Part shown: piece by piece, positions 1-64,000 of the stretch
How positions within the stretch are numbered: the stretch's first letter is position 1
Layout: each line of letters begins with the position of its first letter
The notes under the pieces: model-generated
Database searches by the model: none
Told to the model about the DNA's origin: nothing
What the model saw: the letters and a program-made list of their open reading frames with translations, nothing else
Position numbers and translations under genes: made by a program
NCBI GenBank assembly: GCA_025163595.1
Contig: CP104100.1
Span: 1,984,001 to 2,048,000, forward strand
From: Phaeobacter sp. G2
GTDB lineage: Bacteria > Pseudomonadota > Alphaproteobacteria > Rhodobacterales > Rhodobacteraceae
Direction of reading: 5' to 3'
DNA: 64,000 bases

Positions 1-1
1 T

Positions 2-598
2 TCCACCGTGCCGCGCGTGGTGTTCAATCTGCGTGTGCTGGCGGATCGCTATTACAACACCCGCCCGCTGGTGGTGGGAAAATCCGATTGCCTGTTGCCG
101 GTGGATGTGCGAGTGGACGAGGGCACGGCGGTGGGGCCGGACAGATTGGTCAATACGGTGGCCGGTTTTGACCACTACGGTGGCAATCTGGTGATGGTTG
201 ATTTTGGCACGGCGACAACCTTTGATGTGGTGGCTGAAGATGGGGCCTATGTCGGGGGGGTTATTGCACCTGGGGTGAACCTCAGCCTTGAGGCGCTGCA
301 CCAGGCAGCGGCGGCGCTGCCACATGTGGACATTTCCAAGCCCGAGCATGTCATTGGCACCAATACGGTGGCCTGTATGCAATCGGGTGTGTTTTGGGGC
401 TACGTCGGCTTGGTGCGCGAAATCTGCGCCCAGATTAAGGCCGAACGTGACGTTCCAATGAAGATTATTTCAACAGGCGGGCTGGCGCCTCTTTTCCAGC
501 AAGCTGCTGATCTGTTCGACGCATATGAGGATGATCTCACCATGCATGGGCTCCAGATCATTCATAAATACAATAAGGATAACGGTACTCCTGAATGA
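2..598 (+). CDS. coaX: Type III pantothenate kinase, 5' end outside window
   Basis: Catalyses ATP-dependent phosphorylation of pantothenate, the first step of coenzyme A synthesis, in the cytoplasm. The visible part reads through from the window edge without a start and includes the family segments FNLRVLADRYY, VGPDRLVNTVAGF and MVDFGTATTFDVV, followed by GGVIAPG and STGGLAP. About 60 N-terminal residues, including the phosphate-binding DxGNT region expected in this family, lie upstream of the window. The GTG at position 8 is an internal codon, not a start. The stop overlaps the start of rnj (ATGA), which implies translational coupling. A CoaX next to an RNase J is a usual arrangement in Rhodobacteraceae (recalled). 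Confidence 0.93.
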   Translation, partial: STVPRVVFNLRVLADRYYNTRPLVVGKSDCLLPVDVRVDEGTAVGPDRLVNTVAGFDHYGGNLVMVDFGTATTFDVVAEDGAYVGGVIAPGVNLSLEALHQAAAALPHVDISKPEHVIGTNTVACMQSGVFWGYVGLVREICAQIKAERDVPMKIISTGGLAPLFQQAADLFDAYEDDLTMHGLQIIHKYNKDNGTPE

Positions 599-2265
599 GC
601 ACTGATGAACGACTGATCTACCTTCCCCTTGGCGGGGCGGGCGAAATTGGCATGAATGCCTATGTTTACGGCTATGGCAAACCCGGCAAAGAGCGACTGA
701 TCCTGGTGGATCTGGGCGTTGCTTTCCCGGATATGGACAGCACCCCCGGTGTTGACCTGATCATGCCTGACATCAGCTGGCTGCGCGAGCGCGTCGACCA
801 GCTGGAAGCGATTTTTATCACCCATGGTCACGAAGACCATATCGGGGCGGTATCGCATCTCTATAGCCAGCTGAACGTGCCGGTCTATGCCCGCGCCTTC
901 ACCGCCAATCTGGCCCGGCGCAAGATGGAAGAGCGTGGTCATGACCCGCTGGTGGTGAAAACCGTCGGTGCCTGGCCCGAAGTGACTAAACTGGGTCCCT
1001 TCACGGTGGGCTTTGCCCCGATGGCGCATTCGATCCCCGAAAGCGCAGGTCTGGTGATCGATAGCCCCGATGGCCGCGTAGTGCATACAGGCGACTTCAA
1101 ACTGGACCGCACCCCACTGGTGGGCGAAGCCTTTGATCCTGAGATGTGGGCTGAGATCGCCAAACCTGGCATCAAGGCGCTGATTTGCGATTCGACCAAT
1201 GTGTTCTCTAAAACACCGGGTCGCTCGGAATCTGATCTGCCAGATGAAATCACCCGCCTGATTGGCGAGGCCAAGGGCATGGTGGCCGCCACCACCTTTG
1301 CCTCCAACGTGGCGCGGGTAAAGACCCTGGCAGATGCCGGTACTCGGGCCGGACGTTCGGTTGTGCTGTTGGGGCGGGCGATGCTGCGCATGGTCGAAGC
1401 CGCCAAGGAAACCGGCGTTCTGAAGAATTTCCCAACGGTCTATTCACCGGAAGAAGCCAAGGATATGCCGCGCAACAACCTGATGCTGATCACCACTGGC
1501 AGCCAGGGCGAACGCCGGGCCGCCTCGGCGCAGATGGCGCGGGGCAAGTATCGCGGGCTGGAGCTGAAAGAGGGCGATCTCTTCCTGTTCTCCTCTAAAA
1601 CCATCCCCGGCAACGAGCGTGGCGTGATCCGCATCATCAACCAGTTCTCGGAACGTGGCGTGGATGTTGTGGACGACAGTTCAGGCCTTTACCACGTCTC
1701 TGGCCATGCAAATGGTCCTGATCTGGAAGCGCTGCATGAGCTGCTGCAACCGGCGATGCTGGTGCCCATGCACGGCGAACACCGCCACCTGCGTCAGCAC
1801 GCACGCCTGGGCGAGGCCAAGGGCATTCCCAGTATCGTTGCTGTTAACGGCATGATGCTGAACCTGTCGGGCAACCGTCCCTCGGTGCTGGAATATATCG
1901 ACACCGGTAGAACCTATCTGGATGGTTCGATCAAAATTGGCGCCATGGACGGTGTCATTCGCGATCGTATCCGCATGGCTTTGAACGGGCATCTGGTTGT
2001 CACGCTGATCCTTGACGAAGAGGACGAGCCCCTGGGCGAGCCCTGGTGTGACATCAAGGGGCTGACGGACAATGGCAGCTCCAATGCGGCGCTGACAGAG
2101 GTGCTGGAAGAGGATCTGAACCAGTTCCTGATGCGGGCTGGGGCAAAGACGCTGAAAGACGATGACAAGCTGGAAGGCGAGCTGCGCCGGATCGCCCGTC
2201 AGTCTTGCCAGAATGAGATCGGCAAAAAACCAGAGGTCACCGTGGTGATCAGCCGGATGCGTTAA
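595..2265 (+). CDS. rnj: Ribonuclease J family metallo-beta-lactamase exo/endonuclease
   Basis: Cytoplasmic 5'-3' exo- and endoribonuclease of the metallo-beta-lactamase/beta-CASP family, acting in rRNA maturation and mRNA decay. The 556-residue length is usual. The zinc-binding motif HGHEDH is at residues 77-82, VVHTGDFKLD lies in the middle, and the beta-CASP region contains TTGSQGE and SGHANGPDLE, then PMHGEHRHL. It starts on the ATG overlapping the coaX stop by four bases, so the two genes are almost certainly cotranscribed. A strong rho-independent terminator lies 20 bp after the stop. Alphaproteobacteria with RNase J generally use it next to RNase E. Confidence 0.96.
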   Translation: MSTDERLIYLPLGGAGEIGMNAYVYGYGKPGKERLILVDLGVAFPDMDSTPGVDLIMPDISWLRERVDQLEAIFITHGHEDHIGAVSHLYSQLNVPVYARAFTANLARRKMEERGHDPLVVKTVGAWPEVTKLGPFTVGFAPMAHSIPESAGLVIDSPDGRVVHTGDFKLDRTPLVGEAFDPEMWAEIAKPGIKALICDSTNVFSKTPGRSESDLPDEITRLIGEAKGMVAATTFASNVARVKTLADAGTRAGRSVVLLGRAMLRMVEAAKETGVLKNFPTVYSPEEAKDMPRNNLMLITTGSQGERRAASAQMARGKYRGLELKEGDLFLFSSKTIPGNERGVIRIINQFSERGVDVVDDSSGLYHVSGHANGPDLEALHELLQPAMLVPMHGEHRHLRQHARLGEAKGIPSIVAVNGMMLNLSGNRPSVLEYIDTGRTYLDGSIKIGAMDGVIRDRIRMALNGHLVVTLILDEEDEPLGEPWCDIKGLTDNGSSNAALTEVLEEDLNQFLMRAGAKTLKDDDKLEGELRRIARQSCQNEIGKKPEVTVVISRMR

Positions 2266-2284
2266 GCGCACACAGTGTTATGAC

Positions 2285-2325
2285 AAAAAAAACGCCTCGG
2301 CAGGATCTGCCGGGGCGTTTTTCGT
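2285..2325 (+). terminator. Rho-independent terminator of coaX-rnj
   Basis: An A-tract, a GC-rich stem (AACGCCTCGGCAG / CTGCCGGGGCGTT, one G-T pair) with a GAT loop region, then a run of T. It sits directly after the rnj stop. Because A and T tracts flank both sides, it could also stop transcripts coming from the minus strand. Confidence 0.9.
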
Positions 2326-2377
2326 GAGTGGTGACAGAAAAAGTCACTGGGGTAATTTGATATCTCTTGCGGCTCTC

Positions 2378-2551
2378 TCAGGCTGCACGGGGGCGGTGCA
2401 GCAGTGCAGAAAGCTTGTGAGCTGCACGGCTGATGCCCCGGCCCAGTGCACAAATGCACTCCGCCAAGGCCTGAGCGCGCATTTCATGGGCGCGGGCTTC
2501 GATGGCTTGAATTTCTGCGGCGGTGAGGATCACGGGCTGGGCATCGGTCAT
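2378..2551 (-). CDS. Small helical protein of 57 aa (RSP_7527-like)
   Basis: A short reading frame begins MTDAQPVILTAAEIQAIEAR and ends HRPRAA. The pattern AAEIxAIExRAxxMRAxALA resembles a family of Rhodobacteraceae small proteins I know as RSP_7527-like, of unknown function. The sequence predicts one amphipathic helix followed by a basic, hydrophobic tail with Cys32 and Cys34. It lies alone between the rnj terminator and the helicase terminator, facing rnj. No strong Shine-Dalgarno was seen upstream of the ATG. The family resemblance is from memory, so this is a moderate-confidence gene that is easily missed because of its size. Confidence 0.62.
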   Translation of the reverse strand: MTDAQPVILTAAEIQAIEARAHEMRAQALAECICALGRGISRAAHKLSALLHRPRAA

Positions 2552-2673
2552 TGTATTTCTCAGTCTATGTTTTGCGTACGGATATCGCCCATGTAGTGGG
2601 GTTTGCCCCCGATTACATTAATCAAAGAAGCATTTCCGCCATGCCAGCTGTGCAGACCTAGACCAAGCGGCAA

Positions 2674-2706
2674 AGAAAAACGACCGCTCCAGGCGGAGCG
2701 ACCGTT
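2674..2706 (-). terminator. Probable terminator of the DEAD-box helicase gene
   Basis: On the minus strand a CGCTCC / GGAGCG stem with a four-base loop is followed by GTCG and a TTTTT tract. It lies about 30 bp beyond the helicase stop. Confidence 0.7.
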
Positions 2707-2735
2707 CTAGTCATGTCTCTGTGGCAGGTGATGGA

Positions 2736-4370
2736 CTAGCCAGCGCGGCGCTCGTCAAAGGAGAGAGCGATAAAGCTGGGCATGTGATCGCCCATGCCGA
2801 CAACTGTGCGGTCATCACGACGCCCGCCCTGTTTGCCACCACGTCCGCGGTTGGATTTGGAGTTCGAAGCGCTCGACTGGGAAGAGGTTGACTGGGAAGA
2901 GCTCGACTGGGCAGGGGCCTCTTCGGTCTTTTTGCTCGATGCGCGATTGGACGAGCGAGAGCGCCCTTCGGACTTGTTACCCTCTGCCTGGCGCGAGTCG
3001 GATTTGCGCTTATCGGACTGCGCTGTCTCAGACTTACCTGCGTCGGGCTGATCGGCCACCGCTGCTGCATCCGCTTGTGTCGTCTCGGCTGCTACGGCTT
3101 CTGGCGCGGCTGTGTCAGCAGAGGCTTTGCCGCGAGAGGATTTACCCCGGGCGTTTGTCTCTGATTTGGCAGGTGTTTCAGCGGCTTTCTTGGCGGAGCT
3201 GCGTTTGGCAGGCTCTGCCTTTTTCACCGGGTTCTCCAACCGGGTGATTTCCTTCTGCAACAGGGATTCAACAGCGGCAAGCGCCTTTTCGTCCCGGCTA
3301 GAGCAGATGGTGATCGCCTTGCCTTCGCGGCCCGCGCGCCCGGTCCGGCCAATCCGGTGGACATAGTCTTCGGGATGTCCGGGGACGTCAAAGTTGTACA
3401 CATGGCTGACGCTTGGCACATCAAGCCCTCGCGCAGCCACATCGGAAGCAACAAGAATACGCAGCTGCCCGTCGCGGAACCCATCAAGGGTCTTGGTGCG
3501 CTGGCTCTGGTCCAGATCGCCATGGATCGGAGCGGCGTCATAGCCGTATTTCTTCAGCGACTTGGCGACGATATCTACATCGGTTTTCCGGTTGCAGAAA
3601 ACAATTGCGTTGGTCAACTTGTCGCCTTCGCCGTCGATCAGCGCCCGCAGAGCGGTGCGTTTTTCGCTGGCTTCACGATCTTTGCGCGAGGCTTTGAACA
3701 AAACGACCTGCTGCTCGATGGTTTCAGAGGCGCTGGCCTGGCGGGCCACTTCGATTCGCTCTGGCGCCGACAGGAAGGTATTGGTGATCCGCTCGATCTC
3801 TGGCGCCATGGTGGCCGAGAAGAACAGGGTCTGCCGGGTAAAGGGCGTGAGCGAGAAGATCCGCTCGATATCCGGAATAAAGCCCATGTCGAGCATCCGG
3901 TCCGCTTCATCAACCACCATGATCTGCACGCCGGTCAGCAACAGCTTGCCGCGCTCAAAATGATCCAGCAGACGGCCAGGGGTGGCAATCAGAACATCGA
4001 CGCCTTTGTCGATCAGTTGGTCCTGCTCTTTAAAGCTGACGCCGCCGATAAGCAGCGCCTTGGTGAGCTTCAAGTGCTTGGTATATGTGTCGAAATTCTC
4101 AGCTACCTGCGCGGCCAGTTCCCGCGTGGGGCACAAAACCAAGCTGCGCGGCATGCGGGCACGGGCACGGCCACGGGCCAGCATGGTGATCATTGGCAGG
4201 GTAAAAGAGGCGGTTTTGCCGGTGCCGGTTTGGGCAATGCCCAGCACATCACGACCTTCAAGCGCGGGCGGAATAGCACCTGCCTGGATAGGGGTGGGGG
4301 ATTCGTACCCGGCCTCTTCGATAGCTTTGAGGACCTTTGGGTTCAGATTCAGATCGGTAAATTTTGTCAT
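2736..4370 (-). CDS. DEAD-box RNA helicase, RhlE-like
   Basis: ATP-dependent RNA helicase that remodels ribosomal or mRNA structures in the cytoplasm. The Q motif is near residues 4-28, Walker A AQTGTGKT at 46-53, PTRELAAQ at about 81-88, DEAD at 154-157, SAT at 185-187 and HRIGRTGRAG near 340. The helicase core ends near residue 385. A roughly 160-residue low-complexity tail rich in Lys, Ser, Ala and Glu, then Arg/Gly, follows; such tails usually bind RNA. The ATG at 4370 (MTKFTDLNLNPKVL) is chosen because the family alignment begins there. An upstream in-frame extension to 4478 looks non-coding. No operon partner is evident. Confidence 0.95.
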   Translation of the reverse strand: MTKFTDLNLNPKVLKAIEEAGYESPTPIQAGAIPPALEGRDVLGIAQTGTGKTASFTLPMITMLARGRARARMPRSLVLCPTRELAAQVAENFDTYTKHLKLTKALLIGGVSFKEQDQLIDKGVDVLIATPGRLLDHFERGKLLLTGVQIMVVDEADRMLDMGFIPDIERIFSLTPFTRQTLFFSATMAPEIERITNTFLSAPERIEVARQASASETIEQQVVLFKASRKDREASEKRTALRALIDGEGDKLTNAIVFCNRKTDVDIVAKSLKKYGYDAAPIHGDLDQSQRTKTLDGFRDGQLRILVASDVAARGLDVPSVSHVYNFDVPGHPEDYVHRIGRTGRAGREGKAITICSSRDEKALAAVESLLQKEITRLENPVKKAEPAKRSSAKKAAETPAKSETNARGKSSRGKASADTAAPEAVAAETTQADAAAVADQPDAGKSETAQSDKRKSDSRQAEGNKSEGRSRSSNRASSKKTEEAPAQSSSSQSTSSQSSASNSKSNRGRGGKQGGRRDDRTVVGMGDHMPSFIALSFDERRAG

Positions 4371-4647
4371 ATGCGTCCGTTTATGCGGACACTGATTTGG
4401 CCCGCGCGTGTTTTGACAAAGCTGGGTCCGCAAAGACATGCGGTGTGACAACATCCAACTTTGAGGGGGACATAGCAAAATCTAGTCGAGCGGTCAATTA
4501 TTGCCTGTGTTTAAGAGCTTGGACACTTGGCATGAAAGCGCTGACCATGCCGTGCGCCAGCGGGCAGGCGCGCCTGCTGGGGCACCTGATGGGGCATCTG
4601 ACAGATAGGGGGCGAGGGGGCTATTACCCTGATAGCGTTGCAGCGGG

Positions 4648-5619
4648 TTAGGGAAACGCGGGGAAATGCTTGCGGCGACAGGCCGCCAGGTTCAGATCCC
4701 GGATCCGCAGCAGACCCTCTGCCTCCAGCCGCGCCCGTAGCGCGGGGCTATCGTTGCAGATCTCGTCATAGAATGCGCGCAAACCGGCCTCACCCTCTTC
4801 GGCTTCGATCATGGTCATCAAGTCATGTTTGGACAGGCCACCGCGATCAAGGGGGCGCGCCGGGGACAGCCCGGCGCGGTAGGAGCCTTGCGAGAGGCGG
4901 AACCGGTAGTGGGCGAGCCAATGTTGCCAATCCGGTGCATGGAGGTGGCACAGGTCAACCTCTGGCAGCTCCTGCGCGCCGGGATTTTCAATATCCTTGC
5001 CCGCCGCCGGGTCTTTTTGAAAAACATTGTGAATGCGCAGAGAAATATTGGCCATCCCGGTGCGTACAAAGATTTTGCCCTGAACATGGCTGAGAAATCC
5101 GCCCTTCAGATGCTCGCCATACCTCGGGTAGATGCGGCCAACCGTGCCGCCTTGCTCCGGGCCGCTGGGAATGTGGCCTTTAAAGGCGGTGCCGTCACCT
5201 GCCAGCGCCTCGATGGGGCGGGCACGGGCGCAGAGCGTGGTGGCTGGCAGGGCGTTCAGGATCTCACCGATAGGCCTGTCCGCCCAGAGGAATTCGTCGA
5301 CGTCAATATGGGCGAGCCAGTCCAGATCCCCGGCCTGACGCCGATAGGCGCGGGTGGCATTCAGGCTTTGCCGCGCCTGATGTTTTTCCGGCCTGCCGGT
5401 TTTTTTGCGCCGTTGCCACCAGGAGGCATCATCGCAATCAAACACCCGGATCTTTGGATGGGCTTTCAGCAGCGCACGGGCCTCGGGGCAGGGGCTGTCC
5501 AGGTAGATGAACAGCCGGTGCGCCCCGATCTCAAGGTGGTAGGCAGCAAAGGTCAGGATATCTTCGGCGGGGGCCTTGATGGTGCTGACAAGGCCCCATT
5601 TTTCGGTTGGCGTCATCAT
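4648..5619 (-). CDS. Glycosyltransferase family 2-like protein (PF13704 type)
   Basis: 323 residues. It begins with MMTPTEKWGLVSTIKAPAED, then IGAHRLFIYLDSPCPEA, and carries the acidic metal-binding segment LAHIDVDEFLW, the DxD-like signature of this group. These proteins are annotated as glycosyltransferase family 2 and are often linked to surface glycans; donor and acceptor are not known. The start ATG overlaps the stop of the upstream gene (TGATG), so translation is probably coupled. It resembles the GT2 genes at 39472, 41257 and 44257 in this window, although it stands far from them. A longer reading frame to 5745 runs back into the upstream gene and is unlikely. Confidence 0.85.
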   Translation of the reverse strand: MMTPTEKWGLVSTIKAPAEDILTFAAYHLEIGAHRLFIYLDSPCPEARALLKAHPKIRVFDCDDASWWQRRKKTGRPEKHQARQSLNATRAYRRQAGDLDWLAHIDVDEFLWADRPIGEILNALPATTLCARARPIEALAGDGTAFKGHIPSGPEQGGTVGRIYPRYGEHLKGGFLSHVQGKIFVRTGMANISLRIHNVFQKDPAAGKDIENPGAQELPEVDLCHLHAPDWQHWLAHYRFRLSQGSYRAGLSPARPLDRGGLSKHDLMTMIEAEEGEAGLRAFYDEICNDSPALRARLEAEGLLRIRDLNLAACRRKHFPAFP

Positions 5620-6359
5620 CAGGAGGCGCGACGATTTTTGTAGCGTTGAATGCGGGCAAAGACCGTGCGGGGCTCCCGTACGAGATCGCCAAGCATCCGC
5701 TGGCAGAGCGGGGCGATGACCTGGTCGTTCACTCCATGCCGCCACAGGCGGGCCAAAATATTCTTGTCCATATCACCGCGGCGCAGGGAATAGCCCTCGA
5801 GGTCAAAGGCAAGATCGTCCTTCGACCGACCTTTGATACGAGGAAACCCCGAGCTATTGAGACGACCTGACAGGCGGCGTTCACTATCGTGAAGCTTGAT
5901 GAGGTCAAAGAGTAGCGCCAGCCCCTGTCCCCCTAGACGTTGGTCAGTAGTAGCCCCATGGTCGGCAAAGGTTGTGGCGGCAGAGATCAGCCAGCGGGGG
6001 GCCAGTTCCTTCGCCAGTTTCGCCCCATCTTCGCTCCAGAGGCGTAGAAAAAGCTGGCGGGCGAGTTCTGAAGTCGGACGGCGCCGCAGGATTGCAATCA
6101 AAAAGGCATGCAGGGCAAAGATCTCGGATTGACCGCGCATTTCATACCGCAATTGCTGCAGTTTGTGCTCTGGGTCATACTGGGTGGTCACGTCCGGGTC
6201 TGCGATGTCTTCCGGGATGGTCTGGCGCCAAAGGGAGGCAAATTCCACATCAGCCTTTGGAAGGGATTGTTCAGGTCGCAGAAACGGGTGCTCCCTTTTC
6301 TCAAGCCGTTTCATCAGGCTAAAGAACCCTCCGGGATACAACTCGCTGTCAAATTCCAT
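5619..6359 (-). CDS. Conserved hypothetical protein, partner of the GT2 gene
   Basis: 246 residues, soluble, charged and rich in Arg and Leu, beginning MEFDSELYPGGFFSLMKRLE. I do not recognise the family. No signal peptide or membrane segment is visible, and no catalytic motif stands out. It precedes and overlaps the glycosyltransferase gene by one base pair at the stop/start, so the two are expected to be one transcript and possibly one pathway. Another glycan-modifying or regulatory role would be speculation. Confidence 0.75.
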   Translation of the reverse strand: MEFDSELYPGGFFSLMKRLEKREHPFLRPEQSLPKADVEFASLWRQTIPEDIADPDVTTQYDPEHKLQQLRYEMRGQSEIFALHAFLIAILRRRPTSELARQLFLRLWSEDGAKLAKELAPRWLISAATTFADHGATTDQRLGGQGLALLFDLIKLHDSERRLSGRLNSSGFPRIKGRSKDDLAFDLEGYSLRRGDMDKNILARLWRHGVNDQVIAPLCQRMLGDLVREPRTVFARIQRYKNRRAS

Positions 6360-6500
6360 ACTTCAAGTCACCGCGCAAACCAAGGTTTCTTGGCGGCAAC
6401 ATAGCTGAGAAAATTCCGGTATCGCAAGGCAATAGGCGAAGTGAACCCCAAGGGACGAGGCGAGGGGGCGGTCAACACCCCCTCCGGGTGAGTGATGGGA

Positions 6501-8108
6501 TCAGACCATCATTTCCTTGGTTGCTGTGAGTTTCAGATCGGGGTAGTCGCGTTCGACCCGGTCGATATCCCACTGCAAACGGGTCAGATAGACGATATCG
6601 CCGTCATGGTCATAAGCGATGTGCTGTTTGTTGGTTTCGGTAAACTTATCAAGTGCTTGCTTGTCACCACTGACCCAGCGAGCCGAGGTAAACTGGGAGT
6701 TGTCAAACCGCACGGGCAGGCCATATTCCATCTCAATCCGGCTGGCGAGCACTTCAAACTGCAACGCGCCAACCACGCCGACAATAAAGCCCGAACCAAT
6801 CGAGGGCTTAAAGACCTTGGCGGCGCCTTCTTCGGCAAATTGCATCAGCGCCTTTTCCAGGTGCTTGGCCTTCATCGGGTCGCCCGCGCGCACGCCTTGC
6901 AGAAGCTCCGGCGCAAAGGAGGGAATACCCGAGACCCGCAATGCTTCGCCTTCGGTCAGGGTGTCGCCAATGCGCAGCTGGCCGTGGTTGGGAATGCCGA
7001 TGATATCGCCGGCCCAGGCCTCTTCGGCCAGTTCACGGTCCGAGGCGAGAAACAGCACCGGGTTAGAGATCGCCATCGGCTTTTTGGTGCGCACATGGGT
7101 CAGCTTCATGCCGCGTTTGAAATGGCCTGAGGCCATACGCACAAAGGCCACCCTATCGCGGTGCTTGGGATCCATATTGGCCTGCACCTTAAAGACAAAA
7201 CCGGTGACTTTTTTCTCTTCGGGGGCAATTTTGCGCGGCTGCGCGGTTTGCACCTGGGGTTCGGGCCCATAGGCGCCGATCCCGTCCATCAGTTCTTTGA
7301 CGCCAAAGGAGTTAATCGCCGAGCCAAACCAGATCGGCGTCATGTGACCTTCGAGCACCGCCTGCGGGTCCAGCTTGGGCAGCAGCTCGCGGGCCATCTC
7401 GACCTCTTCCAGCAGCTTTTCCAGCAGGTGGGCGGGCACATGTTCCGCCAGCTTGGGGTCATCCAGTCCCTCGATGGCGATGCTTTCGGCCACCTTGTTG
7501 CGGTCGGCGCGATCCATCAGTTCCAGCCGATCGCGCAGCATGTCATAACAGCCGATGAAATCACGTCCCACTCCAATGGGCCAGGCCGCCGGGGTTACGT
7601 CAATTGCCAGGTTTTCCTGAATCTCGTCAATGATCTCAAAGGTGTCGCGGCTTTCACGGTCCATCTTGTTACAGAAGGTCAGGATCGGCAGGTCACGCAG
7701 ACGGCAAACTTCAAACAGTTTTTGTGTCTGGCTTTCAACGCCCTTGGCGCCATCAATCACCATCACGGCCGCATCCACCGCCGTCAGCGTACGGTAGGTG
7801 TCTTCGGAAAAGTCAGAGTGACCGGGAGTGTCCACCAGATTGAAGCGGTAGCCATCAAAATCAAAAGACATCGCCGAGGCGGAAACTGAAATCCCGCGGT
7901 CCTTTTCCATCTGCATGAAATCCGAGCGGGTCCGCCGGGCTTCGCCTTTGGCCCGCACCTGTCCGGCCATCTGGATAGCACCACCATAAAGCAGGAACTT
8001 TTCAGTCAGCGTGGTTTTGCCCGCATCCGGGTGCGAGATGATCGCAAAGGTGCGGCGCCGCGCGATTTCGGGCGGCAGGTCTGGGCGGTTTGCAGCGGTA
8101 TCCAACAT
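6501..8108 (-). CDS. prfC: Peptide chain release factor 3
   Basis: GTPase that recycles release factors RF1/RF2 from the ribosome after termination. 535 residues from the ATG at 8108 (MLDTAANRPDLPPEIARRR). The G1 motif SHPDAGKTT is near residues 24-32, RGISVSASAM is the G2 region, VDTPGHSDF is G3 and FCNKMDRES is G4. The length and order match RF3 rather than EF-G. A longer frame to 8228 has no matching family sequence. It stands alone as a monocistronic unit. Confidence 0.96.
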   Translation of the reverse strand: MLDTAANRPDLPPEIARRRTFAIISHPDAGKTTLTEKFLLYGGAIQMAGQVRAKGEARRTRSDFMQMEKDRGISVSASAMSFDFDGYRFNLVDTPGHSDFSEDTYRTLTAVDAAVMVIDGAKGVESQTQKLFEVCRLRDLPILTFCNKMDRESRDTFEIIDEIQENLAIDVTPAAWPIGVGRDFIGCYDMLRDRLELMDRADRNKVAESIAIEGLDDPKLAEHVPAHLLEKLLEEVEMARELLPKLDPQAVLEGHMTPIWFGSAINSFGVKELMDGIGAYGPEPQVQTAQPRKIAPEEKKVTGFVFKVQANMDPKHRDRVAFVRMASGHFKRGMKLTHVRTKKPMAISNPVLFLASDRELAEEAWAGDIIGIPNHGQLRIGDTLTEGEALRVSGIPSFAPELLQGVRAGDPMKAKHLEKALMQFAEEGAAKVFKPSIGSGFIVGVVGALQFEVLASRIEMEYGLPVRFDNSQFTSARWVSGDKQALDKFTETNKQHIAYDHDGDIVYLTRLQWDIDRVERDYPDLKLTATKEMMV

Positions 8109-8389
8109 GGCATTGCCTCTAGCCAGAAACCGGGGGGGAGGCAAGGAAAACAGCCGCAGACATTGCCGGCCCCTCTCGTATGCGCCCTGTACCTTTGCTA
8201 AAGTGGTCCTGGCATTCGTTTTGCCCATTCTGGCGGTCAGCGCGGTACGGCGCCATCTGGCAGACAGGAGCCTGTGTCGAGACCCCTTTTCAGTTTTGGT
8301 TAGAGTTGATGTGTAAAATGATTACTATTAAAGGAAAATTTGCTGTCTAGAGTGTAGGTCAGTGTTCCTGTGTTCAGAGGAAATAGCGA

Positions 8390-10000
8390 GTGAAACGACT
8401 TCAAGCCTGCGACATCTATTCATTGTTGGATGCTGTTGGCATGGCCGAGATTGTGTTGGAAGTCGGCGACGACGGCATACCCCGATATGTGGCGATGAAT
8501 AAGCGTTCTCGGGCGATTACAAAGCTTTCTGGGGACGGCTGGCTTGGCAAGACTGCTTTGGAGATATTTGGCGGCTCCACCGGAGAACGTGCGCTGGAGC
8601 ATCATTTGGAAGTGGTGCAGTCGCAACAGGAAGCCACCTACGAGATCAATTTGCCGTCTGTTCACAAGACATTTTACATTCGCACAACAATGACCCCGGT
8701 GTTTGATGCCGCTGGTAAACTGACGCATCTTGTCGGGTCATCTGCGGATGTAACATCGGAGCGCGAACGAGACGCTGCTTTGGAGCTGACCAAGATTGCC
8801 AAGGAAAAAGCGGAGGAAGCGGGCCAGGCCAAGGAGAGATTTCTGGCAGAAATGAGCCATGAGATCAGAACGCCGATGAATGGAATTCTGGGTCTCTGTG
8901 AGCTGTTGAAGGAAACCAAGCTGGACGACGAGCAAAGCCTCTTTGCCGATACGATCTTCAGTTCCACGACAGCGTTGCTGGACATGATCAATGAAGTTCT
9001 CGATTTTGCTCAGATCAAGGCAAAAAAGGTCTCCCTCAACGCTCAGCCCTTTTCACTGCGTGATCTTATTGAAGAAATCAGGGTGCTCTTGTCCGCCAAG
9101 ACTTCCTACAAGGGGCTTGGCTTTCTTGTGGATTACCCTGACACACTGCCTTCCACCTTCATCGGTGACGCCAGTAAGATCCGCCAAATATTGTTGAATC
9201 TGATTGGCAACGCGATCAAATTCACCGACCAAGGGCATATCTCGCTCACGGTTGACTATGATCTGAGTGCATCAATGGGGCCTTTGCGGTTTGCGGTTTC
9301 TGACACCGGCTGCGGTATTGAAGAAAGCAAGCTTGCCTCCATTTTCTCAGCCTTTGAACAAGCCAAGGGAACGCCCAAAGCACAGGCCGAAGGGACGGGG
9401 CTGGGCCTTGCCATTTCGCAGGCCCTGTTGGAGCGCATGGGGGGAGAGATTGCAGTCAAATCCGCTCCGGGGCAGGGATCGTGTTTTACCGTGTGGCTGG
9501 ACCTCGCGCCTGAAGCCGATGGAGCCAAGGCAGCGGAGGCCGGGGAGCAGGGCGCGCCGCAAAATCAGCTTGGCGGTGGCCCCGCCAGTGCCGTTGCTGT
9601 TTCGGAGACGGAAACCTTAGAGCGGTTGCGTCGCATGAAGATCCTTGTGGCGGAAGACAACAAGACCAATCAGTTGGTCGTGGAAAAAATGCTGCAGAAA
9701 TTTGGTGCGAAGGCTCGTTTTGCGGAGAACGGCGCAGTGGCCTACGAGACCTATGTCGCGGCGGAGTTCGACCTGATCCTGATGGATCTTTCCATGCCTG
9801 TTATGGGGGGGCTGGAAGCGGCCCGCCGGATCCGGCAGCACGAGACAGACACCGGTCGCGCGAACTGTAAGATTGTTGCGCTGACGGCAAATGCACAGAA
9901 AAGCGATGTAAAAGCCTGTTACGAGGCGGGAATGGATGGCTTTCTGACCAAACCATTTCGGAAATCTGAGTTGCTGGCGTACCTTAGCGCTCTTGACTGA
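8390..10000 (+). CDS. Soluble hybrid sensor histidine kinase with receiver domain
   Basis: 536 residues, no membrane segment, so it senses a cytoplasmic signal. Domains: PAS/PAC-like region about 10-125, a coiled linker 125-150, HisKA with phosphoacceptor His157 in FLAEMSHEIRTPMNG, HATPase with N-box NLIGNAIKF (271-279), G1 DTGCGI (305-310) and G2 GTGLGLAI (335-342), then a receiver domain from about 416 with AEDN and phosphoacceptor Asp466 in LILMDLSMP and Lys521 in LTKPF. It starts on GTG with GAGG about ten bases upstream. No cognate response regulator or HPt gene lies next to it, so its target is unknown. Confidence 0.92.
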   Translation: MKRLQACDIYSLLDAVGMAEIVLEVGDDGIPRYVAMNKRSRAITKLSGDGWLGKTALEIFGGSTGERALEHHLEVVQSQQEATYEINLPSVHKTFYIRTTMTPVFDAAGKLTHLVGSSADVTSERERDAALELTKIAKEKAEEAGQAKERFLAEMSHEIRTPMNGILGLCELLKETKLDDEQSLFADTIFSSTTALLDMINEVLDFAQIKAKKVSLNAQPFSLRDLIEEIRVLLSAKTSYKGLGFLVDYPDTLPSTFIGDASKIRQILLNLIGNAIKFTDQGHISLTVDYDLSASMGPLRFAVSDTGCGIEESKLASIFSAFEQAKGTPKAQAEGTGLGLAISQALLERMGGEIAVKSAPGQGSCFTVWLDLAPEADGAKAAEAGEQGAPQNQLGGGPASAVAVSETETLERLRRMKILVAEDNKTNQLVVEKMLQKFGAKARFAENGAVAYETYVAAEFDLILMDLSMPVMGGLEAARRIRQHETDTGRANCKIVALTANAQKSDVKACYEAGMDGFLTKPFRKSELLAYLSALD

Positions 10001-10039
10001 AGACTCGTGGGCTCGGCGGGGTTGGGGCACAAGGCCCGG

Positions 10040-11050
10040 CTACCGCAGGGAGGCGCGTTTCAGCAGGCTGACGGCGTCGGGGCGGTCGAGCAGGGATTTT
10101 TGTACCTCGATACCATGGGCGTCGCGGCGCTGGCCAATTTCTAAGGTAGGGGAGATGCGATCCAGGATCTCATCCGGAAGGGCTGATTGGGTCATTGGGT
10201 CCAGAAACAGGCTCTCGGCGGCGATGCCCTCGGCGTAGACAATGTGATGACGATCAAACAGCAGCTGGAAATAGTCGACAAAGCCGCCATCCTGCACCAC
10301 TACGCTGTCCCCATTGACCAGATCCCGCGCCCGTACCAGCAATTCGGGGCTGCCGGTGCCCAATTCATCATGGCGTTGATAGACCATCAGACGATGGTCA
10401 GGGCTGACCAACAGGTCGGCGGCATTGTTCAAAACCCCGGCGCGGATCAGCACCGGCGCCATGCGCCCGACAGCGCGCGAGGTGGTCTGGCCGATCCAGC
10501 GCAGCTCTTGCACGCCTTCATCGCGGGTCAGGATGCGGTCTCCGGGTTTCAGATCCTCGATTGGTTTTTGCGCGCCGGTGGCCATGGTGATCCGGGTGCC
10601 GCGGGTAAAGGAAACGCAGGCCATCTGTGCCAGTTTGCGCCGGGCGCTGTCTTGCTCGGCGCGCACCAGCGTATAGCTTTGCTGGATGCCCATTGGCGCC
10701 ATAGGCACCAGATAAATCGCCGCGATCAGCCCCTCATGGTCGACTTCGACCATGATCAGGGCCTCAATGTTGTTACCTGCGTTCGGCATCAAGGTTACAA
10801 CACAGTCCAGATGCAGCTGGGCGCCCGCCATGCCGAGTTCGGTATCCTGGGCGATGTAAAAACTGCCGTCCGCACCGCTGGCCAATCCCAACCGTTTGGC
10901 ATGAGCCGTCGGGGACAGCTGGTAGATGTCATCCAGGATCAGCTCATCCATGACGCTCAGGCCGTCGCCCATATTGGCCCCAATCTCCACCTGAAACTGG
11001 TCAGCGGGATAGGCCGGGATGGATTGGATGGCGCGATCTGGTGTGGACAC
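10040..11050 (-). CDS. Hint-domain protein (Hint_2 type)
   Basis: 336 residues from a GTG start preceded by GGAG; the region further upstream in frame (to 11155) is Cys/His-rich and looks untranslated. The N-terminal part has YPADQFQVEIGANMGDG and LILDDIYQL, a pattern shared by many roseobacter Hint proteins. The Hint domain begins at MACVSFTRGTRIT, with Cys in the position of the splicing/autoprocessing nucleophile, then KPIEDLKPGDRILT and SPDHRLMVY, with the expected His. Such proteins are related to intein/hedgehog autoprocessing domains; whether this one cleaves itself is unknown. It converges on the histidine kinase gene. Confidence 0.85.
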   Translation of the reverse strand: MSTPDRAIQSIPAYPADQFQVEIGANMGDGLSVMDELILDDIYQLSPTAHAKRLGLASGADGSFYIAQDTELGMAGAQLHLDCVVTLMPNAGNNIEALIMVEVDHEGLIAAIYLVPMAPMGIQQSYTLVRAEQDSARRKLAQMACVSFTRGTRITMATGAQKPIEDLKPGDRILTRDEGVQELRWIGQTTSRAVGRMAPVLIRAGVLNNAADLLVSPDHRLMVYQRHDELGTGSPELLVRARDLVNGDSVVVQDGGFVDYFQLLFDRHHIVYAEGIAAESLFLDPMTQSALPDEILDRISPTLEIGQRRDAHGIEVQKSLLDRPDAVSLLKRASLR

Positions 11051-11359
11051 AGGAGCTCCGGTGGTTGGTCTGATGCGGTGCAGGGCGTGGACATCGTCGG
11101 ATGCCCAGGGACTGCATAGCGGGTCTAGCAGTGAATTATGGCATGATACCGACAATTACGGGCAGAATTCCTGACAAGGCGTTAATTTTGCAAAGCGTGG
11201 CCTTTCTGACGCCCAGTTTAGCGCCCCAAACTCTGCCAGTTAACCTACCAGTCAAACAGTCGCCAAGCGCCGACCTGTGGCGCGTTTCAGGGCTGGCCAT
11301 TGACGGGGGGGCAGTGCACTCTGTGCCAAATCACAAGAATGACCCATTGGAGGTAAGGA

Positions 11360-12139
11360 ATGGATCTAGGAATCGCGGGAAAACGAGCATTGGTCTGTGC
11401 CAGCAGCAAAGGTCTGGGACTGGGCTGCGCTGAGGCGCTGGCGGAAGCAGGCGTCAACCTGGTGATGAACGCACGGGGCGAAGAGGCACTGGTGCAGGCA
11501 GCGCAATCGATCCGCGACGCTTACGGCGTTGAGGTTGAAACCGTGGTGGCGGATGTCACCACCAGCGAAGGTCAGGCAAAGCTGCTGGCCGCGGCCACGG
11601 ATATCGACATTTTGGTGACCAATGCCGGTGGGCCGCCTCCCGGCCTGTGGTCGGACTGGGAGCGTGACGACTTTATCAAGGCTCTGGACGCCAATATGCT
11701 GGCGCCTATTGCCCTGATGAAGGCGCTCCTCCCTGGGATGATGGACCGGGGCTGGGGGCGGGTGGTGAATATCACCTCGCAATCGGTCAAAGCCCCCATT
11801 GCTGTGCTGGGTCTGTCCAATTCGGCCCGTGCCGGTCTGACGGGCTATGTGGCGGGCACCGCGCGTCAGGTGGCTGGCAGCGGGGTTTGCATCAACAACC
11901 TGCTGCCCGGCATTCATGCCACCGATCGTGCGGTCTCGCTGGATAGCGGTGTCAGCGCCCAGCAGGGCATCACCATGGAAGAGGCCAAGGCGCAGCGCGC
12001 CGCAACCATTCCGGCCGGGCGCTATGGATCGCGCACGGAATTTGGTGCCACCTGCGCCTTCCTGTGTTCGCAACACGCTGGTTTTATCGTTGGACAAAAC
12101 ATCCTTCTTGATGGCGGTTCAACCAACGCAACCCTGTAA
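11360..12139 (+). CDS. SDR-family protein with substituted catalytic Tyr and Lys
   Basis: 259 residues with a Rossmann fold. The cofactor-binding motif is CASSKGLGLG near residues 13-22, NAGGPPPG replaces the usual NNAG region, and VVNITSQS gives the catalytic Ser. Where the family has YxxxK this protein has SNSAR (153-157), so Tyr and Lys are replaced by Ser and Arg. The C-terminal ILLDGGSTNATL is typical of SDRs. Databases would call it 3-oxoacyl-ACP reductase, but the reaction cannot be read from the sequence. It precedes the AlkD-like gene by 29 bp and may share its transcript. GGAG lies 8 bp before the ATG. Confidence 0.88.
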   Translation: MDLGIAGKRALVCASSKGLGLGCAEALAEAGVNLVMNARGEEALVQAAQSIRDAYGVEVETVVADVTTSEGQAKLLAAATDIDILVTNAGGPPPGLWSDWERDDFIKALDANMLAPIALMKALLPGMMDRGWGRVVNITSQSVKAPIAVLGLSNSARAGLTGYVAGTARQVAGSGVCINNLLPGIHATDRAVSLDSGVSAQQGITMEEAKAQRAATIPAGRYGSRTEFGATCAFLCSQHAGFIVGQNILLDGGSTNATL

Positions 12140-12168
12140 TAATTTACATTACCGAACATTTTTGGAGT

Positions 12169-13293
12169 ATGTCCATGGCCAGCGGGTTTTCCCTGAAGGA
12201 CCAATTGTTCAACATCGAGAAGACCCGCTATCTGGCGGGTCTTTTTGCCGAGGCGGTGCCGGGTTTTAAACCTGATCACTTTGAAGCCGAGGTGATGGCG
12301 GGGCTTTTGCCGCTGGAGCTGAAGGCCCGCATCAGCTGGATCGCCGAGGTGTTGGGGCAGCATCTGCAAGGGCCGCTTTCTGAGGTGGCGCCACATATCC
12401 TGCGCGCCTTGCCACCTCCGCTTGACCCCAGCAAGACCGATGATGACTTTGGCGATTTCATTTTTGCCCCCCTGGGGGAGCTCATTGTCGCACGCGGGCT
12501 GGAGAGTGACCCGGAACTGGCGCTGGACCTGTTGGGGGAGGTCACGCAACGTTTCTCAATGGAATGGGCTATCCGACCGTTTTTAAACGAACATCCTGAT
12601 TTGACACTGGCACGTATGCAGGACTGGGCCAGTCATCCCAGCTACCATGTCCGCCGCCTGGTGAGCGAAGGCACCCGGCCGCGTCTGCCCTGGGGACAGG
12701 GAGTTTCCCTGGATCTGCGCACCCCGCTACCGCTTTTGCAACAGCTGCACAGCGACCCGACCCGCTATGTGACCCGATCCGTGGCCAATCATTTGAATGA
12801 TATCAGCAAGAAAGACCCGGATCTGGTTTTGGATGTGCTGCAAGATTGGCGCGCGTTGGGGCAGCAGCAGGACAAAGAACTCAGCTGGTTGACCGCCCAT
12901 GCCTGCCGTGGATTGGTGAAATCAGGCCACCCGCGCGCTCTGCGGGTATTGGGGTATGATCCGGATGCAGAAGTCAATGTAAGTATAGGAATTGAAACAA
13001 AAACAGTTAAAATAGGCGATGTCCTGAACTTTGAGGTAACCCTCTCTGCGCCCGGTGATTTGCCTGTTCTGGTCGACTACCGGGTGCGGTTCCCGCGGGC
13101 TACGGGAAAAGCCTCGCAAAAGGTGTTCAAGCTCAAACAGACTGAGTTAAAAGGGTCTCCTGTGACGCTGACAAAACGACATCGGCTAAAGGGCGACGCC
13201 ACGACGTTTAAGCTGCATCCCGGCAGGCATGAGGTCGAGGTTCTGGTCAATGGCCGCGTCGCCGCGCAGGACAGCTTTGAGCTGACGCCATGA
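12169..13293 (+). CDS. DNA alkylation repair protein, AlkD-like (HEAT-like repeats)
   Basis: 374 residues made largely of helical HEAT-like repeats. Recognisable stretches are FSMEWAIRPFLNEHPD, WASHPSYHVRRLVSEGTRPR, and SVANHLNDISKKDPDLVLDVL, which match the alkylation-repair glycosylase family PF08713. Members remove positively charged alkylated bases or act as HEAT-like DNA-binding proteins. The C-terminal 110 residues (from about 265) are a beta-rich extension with IGIETKTVKIGDVLNFEVTL and a final ELTP; this addition is seen in the proteobacterial subgroup. The ATG at 12169 is followed by a second in-frame ATG two codons on. Confidence 0.85.
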   Translation: MSMASGFSLKDQLFNIEKTRYLAGLFAEAVPGFKPDHFEAEVMAGLLPLELKARISWIAEVLGQHLQGPLSEVAPHILRALPPPLDPSKTDDDFGDFIFAPLGELIVARGLESDPELALDLLGEVTQRFSMEWAIRPFLNEHPDLTLARMQDWASHPSYHVRRLVSEGTRPRLPWGQGVSLDLRTPLPLLQQLHSDPTRYVTRSVANHLNDISKKDPDLVLDVLQDWRALGQQQDKELSWLTAHACRGLVKSGHPRALRVLGYDPDAEVNVSIGIETKTVKIGDVLNFEVTLSAPGDLPVLVDYRVRFPRATGKASQKVFKLKQTELKGSPVTLTKRHRLKGDATTFKLHPGRHEVEVLVNGRVAAQDSFELTP

Positions 13294-13450
13294 TACCCCT
13301 AACGTCCTGATGCTCACCTTCTGTCACAGATTTGTTAGCAATGCGCCCGCACTCTTGTCGGCGGCGACCGGGCAAGATAGCCCGGAAGGTGGGTCTGGAA
13401 GTCCTGTCCGGGCCGATTGCTAAGAACGCGCCACTTTGGAGAAGCCCCCG

Positions 13451-14500
13451 ATGTCCCATGAATCCGTGCAGAACTACTATGGCGAAGTGCTCCAGGGCAG
13501 CGAGGATTTGCAGACCAATGCCTGCTGCACCCCGGATGACATCCCGGATCACGTCAAAGAGGTGCTGTCGCAGATCCACGATGAGGTGCTGACGCGCTAC
13601 TATGGCTGCGGCTTGATCGCGCCTGAGGCGCTGGAAGGCGCGCGTATTCTGGATCTTGGCTGTGGGGCCGGGCGCGATGTCTATGCGCTGTCAAAAATGG
13701 TGGGGCCTAGGGGCCGTGTTGTCGGTGTGGATATGACCCCGGCGCAGCTGGATGTGGCCCGCCGTCATCAGGATTTCCACGCCGAGGCCTTTGGCCATGA
13801 CAGCTCAAACGTGGAGTTCCACCACGGGTTTATCGAAACACTGGAAGAGCTGGACCTGGAGCCGGGCTCTTTTGATATTATCGTTTCCAACTGTGTGATC
13901 AATCTGGCCACGGATAAGGCCGCGGTGCTGCGTGGCGCCTATCATCTACTGAAAGACGGCGGAGAGATGTATTTCTCCGATGTCTATGCTGACCGCCGGG
14001 TACCCGATGCCATGGCTCGGGATGAGGTGCTCTACGGGGAATGCCTGTCCGGGGCGCTGTATTGGAACGATTTCCTGACCCTGGCCAAGGGGGCGGGATT
14101 TAATGACCCGCGTATGGTGACGGCGCGGCCCCTGACCATAGAAAACCCCAAGCTGGAAGCCCGCGTGGCGCCGCTCAGCTTCCTGTCGGCGACCTACCGT
14201 CTGTTCAAGCTGCCGGCGTTGGAATCTGACTGCGAAGACTACGGCCAGGCGGTGATCTATAAAGGCACAATTCCCCATGCGCCCCATGCCCTGCGCTTGG
14301 ATGATCATCACGTGATCGAGGCGGGTAAGGTCTTTCCTGTCTGCGGCAATACCTGGATGATGCTCAAGGACACGCGGCTGGAACCGCATTTTGACTTTAT
14401 TGGTGATTTCTCCAATCACTACGGCATCTTTGCAGGCTGCGGTGGCAATTCTCCCTTCACCGGGTTGGATCCCGAAGGCACAGCGGCGGCCTGCTGCTGA
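13451..14500 (+). CDS. arsM: Arsenite S-adenosylmethionine methyltransferase
   Basis: 349 residues. Transfers methyl groups from SAM to trivalent arsenic, a cytoplasmic detoxification step. The SAM motif is DLGCGAGRD (68-76). Cysteines at 25/26, 53, 148 and 198 keep the spacing 28 and 50 found between the conserved Cys pairs of characterised ArsM enzymes (44-72 and 174-224 in the algal enzyme, from memory). It ends in a Cys pair (AAACC), frequent in the bacterial proteins. The ATG is preceded by GGAG at nine bases; the upstream TTG at 13436 is rejected. No arsR or arsenic transporter lies beside it. Confidence 0.9.
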   Translation: MSHESVQNYYGEVLQGSEDLQTNACCTPDDIPDHVKEVLSQIHDEVLTRYYGCGLIAPEALEGARILDLGCGAGRDVYALSKMVGPRGRVVGVDMTPAQLDVARRHQDFHAEAFGHDSSNVEFHHGFIETLEELDLEPGSFDIIVSNCVINLATDKAAVLRGAYHLLKDGGEMYFSDVYADRRVPDAMARDEVLYGECLSGALYWNDFLTLAKGAGFNDPRMVTARPLTIENPKLEARVAPLSFLSATYRLFKLPALESDCEDYGQAVIYKGTIPHAPHALRLDDHHVIEAGKVFPVCGNTWMMLKDTRLEPHFDFIGDFSNHYGIFAGCGGNSPFTGLDPEGTAAACC

Positions 14501-14575
14501 GCACTTGCGCGGCGCGCGCCTGGTTGGTATTTGCCGCTAAAGCCGTTCGTTAACCGGCGCAGCTTGCGAGGCCGC

Positions 14576-15703
14576 ATGAGCACAGCATCCCCCCACTCTC
14601 AGGGTTCCCAGTCCGTTGCGACTGGGCCTAAGTCGCATCCGCGGCTGGAGATCCGCAATATCCATCGCTATTTTGATGGCCGCGCGGTGGTGGATGATGT
14701 GTCCTTGCAGATTCAGGCGGGGCAGGTGACCTGCCTGCTTGGGCCTTCGGGCTGCGGTAAGTCCACCACCCTGCGGATGATCGCCGGGGTTGAGATGCAG
14801 GACAGCGGCGAGATCTATGTCGATGGCAAGCTGATCTGCGACACGGTATTTCGGGTTCCCCCAGAGCGGCGCGAGATTGGCTTGATGTTTCAGGACTTTG
14901 CCTTGTTTCCCCATCTCAGCGTCGCCGATAACGTCGCCTTTGGGCTGAAGGGCAGCAAGGATGAAAAACGCCTCCGGGTCGAGGAGCTGCTGCAAAAGGT
15001 GTCGCTGACGCGGTTCATTGACGACTATCCCCACCAGCTGTCCGGCGGTGAGCAGCAGCGGGTCGCCCTGGCGCGGGCATTGGCACCACGTCCGCGCATC
15101 ATGCTGATGGATGAGCCTTTTTCCGGGCTGGACAACCGGTTGCGTGATGGCATCCGCGACGAGACACTGACCCTGCTGAAAGAAGAAGACACCGCCGTTT
15201 TGCTGGTCACCCATGAGCCGGAAGAGGCCATGCGCATGGCGGATGAGATCGCGCTGATGCGTGGTGGCAAGATTGTCCAGCAGGGCGCGCCATATAATGT
15301 CTATACCCGCCCCAGCGACAAGGCATCAGTCGCGTTCTTTAGTGATATCAATGTATTGAAGTCACAAGTTAACGGAGCGTTAGCCGATACGCCCTTTGGT
15401 CAATTCCTGGCGCCGGGCATCGCAGATCGCACGGATGTGGATATTGTCTTTCGCCCGCAACACGTGCGGATCGATTTTGACCGCGCTGGCAAGGGACCGC
15501 TGCCCACCGCCACCGACGGTGTACCAGCCCGCGCAGTGGTGAAACGGGCGCGCTATCTTGGCCATGAAAGCCTGGTGGAATTCCAGATGGACTATGATGG
15601 ATCGGTGCTCAAGGTGACGGTGCCACGGGTGTTCCTGCCAGAGGTGGGCCGGGTGATGTGGCTAACCGTGCCGCGCAACCGCTGTTTCGTTTTCCCTGCC
15701 TGA
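14576..15703 (+). CDS. Orphan ABC transporter ATP-binding protein, FbpC/iron-type
   Basis: 375 residues. Walker A LLGPSGCGKSTTLRMI, Q-loop FQDFALFPHL, signature LSGGEQQRVALARALA, Walker B IMLMDEP and switch His in LLVTHEPEEAM are all intact. The C-terminal part has FRPQHVRIDF, as in the regulatory domain of ferric-iron or spermidine/putrescine-type ATPases. No permease or periplasmic binding protein gene is in the window, so its partners must be elsewhere. Gap to arsM is 75 bp, so cotranscription is possible. The ATG at 14576 (MSTASPHSQG) is preferred over a TTG at 14531. Confidence 0.88.
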   Translation: MSTASPHSQGSQSVATGPKSHPRLEIRNIHRYFDGRAVVDDVSLQIQAGQVTCLLGPSGCGKSTTLRMIAGVEMQDSGEIYVDGKLICDTVFRVPPERREIGLMFQDFALFPHLSVADNVAFGLKGSKDEKRLRVEELLQKVSLTRFIDDYPHQLSGGEQQRVALARALAPRPRIMLMDEPFSGLDNRLRDGIRDETLTLLKEEDTAVLLVTHEPEEAMRMADEIALMRGGKIVQQGAPYNVYTRPSDKASVAFFSDINVLKSQVNGALADTPFGQFLAPGIADRTDVDIVFRPQHVRIDFDRAGKGPLPTATDGVPARAVVKRARYLGHESLVEFQMDYDGSVLKVTVPRVFLPEVGRVMWLTVPRNRCFVFPA

Positions 15704-15730
15704 GCCAAGGCAAGATCAGCCAAGGCAAGA
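15703..15730. repeat. Short tandem direct repeat
   Basis: AGCCAAGGCAAGA occurs twice with a 15-bp period, directly after the stop of the ABC ATPase gene and before the convergent WYL regulator. Its role is not known; it may be a slippage duplication. Confidence 0.8.
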
Positions 15731-15757
15731 CCCGTTAAGAATAGTCGAGATCTGGCT

Positions 15758-16438
15758 TCAGCTCTTGTCGCGGTGGGGGTCGTAATCCGCCAAGGTCTTT
15801 CCGGGTTCATCCAGGAACAGTTCGGGCAGGGCGCGCACCTCTTCGATCAGATCAACGCGAAACACCCGGAAATCACCGCGTGTCTCGCACCAGGCCGTCA
15901 GGGTCCAGACACGCCCCCAATACTCCATATGCAGCGGCCGGATGGTGCGATCCGTCAGGGTGCCATCAAGGCGGCGATACCGCAGCGCCAGCTTTTGCCG
16001 GGATTTGATCGCGGCGCGCAGGGTGGGCATATGGGCAAAGCCACGGGCCACATCGGCAAAGGGGTAGACGGCAAATTTCCAGGCGTCGGCCTCGGCAATC
16101 ACCTCGGTTGGCAAAACCGCATCGACCTTGGCGGCCAGGGCCTGTGCCGCGGCTTTCAGATCCGCATCCGCCGCCTCTGCCACGATGGCCATGCCAAGGT
16201 TGAGGGCTTCCAGCTCCGCCGGGGTGAGGGTCAGGGGCGGCAGGGTAATCTGTTCGCGCACCAGATAGCCGACACCGCGCTCTCCCTCCACCGGCACACC
16301 AGAGGCCACCAGCGTGTCCATATCGCGATAGATAGTGCGGGTGGAGACCTCTAGCTGCGCGGCAATATCCTGGGCGCGATGGAGTTTGCCATCGCGCAGG
16401 ATCTGGATGATTTCAAAAAGACGGTCGGTGCGGCGCAT
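15758..16438 (-). CDS. YafY-type transcriptional regulator (HTH plus WYL domain)
   Basis: 226 residues. The N-terminal winged HTH begins MRRTDRLFEIIQILRDGKLH, with AQDIAAQLEVSTRTIYRDMD as the recognition part. The WYL domain spans about 130-226, with ALRYRRLDG and RPLHMEYWGRVWTLTAWCE (the W-Y-L signature region). WYL domains sense ligands, often nucleic-acid fragments in some families. It is encoded just downstream of a small gene on the same strand, and a 9-bp palindrome in front of that gene is the probable operator. Confidence 0.92.
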   Translation of the reverse strand: MRRTDRLFEIIQILRDGKLHRAQDIAAQLEVSTRTIYRDMDTLVASGVPVEGERGVGYLVREQITLPPLTLTPAELEALNLGMAIVAEAADADLKAAAQALAAKVDAVLPTEVIAEADAWKFAVYPFADVARGFAHMPTLRAAIKSRQKLALRYRRLDGTLTDRTIRPLHMEYWGRVWTLTAWCETRGDFRVFRVDLIEEVRALPELFLDEPGKTLADYDPHRDKS

Positions 16439-16507
16439 GGGACTACCCTTGGCGCAGAGGTGGGGGCCGCGTCAAGACAGGCGGCCCCCACCAGAAACAG
16501 TTCCAGA

Positions 16508-16819
16508 TCAGTTTGGCATCAGGGTCCAGAGAATGGTTTCATGGCGAATGGTGACGCTGTCTGGCGCAATCGCTGCCATCAGGGCCGGGGCAAAATCCTG
16601 TTTGCCAAAACTATCCGCCACCTCCAGCGCGGTTTGCATGTCTTTCCAGATCACCGTGTCGGTCCAGGAGCCGTCGCTGCCACAGCTGAGGCGACGAAAG
16701 ACAAAGCCGGGGTTGGCGCGCACAAAGCCTTCGCTTGCCTTGCTCAGCTGGACGAATTGCTCAGGCGTGACACCTTCGTTGAGGGTAAAGGTGACGGTTT
16801 CGGCGACGTGTTGTGTCAT
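16508..16819 (-). CDS. Small dimeric alpha/beta-barrel-type protein
   Basis: 103 residues, beginning MTQHVAETVTFTLNEGVTPE and containing FVRANPGFVFRRLSCGSDG and TIRHETILWTLMPN. The alternation and length suggest a ferredoxin-like dimeric alpha/beta-barrel, the fold of antibiotic-biosynthesis monooxygenases and related stress proteins; no enzymatic role can be assigned. A good AAGGAG lies before the ATG. It is followed after 69 bp by the YafY gene on the same strand, so the two likely form an operon controlled from the palindrome at 16860-16883. Confidence 0.75.
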   Translation of the reverse strand: MTQHVAETVTFTLNEGVTPEQFVQLSKASEGFVRANPGFVFRRLSCGSDGSWTDTVIWKDMQTALEVADSFGKQDFAPALMAAIAPDSVTIRHETILWTLMPN

Positions 16820-16859
16820 ATCAAACTCCTTTTGTTGATGTGGGTTCTCTAACAAGAGG

Positions 16860-16883
16860 CAACTGACACAAACCTGTCAGTTG
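16860..16883. promoter_or_regulatory. Perfect 9-bp palindrome, probable WYL-regulator operator
   Basis: CAACTGACA, six bases, TGTCAGTTG. It lies 41 bp upstream of the start of the small gene at 16819 and in the intergenic region divergent to tatA. Given the YafY regulator in the same operon, autoregulation through this site is the simplest reading. Confidence 0.7.
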
Positions 16884-17039
16884 TGTTTGCCTGTGACTGA
16901 AAAAAACTGTTTTTGCATCCTGCACAGGGGGCAAAGCGGCTGCGGGCTCTTTGCGCCGACACAGGAGCTGCGTAGACCTGTGGTCAGAGGAATAGTCAGC
17001 CGATGCACTGCGCATTGGCAAAGTGAAGGAGAGATTCAC

Positions 17040-17255
17040 ATGCTTAACAATATTGGTCTTCCAGGCATCCTGCTTATCGCTGTTGTGGTTCTGGTGCTGT
17101 TTGGTCGCGGTAAAATCAGCTCCCTGATGGGCGAAGTCGGCAAGGGCATTACATCGTTCAAAAAAGGCGTCAGTGAAGGCACCGCTGAGCTGGAAGAAGA
17201 TGCGGCCACTGAAGCCAAGGACGTGACCCCCGAAGCTGACAAAGACAAGGCGTAA
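17040..17255 (+). CDS. tatA: Sec-independent translocase subunit TatA
   Basis: 71 residues. It forms the pore part of the Tat pathway that exports folded, often cofactor-containing proteins across the inner membrane. An N-terminal membrane helix [17 protein letters not shown] is followed by the [17 protein letters not shown] amphipathic helix and an acidic tail. The F-G motif at the helix break is present. The ATG is preceded by GGAGAG. It is the first gene of a tatABC operon. Confidence 0.96.
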
Positions 17256-17261
17256 GCGCCG

Positions 17262-17774
17262 ATGTTTGATCTTGGGTTGACCGAACTACTGGTTATTGGC
17301 GTCGTGGCGCTGATTGTCGTCGGGCCCAAGGACCTGCCGGAGATGTTTCGAAATGTCGGCAGGTTTGTGGGCAAGGCCAAGGGCATGGCGCGCGAGTTCA
17401 GCTCGGCGATGAACGACGCTGCTGACGAAAGCGGCGTGCGGGATGTGGCCAAGGGGCTGAAGGCTGCGACCAATCCGGTTGGTTCGGCTATGGACGGGGT
17501 GAAAGAGGCGGCGCAGGATATGGCAAGATCCATTGATCCGACCTCTTACAAACCGGAGTCAGAAACCGGGAAACTGGCTGCTGAACGGGCCAAGGACGCC
17601 AAGAAAATTCAAGCCGCAACCGCGCGTGCCGCAGCCGAGCGCAAGGCACAGGAAGCAACCGAAGCCCTGGCCCATGCCGAAGCGGCTGAAGCCGCGGTGG
17701 ACCGCGCGCCTGAACAGCCAAGCAACGCCGAGCCAGCAGTGGCACCCTCTGACGGAAGTGAGGCCAAAACATGA
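17262..17774 (+). CDS. tatB: Sec-independent translocase subunit TatB
   Basis: 170 residues. [21 protein letters not shown] is the start with Glu8 and the membrane helix, followed by [20 protein letters not shown], the amphipathic helix of TatB. The remainder is an Ala/Glu-rich, low-complexity tail. TatB with TatC binds twin-arginine signal peptides. The gene starts six bases after the tatA stop and overlaps tatC by four bases. Confidence 0.96.
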
Positions 17775-18715
17775 GCCATAGCGAAGAGGTTGAAGACTCA
17801 ACCGCCCCGCTGATCGAGCATCTGGCCGAGCTGCGGACCCGCTTGATCCGGTCGGTGCTGGCCTTTGCGGTAGGGGTCATCCTGGCCTTTGTCGTGGCCG
17901 AGCCGATCCTGCAATTCCTGGTGCAGCCGATCGAACAGACCCTGCGGGCGCTGGGTGATCCTTCGCCGACGCTGCAATATACCTCGCCGCAGGAATATCT
18001 GTTCACCCTGTTTCGGATTTCCATGGTCTTTGGCTTTGCGCTGTCCTTTCCGATGATCGGCTACCAGCTGTGGCGGTTTGTGGCGCCGGGCCTTTATAAG
18101 ACGGAAAAAGGCGCGTTTCTGCCCTTTCTGGTTGCCTCGCCTTTCATGTTCCTGTTGGGCGCGACCTTTGCCCAACTGGTGGTGACCCCCCTGGCGATGC
18201 AGTTTTTCCTCGGCTTTGCGGATGTCAGCTCGATCTTTGCCAACCTGATTTCCAAGGCGGCTGGAGATGTGGCTGTAACCCTGCCGGATGGCGTAAACGT
18301 CGATACAGCTGTCGTGCCTGCCACCACGGATGGGGTCAAAATCACCTTCTTTGGCAAGGTGAATGAGAGCCTGGATATCACCCTGAAATTCATCATGGCC
18401 TTTGGCCTGTGCTTTCAGTTGCCGGTGTTGCTGACCCTGATGGGTAAGGCTGGCCTGGTCAGTTCTGATGGGCTGGGGGCGATGCGCAAATATGCGGTTG
18501 TTGCCATTCTGGTGCTGGCCGCGCTGGTGACACCGCCGGATGTGATCACCCAGTTGATCCTCTTTGTGGTGGTCTATGGTCTCTATGAGATCTCGATCTT
18601 CCTGGTGCGCCGGGTTGAGGCCAAGCGTGAAGAGAAGCTGCGGGCAGAGGGCTATTATGATGATGAGTATGATGATCCCTTGATGGCTGAGTTCGACGAG
18701 GATGAAGACAAGTAG
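17771..18715 (+). CDS. tatC: Sec-independent translocase subunit TatC
   Basis: 314 residues, six membrane helices. It is the signal-peptide receptor of the Tat system. [12 protein letters not shown] near residues 17-28 and [17 protein letters not shown] near 98-114 are diagnostic. Between the third and fourth helices, residues about 150-196 form a periplasmic loop tens of residues longer than in the E. coli protein, rich in Asp, Val and Thr. A long acidic cytoplasmic tail ends DEDEDK. It overlaps tatB and is followed by a clear terminator. Confidence 0.96.
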
Positions 18716-18737
18716 GGCCGCAATGGTTTGACAGATA

Positions 18738-18775
18738 AGGGGCGCGCTGGTGAGAACTGGCGCGCCCTTTTTTGT
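18738..18775 (+). terminator. Terminator of tatABC
   Basis: GGGGCGCGC, a 12-base loop, then GCGCGCCC and a T6 tract. It lies 22 bp after the tatC stop. Confidence 0.92.
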
Positions 18776-18920
18776 GCCGGATTGGAGGCTGCAAGATTAG
18801 GCGCTGAGCTCTCGAGACAGAAGGGGTGGGTTTGCGCAATACCCGGCGCAGGCGACAGAGCCACTTGCCGCCAATGAAGGAACGTGCTTTCAAAACCGCA
18901 GCTATTGACGGAGGCAGGAC

Positions 18921-19766
18921 ATGGACGAAAAAACACTGACACGCATTGCTGATGCTCTGGAGCGGATGTCTCCGGCGCCTCTGGCAGCACCGGATTTTGG
19001 TACGGCTTCGGCCTTTGTCTGGCATGTCGCCCCCGACCGGCTGCAGCCGGTTGAGCGGGTGAACCGGGTGGATCTTGATCTGCTGGTTGGTATTGAACGC
19101 GCCCGCGATACCCTGTTGGAAAACACCCGTCGTTTTGCCCGCGGCGAGGCGGCCAATAACGCCTTGTTGTGGGGCGCGCGGGGCATGGGGAAGTCCAGCC
19201 TGGTAAAGGCCATCCACGGGGCTTTGTTGCCGGATCACGGCGATCTCAAGTTGGTGGAGTTGCAGCGTGAAGATCTGCCTTCGGTGGCGCGGCTGCTGAA
19301 CCACCTGCGCCAGGCGCCGTACCGGTTTATCCTGTTTTGTGATGACCTGTCCTTTAGCCATGATGACCAGCACTACAAAAGCCTGAAGGCCGTGCTGGAT
19401 GGGGGCATTGAGGGGCGGCCTGACAATGTGGTGTTCTTTGCCACGTCTAACCGGCGCCATTTGATGCCGCGCGACATGATCGAAAATGAGCGTTCCAGCG
19501 CCATCAATCCCTCTGAAGCGGTGGAGGAGAAGGTGTCGCTGTCTGATCGCTTTGGGCTGTGGCTGGGTTTTCATCCCTGCGATCAGGATGAATATCTTGC
19601 CATGATTTCAGGCTATTGCAGCGCCTATGGTGTGACGGTCGACGCCGAGGCCATGCGCGCCGAAGCCATTGAATGGCAGGCGACACGCGGGGCGCGCTCT
19701 GGCCGGGTGGCCTGGCAGTTTTTCACCGATTTGGCGGGACGTCACGGGGTTGCCTTGAGCGGGTAG
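18921..19766 (+). CDS. DUF815-family P-loop ATPase
   Basis: 281 residues. ALLWGARGMGKSSLVKAI is the Walker A region (about 81-98), and FILFCDDLSF the Walker B. VVFFATSNRRHLMPRDMIEN is the sensor region, typical of DUF815 AAA-like ATPases. The function is not known. It is preceded by GGAGG and has its own terminator, shared with nlpD, which converges on it. Confidence 0.88.
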   Translation: MDEKTLTRIADALERMSPAPLAAPDFGTASAFVWHVAPDRLQPVERVNRVDLDLLVGIERARDTLLENTRRFARGEAANNALLWGARGMGKSSLVKAIHGALLPDHGDLKLVELQREDLPSVARLLNHLRQAPYRFILFCDDLSFSHDDQHYKSLKAVLDGGIEGRPDNVVFFATSNRRHLMPRDMIENERSSAINPSEAVEEKVSLSDRFGLWLGFHPCDQDEYLAMISGYCSAYGVTVDAEAMRAEAIEWQATRGARSGRVAWQFFTDLAGRHGVALSG

Positions 19767-19798
19767 CGGCGGAGCAAGACCAAAAAAACCGCACAGTC

Positions 19799-19841
19799 AA
19801 AGCTCCAGCCCTGTCTAGGCACGGCTGGAGCTTTGGTTTTT
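19799..19841. terminator. Bidirectional terminator between DUF815 and nlpD genes
   Basis: A perfect 12-bp stem, AAAGCTCCAGCC with GGCTGGAGCTTT, around a 12-base loop, then GGTTTTT on the plus strand. On the minus strand a T-rich stretch follows about 15 bases further, so weaker termination of the nlpD operon there is possible. Confidence 0.9.
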
Positions 19842-19890
19842 GGCCGGCGAGCTGTTCGGGAAACCGCCCGCACTGCGGATCAGGGGGCAG

Positions 19891-21117
19891 TTAGTTTAGA
19901 TAGGGCAGCGGGTCGAGACTGTCATAGCCGTTGCGGACCTCAAAATGCAGGGTTGCGCCTTCGGTCTCTTGCAGGTTGGCTATGGTCTGGCCGCGCTTTA
20001 CCCGGTCGCCCTTGCTGACCAGAATTTTGTCGACATTGGCATAGATGGTCAGCAATTGCGGATCATGGCGGATGACAATGATCGGGATGTTTTTGGAATC
20101 TTTGGTGATGGCGGCAACGGTGCCGGATTCAGCCGCCTTTACCGGTGCGCCTGAGGCGGCGGCGATGTCGATCCCGTCGTTGCGCCCCTGGGCGTAGGTC
20201 TGCACGATTTTCCCCTGAACCGGGTAGGCCATGGCGCTTTGGCTGGCGCGGCTGGGGGCTGGTACATCAACGGTCGGCAGGTTTTGGGAGGCCACATTGG
20301 CGGGCGCCAGGTCTTCCTCGGGCAGCGGCTTGGTTGCACTTGGCGGCGTTGGCGTGGCGCTGCCCTCGCCGGGGGCGGTGGTGGCCGGGACCACCGGGGT
20401 GCGGGAACGCTGCTGGTCTTTGAGCGGGATCAGCAGGTGTTGACCTTCGCGAATGGCAAAATCGCTGCCCAAGCCGTTCCATTCTGCCAGAGATTTGACC
20501 GGGACCTGATAGAGCCGGGAGATCGTATAGGCGGTTTCACCGCGCACCACCTTGTGGCGCACGGGTTCGGGGCCTGCTTGAACGGCGGCAGGGCGCTCCG
20601 GCGCTGTGGGTTGCAGGTCGGTGGTGGTCACCGAGCCGGGATTGGGCGAGGTTGTCGGGGATGCATCAATGGCGCTGCCTGCAAGGGAGGCAATGTCGAC
20701 ACCTCCAGGCGACGTGCTGCCATCTGCGGCAGGCAGGCTGTCCGGGGCGCGCCGGGGCAGGGCGAGGATTTCGCCCTTGCGCAGGGTGTCCCCGGGTTGC
20801 ATGCCATTGAAACGGGAAATTTCCCCCACGGGCAGACCAATGCGGGTGGCCACATCCGAGACCGTGTCGCCGCGCTCTGCCACCGCAACCTGGTAGGAGG
20901 GATAGGTGATCAAGCCACGGGCATCTGCCGCCGGGCGATGGGTGGTGGCGGTCTGGGCTGCGGCGGTGGTGTTGAAGCCGCCGATCTGTCCGCGCAGATC
21001 ATAATCCAGCGGTCCATCACATCCGGCAAGAAGAGCCAGCACAGGAAGCGAGGCAAGCGCCATGCGTCGACCCGCGAATCGAAGTCTGGCGCTGCTAGAA
21101 GGGCTGCCTGTCATCAT
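19891..21117 (-). CDS. NlpD-like lipoprotein: two LysM domains and LytM/M23 domain
   Basis: 408 residues. A lipoprotein signal with lipobox LALLAGC places Cys33 as the acylated residue. LysM domains lie near 73-121 (VAERGDTVSDVATRIGLPVG) and about 187-232 (VVRGETAYTISRLYQVP); both bind peptidoglycan. The C-terminal M23 domain has GIDIAAASGAPVKAAESG and LHFEVRNG, but YAN stands where active enzymes have YAH, and GID lacks the first zinc His. This matches NlpD proteins, which activate amidases rather than cut peptidoglycan. It is the last gene of surE-pcm-nlpD. The start is preceded by GAGG. Confidence 0.92.
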   Translation of the reverse strand: MMTGSPSSSARLRFAGRRMALASLPVLALLAGCDGPLDYDLRGQIGGFNTTAAAQTATTHRPAADARGLITYPSYQVAVAERGDTVSDVATRIGLPVGEISRFNGMQPGDTLRKGEILALPRRAPDSLPAADGSTSPGGVDIASLAGSAIDASPTTSPNPGSVTTTDLQPTAPERPAAVQAGPEPVRHKVVRGETAYTISRLYQVPVKSLAEWNGLGSDFAIREGQHLLIPLKDQQRSRTPVVPATTAPGEGSATPTPPSATKPLPEEDLAPANVASQNLPTVDVPAPSRASQSAMAYPVQGKIVQTYAQGRNDGIDIAAASGAPVKAAESGTVAAITKDSKNIPIIVIRHDPQLLTIYANVDKILVSKGDRVKRGQTIANLQETEGATLHFEVRNGYDSLDPLPYLN

Positions 21118-21251
21118 GCTATCCTCATTTCGTGTCGTGTTTTTAAACGCGCCGGATCTTTGCCGGTTTTATGGCCTCTTGTGCTGCTGCGCGACTGCAG
21201 GTCAATGGTTTTCTGCAGCTCAGGGGCCAATCGGCGCCAGTTTGCCTGAAT

Positions 21252-21899
21252 TTAGGCTTCTTTGCCCAATCCTTCCAGCAGGGGAACAAACCGGACGGGT
21301 CGCAGTTCATCATAATCGAGACCGTCTTCGGATTTGCGCACCCTGATCAGGGTCTGCACCGTGTCGGACTGGCCGACGGGAACAACCATGATACCGCCGG
21401 GTTTGAGCTGCGCCAGCAAGGGGCCGGGGGGATCTTCGGCAGCGGCAGTGACAATGATCCGGTCAAAAGGCGCCTGATCGGGCAGGCCAAAACTGCCATC
21501 CCCCACCAGCGAGGTCACATTTGGCAGCTGCAGGGCATCAAAGATCATTCGGGCTTCGCGCACCAGGCGGGCATGGCGGTCGATGGTATAGACCCGCCGG
21601 GCCAGCTTGGCCAGAATGGCGGCCTGGTAGCCCGAGCCAGTGCCGACCTCCAGCACGGTGTCGCGTGGCGAAACCTGCAGGGCCTGGGTCATCAGGCCAA
21701 CCACCGAGGGTTGAGAGATGGTCTGGCCGCAGGCAATCGGCAGCGGCGTGTCCTCATAGGCGCGTTCGGAAAAAATGCCGCGGACAAAGGGACCCCGGTC
21801 AATCTGCTCCATGGCCTCCAGCACCCGGCTGTCGGTCACCCCGCGCGAGCGCAGGGCAAACAGAAACTGCATCTTTGTCTCGGGGTCGGGGCTGGTCAT
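21252..21899 (-). CDS. pcm: Protein-L-isoaspartate O-methyltransferase
   Basis: 215 residues. It methylates isoaspartyl residues in damaged proteins with SAM, a cytoplasmic repair step. [14 protein letters not shown] and [18 protein letters not shown] are the family motifs, followed by [21 protein letters not shown]. The start overlaps the surE stop by four bases. The surE-pcm-nlpD order is widely conserved in proteobacteria. Confidence 0.96.
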
Positions 21900-22678
21900 T
21901 CGATTCCTGTGAACGCATCTAACATATCATGGGCGGTCAGATCGGCGCGCATTGGGGTCACCGAGACATAGCCATTCAGGTTGACGCTGGCGTCGCTATC
22001 AGGCGCGGTCTGAATGTGCTGATCACCGCCACGGATCCACAGGTAGCGGCGCCCGTTTGGAGAAAGCTGCTCTTCGGCTGAAAAGTGAGTGCCACGGCGG
22101 AAACCCTGGCGCACCACCCGGGTGCCTTTGACCGCGTCGGCGGGAACGGGAGGGAAGTTGATATTGTAAAACAGACGGTAATCTTGCTGGTCCTGTGGCT
22201 CTGCTGCCAGGACCTTGCGCACAACCTCTGCCCCGTGTTGGGCTGCGGCCTCAAAGGGATCATCGAGATCTTTGTTATGAGGGCCAAAATACTGCGACAA
22301 CCCGATGGCGGGAATGCCCTGTAAGGCGGCTTCCATCGCTCCGCCCAGGGTGCCCGAGTAGAGCGCATTTTCAGCCGAGTTGTTGCCACGGTTCACGCCG
22401 GAAAGCACCAGGTCGGGGCGATTGTCCTTCATTGCCACATGGATACCGGCCAGTACGCAATCGGCAGGGGAGCCTTCGGCAGCATAGCGCTGCGGCCCCA
22501 GCTGGCTGAGCATGGAGGGGCGCGTATAGCTGATGCAATGGCCAACGCCTGATTGTTCAAAGGCAGGCGCTACGGTCCAGACTTCGCCATCAGGTCCGGC
22601 GAGATCCTGAGCGATCTGTTCAAGCACGACAAGCCCAGGTGCACTGATGCCGTCGTCATTGGTGATGAGAATGCGCAT
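21896..22678 (-). CDS. surE: 5'/3'-nucleotidase SurE
   Basis: 260 residues. Divalent-metal-dependent phosphatase acting on nucleoside 5'- and 3'-monophosphates. [16 protein letters not shown] has the metal-binding [29 protein letters not shown] and [12 protein letters not shown] complete the active site. It heads the surE-pcm-nlpD operon. The start is the first ATG of the frame and the family begins at that residue. Confidence 0.96.
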
Positions 22679-23014
22679 AAAATCCCCCGCAGCTGTTTAG
22701 ATCTGAATAGGCATTGGTACAATTGGGGGCAAGTGTTTCGGCTCGTCAGGAGACCGGAAGCTGCGGCGGATCTGGTAGCTGTGCCACAGGTTTGGCCGGG
22801 GATGGGCCAAATACAAACGTTCACCGACAAAAAAGGGGGGGGCTCCCGCGCAGATCGGGGCTTTTGCAAAGCCCCTCTTCCCTTGGGCCCGGCAGGCTGC
22901 GCCTGCGGTTGAAAACTGGCGCTGGCCTAGTGGGGGGCGGTAATGTTGGGCAATACCCCGCGCCGCCAAAGGGTTGGGCGCTGCGCTGGGGCGTTGCGTT
23001 TGTGTTGCGCTGGC
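22679..23014. other. Intergenic region between surE and an SDR gene; no gene seen
   Basis: Contains the surE promoter region and the 3' end of the SDR transcript. A perfect hairpin GGGGCTTT / AAAGCCCC with a TGC loop lies at 22857-22875, about 140 bp after the SDR stop. It has no T-tract, so it is not called as a terminator. Short reading frames here have no recognisable sequence. Confidence 0.6.
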
Positions 23015-23659
23015 CTAGCTCTGAATATCCGTGAGCAGGCGTGCGGCTTCGGCGTGGATGTCGGCCAGCGGTGCGCGGTCCTCACCAGGGAAGAAGCGGG
23101 CGCGCAGGGCGGTGGGCATTGGCTGCGGCTGCAGTATCTTCACCACCGGTCCGGTTTTGACTGTTTCAGCCTGCCAGCTGCGTGCCAGCGCCATTTGCGC
23201 TGCCTTGCTGGCGCCGTAGGTGCCAAAGAACTTTTCGCCCGCACGGGGGTCATCAAAAAACACCGCCTGACCGCTGCGTCCCAACAGGGGGGCCACATAG
23301 GGAATAAGGATCGAAGGCGCTGTGGCATTGACCGCGATGGATTTTGCCCAGTCCTTTTCTCCCACGGAAGGCGCCGGGCTGAGCGGAGCGGCATGGATCG
23401 CCGTGTGCAGCCAAAGATCCAGCTGTCCCCAGCGATCATGGATCCCACGGCACAGGGTTGCCATGGCTGCGGGCTGGGTAACATCCATCGGCGCCAATGT
23501 GGCTGACCCACCCAGCGCCTTGATGCGATCATCAAGCTCCTCAAGCGCACCGGTGGTACGCGCAACAGCGACGATATGATGCGTTGGCGCCAAGGCTTCG
23601 GCCAGGGCTGCCCCCAGGCCGCGAGATGCGCCGGTGATAAGAGCGATTTTCTGTGTCAT
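23015..23659 (-). CDS. SDR-family oxidoreductase
   Basis: 214 residues. MTQKIALITGASRGLGAALA carries the TGxxxGxG NAD(P)-binding motif. APMDVTQPAAMATLCRGI follows, and YGASK supplies the YxxxK catalytic pair, so it looks enzymatically competent. The usual NNAG is replaced by LHTAIHAAPLS. Substrate unknown. The start at 23659 is used because the family alignment begins there; the frame continues upstream to 23695 with no match. Confidence 0.88.
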   Translation of the reverse strand: MTQKIALITGASRGLGAALAEALAPTHHIVAVARTTGALEELDDRIKALGGSATLAPMDVTQPAAMATLCRGIHDRWGQLDLWLHTAIHAAPLSPAPSVGEKDWAKSIAVNATAPSILIPYVAPLLGRSGQAVFFDDPRAGEKFFGTYGASKAAQMALARSWQAETVKTGPVVKILQPQPMPTALRARFFPGEDRAPLADIHAEAARLLTDIQS

Positions 23660-23771
23660 GGGCCGTCTTTTGATCCGCTTGAGGCAGGGGGTCAAGTCTC
23701 CATCTTGGAGGAGCCGCCTGGATTATGGATGCGTCGCATGGGAAGGGAGCTGACCGCCCCGGACCAAGTGC

Positions 23772-24038
23772 TCAACCGCCGGGCATTTCGATCCGGCTAC
23801 TGCGGCCAGATTTTTCCAGGACAATGCCGCCCGGATCAATCCCCAGCACGCGGCCCTGGACCAGCCGGCTGCCGGTTTTGATGGTCTTTACCCGACCGCT
23901 GGGCAGGCGCACCATGGCCTGGAGATCATTTTCGACGCCAAATAGACCAAGCAGGCTGAGGCCTCTGGATGCAATCATATTGGTCTGGGTGGCTTCTTTG
24001 GCAACGCGTGAAGGCGTTTCTGGGCTGGTTTGTGTCAT
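23772..24038 (-). CDS. Small PilP-like domain protein
   Basis: 88 residues, SRVAKEATQTN, then LSLLGLFGVENDLQAMVRLPSGRVKTIKTGSR and VLGIDPGGIVLEKSGRSSRIEMPGG. The pattern (GxxxxxxALVRLxSG, then G..GRVxxI) resembles the beta domain of PilP-type proteins. In related bacteria such a domain is often the C-terminus of a longer protein (recalled); here it stands alone, because an in-frame stop lies two codons before the ATG. It could be a genuine short protein or the end of a broken one. No pilus gene is in the window. Confidence 0.6.
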   Translation of the reverse strand: MTQTSPETPSRVAKEATQTNMIASRGLSLLGLFGVENDLQAMVRLPSGRVKTIKTGSRLVQGRVLGIDPGGIVLEKSGRSSRIEMPGG

Positions 24039-24369
24039 GTCTTACTTTTTATGGCGCAGCTGCGGGGGGCAGCGACGAGAACAGGAGGGAGGCCGACAAG
24101 CCTGAGGGCCGGGCACTGGCGACGAGGGGGGAGAACCACGCCGTGAAAGGGATCTAAGCGCAGATATGGGCTGCCGCCGCTGGGGGCGAGGGGCAAATTT
24201 GAGTGGGCCGATCCTGCGGAGCGGACTATCGGCAAAGCCATGCTAAGGGGGTGGAAAACGGGCGGGCTTTTGCCGACAGGCCTGCAGGGGCAGGGCTGGT
24301 CTGGATAACAGGCCTCAGACCTCTTGAAAGCGCTTGGTGTAACCCAGGTCAGGGCTGGCCGGATGTCGG
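24039..24369. other. Intergenic region, no gene seen
   Basis: The 331 bp between the DUF2199 gene and the PilP-like gene. It has GC-rich tracts and a GCCGAT / ATCGGC inverted repeat at about 24209-24235. If the PilP-like protein was once longer, its missing 5' part would lie here, but no convincing frame was found. Confidence 0.5.
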
Positions 24370-24933
24370 TCAGGAATCATAGACCAGAGAGGCCAGATCA
24401 TGGCCATAGGTATGGAGCAGCTCAAACAACTCTTCCAGCTGCGCGCCCTGGTTTTGCAGGGGAGCGAGCGGGTTATTGGGCTCTGACACCTGTAGTTCAG
24501 GATATTGGCCCTCGGGGCGCATATGCAGCATGCAGGCAACGGGGGTGCCGTTGTCGGGCGGGATAGCATTGGCCAGCCAGGCCGGCCGACTGCCAAGGCT
24601 TTCGGTCTCCTGCATGTCCAACAGGTCGAGGTAGGCGTCAAAATCTTCAACCCCGAGATTGGCCCAAGTGCCCAAAATGAACTCCTGCCCATCGCTGTCG
24701 GCCAGAGGGATCGCCAGAACCGCCCGGACAAATCGCAGATCCCCAATGCGGCAAAAGTCATCGGTGAGCACATCACCGGTCTGCGCCAGTACCGCCGAAT
24801 TGTCCTGTACCACCAGGTCTTCGGGACACTGGTCTGGGCGGTCGCAGCTGAGGCTGAGCAATTGCGCAAAGGTCGCGCCGCAGCAGCGACACTGGCGCGA
24901 GGAAGTCAGCATTCTGGCAAGATGTGCGTCCAA
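24370..24933 (-). CDS. DUF2199-domain protein
   Basis: 187 residues with CRCCG near residues 15-19, then LSLSCDRPDQCPEDLVVQDN and DDFCRIGDLRFVRAVLAIPL and FILGTWANLGVEDFDAYLDL, the pattern I know as DUF2199, a protein family of unknown role with a Cys-rich start. Whether the Cys residues bind a metal cannot be told. A second in-frame ATG (MLTSSRQ) is a possible start. Antisense and other-frame ORFs here are shadows. Confidence 0.78.
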   Translation of the reverse strand: MDAHLARMLTSSRQCRCCGATFAQLLSLSCDRPDQCPEDLVVQDNSAVLAQTGDVLTDDFCRIGDLRFVRAVLAIPLADSDGQEFILGTWANLGVEDFDAYLDLLDMQETESLGSRPAWLANAIPPDNGTPVACMLHMRPEGQYPELQVSEPNNPLAPLQNQGAQLEELFELLHTYGHDLASLVYDS

Positions 24934-24980
24934 GTGGCGGGTCTTTCGTAGAGCTCGAACAGAGCAGGTAGCAAAACACA

Positions 24981-25015
24981 GGAGAGGCGCCGATCTGTGT
25001 GATCAGCGCCTCTCC
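24981..25015 (-). terminator. Probable terminator of purF
   Basis: A perfect 10-bp stem GGAGAGGCGC / GCGCCTCTCC around a 15-base loop, followed on the minus strand by CTGTGTTTTG. It lies about 120 bp after the purF stop. Confidence 0.65.
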
Positions 25016-25136
25016 CTATGACGTTGGGGCTCTCATATCCTGCTTAGCCGGCAAGTTCAAACCCCTCGTGTGATGGCACAGCTTCCGGGCGTCACCACAG
25101 AGGCGAGGCCCGGCACCTGCAGGGGGATCTTTTGGT

Positions 25137-26657
25137 TCAGGTTGCCAATTTCATGCTGTTCCAGGATTCTCCGGGGGCTGGCATGTCTTGGATCTTTTTG
25201 CTCACCCGGCCGCTGCTTTCGAGCGAATCCAGGTAGTCGTTTGAGACACTGCCGGTGACATATTTTCCGTCAAAACAAGAGCAATCAAAGGTGTCGATGT
25301 CCTTGTTGCCCTCTTTGGCTGCCCAAACCAGATCTTCAAGCCGCTGATAAATAAGCGCATCGGCGCCCAGCTCTTCGCGAATTTCTTCGGTGCTGCGCCC
25401 GTCTGCGATCAGCTCATGCTTGGTAGGCATGTCGATGCCATAGACATTGGGGTATTTCACCGGTGGCGAGGCAGAGGCGATATAGACCTTCTTGGCGCCG
25501 GCATCGCGGCACATCTGGACGATCTTCTGGATGGTGTTGCCGCGCACGATGGAATCATCAATGAGCATGATATTCAGCCCCTTCATCTCCAGCGGAATTG
25601 CATTCAACTTGCGGCGGACCGATTTTTGCCGCTCGGCCTGACCGGGCATGATGAATGTCCGCCCGATGTAGCGATTCTTTACCAGACCTTCGCGGTAACG
25701 AATGCCCATGGAGTTGGCCACTTCCAGTGCCACGGGCCGGGCGGAATCCGGCACCGGGATAATGCAGTCGATTTCCAGGTCGGCCTCGATGATCTGTTTT
25801 GCCAGCGTCTGCCCCATGCGCAGCTGGGTTTTATAGACCGAAATACCATCCAGCATCGAATCGGGTCGCGCCAGATAGACATATTCAAAGATACAGGGGG
25901 TCAGGGTGCCTTCGACCGCCTGGAAGCTGTGCATATTGCCGTCCAGATCAATGAGAATCGCCTCGCCGGGCGCCACATCGCGCAGTTTTTCGAAGCCGTT
26001 GATGCCAAAAGCCACGTCCTCAGAGGCAAAGGCGTAGTCATCGCCGTCGCCTTCGGCCGCACGGCGGGCAATGGACAGGGGGCGAATACCATGGGGGTCG
26101 CGGAAGGCCAGCATGCCGACACCTGCGACCATGCAGATCACCGAATAGGCGCCCTGAATGCGCTCCATGGTCATTTTCACCCCGGCAAAAAGATTGCGGA
26201 TCGGGTCGACCGTGCCATTGACCTTGATGCTGTCAGAGATCTTGTCAGCCAGCACATTGAGCAGGATTTCGGAATCCGAGGTGGTGCGCAGATGGCGGCT
26301 GTATTTGGCTGTTACCTTGTCACGCTGCTCTGCTGTATTTGTAATATTTCCGTTGTGAACCAGATAGATACCATAGGGCGCATTGACGAAAAAGGGCTGC
26401 GCCTCAGAGGCGCTGAGTGACCCCGCCGTGGGGTATCTTACATGTCCGATGCCCACCTTGCCGCGCAGGGTCTCTGCATCGGAGGCATTGAATACATCTT
26501 TGACCAGACCGTTGGCTTTGCTCTCGCGAAAGAACTCGCCCGTGTAGGTCACAATGCCCGATGCATCCTGGCCGCGGTGTTGCAGCATGAGCAACCCATC
26601 ATAAAGTTCCGCAAAAACCTCGTGCTGTCGGCTTGCGATCCCCAAAATCCCGCACAT
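25137..26657 (-). CDS. purF: Amidophosphoribosyltransferase
   Basis: 506 residues. First committed step of purine synthesis: PRPP plus glutamine to phosphoribosylamine. MCGILGI places the nucleophilic Cys at residue 2 with no propeptide. LQHRGQDASGIV, HNGNI and SDSEILLNVLADKI belong to the glutaminase half; PVPDSARPVALEVANSMGI and MLIDDSIVRGNT are the PRPP-binding half. FDCSCFDGKYVTGSVS near the C-terminus is usual. In many relatives it follows cvpA directly; here a Hint gene separates them. Confidence 0.97.
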   Translation of the reverse strand: MCGILGIASRQHEVFAELYDGLLMLQHRGQDASGIVTYTGEFFRESKANGLVKDVFNASDAETLRGKVGIGHVRYPTAGSLSASEAQPFFVNAPYGIYLVHNGNITNTAEQRDKVTAKYSRHLRTTSDSEILLNVLADKISDSIKVNGTVDPIRNLFAGVKMTMERIQGAYSVICMVAGVGMLAFRDPHGIRPLSIARRAAEGDGDDYAFASEDVAFGINGFEKLRDVAPGEAILIDLDGNMHSFQAVEGTLTPCIFEYVYLARPDSMLDGISVYKTQLRMGQTLAKQIIEADLEIDCIIPVPDSARPVALEVANSMGIRYREGLVKNRYIGRTFIMPGQAERQKSVRRKLNAIPLEMKGLNIMLIDDSIVRGNTIQKIVQMCRDAGAKKVYIASASPPVKYPNVYGIDMPTKHELIADGRSTEEIREELGADALIYQRLEDLVWAAKEGNKDIDTFDCSCFDGKYVTGSVSNDYLDSLESSGRVSKKIQDMPAPGESWNSMKLAT

Positions 26658-26995
26658 TGAATGACTCCAATTTCGCTGTAGCGTTGCTGTCGGTTGCTGC
26701 AGACCAGGCCCCAGCCTGGATACTGCTGCAGGCTTCCTAGCTTGGATAGGCCGTAGAATACAGAAGAAAGCATGGATTTTTCTGCGTCATTTTCTTGGTG
26801 TTCGGAACAGTTTTGTCAGCAATGAGGGAGTTTTTATGCCACATCACAACCGTGGGGAGTTGCTGCGGACCGGCTGCGGCCAAGAACGGGCAAGGCTCGT
26901 GCCCAGCAGCAGCGCCACTGCAGACAAGAAAATGGGCGACCCTTTTGTGACAAGGCCGCCCTAAGTGGGGAGGAAAGCTTTGGGAAAGGGTCTGC
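26658..26995. other. Intergenic region upstream of purF
   Basis: 338 bp holding the purF promoter region and the 3' end of the Hint gene. A possible 42-codon plus-strand frame at 26836-26964 has GAGGGAG five bases before its ATG, but its sequence is Arg-rich and low in complexity, and it runs into the Hint terminator. I do not accept it as a gene. Confidence 0.5.
26924..26961 (-). terminator. Terminator of the Hint-domain gene at 26996
   Basis: On the minus strand GGGCG, a C bulge and CCTT pair with AAGG and CGCCC, followed by ATTTTCTTG. It starts about 35 bp after the Hint stop. Confidence 0.78.
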
Positions 26996-27694
26996 TCAGG
27001 CAGCCTTTGGCGCGGTGTTGGGGGCGGTCTTTGACCCAGCCAGCAGATCCTTCAGCAGGTCAGGGAACTCGGCTTCTTCTTGAACACCCGTCAGAGCCAG
27101 TGCGCGGCCCTCATCGCTGGCCAGGATCTGACGGGTTTCCGCCAGGGACAGCTCTTTGAAAGCTCCATCCGGCCCGCCTGTTCCCGCCTGGATCAACATG
27201 CCGCTTTCGGCCCAGATCAACTCTTCTTCGGCGCATTCAATGTGGATCCGGCCCAGGCGTTCTGGGCTCAGGGCTTTGATACCTTTGTGGCCGGCCAAGG
27301 AAATCAGTTTCACCAGAACCAGGGGAAGACCAAACAGGCGCTCAGCCGCGTCGATTTCAAGCGCGACCATTTGATCGGCTGGAAGTTGCAGGTCACAGTC
27401 ATTGCCCAGGGCACCAGCAGGAACATGCATCATGGTGGTCAGGCGGGGCACCGCGTGGCGAACCGTCTCGACCTCTTGGCAGCCACCGTCGAAGGTGTAG
27501 ACCATATCGCCTGGCTTAACGTCCCGGGCCTGCACAAAGCCGCGATCGGTTTCCACCAGTGTCTGCGGCAGAAAGCCACCAGTCTTGCTCCGCTGCGGCG
27601 CCTGAACCTCTGGTTCGGGACGCACCATTGGGAAATCCAACAAAAGGCCAACCGGCTGATAATCGGCGAAAGTGTTGAAATGATCCAGGAGCAT
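26996..27694 (-). CDS. Degenerate Hint-domain protein between cvpA and purF
   Basis: 232 residues. The Hint core is seen in GGFLPQTLVETDRGFVQA, then RDVKPGDMVYTFDGG and DCDLQLPADQMVALEID. The usual CFxxGT start has lost its Cys (here GGFLPQT) and the usual SPxHR segment has become LPADQMV, so neither the nucleophile nor the conserved His is present. The protein is thus not expected to splice or cleave. The C-terminal part ends in a Lys/Ala-rich tail. It has its own terminator and a 390-bp upstream region with cell-cycle type motifs. Function unknown. Confidence 0.85.
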   Translation of the reverse strand: MLLDHFNTFADYQPVGLLLDFPMVRPEPEVQAPQRSKTGGFLPQTLVETDRGFVQARDVKPGDMVYTFDGGCQEVETVRHAVPRLTTMMHVPAGALGNDCDLQLPADQMVALEIDAAERLFGLPLVLVKLISLAGHKGIKALSPERLGRIHIECAEEELIWAESGMLIQAGTGGPDGAFKELSLAETRQILASDEGRALALTGVQEEAEFPDLLKDLLAGSKTAPNTAPKAA

Positions 27695-27835
27695 GGTGTC
27701 GATCCTTCTGAGCGAGAGTGCCTGTTCGTTTTGTTGATCCTATCTGGCCCTCGAATTGGGACGGAAATGGGGCAGGGGTGCGGCCAATTCCGTTCTTGCC
27801 CCCATTTTTCGCAACAAAAGCGCGTTTTTTGCGCC

Positions 27836-27993
27836 TTTGTTAACCATTGAGTGGGGCTGCTTGAGGATTTTTTAAGAAAATCACGAAAATCCGCAGTTTC
27901 AAAATGCGACCAGAAAAAATGATTCTTAATGGTTAACAAAAGGTTAAAGGTTAACCGGAGGCATTAACCTGTCGTTGGGTGGTCTGTGGATAA
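27836..27993. promoter_or_regulatory. AT-rich control region with CtrA-type, CcrM and DnaA motifs
   Basis: Upstream of the Hint gene. TTAACAAAAGGTTAA at 27933-27947 is an exact TTAA-N7-TTAA CtrA box. A 13-bp inverted repeat pairs TTTGTTAACCATT (27836-27848) with AATGGTTAACAAA (27928-27940). GATTC at 27921 fits the CcrM methylation site GANTC. TGTGGATAA at 27985-27993 is an exact DnaA box on the minus strand. Further GTTAAC motifs occur at 27950 and near 27963. Such a group is expected for cell-cycle control; binding is inferred only from sequence. Confidence 0.6.
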
Positions 27994-28017
27994 AGCTGTG
28001 AAGTCTTTGCAGCACCA

Positions 28018-28050
28018 TAGAAAAAGGGCGCCAATAAGGCGCCCTTTCAA
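28018..28050 (-). terminator. Terminator of radA-cvpA
   Basis: AAAGGGCGCC / GGCGCCCTTT with an AATAA loop, followed on the minus strand by TTTTTC. It ends the cvpA transcript 37 bp after the stop, which separates cvpA from the Hint gene transcriptionally. Confidence 0.92.
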
Positions 28051-28086
28051 AATAATGCTGGTTTACCTTGGTAAACAGATCAGGTG

Positions 28087-28641
28087 TTAGCTGCCGCAAG
28101 AGCCGATCAAGGCCTCGTACTGCTGGGTCACCCAGCCGAGGGCCTGCTCAGGATTGCGGTCTTCGATCTTGCCAATCATCTGTTCAAACACCACCGCCGA
28201 GCGGCTCTCGTCAACAATTGTAAAGCTCTGCCCGGTCATCACCACATTATAGAGGAAAAAGGCAATCGCCACGAGCAGGATGCCGCGCAAGACGCCAAAG
28301 AAGAAACCGGCCCCCTGGTCCAAGCCGCCAAGCGCAGATCGCTGGACCAGCGATGAGAACAGTGGCGTGAAGAAGGACACCACAATCAGTGCCACCGCAA
28401 ACACGGCGGCAAAGGCGGCAATGATCGAGAGTTCGCAACTGTCAGAGATGAATTCGCCAACAACTGGGATCTCTGCCATCAGCGGTTCGACCTGAGGGGC
28501 GAACATAAAGGCAAGGATGCCGGCTGCGATCCAGCCCGCAATGGCCATGGCTTCGCGGACAAAGCCACGCGAATAGGCCAGAAGCGCCGATAATACGATG
28601 ACCAGGGCCACAACCCCGTCAATAATAGTGAAACCTTCCAT
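28087..28641 (-). CDS. cvpA: CvpA family membrane protein
   Basis: 184 residues with four membrane segments: VALVIVLSALLAYSRG at the start, then GWIAAGILAFMFAP, AAFAAVFAVALIVVSFF, and a loop with GGLDQGAGFFFGVLRGILLV, which is the family signature. The E. coli homologue is tied to colicin V production and envelope function; the molecular role remains unclear. It follows radA by 39 bp on the same strand, so the two probably share a transcript. Confidence 0.93.
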   Translation of the reverse strand: MEGFTIIDGVVALVIVLSALLAYSRGFVREAMAIAGWIAAGILAFMFAPQVEPLMAEIPVVGEFISDSCELSIIAAFAAVFAVALIVVSFFTPLFSSLVQRSALGGLDQGAGFFFGVLRGILLVAIAFFLYNVVMTGQSFTIVDESRSAVVFEQMIGKIEDRNPEQALGWVTQQYEALIGSCGS

Positions 28642-28680
28642 AACCCTCGCCCGTTAGCCTGCGATAAAATTTCGGCAACT

Positions 28681-30048
28681 CTAGCCGGCTCCAAAGAATT
28701 CGCCAACAAATCCCGCCAGATCTGAGGCTCGGCGCAGGCCAAGACCCTTGATCGAAATGGATTTGCCACCACTTGGAGCTATTGCAGAGGTGAAACCAAG
28801 TTTTTGCGCCTCTTTCAACCGGTTTTCGGTCTGTGGGGCCGGACGAAGGGCCCCAGACAGCGATATTTCTCCAAAAACAGCGGTATCTGCGGGCAGGGCG
28901 ACATCTTCACGGGCGCTGAGCAAGGCGGCGGCCACCGCCAGGTCGGCTGCGGGTTCGGTGATTTTCATCCCACCCGCCACATTGAGATAGACATCCAACC
29001 CGGCAAAAGGAATGCCACACCGCGCTTCAAGCACGGCAAGAATCATCGCCAGGCGGGAACTGTCCCAGCCCACCACGGCGCGGCGCGGTTGCGAATGGGG
29101 CGAGGGCGCCACCAGCGCCTGCATTTCGACCAGAACCGGGCGGGTGCCTTCAATGCCGGCAAAGACGACAGAACCAGCTGACGGCTCGCCACGGTCCGAC
29201 AGGAACAGCGCCGAAGGATTGGTGACCTCGGCCAGGCCGCAGCCGGTCATTTCAAAGACGCCAATCTCATCCGCGGGGCCAAAGCGGTTTTTCACCGCCC
29301 GCAGAATGCGGAACTGATGCCCCCGCTCGCCTTCAAAATAGAGCACCGTGTCGACCATATGTTCCACAACCCGAGGTCCGGCAATCTGGCCGTCCTTGGT
29401 GACATGGCCCACCATGATGATGGAAATCCCCTGGGCCTTGGCAAAGGTGGTCAACTCGTGGGCCGCGGCCCGCACCTGGCTGACAGATCCGGGGGCGCTG
29501 TCCACGTGATCCGCCCACATGGTCTGAATGGAATCGATGATGGCCAGCTGCGGTCTTTCGGCCTCCAGCGTGGTCAGGATATCGCGCAGGTTGGTTTCCG
29601 CGGCCAGTTTTACCGGCGCCTGTGCCAGTCCCAACCGCTGCGCCCGCATCCGCACCTGCGCCGAGGCTTCTTCGCCGCTGACATAGATGGTTTTTACCCC
29701 CGCCTGGGCAAAGCGTGCAGCCGCCTGCAACAGCAGGGTCGATTTGCCGATCCCAGGATCGCCCCCAACCAGAATGGCAGAGGCCGCGACCAGACCACCA
29801 CCAAGAACCCGGTCCAGCTCTGCGACGCCGCAGGTGGCGCGGGGCGGTGGGGTTTCTTCGGTGGACAGATCTGACAGCGGGATCGTCTTGCCGCGCCGGA
29901 TCCCAAGTGACTTTTTGGAAGGGCCAGCGGAGGAGAGGCCTTTGTCTTCGACAATAGTGTTCCATTCGCCGCAGCCTTCGCAGCGACCGGACCATTTGGA
30001 AAAGCTCGCGCCGCAGGCAGAGCATGAAAAGGTATTTGATTTTGCCAT
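28681..30048 (-). CDS. radA: DNA repair protein RadA
   Basis: 455 residues. It drives branch migration during recombinational repair. The N-terminal zinc finger has CSACGASFSKWSGRCEGCG (four Cys). Walker A GDPGIGKSTLLLQ lies near 94-106, the KNRFG motif at residues 249-253, and the C-terminal Lon-like domain has LDVYLNVAGGMKI. It starts at the ATG at 30048. Confidence 0.96.
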   Translation of the reverse strand: MAKSNTFSCSACGASFSKWSGRCEGCGEWNTIVEDKGLSSAGPSKKSLGIRRGKTIPLSDLSTEETPPPRATCGVAELDRVLGGGLVAASAILVGGDPGIGKSTLLLQAAARFAQAGVKTIYVSGEEASAQVRMRAQRLGLAQAPVKLAAETNLRDILTTLEAERPQLAIIDSIQTMWADHVDSAPGSVSQVRAAAHELTTFAKAQGISIIMVGHVTKDGQIAGPRVVEHMVDTVLYFEGERGHQFRILRAVKNRFGPADEIGVFEMTGCGLAEVTNPSALFLSDRGEPSAGSVVFAGIEGTRPVLVEMQALVAPSPHSQPRRAVVGWDSSRLAMILAVLEARCGIPFAGLDVYLNVAGGMKITEPAADLAVAAALLSAREDVALPADTAVFGEISLSGALRPAPQTENRLKEAQKLGFTSAIAPSGGKSISIKGLGLRRASDLAGFVGEFFGAG

Positions 30049-30119
30049 ATGGCCTTCTGCCCTATGTTCTCACTTTGTTCAAGGGAAAGGTAGGCGCTCG
30101 AGCTGTGGGGCAAAGCCCC

Positions 30120-30563
30120 TTATTCCGCGTGGCGCAGGGATCGTTCTGTCAGTAGGCTGAGGATGAGGGAGACGACAATACAGGCAGTAAACATATAAAG
30201 CCCCCATGCCACCTCGATTGTGGCGTAGCCTATGCCCTTGGCTAGCGTGATATAGAGCGCGATGAGGAAGATATCCGCCATGGCGAATTTTCCCAAGGTG
30301 TGCAGCACTGGTTGTGTACGTGCGTCCAACAGTCCCCACTGCACCAGGGCCAGGCCGATGGTTTTGAGATAGGGCGCAAAGATGGCAAAACAGGTCACTG
30401 TGAGCGCCAGGAAAACATCGCTGCCCCAGAGGCTTTGTAGCCCGGTGATCACAGAAATTTCGCTCAGACCAAAGATTGGCAGCAGGCCTGCCCGCATCAG
30501 AGGTGCAAACCAGGCAACGGGGTAGAGGACGAGAAGCGAAAGCGTCAGAATGCGAAGAGTCAT
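30120..30563 (-). CDS. PqiA-like membrane protein
   Basis: 147 residues, about four membrane helices. WFAPLMRAG and LPIFGLSEISVITGLQSLW are followed by TLGKFAMADIFLIALYITLAKG, which matches one half of paraquat-inducible protein A (PqiA/LetA). PqiA-like proteins act with MCE-family proteins in lipid handling. The start overlaps the stop of the small membrane protein gene (ATGA), so it is translated as part of the alr-mlaE-mlaF transcript. The longer frame to 30821 overlaps that gene and is not used. Confidence 0.82.
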   Translation of the reverse strand: MTLRILTLSLLVLYPVAWFAPLMRAGLLPIFGLSEISVITGLQSLWGSDVFLALTVTCFAIFAPYLKTIGLALVQWGLLDARTQPVLHTLGKFAMADIFLIALYITLAKGIGYATIEVAWGLYMFTACIVVSLILSLLTERSLRHAE

Positions 30564-30946
30564 AAATATGGCACCCCATATTTTAGAAGACCGAGCACCA
30601 ATAATCGACCGTAGGTGAGAATAGATACAAGCCAAATCGCCAATGCAATGCAGGAACGTTTTCGTGCAAAATCCAGGGCCTGAAGATGCCAAAGTCCAGA
30701 GGCGCATCGAATATAGGCGGCTACCAGAAGTAAGCCAACCATAGAAATTGCGGCCCAGTGAATTTCTATGGAGACGGCCAAGGCTAAGATGAAAAACAGT
30801 GCCAAGCAAGCTAGCAGCCAAAAACTCTCGGCAAAGAATAGGTCTAGGGTTCTCTGTTCATATCTTAGATCTATAGTTGCTAAGCTATGTAGGACCAGAA
30901 AAAACAGAGGGGTCCACCAAGCAAGTGTGGAGATCCACTCTACCAT
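30560..30946 (-). CDS. Unknown small membrane protein
   Basis: 128 residues with three or four hydrophobic segments (TPLFFLVLHSLA, FWLLACLALFFILALAVS, AAISMVGLLLVAAYIRC, LAIWLVSILTYGRLLVLGLL). I do not recognise the family. Its length and position suggest that, with the PqiA-like gene, it may be half of a split PqiA pair, but sequence similarity to PqiA was not established. It starts directly after the ATPase stop (TAG ATG), one more close-packed gene in this operon. Base composition is notably less GC-rich than its neighbours. Confidence 0.7.
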   Translation of the reverse strand: MVEWISTLAWWTPLFFLVLHSLATIDLRYEQRTLDLFFAESFWLLACLALFFILALAVSIEIHWAAISMVGLLLVAAYIRCASGLWHLQALDFARKRSCIALAIWLVSILTYGRLLVLGLLKYGVPYL

Positions 30947-31720
30947 CTATCGCACGGCCTCGATCGGCCCCTCGGCGCGGCCGTGGATGAATTGGTCGAG
31001 GTAAGGATCACCGGACTGGTCCATATCCGCTACCGGCCCAGTCCATTGGATTACACCGTCGTGCAGCATGGCGACATTATCGGCAATGGCGCGGACTGAG
31101 GACATATCATGGGTGATGGTCATCGCGGTGGCACCCATCTCGACCACAATTTCGCGGATCAGGTCGTTGATCACCCCGGACATGATGGGGTCCAGGCCGG
31201 TGGTGGGCTCGTCAAAGAAAATGATTTCGGGCTCGGCAGCAATGGCGCGGGCAAGGCCGACACGTTTTTGCATGCCACCAGACAGCTCGGCGGGCAGGCG
31301 GTCGGCCACATCGGGTTTCAACCCGACGCGGCGCAGTTTTTCAATGGCGATCTCGCGGGCCTCGGATGCGGGGCGTTTCAGCGCCCCCCGTTGCAGGCGA
31401 AAGGCGACGTTCTGCCAGACCGGCAGGGAGTCAAACAGAGCACCGCCCTGAAACAACATGCCAAAGCGCGCCAGAAAGGCATCGCGATCGCCAGAGCCCG
31501 CGGGCTTGCCATCGACAAAGATTTCGCCGCTGTCGGGGGTGATCAGCCCCAGCACGCTTTTGAGTGCTACGGATTTGCCGGTGCCGGATCCGCCGATGAT
31601 CACCATCGAGCTGGCCCTTGGGATCTCTAGATTCATGCCGCGCAGCACGCGATTGTCGCCAAAGGCCTTGTGAACGCTGTCTAGCTTGATCATCGGTTGG
31701 AGAGGGGTATCTGTGGTCAT
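30947..31720 (-). CDS. ABC transporter ATP-binding protein, MlaF-like
   Basis: 257 residues. Walker A IGGSGTGKSVALKSVLGL, signature ELSGGMQKRVGLARAIA, Walker B IIFFDEPTTGLD and switch His in TITHDMSS are intact. Sequence and the adjacent MlaE permease place it in the retrograde phospholipid transport (Mla/MCE) family, in the cytoplasm bound to MlaE. The start overlaps the mlaE stop by four bases. An MCE-domain MlaD gene, normally next in line, is not in the window. Confidence 0.9.
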   Translation of the reverse strand: MTTDTPLQPMIKLDSVHKAFGDNRVLRGMNLEIPRASSMVIIGGSGTGKSVALKSVLGLITPDSGEIFVDGKPAGSGDRDAFLARFGMLFQGGALFDSLPVWQNVAFRLQRGALKRPASEAREIAIEKLRRVGLKPDVADRLPAELSGGMQKRVGLARAIAAEPEIIFFDEPTTGLDPIMSGVINDLIREIVVEMGATAMTITHDMSSVRAIADNVAMLHDGVIQWTGPVADMDQSGDPYLDQFIHGRAEGPIEAVR

Positions 31721-32511
31721 AGCGAGAAGAACACCCCTGTCAGGACAAAATTGGTCGCCAGGATCAGCACGGCTGCCGCTTCGACCGACGATTTGGTCGC
31801 ACTGCCAACACCCTGCGCCCCGCGACCGGACTGCATGCCGTAGTAGCAGCCCATGGTGGCGGCGATAACGCCAAAAAAGGCGCCCTTAACCAGTGAGGAA
31901 ATCAGGTCAAGCGGCTCTAGGAAATCGACGGTATTTTTCAGGTAGGCGGCTGAGTTGAAGCCGAGGTTGTGCACCGAAACGGTGTAGCCGCCGGCGATGC
32001 CGATGATATCGCCGATGCCCACCAGAACCGGCACGGTCAGCAGCGCTGCCAGCACCCGGGGGGCGACAAGATACTGCATAGGATTGGTCGACAGGGTCAC
32101 CAGCGCGTCAATCTGTTCGGTCACCTTCATGGTGGCGATCTCTGCCGCAATCGACGAGGTCACCCGAGCGGCAATCATCAGCCCAACCAGTACCGGACCA
32201 AGTTCACGCACCATGCCAATGGCGACAATCTGCGGCACCACGGCCTCGGCATTGAACCGCGCACCCCCTGCGTAGATTTGCAGGGCCAGGGCACCGCCGG
32301 TAAAAACGGCTGTCAAGGCAACCACGGGCAGCGACAGCCAGCCGATCTGCAGCAGCGACAGGGCCAGCTCACGCGGGTAGTAGGGCGGGCGCAACATATG
32401 GGTGAAGGCACTGACCGTGAACAAGGCCACCCGACCAATCATAGCCAGCGCCGCCATAGAGGCGCGGCCCAGTCGGGCCAATGGGGTCACCAATGGAGAC
32501 AAAGAAATCAT
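31717..32511 (-). CDS. ABC transporter permease, MlaE family
   Basis: 264 residues with about five or six membrane helices. [25 protein letters not shown] is the MlaE/Ttg2B signature, with [20 protein letters not shown] following. It forms the membrane part of an MCE-type lipid transporter. It overlaps mlaF and alr by four bases each, in a tight operon. The substrate is inferred to be lipid from the family only. Confidence 0.91.
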
Positions 32512-33545
32512 CCCTGATAGGTCCGTGCATAGCGATGCCCCATCGAGGTGAGGATCTCATAACCGATGGTGCCCGCAGCTGTAGCGAGGTGGTCAACGGT
32601 TTGAACTTCATTCAGCAGCGTCAGGCTGGCAGGCACCTCGGACAGCGCCGTGATATCAACGGTGATCAGATCCATCGAGATCCGGCCCACCACAGGGCAG
32701 CGGGTCTTGCCGGCAAACAGATCAATGCCGTGGTTCATCATGGTGCGGTGCAGCCCATCGGCATAGCCGGCTGCAACGGTGGCGATGCGGCTGGGCGCCT
32801 GCGCCACCCAGGTATTGCCGTAGCCGACACTCTCGCCGGGCTCAACATCGCGGGTCTGGATGATCGGCAGATCCAGTTGCACAACAGGGAGCGCATCGCC
32901 ATAAGGCGCGCCGCCATACAGACCCACGCCCGGACGGCAGAGGTCAAAATGATAATCCCGCCCCAAAAGGATGCCACCAGTGGCGGCCAATGAGCGCGGC
33001 ACCTCCAGCCCATCGGTCATCTCACGGAAGACCTGCAACTGCTGGGCATTCATAGGATGGCTCGGCTCATCACTGCAGGCAAGATGCGACATCAGCAACA
33101 CTGGCTTTTGTCCCAGGGCGATATCGCGCACCGCTGCCCATTCGGCGGGCTCCATGCCAAGGCGGTTCATGCCAGAATCTAGCTGCACCCCAAAGGTATG
33201 GCCGGGCAGGGTTTCAAAATGGCACAGCATCTGGTCGAGCGAGTTCAGCATCGGCGCCAGCTGGAATTCTTTCAGCAGCCGGGTGTCGCCCTCCATATGG
33301 CCGGAGAACACCGAAATGCCGGGGCCAGGGCCAAGGGCGCGGCGCAGGGCGACGCCTTCTTCGGCGGCGGCGACAAAGAAATTGCGTGCGCCGCCTTTGG
33401 CCAATGCCTTGGCCACGCGGGCTGCATCCAGCCCATAGCCGTTTGCCTTGACCACAGCTGCGGTTTCGCAGTTGGTCATGGCGTTCAGATTCTGCCAGTT
33501 GGTCACCAGCGCATCGAGATTGATTGTCAGTTTAGCCGTGCTCAT
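32508..33545 (-). CDS. alr: Alanine racemase
   Basis: 345 residues. PLP-dependent interconversion of L- and D-alanine for peptidoglycan. The PLP lysine sits in [13 protein letters not shown] (about residues 29-41), SGMNRLGM is the mid-domain motif, and [10 protein letters not shown] gives the catalytic Tyr. [16 protein letters not shown] follows. It heads the operon alr-mlaE-mlaF-membrane protein-pqiA. The gene starts on ATG at 33545. Confidence 0.95.
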
Positions 33546-33899
33546 GCCCCGTTCTTGACATGCGCGGGGCAGGGGTCAAGAGGAATTCGTGGGGAGGATG
33601 GCCAGTTGTGGCGCCATTGGGCGGCTTGTGGCTGGTTTGGAAAGGTGACGACCTCCCCATTGCAGGCTGGCAAAGCCGTTCACTATGCGCTTGGCGGGGG
33701 ATTCCTGCCTTTGAGGCCTGTACCAAAGCCACCGCGTCCGAACCGAGCGTGGGACGCGAAGCGCCCGCCCCGTGGGGGCGGTTCGGGTGGGCCGTTACTG
33801 CGCTTTGGCTTGGCCGGGATCTTACGCAAACACCAGTAGACAAACGGTGATCGTGAATTAGTATATCAACTGTAGAGTGTTATTTTGCGGAGCATTAAA
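33546..33899. other. Intergenic region between alr and the PEBP-like gene
   Basis: 354 bp between divergent genes, so it holds both promoters. A nested inverted repeat lies at about 33749-33785: CGAACCG / CGGTTCG outside and CCGCCCC / GGGGCGG inside. It has no T-tract. The AT-rich 40 bp before 33885 contain likely promoter sequence. No gene was seen. Confidence 0.5.
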
Positions 33900-34394
33900 T
33901 TGAAAAAGTCTGTGTTATTCTGTGCAGCATTTATCTTTGCCGGAGGGGCCGCCCTGGCGGATATGTCGGTTCAACTGGGTGGTGGCTGGGATGGTAAGCG
34001 TGTCCCCAAGGGGCAACAATGTACGCTCTTTGGTGGGAAAGGAGCGACGCCACCTATGCAGGTTTCTAATCTGCCAGGCGGCACATCCTGGGTCTATGTC
34101 GAATACAACGACAGAGATTACAGGCCGCTTTCAAAGAATGGTGGGCATGGTGTTATCGGGTATCCAGTCAGCGGCACCTCGGCGACGCTTGCCTCGGTGC
34201 CGGGGCTGGTTGGTAAACTGCCGGGCAAGGCGCGGGTGATTTCGGCTGGGCGCGGGACTGGCGCCTACGCATCCAAAGGATATATGCCGCCCTGTTCAGG
34301 CGGTAAGAATAACCGTTACTTTGCCATTGTAAAAGCGATCTCATCCTCGGGTAAGGTGCTGGATAAACAACGCGTCGAAATTGGCCGCTACTAA
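33900..34394 (+). CDS. Secreted protein, possibly PEBP/YbhB-like
   Basis: 164 residues. A Sec signal peptide (MKKSVLFCAAFIFAGGAALA) ends before DMSVQ. The body has GGKGATPPMQVSNLPGG, WVYVEYNDRDY, GGHGVIGYPV and KGYMPPCSGGKNNRYFAIV, in the order seen in phosphatidylethanolamine-binding-protein family members (SPPL, D-P, H-W, G-Y-x-P-C, h-R-Y). Similarity is distant. The start is TTG: GGAG lies seven bases before it, while the TTG at 33885 has no such signal. Periplasmic; function unknown. Confidence 0.7.
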   Translation: MKKSVLFCAAFIFAGGAALADMSVQLGGGWDGKRVPKGQQCTLFGGKGATPPMQVSNLPGGTSWVYVEYNDRDYRPLSKNGGHGVIGYPVSGTSATLASVPGLVGKLPGKARVISAGRGTGAYASKGYMPPCSGGKNNRYFAIVKAISSSGKVLDKQRVEIGRY

Positions 34395-34433
34395 TTTCTG
34401 TGGGTGTTTTCGCCCTGATCTGGCGATCTGAAA

Positions 34434-34468
34434 CGCATCATGCCCCGTTTTTACCGGGGCATGATGCG
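34434..34468. terminator. Shared hairpin between convergent genes
   Basis: A perfect 14-bp stem CGCATCATGCCCCG / CGGGGCATGATGCG with a TTTTTAC loop. It sits between the PEBP-like gene and dnaB. No long T-tract follows on either strand; on the minus strand TTTC does. It is the only candidate terminator for either gene. Confidence 0.6.
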
Positions 34469-34502
34469 GCGGGCTGGCGCTGCGGTGTCGCGTTCACCAG
34501 AC

Positions 34503-36149
34503 CTAATATTCGTCTTCGCGCGGGCCGTTCTGCCATTCCTTGGCGAGGTTGCCAAAGCGGGTGAATTCGGCGGTGAAGGACAGTTCAACCGTGCCGATGG
34601 GACCGTGACGCTGCTTGCCGACGATGACTTCGGCCTTGGCGTGCAGGCGTTCCATCGCGGTTTTCCACTCTTCCATCTTGTCCAGCTCGTGATCGCCAGG
34701 CTTTTCGCGTTCCTTGTAGTATTCCTCGCGGAACACAAACATCACAACGTCGGCATCCTGTTCGATCGAGCCTGATTCCCGCAAATCCGACAGCTGTGGG
34801 CGTTTGTCGTCGCGGTTTTCCACCTGACGCGACAGCTGCGACAGGGCGATCACCGGGATCTGCAGTTCCTTGGCGATGGCCTTCATCCCCATGGAGATCT
34901 CGGCGATCTCGTTCACCCGGTTTTCCGCCATACCGCGACACAGCTGCAGGTAGTCGATCACCAGAACATCCAGCCCATGGGTCCGCTTCAACCGACGCGC
35001 GCGGGCGGCGAGCTGCGAAATCGGCAGGGCGGGGGTGTCGTCGATGAACAGCGGGCAGCTTTCCAGATCCTTGGCGGCCTGGACAAAGCGGCGGAATTCG
35101 CCCTCGGTCATGTCGCCCTGACGGATTTTATGCGAGGAAATCTCGGAGGCTTCGGCCAGAACCCGGCCTGCCAGCTGTTCGGCGGACATCTCGAGCGAGA
35201 AAAAGCCCACCACGCCGCCATCAATGGCGCCCTCAGTACCGTCTGGTTTGACGCCTTTCTTGTAGGCCTTGGCCACGTTGAAGGCGATGTTGGTGGCCAG
35301 CGAGGTTTTCCCCATCGAGGGACGTCCCGCCAGGATCAGCAAATCCGAAGGATGCAGACCGCCAAGCTGTTTGTCCAGATCAGCCAGCCCGGTGGAAACC
35401 CCGGCCATGCCGCCGCCGCGCTGATAGGCCTCGTTGGTGACATTGACCGCTTCGGTCACCGCCTTGAGGAAGGACTTAAACCCGCTTTCGGTCTGACCCT
35501 GTTCTGCCAGCTGATAGAGCGATTGTTCCGCTTCGACGATCTGTTCCTTGGGTTCCGAGGCCACATCAACCCGGCGGGCCTTGTCGGAGATGCTTTGGCC
35601 CAGGGCGATCAGCTCGCGCCGGATCGCCAGATCATAGATCATCTGCGCATAGTCGCGCACCGCAAAGGCGGAAATGGACGCACCGGCCAGCTTTGCCAGA
35701 TAGGCGGGACCGCCGAGTTCCTTGAGCCCCTCGTCATCCTCCATAAAGGCCTTGAGCGTCACGGGCGAGGCCAGGGCGTTCTTGGAGATCCGCGCGGCGG
35801 CAATTTCATAGATTCGGGTGTGGACCGGATCGTAAAAATGGGTGGCGTTGATGATCGAGGCGATGCGGTCATAGACATCGTTGTTGGTCAGGATCGCGCC
35901 CAGAAGCTGTTGTTCGGCCTCTACCGAGTGGGGCAGTTCAATCGCGGCTTCAACCGACGCCGAGGCAACAGGCATGCCCGTCTGTCCAGCTGAGGCCTGC
36001 CCAACCGGCGCCTGTCCAACCGGTGCCAGGGCCTGGCCAACAGCTATGGGATCAGCGGCCATGTCATGTGCCATCTCATCCGGCATCTCGCTGGAGATAT
36101 GGTCAGGCATTTCATCCGGCAGGGGCGCGCTGGGGGGAATATCGTTCAT
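34503..36149 (-). CDS. dnaB: Replicative DNA helicase DnaB, with N-terminal extension
   Basis: 548 residues. Hexameric helicase that unwinds DNA at the replication fork. LPHSVEAEQQLLGAIL opens the conserved N-domain near residue 72. Walker A ILAGRPSMGKTSLATNIAF and the Walker B region LVIDYLQLC are in the C-terminal domain, then SQLSRQVENRDDKRPQLSD. Ahead of the conserved part lies a roughly 70-residue extension rich in Asp, Glu, Met, Pro and then repeated VGQA. The start is the ATG at 36149; frames upstream to 36323 lack matching sequence. A DnaA box lies 67 bp upstream. Confidence 0.96.
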   Translation of the reverse strand: MNDIPPSAPLPDEMPDHISSEMPDEMAHDMAADPIAVGQALAPVGQAPVGQASAGQTGMPVASASVEAAIELPHSVEAEQQLLGAILTNNDVYDRIASIINATHFYDPVHTRIYEIAAARISKNALASPVTLKAFMEDDEGLKELGGPAYLAKLAGASISAFAVRDYAQMIYDLAIRRELIALGQSISDKARRVDVASEPKEQIVEAEQSLYQLAEQGQTESGFKSFLKAVTEAVNVTNEAYQRGGGMAGVSTGLADLDKQLGGLHPSDLLILAGRPSMGKTSLATNIAFNVAKAYKKGVKPDGTEGAIDGGVVGFFSLEMSAEQLAGRVLAEASEISSHKIRQGDMTEGEFRRFVQAAKDLESCPLFIDDTPALPISQLAARARRLKRTHGLDVLVIDYLQLCRGMAENRVNEIAEISMGMKAIAKELQIPVIALSQLSRQVENRDDKRPQLSDLRESGSIEQDADVVMFVFREEYYKEREKPGDHELDKMEEWKTAMERLHAKAEVIVGKQRHGPIGTVELSFTAEFTRFGNLAKEWQNGPREDEY

Positions 36150-36215
36150 TGCTGCTCTCTTTGGTTTGAGCGTCAGTTGTAAAGCGCTTTGTCGGGTTTG
36201 GGTATCGGGAAATTC

Positions 36216-36224
36216 TGTGGATAA
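36216..36224 (-). promoter_or_regulatory. DnaA box upstream of dnaB
   Basis: TGTGGATAA on the plus strand is TTATCCACA on the minus strand, an exact match to the DnaA consensus. It lies 67 bp before the dnaB start codon in the promoter region. DnaA control of dnaB is inferred. Confidence 0.6.
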
Positions 36225-36340
36225 GGTGTGCTTCCCTGTGGGGAAAGTGCAGCCCTTTCTGTGCAAGCTTTGGTGCCGCCACAGAAAAGGCCGCTCCGTG
36301 AGCGGAGCGACCCTGCAAGGCATCGGCGATTTTCCGCGCC

Positions 36341-37021
36341 TCAGCTTGTCTTGTTGGCCTCTTGCCAGGCGCGGGGATCCTTGAGGAAGCTTTCGACCTC
36401 GGCCAAGGTTTCGGCGTCAAAACACTGTTGCGCCTTTGCTTCTGCCAGTACATCCCACCAGGTGCACAGGTAATGCAGCTCAACCCCGTGGTCGCCCAGG
36501 CGTTTGGTGGTTTCGGGGAAGATGTCGTAGTAAAAAATCACCGCAGTGTGGCCGCAGCTGGCGCCGGTTTCGCGGATGGCGTCGACAAAGGACAGTTTTG
36601 AGCCGCCATCGGTGGTCATGTCTTCGACCAGGAGCACCCGCTGACCTTCGCTCATCACGCCCTCAATGCGGGCATTGCGGCCATAGCCTTTGGGCTTTTT
36701 ACGCACATAGGTCATCGGCAGCGCCATGCGTTCGGCCACCAGCGCACCAAAGGGAATGCCCGCGGTTTCACCGCCGGCGATATTGTCAAAGGCTTCAAAG
36801 CCGGCATTGCGCATCACGGTCACGGTGAGGAAATCCATCAAAGTGGTGCGGATGCGCGGGAAGGAGATCAGCTTGCGGCAATCGACATAGCTGGGGGAGG
36901 GCAGGCCAGAGGCCAGGATATAGGGATCACGCGCGTTAAAGTTCACGGCGCCGATTTCCAGCAGCATCCGGGCCGAGAGGCGGGCGATTTCTTCGCGGGT
37001 TGGGTAGGCAGTTGGGATCAT
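36341..37021 (-). CDS. pyrE: Orotate phosphoribosyltransferase
   Basis: 226 residues. Joins orotate and PRPP to form OMP in pyrimidine synthesis. [20 protein letters not shown] contains the substrate loop, and [20 protein letters not shown] is the PRPP-binding signature. The gap to pyrC is 119 bp and holds a roseobacter repeat element, so cotranscription with pyrC is likely but not certain. pyrC lies upstream on the same strand. Confidence 0.95.
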
Positions 37022-37066
37022 GGCGTATCCTTTGGGAACTTGGGAACCCGTGGCGCGGGCAGGAGC

Positions 37067-37097
37067 CTCCGGCGGAGGTATTTAGGGTAAGATGAAA
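37067..37097. repeat. Roseobacter intergenic element, copy A
   Basis: A CCTCC-GGC-GGAGG hairpin followed by GAGGTATTTAGGGTAAGATGAAA (overlapping its end). It matches a second copy near 55044-55066 at 20 of 23 positions. It lies between pyrC and pyrE. I recall such elements as frequent in roseobacter genomes. Confidence 0.65.
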
Positions 37098-37140
37098 TGG
37101 GGCGCCTGATCGCTTTGCGGGCGTTCAGACGGAACATGGG

Positions 37141-38181
37141 TCAAGCAACGGACCAATAGACCGGGAAGCCGGGGTCAAAAACTGTGACGGGGCCGTCATC
37201 GCTGTTGATCTTGGCCGGGAATTGGGTTGCAGCCTCAGACTTTACGAGCGTTATCTGACCTGTGTTTTCCGGCAGCTGGTAGAAGGCGGGGCCGTTTTTG
37301 CTGGCAAAGGCTTCCAGGCTGCCCAATGCACCCTCTTCTTCAAATACATGGGCGAGCAGCGCCATGGTGTTGGTGGCGGTGAAACAGCCGGCACAGCCGC
37401 AGCCGCTTTCTTTGTTTGGGTCGGTGTGGGGCGCAGAATCGGTGCCAAGGAAAAACCGGGCGTCGCCAGAGGTGGCGGCGGCGCGCAGCGCCAGGCGGTG
37501 TTCTTCGCGTTTGGCCACCGGCAGGCAGTAGTAATGGGGCTTGATGCCGCCAACCAGAATATGGTTGCGGTTGATGATCAGGTGATGGGTTGTGATGGTC
37601 GCACCCAGATCCTGAGGCGCGGATTTGACATAGTCCACGCCGTTGGCGGTGGTGATATGCTCCATCACCACTTTGAGCCCGGGGGTGGCTTCGCGGATTG
37701 GGTCCAGCACCCGGTCGATAAAGACGGCCTCGCGGTCAAAGATGTCGATATCCGCATCGGTGACTTCGCCATGCACACAGAGCGGCAGGCCGATTTCGGC
37801 CATTTTTTCCAGCACCGGGCGGACCTTGTCAAAATTGCTGACGCCGCTGCTGGAATTGGTGGTGGCCCCCGCCGGGTAGAGTTTGACGGCGGTGATCAGA
37901 CCCGAGGCATGGGCTGCTGCGACATCTGCCGGATCGGTGTCTTCGGTCAGGTAGAGCGTCATCAGCGGGGCAAAATCCATCCCTGCAGGCAGGGCGGCCA
38001 GAATGCGGTCGCGGTAGGCTGCTGCCTGTGAGCCGGTCACCACTGGGGGAACCAGATTTGGCATGATGATGGCGCGGCCAAAGTCGCGGGCCGTTTCGGG
38101 CAGGACGGCCTTGAGCATTGCGCCATCGCGCAGGTGCAGATGCCAGTCATCGGGGCGGGTCAGGGTGAGGGTCTCTGTCAT
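37141..38181 (-). CDS. pyrC: Dihydroorotase (type II)
   Basis: 346 residues. Converts carbamoyl aspartate to dihydroorotate, in the pyrimidine pathway. The zinc ligands HLHLRDG are at residues 14-20, the carboxylated Lys is in [17 protein letters not shown], and LGTDSAPH carries the catalytic Asp. The length fits the E. coli-type class II enzymes. It precedes pyrE in the same direction. Confidence 0.96.
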
Positions 38182-38319
38182 GGCGCCGCGTTAGCACAGC
38201 TGCAGCAAAAGGGAAAGAAGCCGGGGTCTGCGCCACAGTCTCCAGAGGGCTCTTTTCTGCAGGTCGGCAGCCTGGTTCAATACGGCATCGCGCAGGCGCC
38301 GCTGAGCGGCGCACCTGGG

Positions 38320-39282
38320 CTACAGGGTTGAGGGCAGTTCGAATTCGCCTTCGGCGGCGCGTTGTTCCAGGTCTAGCAACCGGCGGCGAAAGCGCGGGGC
38401 GCGGGCGCGGGACAACACGTTGCGACACAAAAGAACCTGCAGGAACGGCCGGTCTTGCTGCTCCAGGCGTGCCATCAGGGCGCGCAGGTAGGAAGAATCG
38501 TCGCGTCTGGCCCGGAACAGCTGGGCGAACGCGTTCTCATTGAAGTCACCCTCGGCGGCTTGTTTCAGGATGGTATTGAGAATTCTCATTTCGATCATGC
38601 GGGTCTGGACGGCGGCGCCGAGGTTGGGCACCCGCAGGCGCGATACGTTTTTACGGCTGAACAGCGCCGCATGCATAGCGTCGAGCTGCTCGTAAGGGTC
38701 GTAAAAGATAAAGGCCTGTTTGGCGGCGTCGAGCATGTCGGGGGCATAGCCAAACCGGTCAGTAAAGGAGACCCGGCGCATTTCCACAAAGCGCTCATCC
38801 CATTCTGTCATTCGCGCATCTAACGTGGCCTGGGGCTGGATGGCCACCACGGTGGCACCAGGTGCGGACACGGAAAAGGCGGAGGCTGCATAGCCACAGG
38901 GGCCTGCGCCATAAAAGATCACAGTGTCAAATTCATCAAAGAAACCATCGTCGATCAGCTGATCAAAAAAGCCATAGACGCGTTCGTTGCGAAACCAAGT
39001 GTCGCCATTGGAGAGCAGGCCCAGATGCGACCAGCCTTCGCTTTTGACCATGTCAAAACCAAGCGGCTGCGCCAGTTTGGAAAGGTTGTGAATGCCCTGC
39101 ATCGTTTCAAAGGTGACCAGCAGCGTATTGCCCTGGTCCAGGAAGGTGGCGCAGTGTTTGGGACCCAGTGGCTGGAACATGCCAAGCTCTTCGGTGATGG
39201 CGGCAAGGCGCTGCTCCCATTGGGCATGTTTTAGACCGGACAGGTCTTCGTCCAAAATCTCAAGAGTCTCTTGCATCGCCAA
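38320..39282 (-). CDS. Conserved roseobacter protein, often mislabelled PAPS reductase
   Basis: 320 residues. Recognised as a Rhodobacteraceae protein that databases often call phosphoadenosine phosphosulfate reductase; no motif of that enzyme (such as the CCxxRK and CxxC cysteines) is present. It has LPF-type strands with TVIFYGAGPCGYAASAFSV and VVAIQPQATLDARMTEWDERF, and FIFYDPYEQLDAMHAALF, an alpha/beta layout with a G-x-G turn that suggests a hydrolase-like or Rossmann-like fold. It sits downstream of the GT2/sulfotransferase cluster in the same direction, 189 bp away. Function unknown. Confidence 0.72.
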   Translation of the reverse strand: MAMQETLEILDEDLSGLKHAQWEQRLAAITEELGMFQPLGPKHCATFLDQGNTLLVTFETMQGIHNLSKLAQPLGFDMVKSEGWSHLGLLSNGDTWFRNERVYGFFDQLIDDGFFDEFDTVIFYGAGPCGYAASAFSVSAPGATVVAIQPQATLDARMTEWDERFVEMRRVSFTDRFGYAPDMLDAAKQAFIFYDPYEQLDAMHAALFSRKNVSRLRVPNLGAAVQTRMIEMRILNTILKQAAEGDFNENAFAQLFRARRDDSSYLRALMARLEQQDRPFLQVLLCRNVLSRARAPRFRRRLLDLEQRAAEGEFELPSTL

Positions 39283-39471
39283 ACATCCCTTACACAGACC
39301 GGTACAGCGGTCGATAGGGCTAAGATTTAGTCAAGAAATGCGGCCAAAGTTAGAAAAACTCTGGTCGCTTTGCTGGCCCTTCTGCTGGGGATTGCTTCAA
39401 ACGGTAGCCAGAGGGTGTTGCCTGCGACGGCAAACCGCTTCAGAAGGTCCGCTGCAAAAGACCCGCTGCGA

Positions 39472-40560
39472 TTATGTGTCGGTGTCTGGTTTTTGCGGCG
39501 TCTTGGTGGCTACCTTTTGAGCGGCCCGGCCCAGGTTGGCAAAGGTGGTCAGCGTCTGGGCGGTGACTGCATTGATGGGGCGTGATTGCGGCGTCATCAG
39601 CAGGCGGGAAAACAGCGCCCGATAGGGTTCAAGCTGCATCAGGTCGCGGAATCTCTGATGTCGCCAAGCTACTGACTTGGCGCGTATCTTCGATAGTTTG
39701 GTATCTTCCAACAGCTTGGAAACCATGTCGCGGCGTGCTGGGGCGTAGCGATCAACTGTGTCATCATTGTCCGTGTTGAAATTGCGCTCGACCCAGTAAT
39801 CTGTACCCAGCATATGGTCTGAATGCACTGCCCGGCCGCGATCCGCTTTTAGAATGTAGCTTTCCATCGCACCCAGCGGATAATGGTTGAGCTGCGCCAG
39901 GTCATAATTCTTGCGGCCATAGTTGGAAAACAGCCGCCGGGTTTTAAAGGCCTCTCCCAGCTCCCGACCGGTGCAGTCAAACCAGCGAAACTCTCCGAGC
40001 TTTTCCGGGTTTTTGACATCGCGGGGGCGGTGGACGCCGGTTTTGCGATAGGTGCCGTTGTTGCGATAGAGCGTTTTGAACATCGAGGCACGCCAGGGCC
40101 AGTGAATGACCTCTGGGGCGCAGCGGCGAAACAGTTCGGTCACTGGGGCGTCCTCAAAACGCAGGATGTCGGAATTGCCAAACAACCGCCAGGTCAGGGT
40201 GATCGCGTCGGCCTCTGGCAGGGCGTTGAGCAGATCCGTCAGGGTGCCGTCGCCGGTCTTGATGTTGACAAACTCATCCACGTCCAGGGCGAGGATCCAG
40301 TCGGCCTGTTTGACCAACGGGTGTTTGTCGGCCTGCTTCATCGCGGTGAACTGGATGCCGCCCTTGCCATAGGGGCCGTCGTTACGAATATGGGTAAGCT
40401 CGCCCAGATCCGAGAGCCGATCCAACATGGCATCGGTGCCATCCTGACAATCGTTTGAAAAGACTAGGAAGTCGGTAAACCCTACGGCCCGGTGATGGGC
40501 CAGCCATTCCAACAAAAAGGCCCCTTCATTACGGACCGTGAGGATTGCCAAAAAGCGCAT
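39472..40560 (-). CDS. Glycosyltransferase family 2-like protein (PF13704 type)
   Basis: 362 residues. MRFLAILTVRNEGAFLLEWLAHHRAVGFTDFLVF begins it, NDCQDGTDAMLDRL follows, and ILALDVDEF is the acidic metal-binding motif. WRLFGNSDILRF and FKTLYRNNGTYRKTGVHRP fit the same group as the GT2 at 44257. It follows the FkbM gene by three bases, in a tight operon. Substrates unknown; a role in surface polysaccharide or glycoprotein assembly is inferred from context. Confidence 0.87.
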   Translation of the reverse strand: MRFLAILTVRNEGAFLLEWLAHHRAVGFTDFLVFSNDCQDGTDAMLDRLSDLGELTHIRNDGPYGKGGIQFTAMKQADKHPLVKQADWILALDVDEFVNIKTGDGTLTDLLNALPEADAITLTWRLFGNSDILRFEDAPVTELFRRCAPEVIHWPWRASMFKTLYRNNGTYRKTGVHRPRDVKNPEKLGEFRWFDCTGRELGEAFKTRRLFSNYGRKNYDLAQLNHYPLGAMESYILKADRGRAVHSDHMLGTDYWVERNFNTDNDDTVDRYAPARRDMVSKLLEDTKLSKIRAKSVAWRHQRFRDLMQLEPYRALFSRLLMTPQSRPINAVTAQTLTTFANLGRAAQKVATKTPQKPDTDT

Positions 40561-40563
40561 GGG

Positions 40564-41253
40564 CTACCAGTCAGAGCGAAACACAGCGACTTTACCATGG
40601 GACCAGCGGGGGAAAAACACCAGACCTGCGGCATCCATGCAGCGAAAGACCTTTTGCATACCCGCCTTGCCGATCCACTGCGGGTGGGTCTCGATCACCA
40701 CGGCGCGCAGCCCGGTGAGGTCCATTTTGGGCAACAGATCTGCCTCAGCACCTTCGATGTCGCAGATCAGCACAGAGGGCTGCAGCTCTTTGATCACCGC
40801 GTTGACGTTCCGGGTCGGCACCTCGACCTTGGTGCAATCCTCGGCGTCCTCCATCGGGTCCAGCGAAGAGGCGAGGAAGTTTTTGCGGATGTAGAAGGGG
40901 GCGGTGCCGTCTTGGTCGCCCAGAACCGCATTGGTGACATGGGCGTTGGTCACGTTGTTTTCGGCGTGGACCTGGGCAATATAGGGCATCAATTGCGGGT
41001 TGGCCTCAAAGGAGTGCACCGATTTGGCTGGGGTCTTGGTGGCCACCAGCGTGGACATAAAGCCAATGCCGGCGCCCAGCTCCATTACCACATCATCGGC
41101 TTTCACCAGCTTTCTGACGGCGGTGGCCTCTTTGGCCTCATAGGCGCCTTCGCGCAGAAGGGTGCGGATGCGGGGCGGCAGAATGGCCCGGTCCAGCGGA
41201 AAGCGCATGCCCCGGCATTTCAGCATCTTTTGAACGTCGGCAGTCTCGGTCAT
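40564..41253 (-). CDS. FkbM-family methyltransferase
   Basis: 229 residues. VVMELGAGIGFMSTLVATKT is the SAM-binding glycine-rich loop, with PSVLICDIEGAEADLLPKMD the FkbM-type acidic motif. FkbM enzymes O-methylate sugars or polyketides. Lying between GT2 genes, it would methylate a sugar of the product. It is separated from both neighbours by three bases, so all are cotranscribed. The ATG at 41253 is the only reasonable start. Confidence 0.88.
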   Translation of the reverse strand: MTETADVQKMLKCRGMRFPLDRAILPPRIRTLLREGAYEAKEATAVRKLVKADDVVMELGAGIGFMSTLVATKTPAKSVHSFEANPQLMPYIAQVHAENNVTNAHVTNAVLGDQDGTAPFYIRKNFLASSLDPMEDAEDCTKVEVPTRNVNAVIKELQPSVLICDIEGAEADLLPKMDLTGLRAVVIETHPQWIGKAGMQKVFRCMDAAGLVFFPRWSHGKVAVFRSDW

Positions 41254-41256
41254 TGC

Positions 41257-43620
41257 TCAGCTCTCCACATCAAGCGCCAGCGCATAGGCGACGCGTTCGG
41301 TTGCGGTCAGTTTAAGGGTTAAGGCCTGTTGGTAAAGCTCTTCGAACTCATCCATGCCATGCAGCTCATCCGCCTTGGCCCGGTGCCAGTCCAGCCCCTT
41401 TTGGTGCCAGCTGCGCAGGGCATCATCCTGCATCAGGCGGTCGTATTCGGCCTGTAGCCGTGGCAGGTTGCGCTGGATTGTGACATCGCGGTGGTCGTTC
41501 CAGTCCATGCGGATCCAGTAGTTGATCCCAATCGAGCGATCTACATGCAGGGCGCGACCGCGCTGGCGTTTCACCAAAAAGCTCTCGGCTGAGCGCAGCG
41601 CGTAATGGTTCAGCTGGATCAGGTCATAACCGATGGATTTGCGCGAATTGCGCCAGCCATTGTCGGCGACCTCGCTGGTCATATCCTTGCCCGAGCCATT
41701 GACCCATTTCACCTTGTCGCGAAAGGTCTCTTCCAGCTTGTTTGGGCGGTGGCAGCTGATCTTTTGATAGGCGCCAATGTTTTTGAACATGGTCTTAAAG
41801 CCCCAGACCGTATGGGGCTTGGGGCAGTGTTTGGGGGCGCAGGCGTCAAACTGGGCGGTGACAAACTCATCCTTCAGCGTGACCACCTCGTTGGAGCCAA
41901 ACAGCCGCCACGTCATGGCGATGTTGCTGGCATCGGGCACCCGGTCAAACAGATCCTGTAGCGTGCCGTTGCCACAGCGCACGTTCATGAACTCATCCAC
42001 GTCGATATGGATGATCCAATCGGCATTGATGATCACCGGCTCTTTCAGTGATTGGTTCAGCGCATGTTGCTGTGGCGAGTTGCCCTTCCAGTTGTCATTG
42101 TTGCGATGTTGCAGGATGCCCATTTCTTGCAGCCGGTCCAGGATCTCGCTGGTGCCGTCCTCGCAGCCATTGGTATAGATCAGAAAGTTATCCACCCCCA
42201 TGGCCCGGTGATAGGCGATCCATTCCAAAATATAGGGCGCTTCGTTTTTCATGCAGCCAACGATGACATTGCCAGTGCTGCCGCTTGGCAATTCACGCGG
42301 GGGGATCTCGCTGTAGGGGGGCTGCGGCAGGTCTTCGCCCTTTTGGCCCAGATTGTTATGGGGCTTGAACGGCGAGCCCTGAAGCGTCTCGAAGTTCTCC
42401 AGCGCCCGTGGGGTCATCACGGTCATCGCGGTGGCCGTGGGGGTTTCGCCAACAGGCGTGCTGGCCTTGGTGATGTCTTGCAGATCGCTGCCCTTGGTCT
42501 GCATTTCGTCCTTTGTGGCCTTGTTGATCCGGCGCATGAAGGTCAGCAGATATTGCGAGGCGCGAAAGCCGCGCTCAGGCGCGGCTTCCTGCCAGGGGGG
42601 CAGGGTGTCCTGTGCCGTATCAGTGGTGCCAAATCCGGCAGCTTGCAGCGCCGGGTGACGCGCGGCCAGGTCCTGATTTGCCGCTGCAAAGAACTGCGCC
42701 ACCGGCGCCAGCGTGGCGGGATCAATTGGCGCACCCTCAATGGCGATCTCATTAATAAAACTTCGCCACAATTGGCGCGGCAGGATCTTGCTGCGCTGGG
42801 CCAGAAGCCGCAACAGCAAGGCATTCAGCTGGCGGCTGCGTGCCAGCCAGGCGGCTGAGGGCTGTTGCGCCACCTTGCCAGCTGGGCTGCGGCCAATCTG
42901 CGAGGGCAGGCCAAAGGCGGCGCAGATTTCATTGGGGGCTTCGGCACCATAGACGGCAGCTTCGTCATAGGGGCGAAAGGTGAAATTACCGACGCCAAAC
43001 ATGGCCTCCCAATGGGCCTGCAGGGCGGCGTAGTCGAGCCAGAACGGCGCGCCTTGGGTTTCTTCAAACTGGCCCGCCTGCGGGTCAATCTTGGGGCAGG
43101 TCGCCAAAGCGGCCTGCCACCAGTTTTTGCTTTGGGTCAGCGCCAGTTCCTGGCTCAGCGGGCGGTCGCGCCCCTCCAGGATCTGGGCGCCATAGTGCCG
43201 GGCAAGGGCGCGGGCCGGGGTGTCGATATGGGCCACCACCTGGATGTCGTCAGACAGCGGGTCAAGCAGCGCTTTTAGCCGCATGAGTTCGCTGGGCCGA
43301 TGCAGTTTGCTGCCCAGCTGCGCCGCCGACAGGATCAGGATATCCGGCTGCGCCTGCGCCACCTCGCGGCTCAGATCCTGTTCCAGTGTCTGATACAGGC
43401 GGCTTTGCTTTTCTGCGGTGATAAAGCCGCGGTTGTAGCGCAGAGGATCGACGTGGTCGGGGTCGCTCACCGCCATATACAGGCGGGTGTGGTTTTTGTT
43501 GCCCGGGGCACGCGGGAACAAGACCCCCTTGCCGCGCAGTTGGTCGCGCTTGTCTGCCATGATCTGTTGCAACCGGTCTGCACCAGTCTGTTCTAGGCCA
43601 ATATGAAGATAAATCCGCAT
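41257..43620 (-). CDS. Fusion: sulfotransferase-like N-terminus plus GT2 C-terminus
   Basis: 787 residues. The first about 330 residues start MRIYLHIGLEQTGADRLQQI, like the sulfotransferase family, but the PAPS-binding P-loop (KSGTTxL type) has become LEQTGADRL, lacking the Lys and Ser/Thr. A disordered Thr/Pro-rich linker covers about 380-450. From 451 a GT2 domain runs with NVIVGCMKNEAPYILEW, LIYTNGCEDGTSEI, ADWIIHIDVDEFMN and KTMFKNIGAYQKISCHRP. The start ATG overlaps the stop of the sulfotransferase gene (TGATG). The upstream in-frame extension to 43662 lies in that gene and is rejected. Confidence 0.85.
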   Translation of the reverse strand: MRIYLHIGLEQTGADRLQQIMADKRDQLRGKGVLFPRAPGNKNHTRLYMAVSDPDHVDPLRYNRGFITAEKQSRLYQTLEQDLSREVAQAQPDILILSAAQLGSKLHRPSELMRLKALLDPLSDDIQVVAHIDTPARALARHYGAQILEGRDRPLSQELALTQSKNWWQAALATCPKIDPQAGQFEETQGAPFWLDYAALQAHWEAMFGVGNFTFRPYDEAAVYGAEAPNEICAAFGLPSQIGRSPAGKVAQQPSAAWLARSRQLNALLLRLLAQRSKILPRQLWRSFINEIAIEGAPIDPATLAPVAQFFAAANQDLAARHPALQAAGFGTTDTAQDTLPPWQEAAPERGFRASQYLLTFMRRINKATKDEMQTKGSDLQDITKASTPVGETPTATAMTVMTPRALENFETLQGSPFKPHNNLGQKGEDLPQPPYSEIPPRELPSGSTGNVIVGCMKNEAPYILEWIAYHRAMGVDNFLIYTNGCEDGTSEILDRLQEMGILQHRNNDNWKGNSPQQHALNQSLKEPVIINADWIIHIDVDEFMNVRCGNGTLQDLFDRVPDASNIAMTWRLFGSNEVVTLKDEFVTAQFDACAPKHCPKPHTVWGFKTMFKNIGAYQKISCHRPNKLEETFRDKVKWVNGSGKDMTSEVADNGWRNSRKSIGYDLIQLNHYALRSAESFLVKRQRGRALHVDRSIGINYWIRMDWNDHRDVTIQRNLPRLQAEYDRLMQDDALRSWHQKGLDWHRAKADELHGMDEFEELYQQALTLKLTATERVAYALALDVES

Positions 43621-44246
43621 CAGGTGTTCTGAGCCTTCCGATTGACATTGGCCTTGCCCCACCAGGGCAGTTCCCGCCCCAGATGGGCGCTGATTTTCTG
43701 TTGTGCGTCAGGGGCCGCAACATTGATCTCCAGATAGCGGGGATCGTCGCGGAACCAGTGTTGCAGCGCCTCATAGTGGCCATCAATCCACAGCATCTGC
43801 TGGTCTGCCGTCTTGCCATAGCCGATAGGCAATCCGGGAACCGTGCTGGAGGGCAGCCGGGTGGTGCCCAGATTGTTCCAGGCCATGATTGATTTTGAAT
43901 GGCTTTCGGCATCGCGCCGGGTGGCGATAAACCGGGCCTCTGGGTAGAGATCCTGCAGGGTTTTGATCAGGGCAAAATCAAACTGCGGCCAGACCGAAAA
44001 CTTGCCGTGAATAAAACTGATCTCAGAGACCGCATCATAGTCTTTCATATAGGCCATGGGGTCGCCGGTTTCATAAAGCCCTTTGTACAGCTGCGAGCCG
44101 ACAAAGACGCGGCGCTTGCCGGGGCGATCCTCTTCGCGCTCCTTCAGGCGATGGTCGGCGACGGTATAGCCCGCCTGGCTGAGCGCCTTGTTCAGGGTTG
44201 TGGTGCCGGATTTTGGCAGGCCGAGGTTGATGACTTTCAGCTCCAT
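43620..44246 (-). CDS. Sulfotransferase family protein
   Basis: 208 residues. VINLGLPKSGTTTLNKALSQ is an intact PAPS-binding P-loop (residues about 5-24). FIATRRDAESHSKSIMAWN is the 3'-phosphate binding region with the Arg and Ser. It resembles the small sulfotransferases found in roseobacter polysaccharide loci. It would transfer sulfate from PAPS to a sugar or other hydroxyl. Start MELKVINLG at 44246; it lies between two GT2 genes in the same operon. Confidence 0.87.
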   Translation of the reverse strand: MELKVINLGLPKSGTTTLNKALSQAGYTVADHRLKEREEDRPGKRRVFVGSQLYKGLYETGDPMAYMKDYDAVSEISFIHGKFSVWPQFDFALIKTLQDLYPEARFIATRRDAESHSKSIMAWNNLGTTRLPSSTVPGLPIGYGKTADQQMLWIDGHYEALQHWFRDDPRYLEINVAAPDAQQKISAHLGRELPWWGKANVNRKAQNT

Positions 44247-44256
44247 AGCGGGCGGC

Positions 44257-45315
44257 TCACTCTGTTGCACTGGGGGCAAGCCCCAGATCCTCAAGGCCGA
44301 GATCTATTAGCAGCGCCTCTTCCTGCGGTGGCAGGGTCGATGTCGCCAATAGCTGAGCGCGCATGTCCTGGTAGCTGGGCTGCGCCAGCAGCGCGTCGCG
44401 CTTTTCCAGATGGCGGGCGACGCAGGTGGCGTGCAGCGCGGCTATTTCCGGGTCGGATTTCAGCGCCTCCAGCGCCGCTGTTAGCGCGGGCAGGTAGCGT
44501 TGGATCGACAGGTCCTCAAAGGCGGGGTCGTTGCGTTCCCGCCAGTAACTGTCATCAAAGGCACGGTGCTCGCGGTTGACATCGCCCCGGTCGTTTTTGA
44601 CCAGATAGCTGTCCAGCGAGCGCAGGGCGTAGTGGTTGAGGGTGGCGAAGGCGCGGCTGCCCTTGGCCGGAAATTTACGGATGCGGCGCGGGTTATCGGC
44701 CACCAGAAATTTATGCGGCACATCGCGTCCCGCGCCATCACTCCAGCGGGGATATCTGCGCGGCGGCAGGTTCTTTTTGAAAAACGGACGATGGGCGCCG
44801 TAGTATTTCAGCGGAAAATCTTGCCGCACCAGGGTTTTCACCTCGATTGCGGTCTCGGCGCACCAGATGTCCGGGTTGTGGGAGCGGGTGAACTGGCTGA
44901 TGACCGGCGCGTCGACAAAGCCCTCAATCCCGTCATTGGCAAAAAACTGAAAGGTGATCGAGATCGCCATGGGATCTTTGCAGGCCTCGATCAGGGCCGG
45001 AATGCTATGGTCGCCAACATGGATGTTGAGAAACTCGTCCACATCCGCCACCCAGATCCAATCGGCCTCTTGCACCAGCGGCTGATGGGCGGCGTCTTTC
45101 AGCGCCTCCATCTGGTAGTTGCGCCCCTGCGCCGGGTTAGGCAAATGGGTCAGCATGTCACGCGCCGCCAATGCATCCAGCAGCTCGGCCGTGCCATCGG
45201 TGCAGTCGTTGGAATAAAATAGAAAATCCGTGACGCCAATCAGCTGGTTAAAGGCGATCCATTCCAGCAGGAAAGGGCCTTCGTTTTTGACGCAGGTCAC
45301 TGCGGTGATGCGCAT
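44257..45315 (-). CDS. Glycosyltransferase family 2-like protein (PF13704 type)
   Basis: 352 residues, first gene of the minus-strand cluster. MRITAVTCVKNEGPFLLEWI, then FYSNDCTDGTAELLD, and ADWIWVADVDEFLNI with the DVDEF metal-binding motif. VKTLVRQDFPLKYYGAHRP and NHYALRSLDSYLVKNDRGDVN match its paralogues. The ATG at 45315 has GAGAGGGG seven bases before it. The frame to 45651 is the antisense upstream region. Donor and acceptor unknown. Confidence 0.87.
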   Translation of the reverse strand: MRITAVTCVKNEGPFLLEWIAFNQLIGVTDFLFYSNDCTDGTAELLDALAARDMLTHLPNPAQGRNYQMEALKDAAHQPLVQEADWIWVADVDEFLNIHVGDHSIPALIEACKDPMAISITFQFFANDGIEGFVDAPVISQFTRSHNPDIWCAETAIEVKTLVRQDFPLKYYGAHRPFFKKNLPPRRYPRWSDGAGRDVPHKFLVADNPRRIRKFPAKGSRAFATLNHYALRSLDSYLVKNDRGDVNREHRAFDDSYWRERNDPAFEDLSIQRYLPALTAALEALKSDPEIAALHATCVARHLEKRDALLAQPSYQDMRAQLLATSTLPPQEEALLIDLGLEDLGLAPSATE

Positions 45316-45616
45316 CTGGCATCCCCTCTCATATGCTCGCGCGGGTGGCAGGTGGTGCCAGTCGCGCCTGATTGTGGGTTTGGAACCCGTCTGCCTCAAC
45401 GCGCCACTTTGATGGACGCTTAATCTCATTGGCCACAGTTTTGCATTGCCCGGCTTTGACGTCAATCTTTGCGCCGCGCCGCGTCGGCTACGAAGGTCAG
45501 AGTGTTGCCTCTGGGACGTAACGGCAGGTTTCAGTGACTTGACCCAAACCGCGCCACATGGCCTGTTGCACAAGAGCGGTGCCGGATAGGCGCAGGCGGC
45601 AAGGGGAAGGATACCA
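45316..45616. other. Divergent promoter region between GT2 cluster and cox locus
   Basis: 301 bp. It must hold promoters in both directions. GGGGAAGGATACCA lies before the MoxR start as its ribosome-binding site. No conserved motif was recognised and no gene was seen. Confidence 0.5.
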
Positions 45617-46540
45617 ATGATACAGGCACAGTTGATACAGGCGCAGTCCATTGATCACGTCCAGCAGATGCTGACAGAACAGGGCTATGTCTGTGGTCGT
45701 CCGCTGGCGACAATTGTGTTCTTGTCGCTGAAGCTGGGCCGCCCGCTGTTTCTGGAGGGCGAGGCCGGGGTCGGGAAGACCGAAATCGCCAAGGCCCTGG
45801 CGGCGGCCTTTGGGCGGCGGTTGATCCGGCTACAGTGCTACGAAGGGCTTGATGCCTCCTCCGCCGTGTATGAATGGAACTTTGCCGCCCAGATGGTGGC
45901 CATCCGTACCGCCGAGGCCGCAGGGGGCGCAGACCGCGCCACCCTGCAGACAGAACTGTTTTCCGATGAATTCCTGGTGGAACGGCCATTGCTGGAGGCC
46001 ATGCGCCCGGATGAAAACGGCCCGCCGGTATTGCTGATTGATGAGCTGGACCGCACCGATGAACCCTTTGAGGCCTTTCTGTTGGAAGCGCTGTCGGATT
46101 TTCAGGTCACCATTCCTGAACTTGGCACCATCAAGGCGCCAGAGCCGCCCATCGTGGTGCTCACCTCCAACCGGACCCGCGAAGTGCACGACGCGCTAAA
46201 GCGGCGCTGCCTGTATCACTGGGTCGACTATCCGGATTTTGCCCGCGAGGTGGAGATCCTCAAGGCGCGCGCCCCCGAAGCCTCGGATCAGCTAAGCCGC
46301 GAGGTGGTGGCCTTTGTGCAAACATTGCGTACAGAGGATCTGTTCAAGAAACCCGGCGTGGCTGAAACCATTGACTGGGCTAACTGCCTGCTGGCGCTGG
46401 ATGTCATTGATCTGTCGCCGGAGGTGATCGCCGATACCCTGGGGGCGATCCTGAAATATCAGGACGATATCTCGCAACTGCAGGGCTCAGAAGCCAAGCG
46501 CATTCTGGATCAGGCCCGTGCCAGCCTGGATGAGGCCTGA
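45617..46540 (+). CDS. MoxR-family AAA+ ATPase, CoxD-like
   Basis: 307 residues. FLEGEAGVGKTEIAKALAAA is Walker A, VLLIDELDRTDEPFEAFLLE is Walker B, and LTSNRTREVHDALKRRC the sensor and Arg finger. CoxD helps to mature the active site of carbon-monoxide-dehydrogenase-type enzymes by inserting the metal-sulfur parts; in this locus it likely serves the coxSLM products. It is followed immediately by the VWA protein gene, its usual partner. Confidence 0.9.
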   Translation: MIQAQLIQAQSIDHVQQMLTEQGYVCGRPLATIVFLSLKLGRPLFLEGEAGVGKTEIAKALAAAFGRRLIRLQCYEGLDASSAVYEWNFAAQMVAIRTAEAAGGADRATLQTELFSDEFLVERPLLEAMRPDENGPPVLLIDELDRTDEPFEAFLLEALSDFQVTIPELGTIKAPEPPIVVLTSNRTREVHDALKRRCLYHWVDYPDFAREVEILKARAPEASDQLSREVVAFVQTLRTEDLFKKPGVAETIDWANCLLALDVIDLSPEVIADTLGAILKYQDDISQLQGSEAKRILDQARASLDEA

Positions 46541-47806
46541 ATGGCAGAGTTGCCAGAGCTAAGCCTGCCGGAAGACCCCAAACTGGCGCAGAACATCACC
46601 CATTTTGCCCGCGCCCTGCGTAAGGCGGGGCTGCCAATCGGGCCGGGCCGGGTGGTTGATGCGGTGGAGGCGGTTGCGGCGGCGGGATTTACCTCGCGGC
46701 AGGATTTCTACTGGACGCTGCATGCCTGTTTTGTTTCCAAGCCCGAGCACCGTGTGGTGTTTACCCAGGTCTTTCGGCTCTACTGGCGCGACCCGCGGTT
46801 TCTGGAACGGATGATGGCGGCGCTTTTGCCGGCCATCAAGGGCGTGCAGGAGGAACAGGCGGCCAAGCCCGGTGAAAAACGCGCCGCCGAGGCCCTGCTG
46901 GATGGGGCAAACCAGGATATCGACGCTCCCGAAAGCGTTGAGGATGAGAGCACAGAGATCGAGATTGATGCCGCGTTGACCATCTCTTCGGATGAACGGT
47001 TGCGATCTTTGGATTTTGAACAGATGAGCACCGACGAGGTAGCCCGCGCCAAGAAGATCCTGGCGCAGATCTCGCTGCCGGTGCAGCCGATGTTGTCACG
47101 TCGTCTGATGGCGGCGAAACAGGGGGACCGGGCGGATTGGCGCCGCACCTTCCGCGAGGCGGCACGCCGGGGCGGTGATATCCAGTCCATTGCCCGCGCC
47201 AAGCGGCGTCATCGTTGGCCCAATCTGGTGGTGATCTGCGATATCTCTGGCTCGATGAGCCACTATAGCCGCATCGTGCTGCATTTCCTGCATGCGGTGG
47301 CCAATGCCAAAGGCGCCGGTTGGGCCCGGGTGCATGGCTTTACCTTTGGCACCCGGTTGACCAATATCACCCGCCACATGGCAACGCGCGACGTGGATGC
47401 CGCCCTGGCCGCTGCCGGGGCCGAGGCACAGGACTGGGAGGGCGGCACCCGGATTGGCGCTTGCCTGCATGAGTTCAACCGCGACTGGTCGCGCCGGGTC
47501 ATGGGGCAGGGGGCGGTTGTGTTGCTGATTACCGATGGGCTTGACCGGGATGACCCAAAGGCGCTGGCCCATGAGATGCAGCGGTTGCACCTGTCGGCGC
47601 GCCGCCTGATCTGGCTCAACCCCTTGCTGCGCTGGGACGGATTTGCCGCCAAGGCTCAGGGCATTCGCGCCATGCTGCCCCATGTGGACAGCTTTCGCGC
47701 AGGCCACTCCATCGCCTCCCTCGAAGACCTGGCTGCGGTTATCTCGCGCCCGGAGGATAGCGGTGAAAAGGCGCGCCTGTTGTCCCAGATGGGGGTTCAG
47801 ACCTAG
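46541..47806 (+). CDS. VWA-domain protein, CoxE-like
   Basis: 421 residues. The von Willebrand A domain has the metal site VVICDISGSMSHYSR (DxSxS), GGTRIGACLHEF and LLITDGLDRDD. The N-terminal half is a helical region with RALRKAGLPIGPGRVVDA. CoxE works with the CoxD ATPase as a chaperone for Mo enzymes (known for CO dehydrogenase). It starts one base after the MoxR stop. The last codons overlap the stop of the hypothetical gene on the other strand by four bases. Confidence 0.9.
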   Translation: MAELPELSLPEDPKLAQNITHFARALRKAGLPIGPGRVVDAVEAVAAAGFTSRQDFYWTLHACFVSKPEHRVVFTQVFRLYWRDPRFLERMMAALLPAIKGVQEEQAAKPGEKRAAEALLDGANQDIDAPESVEDESTEIEIDAALTISSDERLRSLDFEQMSTDEVARAKKILAQISLPVQPMLSRRLMAAKQGDRADWRRTFREAARRGGDIQSIARAKRRHRWPNLVVICDISGSMSHYSRIVLHFLHAVANAKGAGWARVHGFTFGTRLTNITRHMATRDVDAALAAAGAEAQDWEGGTRIGACLHEFNRDWSRRVMGQGAVVLLITDGLDRDDPKALAHEMQRLHLSARRLIWLNPLLRWDGFAAKAQGIRAMLPHVDSFRAGHSIASLEDLAAVISRPEDSGEKARLLSQMGVQT

Positions 47807-48288
47807 CGGCGACAGCTGGCCAGCGGTTGGCGGTGCAGCATAAACACCTTATCATCTGGCAGCCGTTCCAGGATGCGCGGCTTGCCATCGCAGCCGTAGA
47901 AGTAGAGATCCGACCCGCCAGTAATGAGAATGGATCCGGCGTTTTTGACGACCACATCAAACCTGCCGCCATCACATTCCAGCGCACAGGAGAGTTTCGA
48001 GCCGCGCGGCGTGCATGCCACCGGCGTTTGCCAGGTGGAGGAGCCGCGCAGCCGGACGGCCAGCTGTAGCGCTAACTCAGTCCCCGGACGGCTGAAACTG
48101 TCTGCGGTGACATGCGATAGCTGAATGGCCTCGACCTTTTGCACCGGATGGCTGGCCAGATGGCTGGCGGAATAAAGCCGCTGGTAGCAGCTGTCGCTGC
48201 CTTTGGAAAAATGCTGTGAAATGGATTGGGCCGCTGCGGGCAGGGCTGCAAGCAGGATAACGCCAAACAGACCGGTTTTTGTAAACAT
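47803..48288 (-). CDS. Secreted hypothetical protein
   Basis: 161 residues. The start has a signal peptide MFTKTGLFGVILLAALPAAA, cleaved near AQSIS. The body has six Cys, which fits a disulfide-bonded periplasmic protein (LSCALECDGGRFDVVVKNAG). I do not recognise the family. It lies inside the cox locus on the opposite strand, convergent with coxE and divergent from the YeeE genes, so it is an insertion in the usual order or a separate unit. It might share the FNR-box region with yeeE. Confidence 0.72.
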   Translation of the reverse strand: MFTKTGLFGVILLAALPAAAQSISQHFSKGSDSCYQRLYSASHLASHPVQKVEAIQLSHVTADSFSRPGTELALQLAVRLRGSSTWQTPVACTPRGSKLSCALECDGGRFDVVVKNAGSILITGGSDLYFYGCDGKPRILERLPDDKVFMLHRQPLASCRR

Positions 48289-48376
48289 AGTACCTACCTC
48301 AAAGCTGGGTGTGCTGATGGTAGGGGGTGTAGGCTAAATGCCAAGGAAATATAAAATTCCACAAATTGAATGTGAT

Positions 48377-48390
48377 TTGATTTTGATCAA
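48377..48390. promoter_or_regulatory. FNR/FnrL-type box
   Basis: TTGAT-TTTG-ATCAA, a perfect FNR consensus. It is centred 66 bp before the first YeeE start codon in an AT-rich intergenic region, and also lies in front of the divergent gene at 47803. Oxygen control by FnrL is inferred. Confidence 0.75.
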
Positions 48391-48449
48391 GTCGCGGCTG
48401 CACGCCTCTAGATATATCTGATTTTCAGAATGTAACAGGAGGGCGAACA

Positions 48450-49001
48450 ATGCCAATGAATTGGAAAGCGGGAGGGCTCTTGCTGGGGCTGGTGTTCTTC
48501 CTGGCGGTGCTATTGGTCAAACCGATTGGGGTCTCGACCCAGTTTGTGATCCTGGATGGGATCCTGGGCGATGTGGTCAATACTGAACTGGTGACCAAAA
48601 CGGAGGAGGGCTACACCTCAACCAATGCCTATCTGGCAAAGTCCGGCGGCAAATATGCCAAATCGGTGGCCAATCCGCTGAACTACAGCTTTGTCTTTGT
48701 ACTGGCGATGGCGCTGGGCGGTTTTACCTCCATGCGGCTGCGTGGCGGGCTCGGCGCGGTCGAGCGCTCTGTGCCGGCGCTCTGGCGGGCCAACTTTGGT
48801 GAGGGCCCGGCGCTGCGCTACGCGGCGGTGTTTCTGGGCGGGTTTATTGTGCTTTATGGGGCGCGCCTGGCAGGGGGCTGTACCTCTGGCCATATGATGT
48901 CGGGCATGATGCAGACGGCGCTGTCGGGATATATTTTTGCGGCTGGTGCCTTTGCGGCTGCCGTCCCTGTATCCCTGATTTTGTTCAAAAAGGAGGCCTG
49001 A
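48450..49001 (+). CDS. YeeE/YedE-family sulfur transport protein, first half
   Basis: 183 residues with four or five membrane helices. RLAGGCTSGHMMSGMMQ carries the conserved Cys in GGCTSGH, the sulfur-relay site in thiosulfate importers such as YeeE. The periplasmic stretch VNTELVTKTEEG fits the first half of a split transporter. AGGAGG lies seven bases before the ATG. The second half is encoded three bases after its stop. Confidence 0.9.
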   Translation: MPMNWKAGGLLLGLVFFLAVLLVKPIGVSTQFVILDGILGDVVNTELVTKTEEGYTSTNAYLAKSGGKYAKSVANPLNYSFVFVLAMALGGFTSMRLRGGLGAVERSVPALWRANFGEGPALRYAAVFLGGFIVLYGARLAGGCTSGHMMSGMMQTALSGYIFAAGAFAAAVPVSLILFKKEA

Positions 49002-49004
49002 GCC

Positions 49005-49595
49005 ATGACGTCTATTATCCTTGCACTGGTGATTGGGGCTGCCTTTGGGGCGGTGCTTGACCGGGTTGGAGCTTCCAATCCAAGCTACATTGGCAAGATG
49101 CTGAACCTGACCAATCTGAACTTGGCAAAAACGATCATGCTGGCGATCGGCACCGGATCCGTGCTGATGTTTGGCGGTCAGATGCTGGGCTTGGTGGATG
49201 TTGGTCATATGTCGGTCAAATCGGCCTATATCGGGGTCTTTATCGGTGGGCTGATGCTGGGGGCCGGCTGGGCGCTGGCAGGCTATTGTCCCGGCACCGG
49301 CGTGGTTGCAGCGGCCTCGGGGCGCAGGGACGCTTTGTTTTTTATCGCGGGTGGCCTGTTTGGCGCTGCCGCCTATATGCTGACCTACCCGAGCTGGAAA
49401 GCCAGCGGGCTGCTGGACAGCGTGGCTGGCGGTAAAGTCACCCTGGGCGCGGTTCCAGGGGCTAAATACGACGGCCTGACCGCGCTGCCTGGGGATCTGC
49501 TGGGCCTTTTGCTCGGGGCAGTCTTTATCATCCTCGCCTTTGCTCTGCCCGAGCGGATCATCGGCACGGGGCCCGTTACCCAGCCCGCAGAGTAA
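49005..49595 (+). CDS. YeeE/YedE-family sulfur transport protein, second half
   Basis: 196 residues. GWALAGYCPGTGVVAAASGRR has the second conserved Cys (YCPGTG), and FFIAGGLFGAAAYML a membrane segment. Together with the preceding gene it makes the two-part YeeE/YedE transporter type that imports thiosulfate or a related sulfur species. In this position it may feed sulfur to the Mo cofactor proteins or to general sulfur metabolism; this is inference. No terminator was found after it. Confidence 0.88.
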   Translation: MTSIILALVIGAAFGAVLDRVGASNPSYIGKMLNLTNLNLAKTIMLAIGTGSVLMFGGQMLGLVDVGHMSVKSAYIGVFIGGLMLGAGWALAGYCPGTGVVAAASGRRDALFFIAGGLFGAAAYMLTYPSWKASGLLDSVAGGKVTLGAVPGAKYDGLTALPGDLLGLLLGAVFIILAFALPERIIGTGPVTQPAE

Positions 49596-49797
49596 ACGTG
49601 CAAGCCGCAAAGGCGCGGCAAAATATGACGCGCTTTATGCGAAACGGCTGAGCCCAGGCTGGTTCAGGCGGCATCTGCAGGCAACTGTGGGTGCCGCTAT
49701 GTTTTTTGCACCTATGGATTTTGCAGCTTGAAACCTCTCTGACGGATGCGCACACTCCGGGCAAAGACAGGTATTATCTGGCCTGAGCGGAGGACAT

Positions 49798-50781
49798 ATG
49801 ACCCAAGACACCACTAGCCCCGCCAGCGCGGCGGAGATCGCATTGGACTGGCACCACGCCGGGCGCGGCGCGGCGCTGGCCACAGTGGTGCAGACCTGGG
49901 GGTCAGCGCCGCGCCGGGTTGGGGCGCAGTTGGTGGTCAGCGGCGATGGTCATCTGGAGGGCTCTGTTTCGGGCGGCTGCGTCGAGGGCGCCGTGGTGAT
50001 GGAGGCGCAAGAGGCGCTGGCCGATGGAAAACACCGCGTGCTGGAATATGGTGTCAGCGATGGCGATGCCTTTGCCGTTGGGCTGGCCTGTGGTGGCACC
50101 ATCCGTATTCTGGTCGAACCTGTGGGTGGATCGATGCCTGTGGAGCTGCTGGCGGATCTGGTGGCAGCGCAGAAGGCGCGCGACCAGGTGGCCTATGAGG
50201 TGAACCTGACCACGGGTATTGGCGCAGTGCTGCGTGAGGCCTATCGCGAACGGATGCGATTGGACCGCTCCGGGGTGGAAGAGGACGGTGAGACCTTTGT
50301 GGCGGTGCACAATCCACCGCTGAAACTGATTGTGGTGGGGGCGGTGCATATTGCCCAGGCGCTGGTGCCCATGGCGCAGCTGGCGGGCTATGACCCGGCG
50401 GTAATTGATCCACGCGCGGCCTTTGCCTCGCCCGACCGCTTTCCCGGTGTGACCCTGCTGGAGGATTGGCCGGATGAGGCCGTGGCGGCGTTGGGGCTGG
50501 ATGCGCGTACCGCGCTGGTGTTGCTCACCCATGATCCAAAGTTGGACGATCCCGCACTGGAGGCGGGGCTGCGCCAGAAATGTTTCTACATTGGCGCCTT
50601 GGGCTCCAAGCGGACCCATGCAAAACGGGTTGAGCGGATGTTGGCGGCAGGCTTTGGCGCCCAGGACATCGATCGCATTCATGGCCCGGTGGGGCTGGAT
50701 ATCGGCGCTGCAGGTCCGGCAGAGATCGCGGTGGCGATCCTGGCCGAAATGACAGCGGTGCTGCGCGGAAAAACCGGATGA
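49798..50781 (+). CDS. XdhC/CoxI-family molybdenum cofactor protein
   Basis: 327 residues. VSGGCVEGAVVMEAQEAL has the conserved Cys (CVEG), and LIVVGAVHIAQALVPMAQLAGY, FYIGALGSKRTHAKRVERML and HGPVGLDIGAAGPAEIAVAIL are the C-terminal signature. XdhC proteins bind Moco, guard its sulfuration and insert it into xanthine-dehydrogenase-type enzymes. It overlaps the next gene by four bases. The start ATG is preceded by GGAGG. A role for the coxSLM enzyme fits. Confidence 0.92.
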   Translation: MTQDTTSPASAAEIALDWHHAGRGAALATVVQTWGSAPRRVGAQLVVSGDGHLEGSVSGGCVEGAVVMEAQEALADGKHRVLEYGVSDGDAFAVGLACGGTIRILVEPVGGSMPVELLADLVAAQKARDQVAYEVNLTTGIGAVLREAYRERMRLDRSGVEEDGETFVAVHNPPLKLIVVGAVHIAQALVPMAQLAGYDPAVIDPRAAFASPDRFPGVTLLEDWPDEAVAALGLDARTALVLLTHDPKLDDPALEAGLRQKCFYIGALGSKRTHAKRVERMLAAGFGAQDIDRIHGPVGLDIGAAGPAEIAVAILAEMTAVLRGKTG

Positions 50782-51797
50782 AGTTTGGCACCGTCCAGGT
50801 CGCCCAGGCCGAGGGCGCAATCCTGGCCCATTCGATGCAGGCCGCGCAGCCGCCCTATGGCACCGGTCTGTGCTATCGTATCCCTAAGGGCACTTTTCTT
50901 ACGGCGCAACACCTGGCGGATCTGGCTGCAGAAGGTCATGGCGAGATCACCGTGGCGCGACTGCAAGAGGGCGATCTTCACGAAGATGTAGCCGCTTTGG
51001 CGCTGGCACAGGCCCTGGTGCCGGATGAGGAAGGGCAGGGCATTCGCATTTCCGGTGCTGGTGCGGGACGGGTCAATCTCTATGCCCTGGGCGCGGGGGT
51101 GGTGCGGCTGAAACACGCGGCCCTTGAGGCGCTGAATGGTGTTGATCCGATGATCACCATCGCCACCGTGCCGGATTATCACCGGGTTGATGCGGATGGG
51201 ATGATCGCCACCATCAAGATCATATCTTACGGGGTGGCGGCAGCGGCGCTGCAGCGCGCCGGGACTGGCGCGGCGGGGGCATTGCGCATTCTCCCCCCGG
51301 TTTATGGCTCTGCCAGCCTGATCGAAACCCGCGTCAGCAGGGACATCCCGCCGGACAAGGGGCGGCGGGCGATGGCGGGCCGGTTGCAGCGTATGGGAGT
51401 GATGTTGAGCGAAAGGGTGATCGTGCGCCATGACGAAGCCGAACTGGCCTCGGCGCTGGCGGCGGCTCCGGGCGAGGTGCTGTTGATCCTTACGGGGTCG
51501 GCCACCTCAGACGCCATGGATATAGCCCCGCAGGCGCTGCGCCGGGCCGGGGGCAGCGTGACCCGCTTTGGCATGCCGGTGGATCCGGGCAATCTGCTCT
51601 TCTTAGGGGAGTATCAGGGGCGGCCGGTGATTGGCCTGCCGGGGTGCGCGCGCTCGCCCGCGCTGAACGGCGCCGATTGGGTGTTGGAGCGGGTGCTGTG
51701 CGGCTGTGCCGTCTCTGGCGCGGATATTGCAGCGATGGGGGTTGGTGGCCTGCTCAAGGAAATTCCCATCCGTCCCATGCCGCGGCGCTCTGATTAA
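50778..51797 (+). CDS. Molybdopterin-binding (MoCF) domain protein
   Basis: 339 residues. MoCF/MoeA-type segments include LILTGSATSDAMDIAPQAL, GGSVTRFGMPVDPGNLLFLG and VIGLPGCARSPALNG. The N-terminal 170 residues begin MKFGTVQVAQAEGAILAHS, as in the proteins found beside cox genes. It probably binds or modifies molybdopterin for the adjacent hydroxylase. Its start overlaps xdhC (ATGA). The step catalysed is not defined from sequence. Confidence 0.87.
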   Translation: MKFGTVQVAQAEGAILAHSMQAAQPPYGTGLCYRIPKGTFLTAQHLADLAAEGHGEITVARLQEGDLHEDVAALALAQALVPDEEGQGIRISGAGAGRVNLYALGAGVVRLKHAALEALNGVDPMITIATVPDYHRVDADGMIATIKIISYGVAAAALQRAGTGAAGALRILPPVYGSASLIETRVSRDIPPDKGRRAMAGRLQRMGVMLSERVIVRHDEAELASALAAAPGEVLLILTGSATSDAMDIAPQALRRAGGSVTRFGMPVDPGNLLFLGEYQGRPVIGLPGCARSPALNGADWVLERVLCGCAVSGADIAAMGVGGLLKEIPIRPMPRRSD

Positions 51798-52007
51798 AAA
51801 TGCGCCTGATGCTGCTGAATTGGGCACTGGGCTGGGGGGGCGGCTTTGGTGACTGCGCGGCGGCGCCTGTGGTGGCGTTTCCTGCCGAGGGCGAGATTTT
51901 GCCAAGCAGTAAAATTGTTTGTGACGGAGCGTATAAAGGGGTTCGCGCTGGCGTGATCCCGTGCTTAACTTCCCCCAGCCAATAAAAGTAGCAAATGGGA
52001 GGAATAC

Positions 52008-52493
52008 ATGACCAAGGTCTCAATGACCGTGAACGGTAAACCCGCGCACGGTGACGCAGAGGGCCGCACGCTGCTGTCGTCGTTCCTGCGCGAAGAACTG
52101 GGGTTTACCGGAACACATGTGGGCTGTGATACCAGCCAATGCGGTGCCTGCGTCGTGCATGTAAACGGCGTTGCGGTGAAATCCTGCACCATGCTGGCCG
52201 TCGAAGCCGAGGGCGCGGAGGTTGCCACCATCGAAGGCCAGGCGGCACCAGATGGCACGCTCAACACCATCCAGCAAGCGTTTCAGGACCACCACGGGTT
52301 GCAGTGCGGGTTCTGCACGCCGGGCATGGTGATGTCGACCGCAGCCCTGCTGAAAGGAAACCCAAAGCCCAGCGAACAGGAGATCCGTGAGTATCTCGAA
52401 GGCAATATTTGCCGCTGCACTGGCTACCACAATATCGTCAAGGCGATCATGGCCGCATCCGGTCAGGACGTCTCAGCGATCGCCGCCGAATAA
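52008..52493 (+). CDS. coxS: Mo-hydroxylase small subunit, two [2Fe-2S] clusters
   Basis: 161 residues. Cysteines C40, C45, C48 and C60 bind the plant-type cluster (CDTSQCGAC), and C100, C103, C135, C137 (CGFC and CRC) bind the second. This is the electron-transfer subunit of xanthine-oxidase-family enzymes, including aerobic CO dehydrogenase. GGGAGGAATAC precedes the ATG. It is first in the order small-large-medium, which with the large subunit's motif suggests form II. The 113-bp gap to the large subunit gene holds a good AGGGAGG. Confidence 0.95.
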
Positions 52494-52606
52494 GGCGGCC
52501 CTGCTGGGCCCCATTGGGAGGTGTGGCCCCGGTAGATACCAAGACGCAATGATCAAACTGCATAACCAAGAGGTGCGCCACAGGCTGCACCCTCCAGGGA
52601 GGAGAT

Positions 52607-54991
52607 TTGAATATGCCTAAAGATGGTGGCCCTATTGAAAGCGGCATCGGCGCCAGTCCAAAGCGGCGCGAGGACGTCAGGTTCCTGACGGGAACCGGAA
52701 ATTACACCGATGATATCAATCTGCGTGGCCAGGCCTATGTGCATTTCCTGCGCTCGGATATGGCGCATGGCCGGATCAATTCGATTGATACAACCGCAGC
52801 CTCGGCCATGCCTGGCGTGGTGCGGGTGTTCACTGGCGCTGATTTTGAAGGCGTCGGGAGCATTCCCTGTGGCTGGCAAATCACCGATAAACATGGCGAA
52901 GTGATGCAGGAGCCGGCCCACCCGGTCCTGGCTCAGGGCAAGGTGCGCTATGTGGGTGATGCCATTGCAGCCGTGGTTGCCGATACTGCTGAACAGGCGC
53001 GCGACGCTGCCGAGGCGATCGAGCTGGACATGGAAGAGCTGCCAGCGGTTATCGACATGAAAGCAGCGGTCAAAGATGGCGCCACCAAGGTGCATGACGA
53101 TTTGACCTCGAACCTTTGCTACGACTGGGGGTTTGTGGAAGAAAACAAGCCTGCGGTTGAAGAGGCCTTTGCCAATGCCGCCCATGTGACGACGCTGGAG
53201 CTGGTCAACAACCGGCTGATTGCCAATCCCATGGAGCCACGGGTGGCAGTGGGCGATTTTAATCGCGCAACTGGCGACAGTACGCTTTATACCACCTCGC
53301 AAAACCCCCATGTGATCCGACTGTTGATGGGGGCCTTTGTTCTGGGCATCCCGGAGCACAAGTTGCGCGTTATTGCGCCGGATGTGGGTGGTGGCTTTGG
53401 CACCAAGATCTTCCACTACGCCGAGGAGGCGTTTTGTACCTTTGCCGCCAAGGCCCTGAACCGTGCGGTGAAATGGACATCTTCGCGATCAGAAGCCTTT
53501 ATTTCGGATGCCCATGGCCGGGATCACGTCAGCACCATTCAGCTGGCTCTGGATGCGGATAACAACTTTACCGCGCTGCGCACCGATACCTATGCCAATA
53601 TGGGCGCCTATCTGTCGACCTTTGCGCCCTCGGTGCCGACCTGGCTGCATGGCACCCTGATGGCCGGCAACTACAAGACGCCGCTGATCTATGTGAACGT
53701 CAAGGCGGTCTTCACCAATACCGTGCCGGTAGATGCCTATCGCGGTGCAGGCCGTCCCGAAGCCACTTACCAGCTGGAGCGGGTGATTGATAAGGCGGCA
53801 CTTGAGCTGGGCGTCGATCCTGTCACGCTGCGTCGTCAGAACTTTATCACCGAGTTCCCCTATGCCACTCCGGTGGCTGTGGAATATGACACCGGTGACT
53901 ACAACGCCACCATGGATAAGCTGGAAGAGATTGCCGATTTTGCGGGCTTTGCCGCGCGTCGGAGCGCCAGTGAGGCCAAGGGTAAAGTGCGTGGTCTGGG
54001 TGTGAACTGCTACATCGAGGCCTGCGGTATCGCGCCAAGCAACCTGGTTGGCCAGCTGGGCGCCCGGGCGGGCCTGTATGAAAGCGCCACAGTGCGGGTC
54101 AATGCCACTGGTGGACTGGTGGTGATGACGGGCTCTCACAGCCACGGGCAGGGGCATGAAACCTCGTTCCCGCAGGTGATCGCGGAAATGATCGGCATCG
54201 ACGAGAGCATGGTGGAAATCGTGCACGGTGATACTGCGAATACGCCGATGGGCATGGGCACCTATGGCTCCCGCTCGCTGGCGGTTGGCGGCTCTGCCAT
54301 GGTGCGCGCCACCGAGAAGATCATCGCCAAGGCCAAGAAGATCGCGGCGCATATCCTTGAGGCTTCGGACGCGGATATTGAGCTGAAGGACGGCCAGTTC
54401 TCGGTTGTGGGCACGGATAAGTCCCTCGCCTGGGGCGATGTGACTCTGGCGGCCTATGTGCCGCACAACTACCCGTTGGAAGATATCGAACCCGGCCTGG
54501 AGGAAACTGCGTTTTATGATCCGGCCAACTTTACCTACCCGTCGGGGGCCTATGCCTGCGAGGTTGAGCTGGATCCGGAGACCGGCAAGGTCAGCATCGA
54601 ACGTTTTGCTGCGGCCGATGACTTTGGCAATGTGGTGAATCCGATGATCGTGGAGGGCCAGGTGCATGGCGGTATTGGCCAGGGGATCGGCCAGGCTTTG
54701 CTGGAGGCGGCCGTCTATAACGAGGACGGTCAGCTCTTGTCGGCCTCCTATATGGATTACGCCATGCCACGGGCGGATGATCTGCCGTTTTATCAGGTGG
54801 ACCATTCCTGTCAGACACCCTGTACCCATAACCCCCTGGGGGTAAAAGGCTGCGGTGAGGCTGGGGCGATTGGCTCGCCACCGGCTGTGGTCAATGCGGT
54901 GGTCGATGCGCTGCGTTCGATGGGTAAGGATATCACCCATGTGGATATGCCGTTGAGCCCGGCGCGGGTCTGGTCGGCGATGAATGAATAG
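52607..54991 (+). CDS. coxL: Mo-hydroxylase large subunit, form II CoxL-like
   Basis: 794 residues. It binds molybdopterin cytosine dinucleotide and carries out the reaction at the Mo centre. AYRGAGR is at residues 377-383; form I CO dehydrogenase has AYRCSFR with the copper-bound Cys, so this enzyme lacks that Cys. Glu751 in GCGEAGAIG is the catalytic base of the family. GGGFGTKIFHYAEE and GSHSHGQGHETSF bind the cofactor. Such form II enzymes are found in many marine bacteria without CO oxidation; the substrate is not known. Confidence 0.93.
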   Translation: MNMPKDGGPIESGIGASPKRREDVRFLTGTGNYTDDINLRGQAYVHFLRSDMAHGRINSIDTTAASAMPGVVRVFTGADFEGVGSIPCGWQITDKHGEVMQEPAHPVLAQGKVRYVGDAIAAVVADTAEQARDAAEAIELDMEELPAVIDMKAAVKDGATKVHDDLTSNLCYDWGFVEENKPAVEEAFANAAHVTTLELVNNRLIANPMEPRVAVGDFNRATGDSTLYTTSQNPHVIRLLMGAFVLGIPEHKLRVIAPDVGGGFGTKIFHYAEEAFCTFAAKALNRAVKWTSSRSEAFISDAHGRDHVSTIQLALDADNNFTALRTDTYANMGAYLSTFAPSVPTWLHGTLMAGNYKTPLIYVNVKAVFTNTVPVDAYRGAGRPEATYQLERVIDKAALELGVDPVTLRRQNFITEFPYATPVAVEYDTGDYNATMDKLEEIADFAGFAARRSASEAKGKVRGLGVNCYIEACGIAPSNLVGQLGARAGLYESATVRVNATGGLVVMTGSHSHGQGHETSFPQVIAEMIGIDESMVEIVHGDTANTPMGMGTYGSRSLAVGGSAMVRATEKIIAKAKKIAAHILEASDADIELKDGQFSVVGTDKSLAWGDVTLAAYVPHNYPLEDIEPGLEETAFYDPANFTYPSGAYACEVELDPETGKVSIERFAAADDFGNVVNPMIVEGQVHGGIGQGIGQALLEAAVYNEDGQLLSASYMDYAMPRADDLPFYQVDHSCQTPCTHNPLGVKGCGEAGAIGSPPAVVNAVVDALRSMGKDITHVDMPLSPARVWSAMNE

Positions 54992-55016
54992 CAAAGCTTC
55001 GGGATAAGGTGATGGG

Positions 55017-55066
55017 CGAGGGGCGCTGCCCCTCGTGCTCCCCGAGGTATTTTTGGAAAGATGAAA
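55017..55066. repeat. Hairpin plus roseobacter intergenic element, copy B
   Basis: An 8-bp hairpin CGAGGGGC-GCT-GCCCCTCG (55017-55035), a CCTCG / CGAGG hairpin (55032-55048), then GAGGTATTTTTGGAAAGATGAAA (55044-55066). The last part matches copy A at 37075-37097 at 20 of 23 positions. It lies between coxL and coxM and may attenuate coxM. Confidence 0.7.
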
Positions 55067-55102
55067 GGGCCGGGAGACCCGGTTCTGGGAAGGAAAAGCG
55101 GA

Positions 55103-55894
55103 ATGTATAATTTCGATGTCGAAAAACCCACCAGTATCGCTGATGCGGTAGCTGCTCTGGGCAGCGATGATGAGGCCCAGGCGCTGGGCGGTGGGCAAAC
55201 TTTGATCCCGACGCTGAAGCAGCGTTTGGCCAGCCCCTCCAAACTGGTCTCGTTGAGCGGTATCGCCGAGATGCAGGGCGTCAGCGTAGAGAGTGGCACT
55301 GTCAGCATTGGCGGCGCAACGCCGCATGGGGTGGTGGCCGCCGAGGCAGCTGCGGCCTATCCGGCGCTGGCCGCTTTGGCGGGGCAGATCGGTGATCCTG
55401 CGGTGCGCAATCGCGGCACCATTGGCGGCTCGCTCGCCAATAATGATCCGGCGGCCTGTTATCCGGCTGCCGCCCTGGCCAGTGGCGCCACCATTGTGAC
55501 CAATGCGCGTGAGATCGCGGCGGATGACTATTTTGACGGGCTGTTTACCACGGTACTGGAGGAGGGTGAGATCGTAACCCAGGTGCGCATGCCTGTGCCG
55601 GAGGTGGCCAACTATCAGAAGTTTGTCCAGCCGGCCTCGCGCTTTGCCTTGGTTGGTGTCTTTGTTGCCAAATTTGCTGAGGGTGTGCGGGTTGCGGTCA
55701 CAGGCGCCTCGGAAGAAGGGGTGTTTCGCTGGTCGGAAGCCGAGGCCGCATTGAACGGCAATTTCAGTGCCGCTGCACTGGAGGGCCTGTCGGTGGAGGC
55801 CGATGGCATGATGGCGGATATCCATGGCTCCAAAGCCTATCGGGCGCATCTTATTGCTGTGCTGACCAAGCGGGCCGTTGCCGCCGCCAGTTAA
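55103..55894 (+). CDS. coxM: Mo-hydroxylase medium subunit, FAD-binding
   Basis: 263 residues. GGGQTLIPTLKQRL and IGDPAVRNRGTIGGSLANND are the FAD-binding segments of the CoxM/CutM family. MYNFDVEKPTSIADAV opens it. It takes electrons from the small subunit to the quinone or other acceptor. AGGAAAAGCGGA is before the ATG at 55103; the earlier ATG at 55061 lies in the repeat element and is rejected. A terminator follows. Confidence 0.93.
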   Translation: MYNFDVEKPTSIADAVAALGSDDEAQALGGGQTLIPTLKQRLASPSKLVSLSGIAEMQGVSVESGTVSIGGATPHGVVAAEAAAAYPALAALAGQIGDPAVRNRGTIGGSLANNDPAACYPAAALASGATIVTNAREIAADDYFDGLFTTVLEEGEIVTQVRMPVPEVANYQKFVQPASRFALVGVFVAKFAEGVRVAVTGASEEGVFRWSEAEAALNGNFSAAALEGLSVEADGMMADIHGSKAYRAHLIAVLTKRAVAAAS

Positions 55895-55920
55895 AGTCCT
55901 GAATGATTTAAAAGTGAGGA

Positions 55921-55954
55921 GGCCAGGCGGAGGGGAACCCGCCTGGCCTTTTTC
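55921..55954 (+). terminator. Terminator of the cox operon
   Basis: GGCCAGGCGG, 8-base loop, CCGCCTGGCC and TTTTTC, directly after coxM. Confidence 0.93.
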
Positions 55955-56000
55955 TGTAGAGCAAAACAGGGGAGCACCTGGGGGCAAGCAAAGGAGGGGG

Positions 56001-56435
56001 CTATCGCGCCTGTTTGCGCAGGCGTTGGAATATGAGGTTCCCGATCAGCGCAACTGTGCCAACCAAAAGGGCCTGATTGTATTCGGGTGGGTGCTCTGGC
56101 TGGCCCAGGGCTGGCCAAAGCAGCATGCGCCCCGCAAGATGACCGCTGGCCGCCATCACAAACCCCTGCAAAGCGGCCCCCATGAACAGGGCTTGTACCC
56201 TTTCGCGGGGGATATTGCTGCGACCGGTCAGCAGGCCGCGAAGAATGGAAAGATTGTACCACTGCCGCTTGAGGGTTGCGCGGGAGATCAACGCAAGGGC
56301 TAGACAGGCGCCTGCTGTCGCCGACAAGACGAGCGGGAAAGGCAGGCTGGCGATGGACACACCGCTCATCAGCAGGCCGGTGGCAAGGCCTGAGAGAATG
56401 TGAAGGATTGGGCTTTTTAGAAGATCAATCTGCAT
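56001..56435 (-). CDS. Hypothetical integral membrane protein
   Basis: 144 residues with three to four hydrophobic segments (ILHILSGLATGLLMSGVSIA, LPFPLVLSATAGACLALALI, LFMGAALQGFVMAASGHL, ALLVGTVALIGNLIF). The basic ends and the length suggest a small inner-membrane protein. I do not recognise the family and see no motif. It stands alone between the cox operon and infC. Confidence 0.65.
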   Translation of the reverse strand: MQIDLLKSPILHILSGLATGLLMSGVSIASLPFPLVLSATAGACLALALISRATLKRQWYNLSILRGLLTGRSNIPRERVQALFMGAALQGFVMAASGHLAGRMLLWPALGQPEHPPEYNQALLVGTVALIGNLIFQRLRKQAR

Positions 56436-56529
56436 ATTCGCGGCCTGGAGATGTGAAAAGTGCGGGGCGAAACCTAGCCCGGAGTGCCAAGAGACCCTCA
56501 GGGCTAGGGGCAGAGCTGGGAGCTAGACA

Positions 56530-56566
56530 AAGAAATGCCCCCGGCGCGCAGGGCATCCGGGGGCAT
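56530..56566 (-). terminator. Terminator of infC
   Basis: On the minus strand ATGCCCCCGG and CCGGGGGCAT pair around a 12-base loop, followed by TTCTTTG. It lies about 20 bp after the infC stop. Confidence 0.75.
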
Positions 56567-56586
56567 GACGATCTATCAGGGCTGGC

Positions 56587-57135
56587 CTATTTCTGTGGCA
56601 GCGGCCCGATCATCATGACCATCTGGCGGCCTTCCATTTTGGGCATGTTTTCAACCTTGCCCAGTTCCTTGACGTCTTCGGCGACACGTTCCAGCAGCTG
56701 GCGGCCCAGATTTTGGTGTGCCATTTCGCGGCCCCGGAAGCGCAGGGTGATTTTCACCTTGTCGCCGGTTTCCAGGAATTTGTACACGTTGCGCATTTTG
56801 ACTTCATAGTCATTGGTGTCAGTATTTGGCCGGAATTTGACCTCTTTGACCTCAATGATTTTCTGCTTTTTACGCGCTTCGCTTTCCCGTTTCTGCTGCT
56901 CGTATTTGAACTTACCAAAGTCCATGATCTTGCAGACAGGAGGGGTCGCGTTGGGCGAAATTTCAACCAGATCAAGACCGGCCTCATTTGCCATGTCCAT
57001 AGCCTTGGCAGGGTGCACAACCCCGACATTTTCGCCATCAGCGCCAATCAGGCGAATTTCAGAGGCGCGAATTTTTTCGTTCGTGCGCGGGCCAGTATCA
57101 CGTTGTGGCGGCGCATTATGAGGTCTGCGGGCTAT
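56587..57135 (-). CDS. infC: Translation initiation factor IF-3, with AUA start
   Basis: 182 residues if it starts at ATA (57135-57133). IF-3 binds the 30S subunit and checks start codons. The start region reads ATA-GCC-CGC-AGA, so the protein begins [17 protein letters not shown], as in other Rhodobacteraceae IF-3 proteins. [35 protein letters not shown] and RFRGREMAH are the family motifs. The next in-frame common start is GTG at 57018, which would drop 39 conserved residues. IF-3 genes often use rare AUN starts for autoregulation (known in E. coli, AUU). AGG lies nine bases upstream of ATA. Confidence 0.93.
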
Positions 57136-57504
57136 GGCTTTGATCCTTTGATTATTGCCGAATTTCGAGCCCGGAACTTAAACGGAACGGTGGAATGTTT
57201 CAAGCGGCAACAGTGACCCTTAGATCGGAATTCCCAGGAGTTTGTCACTTTTTAGCTGCTTTTAGCTGCGAGATCCGCGATTTTGGCCGGGGATCGCGGA
57301 TTTCCCACGCTCATCGTCAAGTACAAGTGGCGCAAGCGGCGGCAATCTGCAAATGAAACCTGCACAAATCGGGACTGAGTCTGCCGGCGGGGTTTGGCTG
57401 ATGGGACAGAGAGCTGGTTATTCCCCCTTGTGAAAAGTGACCAGAGAGCGCACCTGCCTGACATCAAGCCTGCAAAAATGCAGTGCAACAAAAGGAGACA
57501 GGTC
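57136..57504. other. Divergent intergenic region upstream of infC and the repeat protein
   Basis: 369 bp. It has an exact tandem 10-bp duplication TTTTAGCTGC (57250-57269) and a 9-bp inverted repeat ATCCGCGAT / ATCGCGGAT (57273-57301) with an 11-base loop. They may lie in the infC leader. AAAGGAG at 57491-57497 is the ribosome-binding site of the plus gene. No gene was seen. Confidence 0.6.
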
Positions 57505-58278
57505 ATGAAGCCGATTTTTGTCATTTTGGGATTGGGTGTTGTTGCGGCAGGGGGCTATTTCTATGTCCAAAGCCAAAAACCTGCGGCCCCCCTGGCTGTA
57601 GAAGAACAGGCACCCGCCGCAGTCGAACCGGTTGCTGAGGAGTTGACTGAGGAAACCGTTGCAGAACAAGCGGAAGAGGTCGTCGAAGAGGCGGGCTCTG
57701 CTGTTGAAGAGGCGGTGGAAACGGCAACCGAGGCAGCGGAATCCGTTGTTGAGCAGGTGACTGAAACTGCCACAGAGGCAGCAACTGAGGCTGGCAACGC
57801 TGCCGCTGAAGCGGTTGGCGAGGCGGTTGAGGCCGGCGAGGCAGCATCCGAGGCGGCCAGTGCCGCTGTTGAGGCCGCCACTGAGGCCGTCACCGAAGGA
57901 GCCAGCTCTGCTGTTGAGGCGGCCACAGAGACCGCAACTGACGCAGCTGATGCAGCTACAGAGGCTGCAACTGACGCGGCCAGCGCTGTTACAGAGACCG
58001 CTACTGAAACCACAGAGGCCGCGACACAGGCTGTGACGGAAACTGCTACAGAAGCCGCGACCGAGACTGCTGCCGAAACCAGCTCTGCCATGGAAGGGAT
58101 GAGCAAGTACCTCAGCCAGGATGGGTTTGACTTTGACAAGGTGATCGAGATGATCAACGGCTCAGAGCTGGACGCGCTGAAGAAAACCGCGCTGAGCAGT
58201 GCGCTGACCAAGGCCAAGGACAATCCTGAACAGCTGTCGGCTGTGTTGGATCAGGTGAAGGCGGCGCTGGGGCTGTAA
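57505..58278 (+). CDS. Membrane-anchored Ala/Thr/Glu repeat protein
   Basis: 257 residues. An N-terminal anchor (FVILGLGVVAAGGYFYVQ) is followed by a region of about 165 residues (30-195) made almost only of Ala, Glu, Thr, Val and Ser, with recurring ATEAA, AVEAA and ETATE units. It looks like a long amphipathic or coiled helix. A small C-terminal domain (about 198-257) reads KYLSQDGFDFDKVIEMINGS and ALTKAKDNPEQLSAVLDQVK. AAAGGAG precedes the ATG. Role unknown; low-complexity makes homology searches unreliable except for the last 60 residues. Confidence 0.82.
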   Translation: MKPIFVILGLGVVAAGGYFYVQSQKPAAPLAVEEQAPAAVEPVAEELTEETVAEQAEEVVEEAGSAVEEAVETATEAAESVVEQVTETATEAATEAGNAAAEAVGEAVEAGEAASEAASAAVEAATEAVTEGASSAVEAATETATDAADAATEAATDAASAVTETATETTEAATQAVTETATEAATETAAETSSAMEGMSKYLSQDGFDFDKVIEMINGSELDALKKTALSSALTKAKDNPEQLSAVLDQVKAALGL

Positions 58279-58334
58279 AGCCTCAACTCGCGCTGAGAAC
58301 GGACCGGACTGAATAGAGGCCGGGCTGAATACAG

Positions 58335-58372
58335 AACGGGCAGCGTCCTTGCTAGGTCGCTGCCCGTTTTCT
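58335..58372 (+). terminator. Terminator after the repeat-protein gene
   Basis: AACGGGCAGCG / CGCTGCCCGTT with a 12-base loop, followed by TTCTATTG. It also lies after fpr, which converges from the other side, and may act on both. Confidence 0.85.
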
Positions 58373-58438
58373 ATTGTACATTGGCGGCAGCCTTTGGGGC
58401 GGTAGCCGGGCTTTTGGGGAGCTGTGCCTTTGGAGGGA

Positions 58439-59299
58439 TCAGTCCAAAAAGGCCTTCTCCACCACGTATTGCGCAGGCTTGGAGTTGGCGCCTTCTTCCA
58501 GACCGGCCTCCTCTAGCATGGCTTTCAGCTCGAGATTGAAGGCCATGTTGCCACAGATCATCGCACGGTCATTGTCCGGGCAGAGCGGCGTCACATCGAG
58601 ATCCTTATAGGCCTCGCCAGAGTTGATCAGATCGGTGATCCGGCCCATCTTGGGGCTCTCTTCGCGGGTGGTGGTGGGGTAGTATTTGATCTTCTTCCAG
58701 AAGCCCTCCCCAATCACCTCATTGAGCAGCTCGTCGTCCTTCAGGCTTTCGATCAGCTCGCGGCCATAGGTCAGCTCTCCGGCGGTGCGGCAGGTGTGGG
58801 TGATGATGACCTCTTCGTAGTCCTCATAGGTCTGGGGTTCGCGCAGCAGCGAGGCAAAGGGCGCAAAGCCGGTGCCGGTGGCAAAGAACCAGATGCGCTT
58901 GCCGGGGATCAGCGCGTCATGCACCAGGGTGCCCACCGGTTTGGGGCGCAGGATGATTTCGTCACCGACCTTGATGTGTTGCAGGCGCGAGGTCAGCGGG
59001 CCGTTTTCGACCTTGATGGAATAGAACTCCATTTCCTCATCCCAAGAGGGTGACGCGATGGAATAGGCGCGCAGCAGCGGCTTTATCTTGCCGGTTTTGG
59101 GATCGGGGTCGTTCATCAATCCGATCATCACAAATTCACCGGACCGAAAGCGCAGGCTGGCCGGGCGGGTACAGCGGAAGGAAAACAGTTTGTCCGTCCA
59201 ATGCGTCACCTCAGTTACGGTCTGGGCGTCGGGCAGGGCGGGGGTGGCCTTTACAGGCGTATCGGTCACAGCATCGGTCACAGGCAAAATCTCGTTCAT
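58439..59299 (-). CDS. fpr: Ferredoxin--NADP+ reductase
   Basis: 286 residues from the ATG at 59299; a GTG three codons upstream (59308) is an alternative. FAD-dependent transfer between ferredoxin or flavodoxin and NADP(H). RAYSIASPSWDEE binds FAD, FFATGTGFAPFASLLREP binds NADP, and MICGNMAFNLELKAMLEEAG is the C-terminal NADP site. It could supply reduced ferredoxin to the sulfite reductase upstream. The 137-bp gap to the DUF934 gene makes cotranscription possible but not certain. Confidence 0.94.
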   Translation of the reverse strand: MNEILPVTDAVTDTPVKATPALPDAQTVTEVTHWTDKLFSFRCTRPASLRFRSGEFVMIGLMNDPDPKTGKIKPLLRAYSIASPSWDEEMEFYSIKVENGPLTSRLQHIKVGDEIILRPKPVGTLVHDALIPGKRIWFFATGTGFAPFASLLREPQTYEDYEEVIITHTCRTAGELTYGRELIESLKDDELLNEVIGEGFWKKIKYYPTTTREESPKMGRITDLINSGEAYKDLDVTPLCPDNDRAMICGNMAFNLELKAMLEEAGLEEGANSKPAQYVVEKAFLD

Positions 59300-59445
59300 C
59301 GGTTGCACTACCGGTCTGTTAAACCGGCACCTCTGATTAATCTTTGATGTAGGTCAGGGGAAGCCCCAGAAACTGTAACGCCGCAGCGTCGTGGACGCAG
59401 GGGAGACACAGTCCGGGGCTGATCTGACAGGGAGAGGCGGCTGGC

Positions 59446-59856
59446 TTAGCGGGCGGAGGAGCCACCGCGCAGGCGGGCCTGATAGTTATGGGCGCTCCAT
59501 TGCGCCCGGGCAAGCCATTGTTCCTGCGGCTGACGGGCAGCGATATCATCGCTGATTTCCACCTCGTCAAAGCCGGTTCGGCGCGCCATGGCATATTGGT
59601 CAGCCAGCACATGACCCTTGGCGCGCAAACGGCCCGTATAGCCCATCAGGCGCAGTTGCCGCGCCAGGGTGAAGCCCCGGCCATCGGCAAAGCTGGGGAA
59701 ATCAATGCGGATGATTTCTGCGCCTTCGATACAAGCCGAGAGTGCCGCAGGATCCGCATCAGAGGTCAGGTCCAAGGCATTCGCGCCCTCAAAACCTGCG
59801 GTCCAGGTTTCTGGGCCAAACCCCGCGTCGGTTACGATTACAGTCATATCACTCAT
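59446..59856 (-). CDS. DUF934-family protein
   Basis: 136 residues. IIRIDFPSFADGRGFTLARQLR and GYTGRLRAKGHVLADQYAMARRTGFDEVEI are the DUF934 signature. The family is always near cysteine-biosynthesis genes, and probably serves in sulfite or nitrite reduction; its reaction is unknown. The start overlaps the cysH stop (ATGA). It is the last gene of the cys operon proper. Confidence 0.9.
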   Translation of the reverse strand: MSDMTVIVTDAGFGPETWTAGFEGANALDLTSDADPAALSACIEGAEIIRIDFPSFADGRGFTLARQLRLMGYTGRLRAKGHVLADQYAMARRTGFDEVEISDDIAARQPQEQWLARAQWSAHNYQARLRGGSSAR

Positions 59857-60626
59857 GCTCCTGTGCGGATGAACTGGCCGTTCACAACGTGAATGCCACA
59901 TTCTTCCTTGCTTTGGTCACGCCAGCGTCCGGCGCGGGGATCTTCGCCTGCGGCAACCGGAGAGGTGCAGGGGGCACAGCCGATTGACGGATACCCCTTG
60001 GCCACCAGCGGATGACGCGGCAGGCGGTTTTCTGTCATATAGGCCCGCACGTCTTCCGGTGCCCAATGGGCCAGCGGGTTGATCTTGATACGCCCGGTTG
60101 CGCCTGCAGCGGTTTCTTCGACTTCAAAGAAATCCAGCGCGGCCCGGCTGCCCGCCTGAAAGCGCTTGCGCCCGGTGATCCAGCCGTCAAAACCGTCTAA
60201 GGCAGCCTGTAGCGGCGCGGTTTTACGCAGGGCGCAGCAGGCATCGGTATCCGAGAACCGCAGCGCGCCATAGGGGTCTTTTGCGGCGATATCTGCCGCC
60301 TTGACGATCTGCACATTGCGCAGCCCCAGACGTTCGCTCACCTCCTGCTGGTAGACCAGCGTTTCGGTGAACAGCAGCTCGGTGTCGACAAACAGCACCG
60401 GCACCATCGGGTCGATGACGGCAGCCATATGCAACAGCACCACCGATTCAGCGCCAAAGCTGGAGACCAGCGCGATATTGCCGGCATCCTGCAGTGCACC
60501 CTGCATCACCGCCGTGGCGGAGTGGTGGCGGAAGCGGGCGTTGAGACCCGCAACCTTGTCGTTGAGCGACGCGGCAGAGGCCGCAAGCCCATCCGTATCC
60601 GCGTTATACGTGTCGAGGTTCACCAT
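59853..60626 (-). CDS. cysH: Phosphoadenylyl/adenylyl-sulfate reductase (Fe-S type)
   Basis: 257 residues. Reduces APS (or PAPS) to sulfite in the cytoplasm. SSFGAESVVLLHM binds the nucleotide; Cys130-Cys131 and Cys217/Cys220 (CC and CAPC) are the [4Fe-4S] ligands found in the APS-using type, and Cys243 in KEECGIH is the catalytic one. Start ATG at 60626, four bases after the cysI stop. The Fe-S ligands point to APS rather than PAPS as substrate. The long antisense or extended frames here are shadows. Confidence 0.94.
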   Translation of the reverse strand: MVNLDTYNADTDGLAASAASLNDKVAGLNARFRHHSATAVMQGALQDAGNIALVSSFGAESVVLLHMAAVIDPMVPVLFVDTELLFTETLVYQQEVSERLGLRNVQIVKAADIAAKDPYGALRFSDTDACCALRKTAPLQAALDGFDGWITGRKRFQAGSRAALDFFEVEETAAGATGRIKINPLAHWAPEDVRAYMTENRLPRHPLVAKGYPSIGCAPCTSPVAAGEDPRAGRWRDQSKEECGIHVVNGQFIRTGA

Positions 60627-60630
60627 GGGG

Positions 60631-62295
60631 CTAGGCCACCTTTTTCTGAGCCTCGGGATAGAGCGCGGACTTGAAGGGCTCCATGCCAAGACGGCGATAG
60701 GTCTCAAGGAAGGTCTCATCTTCCCCGCTGCGGATCGCAAGATAGGTTTCAACCAGCCGCTCAACGGCGGGGACGATCTCGTCATAGGCAAAGCCGGGGC
60801 CGGTCCGTTTGCCGATCGCGGCTGTTTCCGTGGCATCGCCCCCCAGGGTAATCTGGTAGTTCTCCACCCCGGCGCGATCCAGACCAAGAATGCCGATATG
60901 GGCCACGTGGTGGTGACCACAGGCGTTGATGCAGCCCGAGATCTTGATCTGCAGATGGCCGATGTCATGCTCCAGCTTCAGATCATCAAAGCGGCTGGCG
61001 ATTTCCTGTGCCACCGGGATCGAGCGCGCGGTTGCCAGGGCGCAGTAATCCATGCCGGGGCAGGCGATGATGTCCGAGATCAGGCCGATATTGGCGGTGG
61101 CCAGAGCGTGCTGTTTCAGACGCGCATGCAGCGCGGGCAGGTCGGATTTATGCACATGGGGAATGATCACGTTCTGCTGGTGGCTGATGCGCAGCTCATC
61201 ATAGCCAAATTCCTGCGCCAGATCCGCCATAACCCGCATCTGTTCAGCGCTGGCATCCCCTGGGGTTTGGCCATGGGCCTTGATCGAGATGGTGACGATG
61301 GCATGGTTGGGGTCGCGGTGTGCGGCCAGGTTGGTATCGGCCCAGGCGCGAAACACCGGATCCGCAGCATAGGTGGCGTCATAGGTGCTGATGTCGCCAG
61401 AGCGGAACGCAGGGGCCGCAAAATGGGTCTTGATCTCGTTCAGCAGCGCCTGATCGGTGCCGTCAAACTCGGCGCGACGCTCTGCAAAGCGGGCCTCGAC
61501 CAGCTCACGGACTTTTTCGATGCCGTTTTCCTGCACGGTGATCTTGATGCGGGCCTTGTATTTGTTATCGCGGCGTCCCAGCACGTTATAGACGCTGAGA
61601 ACGGATTCCAGATAGGGCAGCAGATCCGGCTGCGGCAGGAAGTCACGAATGACTTTGCCCACCATGGGGGTGCGGCCCAGGCCACCGCCGACGATGACCT
61701 CAAAGCCGATCTCACCGTCGCGCTCGACCATACGCAGACCCACGTCATGGGCTTTGGTCACGGCCCGGTCATTGGGGCTGCCGGTGATGGCGATTTTGAA
61801 CTTGCGGCCCAGGAACTGAAACTCGGGGTGGTCGGTGGACCACTGGCGGATCAGTTCTGCATAGGGGCGCGGGTCTGTCAGCTCATCCGCGGCGGCGCCG
61901 GCAAAGTGGTCTGCGGTGGTGTTGCGGATGGTATTGCCAGAGGTCTGGATTGCGTGCAGGCCGACTTCGCCGAGGGCATCCAGCATATCGGGGATGTCGT
62001 TCAGCTTGGGCCAGTTGTACTGGATATTCTGGCGGGTGGTGAAGTGGCCATAGCCCTTGTCCCACTTCTCGGCCAGCAGCGCCAGGGCGCGCATCTGGTC
62101 AGAGTTCAGCGTGCCATAGGGGATCGCAACCCGCAGCATATAGGCGTGCAGCTGCAGATAGACGCCATTCATCAGGCGCAGCGGTTTGAATTCATCCTCG
62201 GTGAGCGAGCCATCAATGCGGCGGGCAACCTGGGCGCGGAACTGGGCGTTGCGTTCGGCCAGAAAGGCCTCGTCAAAGGCGTTGTACTTATACAT
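60631..62295 (-). CDS. cysI: Ferredoxin-type sulfite (nitrite/sulfite) reductase
   Basis: 554 residues. Six-electron reduction of sulfite to sulfide, with siroheme and a [4Fe-4S] cluster. Cys412, Cys418, Cys455 and Cys459 (CPGMDYC and CINAC) are the cluster ligands. TTRQNIQYNWPKL and GSPNDRAVTKAHD are family motifs. The length fits the ferredoxin-dependent hemoprotein class. Its start overlaps the DUF2849 gene by eight bases. MYKYNAFDEAFL opens the protein. Confidence 0.95.
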   Translation of the reverse strand: MYKYNAFDEAFLAERNAQFRAQVARRIDGSLTEDEFKPLRLMNGVYLQLHAYMLRVAIPYGTLNSDQMRALALLAEKWDKGYGHFTTRQNIQYNWPKLNDIPDMLDALGEVGLHAIQTSGNTIRNTTADHFAGAAADELTDPRPYAELIRQWSTDHPEFQFLGRKFKIAITGSPNDRAVTKAHDVGLRMVERDGEIGFEVIVGGGLGRTPMVGKVIRDFLPQPDLLPYLESVLSVYNVLGRRDNKYKARIKITVQENGIEKVRELVEARFAERRAEFDGTDQALLNEIKTHFAAPAFRSGDISTYDATYAADPVFRAWADTNLAAHRDPNHAIVTISIKAHGQTPGDASAEQMRVMADLAQEFGYDELRISHQQNVIIPHVHKSDLPALHARLKQHALATANIGLISDIIACPGMDYCALATARSIPVAQEIASRFDDLKLEHDIGHLQIKISGCINACGHHHVAHIGILGLDRAGVENYQITLGGDATETAAIGKRTGPGFAYDEIVPAVERLVETYLAIRSGEDETFLETYRRLGMEPFKSALYPEAQKKVA

Positions 62296-62596
62296 GGGCT
62301 GCGGCCTCCTGTTTGCCGTGGCTGTAGTTGGATGGGCCTTTGCGGCGGAAATCTTCGCGGAAATGCACCGGTTCCGGGCCGTCGGGGCCGGCCTTGGCAT
62401 CGGCCAGATAGGCGCCGACGATGCGGATATTTTGCTTTTCAGCCTCCAGCAGGCGCAGCTGCGCTTCGGCTTCATCGACGATCAATTCCGCCTGGGCGAG
62501 ATCGCGGGTCCAGCTGTTGTCGGCCTGGAAGTAGATCACATCGCCTTCCAGAAGATCATTGGCGGTGATGACTTTGGGGGTGAAGGGACGGGCCAT
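62288..62596 (-). CDS. DUF2849-family protein
   Basis: 102 residues. MARPFTPKVITANDLLEGDV and LRLLEAEKQNIRIVGAYLADA, then VHFREDFRRKGPSNYSHGK are the DUF2849 pattern. The family is found between siroheme synthase and sulfite reductase genes in alphaproteobacteria, role unknown. Start and stop overlap both neighbours (TAATG with the SUMT gene, eight bases with cysI), so translation is coupled along the operon. Confidence 0.9.
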   Translation of the reverse strand: MARPFTPKVITANDLLEGDVIYFQADNSWTRDLAQAELIVDEAEAQLRLLEAEKQNIRIVGAYLADAKAGPDGPEPVHFREDFRRKGPSNYSHGKQEAAAHV

Positions 62597-63414
62597 TATG
62601 CAAGCTCCATGTTTAGGTCTGAAAGGGCGGCCAGGCTTTGGCGCGGCGCGAGCCCAAGAAAGGTAAGAGCGGGACCATCAAAATCCGCTGCGGCGAGATC
62701 TGTTGGCAGGCGTTCAAGGGTGGTCTCCAATACCCGCTGATTGGCGCGGGAGGCGTTTTCGATCACCGTGACCGGCGTGGCGCGATTGGCGCCATGCATG
62801 ATCATGCGGCCCTGCACAAAACGGGCGGATTTCTTGCCCATGTAGATGGCTGCGACCTCGCCGGGGCGGGCCAGAGCGGCCCAGTCCTGATCGGCAAAGC
62901 CACGGGTGTCATGGCCAGTGAGAAAGCGCACCGAAGAGTTGCGCCCCCGCTGGGTCAGGCTCTGGCCGATACTGGCAACGGCGGCAGAGGCTGCGGTGAT
63001 GCCGGGCATGATCTGATAGGCGACACCGGCCTCTTCGCAGGCGGTGAGCTCCTCGTCCAGGCGGCCAAAGATGGTGGGATCACCGGATTTCAGGCGCAGA
63101 ACCTTCAGGCCGGCCTGGGCATGGGCAACCATACGGGCGCAGATCTCTTCCTGGCTCATCGAGGGACCAAAGCCCTCTTTGCCGACGTCTTCCAGCTGCG
63201 CCTGCGCCCCTGCAAGCGCCAGGATCTCGGCGCTGACCAGCCGGTCGAACAAGATCACATCCGCCTCTTGCAGCGCGCGTGCCACTTTGAGGGTCAGCAG
63301 CTCAGGATCGCCGGGACCAGAGCCGGCAAAGGCCACTTGGCCGCGGCTCAGGCAACACATGCCGCTGCGGCTGTGCGCGGGGGAATTGGCGGTATGTGTC
63401 ATTGGACCGGTCAT
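62596..63414 (-). CDS. cobA: Uroporphyrinogen-III C-methyltransferase (SUMT domain only)
   Basis: 272 residues. Methylates uroporphyrinogen III to precorrin-2 for siroheme. VAFAGSGPGDPELLTLKVARALQ is the SAM-binding loop, LRLKSGDPTIFGRLDEELT the second motif, and GITAASAAVASIGQSLTQRG the third. It lacks the CysG N-terminal dehydrogenase/chelatase half, so a second gene must supply it. It heads the cys operon; the start is ATG at 63414, with the upstream frame to 63522 lying in the promoter. Confidence 0.95.
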   Translation of the reverse strand: MTGPMTHTANSPAHSRSGMCCLSRGQVAFAGSGPGDPELLTLKVARALQEADVILFDRLVSAEILALAGAQAQLEDVGKEGFGPSMSQEEICARMVAHAQAGLKVLRLKSGDPTIFGRLDEELTACEEAGVAYQIMPGITAASAAVASIGQSLTQRGRNSSVRFLTGHDTRGFADQDWAALARPGEVAAIYMGKKSARFVQGRMIMHGANRATPVTVIENASRANQRVLETTLERLPTDLAAADFDGPALTFLGLAPRQSLAALSDLNMELA

Positions 63415-63466
63415 GTCTGGCCTCTTTACTGTTGTTTGGCTGTTGTTTGACTTACGAGTGTATATA

Positions 63467-63477
63467 GGAAATATTCC
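63467..63477. promoter_or_regulatory. Possible operator in the cys/lrp divergent promoter
   Basis: GGAA-ATA-TTCC, a near-perfect dyad in the AT-rich intergenic region between the cys operon and the Lrp-family gene. A second dyad GGTGG-TTTGTT-CCACC lies at about 63509-63524. Either may bind the regulator. Confidence 0.45.
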
Positions 63478-63571
63478 CGCTATTACGCTATATGTCGGAG
63501 TGAATAAGGTGGTTTGTTCCACCTGACGGTGGCCGCAGGCAGGTTTGTCCTAAAGTAGAGGGAAATTGAGA

Positions 63572-64000
63572 ATGACAGCACGGATCGATGTGACAGACCG
63601 GAAAATTCTGGCGGAGCTGCAGCGCGATGCGGGGCAATCGCTGGATGAAATCGCCCGTCAGGTGGGCAGTTCCAAGACCCCTGTGTGGAATCGGATCCGC
63701 AAATTGCGCGAGGCCGGGGTTATTGGTCAGCAGACCATGGTGCTGGATGCAGAGGCGCTGGGGTTTGAGGCCTGTTTCTTTGTATTGATCCGCACCTCAG
63801 AGCATGAGGCGGATTGGCAGGCCAAGTTTCTGAAGGCTTTGCGCGACCGCCCGGAAGTGCAGGAGGCGCATCGGCTGGCGGGGGATATCGACTATATTCT
63901 CAAGGTGCGGGTGCAAAACGCGCGGGCCTATGATGTGTTTTATCAGGCGCTGATTTCAGAGGTGAAGGTGCATAATGTAACGGCGCTTTTGTCGATGGAA
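63572..64000 (+). CDS. Lrp/AsnC-family regulator, 3' end outside window
   Basis: 143 codons are in the window, about 10-15 residues short of the usual length. The N-terminal HTH has LDEIARQVGSSKTPVWNRIRKL (split here: DEIARQVGSSK, then VWNRIRKLREAG). The RAM ligand domain follows with LKVRVQNARAYDVFY and VTALLSME at the edge. It is divergent to the cys operon across 157 bp, and likely controls it, perhaps with cysteine or a related metabolite as ligand. Target and ligand are inferred from position. Confidence 0.92.
   Translation, partial: MTARIDVTDRKILAELQRDAGQSLDEIARQVGSSKTPVWNRIRKLREAGVIGQQTMVLDAEALGFEACFFVLIRTSEHEADWQAKFLKALRDRPEVQEAHRLAGDIDYILKVRVQNARAYDVFYQALISEVKVHNVTALLSME

Follow-up and report, generated by a model that had tools for sequence, protein, structure and literature searches.

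We identified in Phaeobacter sp. G2 a real, conserved gene block of roseobacters, which belongs to a known kind of biology and lies on the minus strand of the 64,000-nucleotide stretch of DNA analysed here (the window). What is new about it is the presence of two apparently inactive enzyme domains, namely the sulfotransferase-like N-domain of a fusion protein (FUS) and a stand-alone protein of predicted alpha/beta-hydrolase fold (UNK). The sequence-only reading had proposed an undescribed system at this place, and no description of the block was found in open-access papers; a table in PMC3230580 names one sulfotransferase.

The genes gtA, ST, FUS, FkbM and gtB run on the minus strand from 45315 to 39472 with no gap of more than 10 bp between them, and UNK comes after these five; all six genes of the sequence-only reading were confirmed at their coordinates. 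It had also described gaps of 0-10 bp, and the measured distances from gtA to gtB are 10 bp, an overlap (TGATG, which holds the ST stop and the FUS ATG), 3 bp and 3 bp, followed by 195 bp between gtB and UNK. The first gene, gtA (45315-44257), encodes a GT92-like glycosyltransferase of 352 aa with the DxD motif DVDEF (PF13704, E 2.6e-19; PF01697, E 3.3e-10), in which 127 of 352 positions are at least 97% identical among 50 sequences. ST (44246-43620) encodes a 208 aa sulfotransferase that matches PF17784 (E 6.8e-12) and carries the PAPS-loop motif LPKSGTT; across 50 sequences, conservation of its PK.GTT, which corresponds to the consensus of the 5'-phosphosulfate loop, is 97% or more. The sequence-only reading had called this sulfotransferase intact. 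APS kinase has one match in the genome. FUS (43620-41257, 787 aa) consists of an N-domain (residues 1-340; 43620-42601) and a GT92-like glycosyltransferase C-domain (residues 450-787; 42273-41257). The FkbM methyltransferase (41253-40564, 229 aa) matches PF05050 in Pfam and TIGR01444 in NCBIfam (78.1 bits, cut-off 37.7), and gtB (40560-39472, 362 aa) encodes a further GT92-like glycosyltransferase (PF13704, E 3e-25). UNK (39276-38320) has 318 aa counted from its ATG, and the listed TTG start (39282) lies two codons earlier. In Pfam, all three transferases (gtA, gtB and the FUS C-domain) match PF13704 and the GT92 family PF01697 above the curated cut-offs, as do ST and FkbM their own families, and the DxD region is conserved in each of the three.

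Two conserved neighbours stand outside the system, pyrC (38181-37141, minus strand; Amidohydro_1) and a divergent MoxR-type ATPase gene (45617-46540, plus strand; AAA_5). Neither a tRNA nor a sudden shift in base composition was found. The promoter scan gave 2 sites against 2.6 in shuffles and the scan for terminator-like sites 12 against 7.4, and the end of the operon is therefore left unset. Besides, the window holds another PF13704 glycosyltransferase gene (4648-5745, minus strand; 66.4 bits, match at C1:1989275-1989559), and elsewhere in the same genome two strong PF13704 matches of 117 and 111 bits adjoin each other (C1:102157-103665), distantly alike to the transferases of the block. Two adjoining genes at 48450-49595, by eye a YeeE/YedE-type transporter pair, are also found near the block in several loci.

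For the gene order, FUS was searched in 248 genomes of the family, which represent 248 genera. Some match was obtained in 209 of them, many of the listed rows covering the transferase half alone, and among the matches listed FUS is near full length in 64 of 248 genomes (57 in one piece, including our own, and 7 in two pieces). We took 60 loci from 60 other genera (60 of the 63 non-own FUS genomes; G245, G078 and G058 omitted); these were picked for carrying FUS, so the counts describe the order given FUS and not a frequency. It turned out that gtA lies directly upstream of FUS in 59 of 60 loci and gtB downstream in 58. UNK is present in 52 loci, adjacent to gtB in 51 and to pyrC in 46, and the MoxR-type ATPase gene is present in 51. 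ST occurs in 51 loci (of the nine without it, one is a contig edge and eight have gtA beside FUS) and FkbM in 33, and both are optional members of the block, a point that the sequence-only reading had missed. Some gene absences are contig ends, for example in L058 and L075. Among named records, 61 of the best 80 (of 303 relatives) have the full order moxR, gtA, ST, FUS, optional FkbM, gtB, UNK, pyrC, and two further ones deviate by a split FUS match alone; these 80 include Pseudophaeobacter, Tateyamaria, Thalassovita, Tritonibacter, Ruegeria and Sulfitobacter. Thus the order, which the sequence-only reading had suggested seeking in other Rhodobacteraceae, is conserved and not scattered in both samples. 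At one locus (L086, genome G009) the FUS matches are split over two adjacent open frames, one sulfotransferase-like and one transferase.

Structure prediction, which had been proposed for all members, was run for FUS and UNK. It gave a sulfotransferase fold for the FUS N-domain and a GT-A fold in the same FUS model; what the sequence-only reading had missed is that the PAPS loop is not conserved. Positions 11-15, which correspond to this loop, are variable, with no residue above 65% in 54 sequences, and the N-domain has no sulfotransferase match in Pfam. The N-domain therefore looks like a pseudo-sulfotransferase, as far as the model and the alignment indicate. Searched against PDB sequences, the FUS profile returned one match (E 0.029), taken as chance, and the ST search returned four rows (E 0.11-0.36), of which three are sulfotransferases. 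By the Nei-Gojobori method with seven close relatives, two of the comparisons covering part of FUS, dN is 0.121-0.358 for the N-domain (dS 0.79-2.14) and 0.017-0.115 for the C-domain, which means that both domains are kept by selection, the N-domain less tightly. This faster evolution of the N-domain counts against the explanation that we prefer below.

UNK had been called an unknown protein. It has indeed no Pfam or NCBIfam match at E 0.01, and its profile matches no PDB sequence, but its predicted fold is that of an alpha/beta-hydrolase, resembling glycan O-acetyltransferases among others, and the catalytic triad is incomplete; neither point had been noticed before. The nucleophile Ser is replaced by Gly125 and the His by Ala221, while Asp193 is kept. 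Gly125 is found in 48 of 48 rows of the UNK alignment, the window included, whereas Ser and His are retained in 30 of the 30 top paralogue matches. UNK thus looks like a catalytically dead pseudo-acyltransferase, to judge from the modelled fold and the lost residues, although other chemistry would still be conceivable with a glycine in place of the nucleophile. UNK and FUS are both under purifying selection, dN/dS of UNK being 0.044-0.105 (Nei-Gojobori; seven close relatives, six with a value) and that of pyrC, for comparison, 0.076-0.133 (seven relatives). Many database relatives of UNK are named “phosphoadenosine phosphosulfate reductase”. We rejected this identity, since no Pfam or NCBIfam family matches at E 0.01 and the matched fold is an alpha/beta-hydrolase.

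For two UNK paralogues, alpha/beta-hydrolase families of Pfam were reached below cut-off (E 0.0025 and 0.0072). Flanks of 1.5 kb were too short to show the linkage of the triad-bearing paralogues (a transferase in 8 of 30 loci). By contig position, 25 of 30 genomes have the paralogue and the best FUS-type match no more than 5 kb apart; the distance is 12.7 kb in one genome, and in four the two are on different contigs. A second system, with triad-bearing UNK paralogues near transferase fusions, was seen at L101, L104, L107, L111, L112, L113, L115, L116, L117, L118 and L132. The N-halves of these fusions look by eye like degenerate transferases and not like sulfotransferases, and the one such N-half that was tried failed to align to the FUS N-domain.

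Several known systems resemble parts of the block. The plant GT92 galactosyltransferase GalS1 (PF01697), to whose family all three transferases match above cut-off, is the best structural match of the predicted FUS C-domain; in contrast to it, the transferases of the block are bacterial, have no membrane-length hydrophobic stretch and score higher with PF13704. Heparan sulfate N- and 3-O-sulfotransferases are among the proteins closest to the FUS N-domain, whose PAPS loop, however, is not conserved. CsaC, the capsule O-acetyltransferase of meningococcus serogroup A and an active enzyme of a capsule locus, has a comparable fold, and UNK differs from it by the missing triad. The top structural match of UNK is Gap2 (Asp2/Gap2 of the streptococcal accessory Sec system), with a Z tied with that of MPT51 by the rule of the tool; UNK shares 10% identity with Gap2, lacks the Ser and His and has no Pfam match of any kind. 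LPS core (waa) loci likewise hold transferases together with modifying enzymes and have no flippase of their own, and they would be a counterpart if the block acts on LPS. According to PMC5578698, mutation of the catalytic site of Asp2 abolishes acetylation and leaves export intact, and acetylation is described in PMC7948813 as a regulator of further glycosylation. Asp2 offers a parallel to what is proposed for UNK, in that a protein of this fold can serve without catalysing a reaction.

The explanation that we prefer, and to which we give about an even chance, is that the block adds a short glycan to an existing carrier, sulfates it and sometimes methylates it, the two dead-looking domains serving as binding and assembly parts. 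The module would then be a conserved glycan-decoration system of roseobacters, working presumably in the cytoplasm. gtA, the FUS C-domain and gtB would add sugars, probably one per transferase, to a carrier made elsewhere; ST would transfer sulfate from PAPS, and FkbM, present in about half of the block-bearing genera, would contribute a methyl group. The FUS N-domain and UNK may bind the glycan or the acceptor and hold the assembly together. The finished conjugate would leave by a general route, our guess being lipid A-core flipped by MsbA. We infer the carrier, the sugars and the binding role of UNK and the FUS N-domain; the LPS core is preferred as carrier because it needs no dedicated flippase. 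The sequence-only reading had likewise proposed decoration of an existing carrier, of which the glycan-modifying module is supported, the target (protein, lipid or LPS) stays an inference, and flagellin is disfavoured. That reading started from the lack of a flippase, polymerase or export gene, and none is found among the six genes.

Alternatively, the block could contribute side groups to a polymer (an exopolysaccharide, a capsule or a holdfast) that is made from distant export loci. Marine exopolysaccharides often contain sulfated and methylated sugars, the genome has three Poly_export sites (C1:1726747 and two on C4), and upstream of gtA in the relocated block L083 there is, at about 3 kb, a GT2-like gene by eye. 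However, the closest of these sites, which shares its contig with the block, lies about 295 kb off, Wzy_C has one match in the genome, below cut-off and away from the block, and the neighbours at L071, L078, L082 and L083 include urease genes (by eye), so that we regard this reading as rather unlikely. For these two families, a capsule or O-antigen locus nearby was rejected, and the full export locus just outside the window that would have spoken against the sequence-only reading was not found. A protein such as flagellin, pilin or a large adhesin could also be decorated in the cytoplasm, in the way streptococcal transferases and Asp2 act on serine-rich repeat adhesins. We think this unlikely, and slightly less probable than the polymer, since Flagellin_N is unmatched in nine of the 60 cluster genera and no adhesin was recognised by eye in the flanks of nine loci (N-termini only). 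Flagellin_N matches come from 198 genera out of 248 overall and from 51 of the 60 that carry the cluster, which shows no visible association with the block. As a general acceptor flagellin was rejected, the nine genera without a match being at least 99% complete (G041, G055, G070, G072 and G076 are listed as such; G153, G197, G229 and G241 follow, by eye, from their absence in the full match list).

It is also questionable how firmly UNK belongs to the block. UNK has a far wider distribution (192 of 248 genera) than near-full-length FUS (64 of 248 among the matches listed) and is thus independent of this cluster. It might be a housekeeping protein tied to pyrC, beside which an unrelated glycan cluster merely inserted. 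Of 40 loci chosen by hand, 13 have UNK placed between moxR and pyrC with none of the query genes matched in between, and in G099 and G190 it stays beside pyrC with the transferase block elsewhere; among the 60 cluster genera, UNK is unmatched in five (G041, G069 and G071 listed; G106 and G229 by absence from the match list). On the other hand, gtB stands beside UNK without FUS in nine of the 40 loci, and in some further ones gtB and UNK accompany another kind of transferase fusion; in six blocks (L060, L062, L071, L078, L082 and L083) UNK, with one match per genome, lies beside gtB and pyrC is absent from the fetched stretch. Together with the linkage of the triad-bearing paralogues to FUS-type genes, this makes the housekeeping reading rather improbable. 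In 289 genomes of the class, UNK has four strong matches, none of them outside its own family, plus five that score 17-31 bits and cover parts of the profile. Finally, the FUS N-domain and UNK might be active enzymes with a non-standard mechanism, for which invariant residues elsewhere in both, the invariant Asp193 and His202 of UNK and the purifying selection would speak. We consider this quite improbable, and the least likely of all the rivals, since the PAPS loop is variable and, among 88 UNK members without the triad, none has Ser125 and position 221 takes 13 different residues.

In a bolder form, which we put forward tentatively and think somewhat less likely than not, the preferred reading extends to a glycan assembly system found throughout the family, with two former enzymes at its core. 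One would be a pseudo-sulfotransferase joined to an active transferase; the other would be a separate pseudo-acyltransferase, whose paralogues with the triad lie close to further GT92-like fusions. These dead folds would recognise the growing glycan and keep the working enzymes in place, so that roseobacters would share a sulfated surface oligosaccharide. If so, a conserved block that has gone unstudied would account for a sulfated glycan on the surface of many marine bacteria, with a bearing on their attachment to algae and on phage receptors. Besides, a database name borne by many Rhodobacteraceae proteins can be corrected, and the triad-bearing paralogue and the triad-less UNK make a clean pair for following the fate of an enzyme fold after catalysis is lost.
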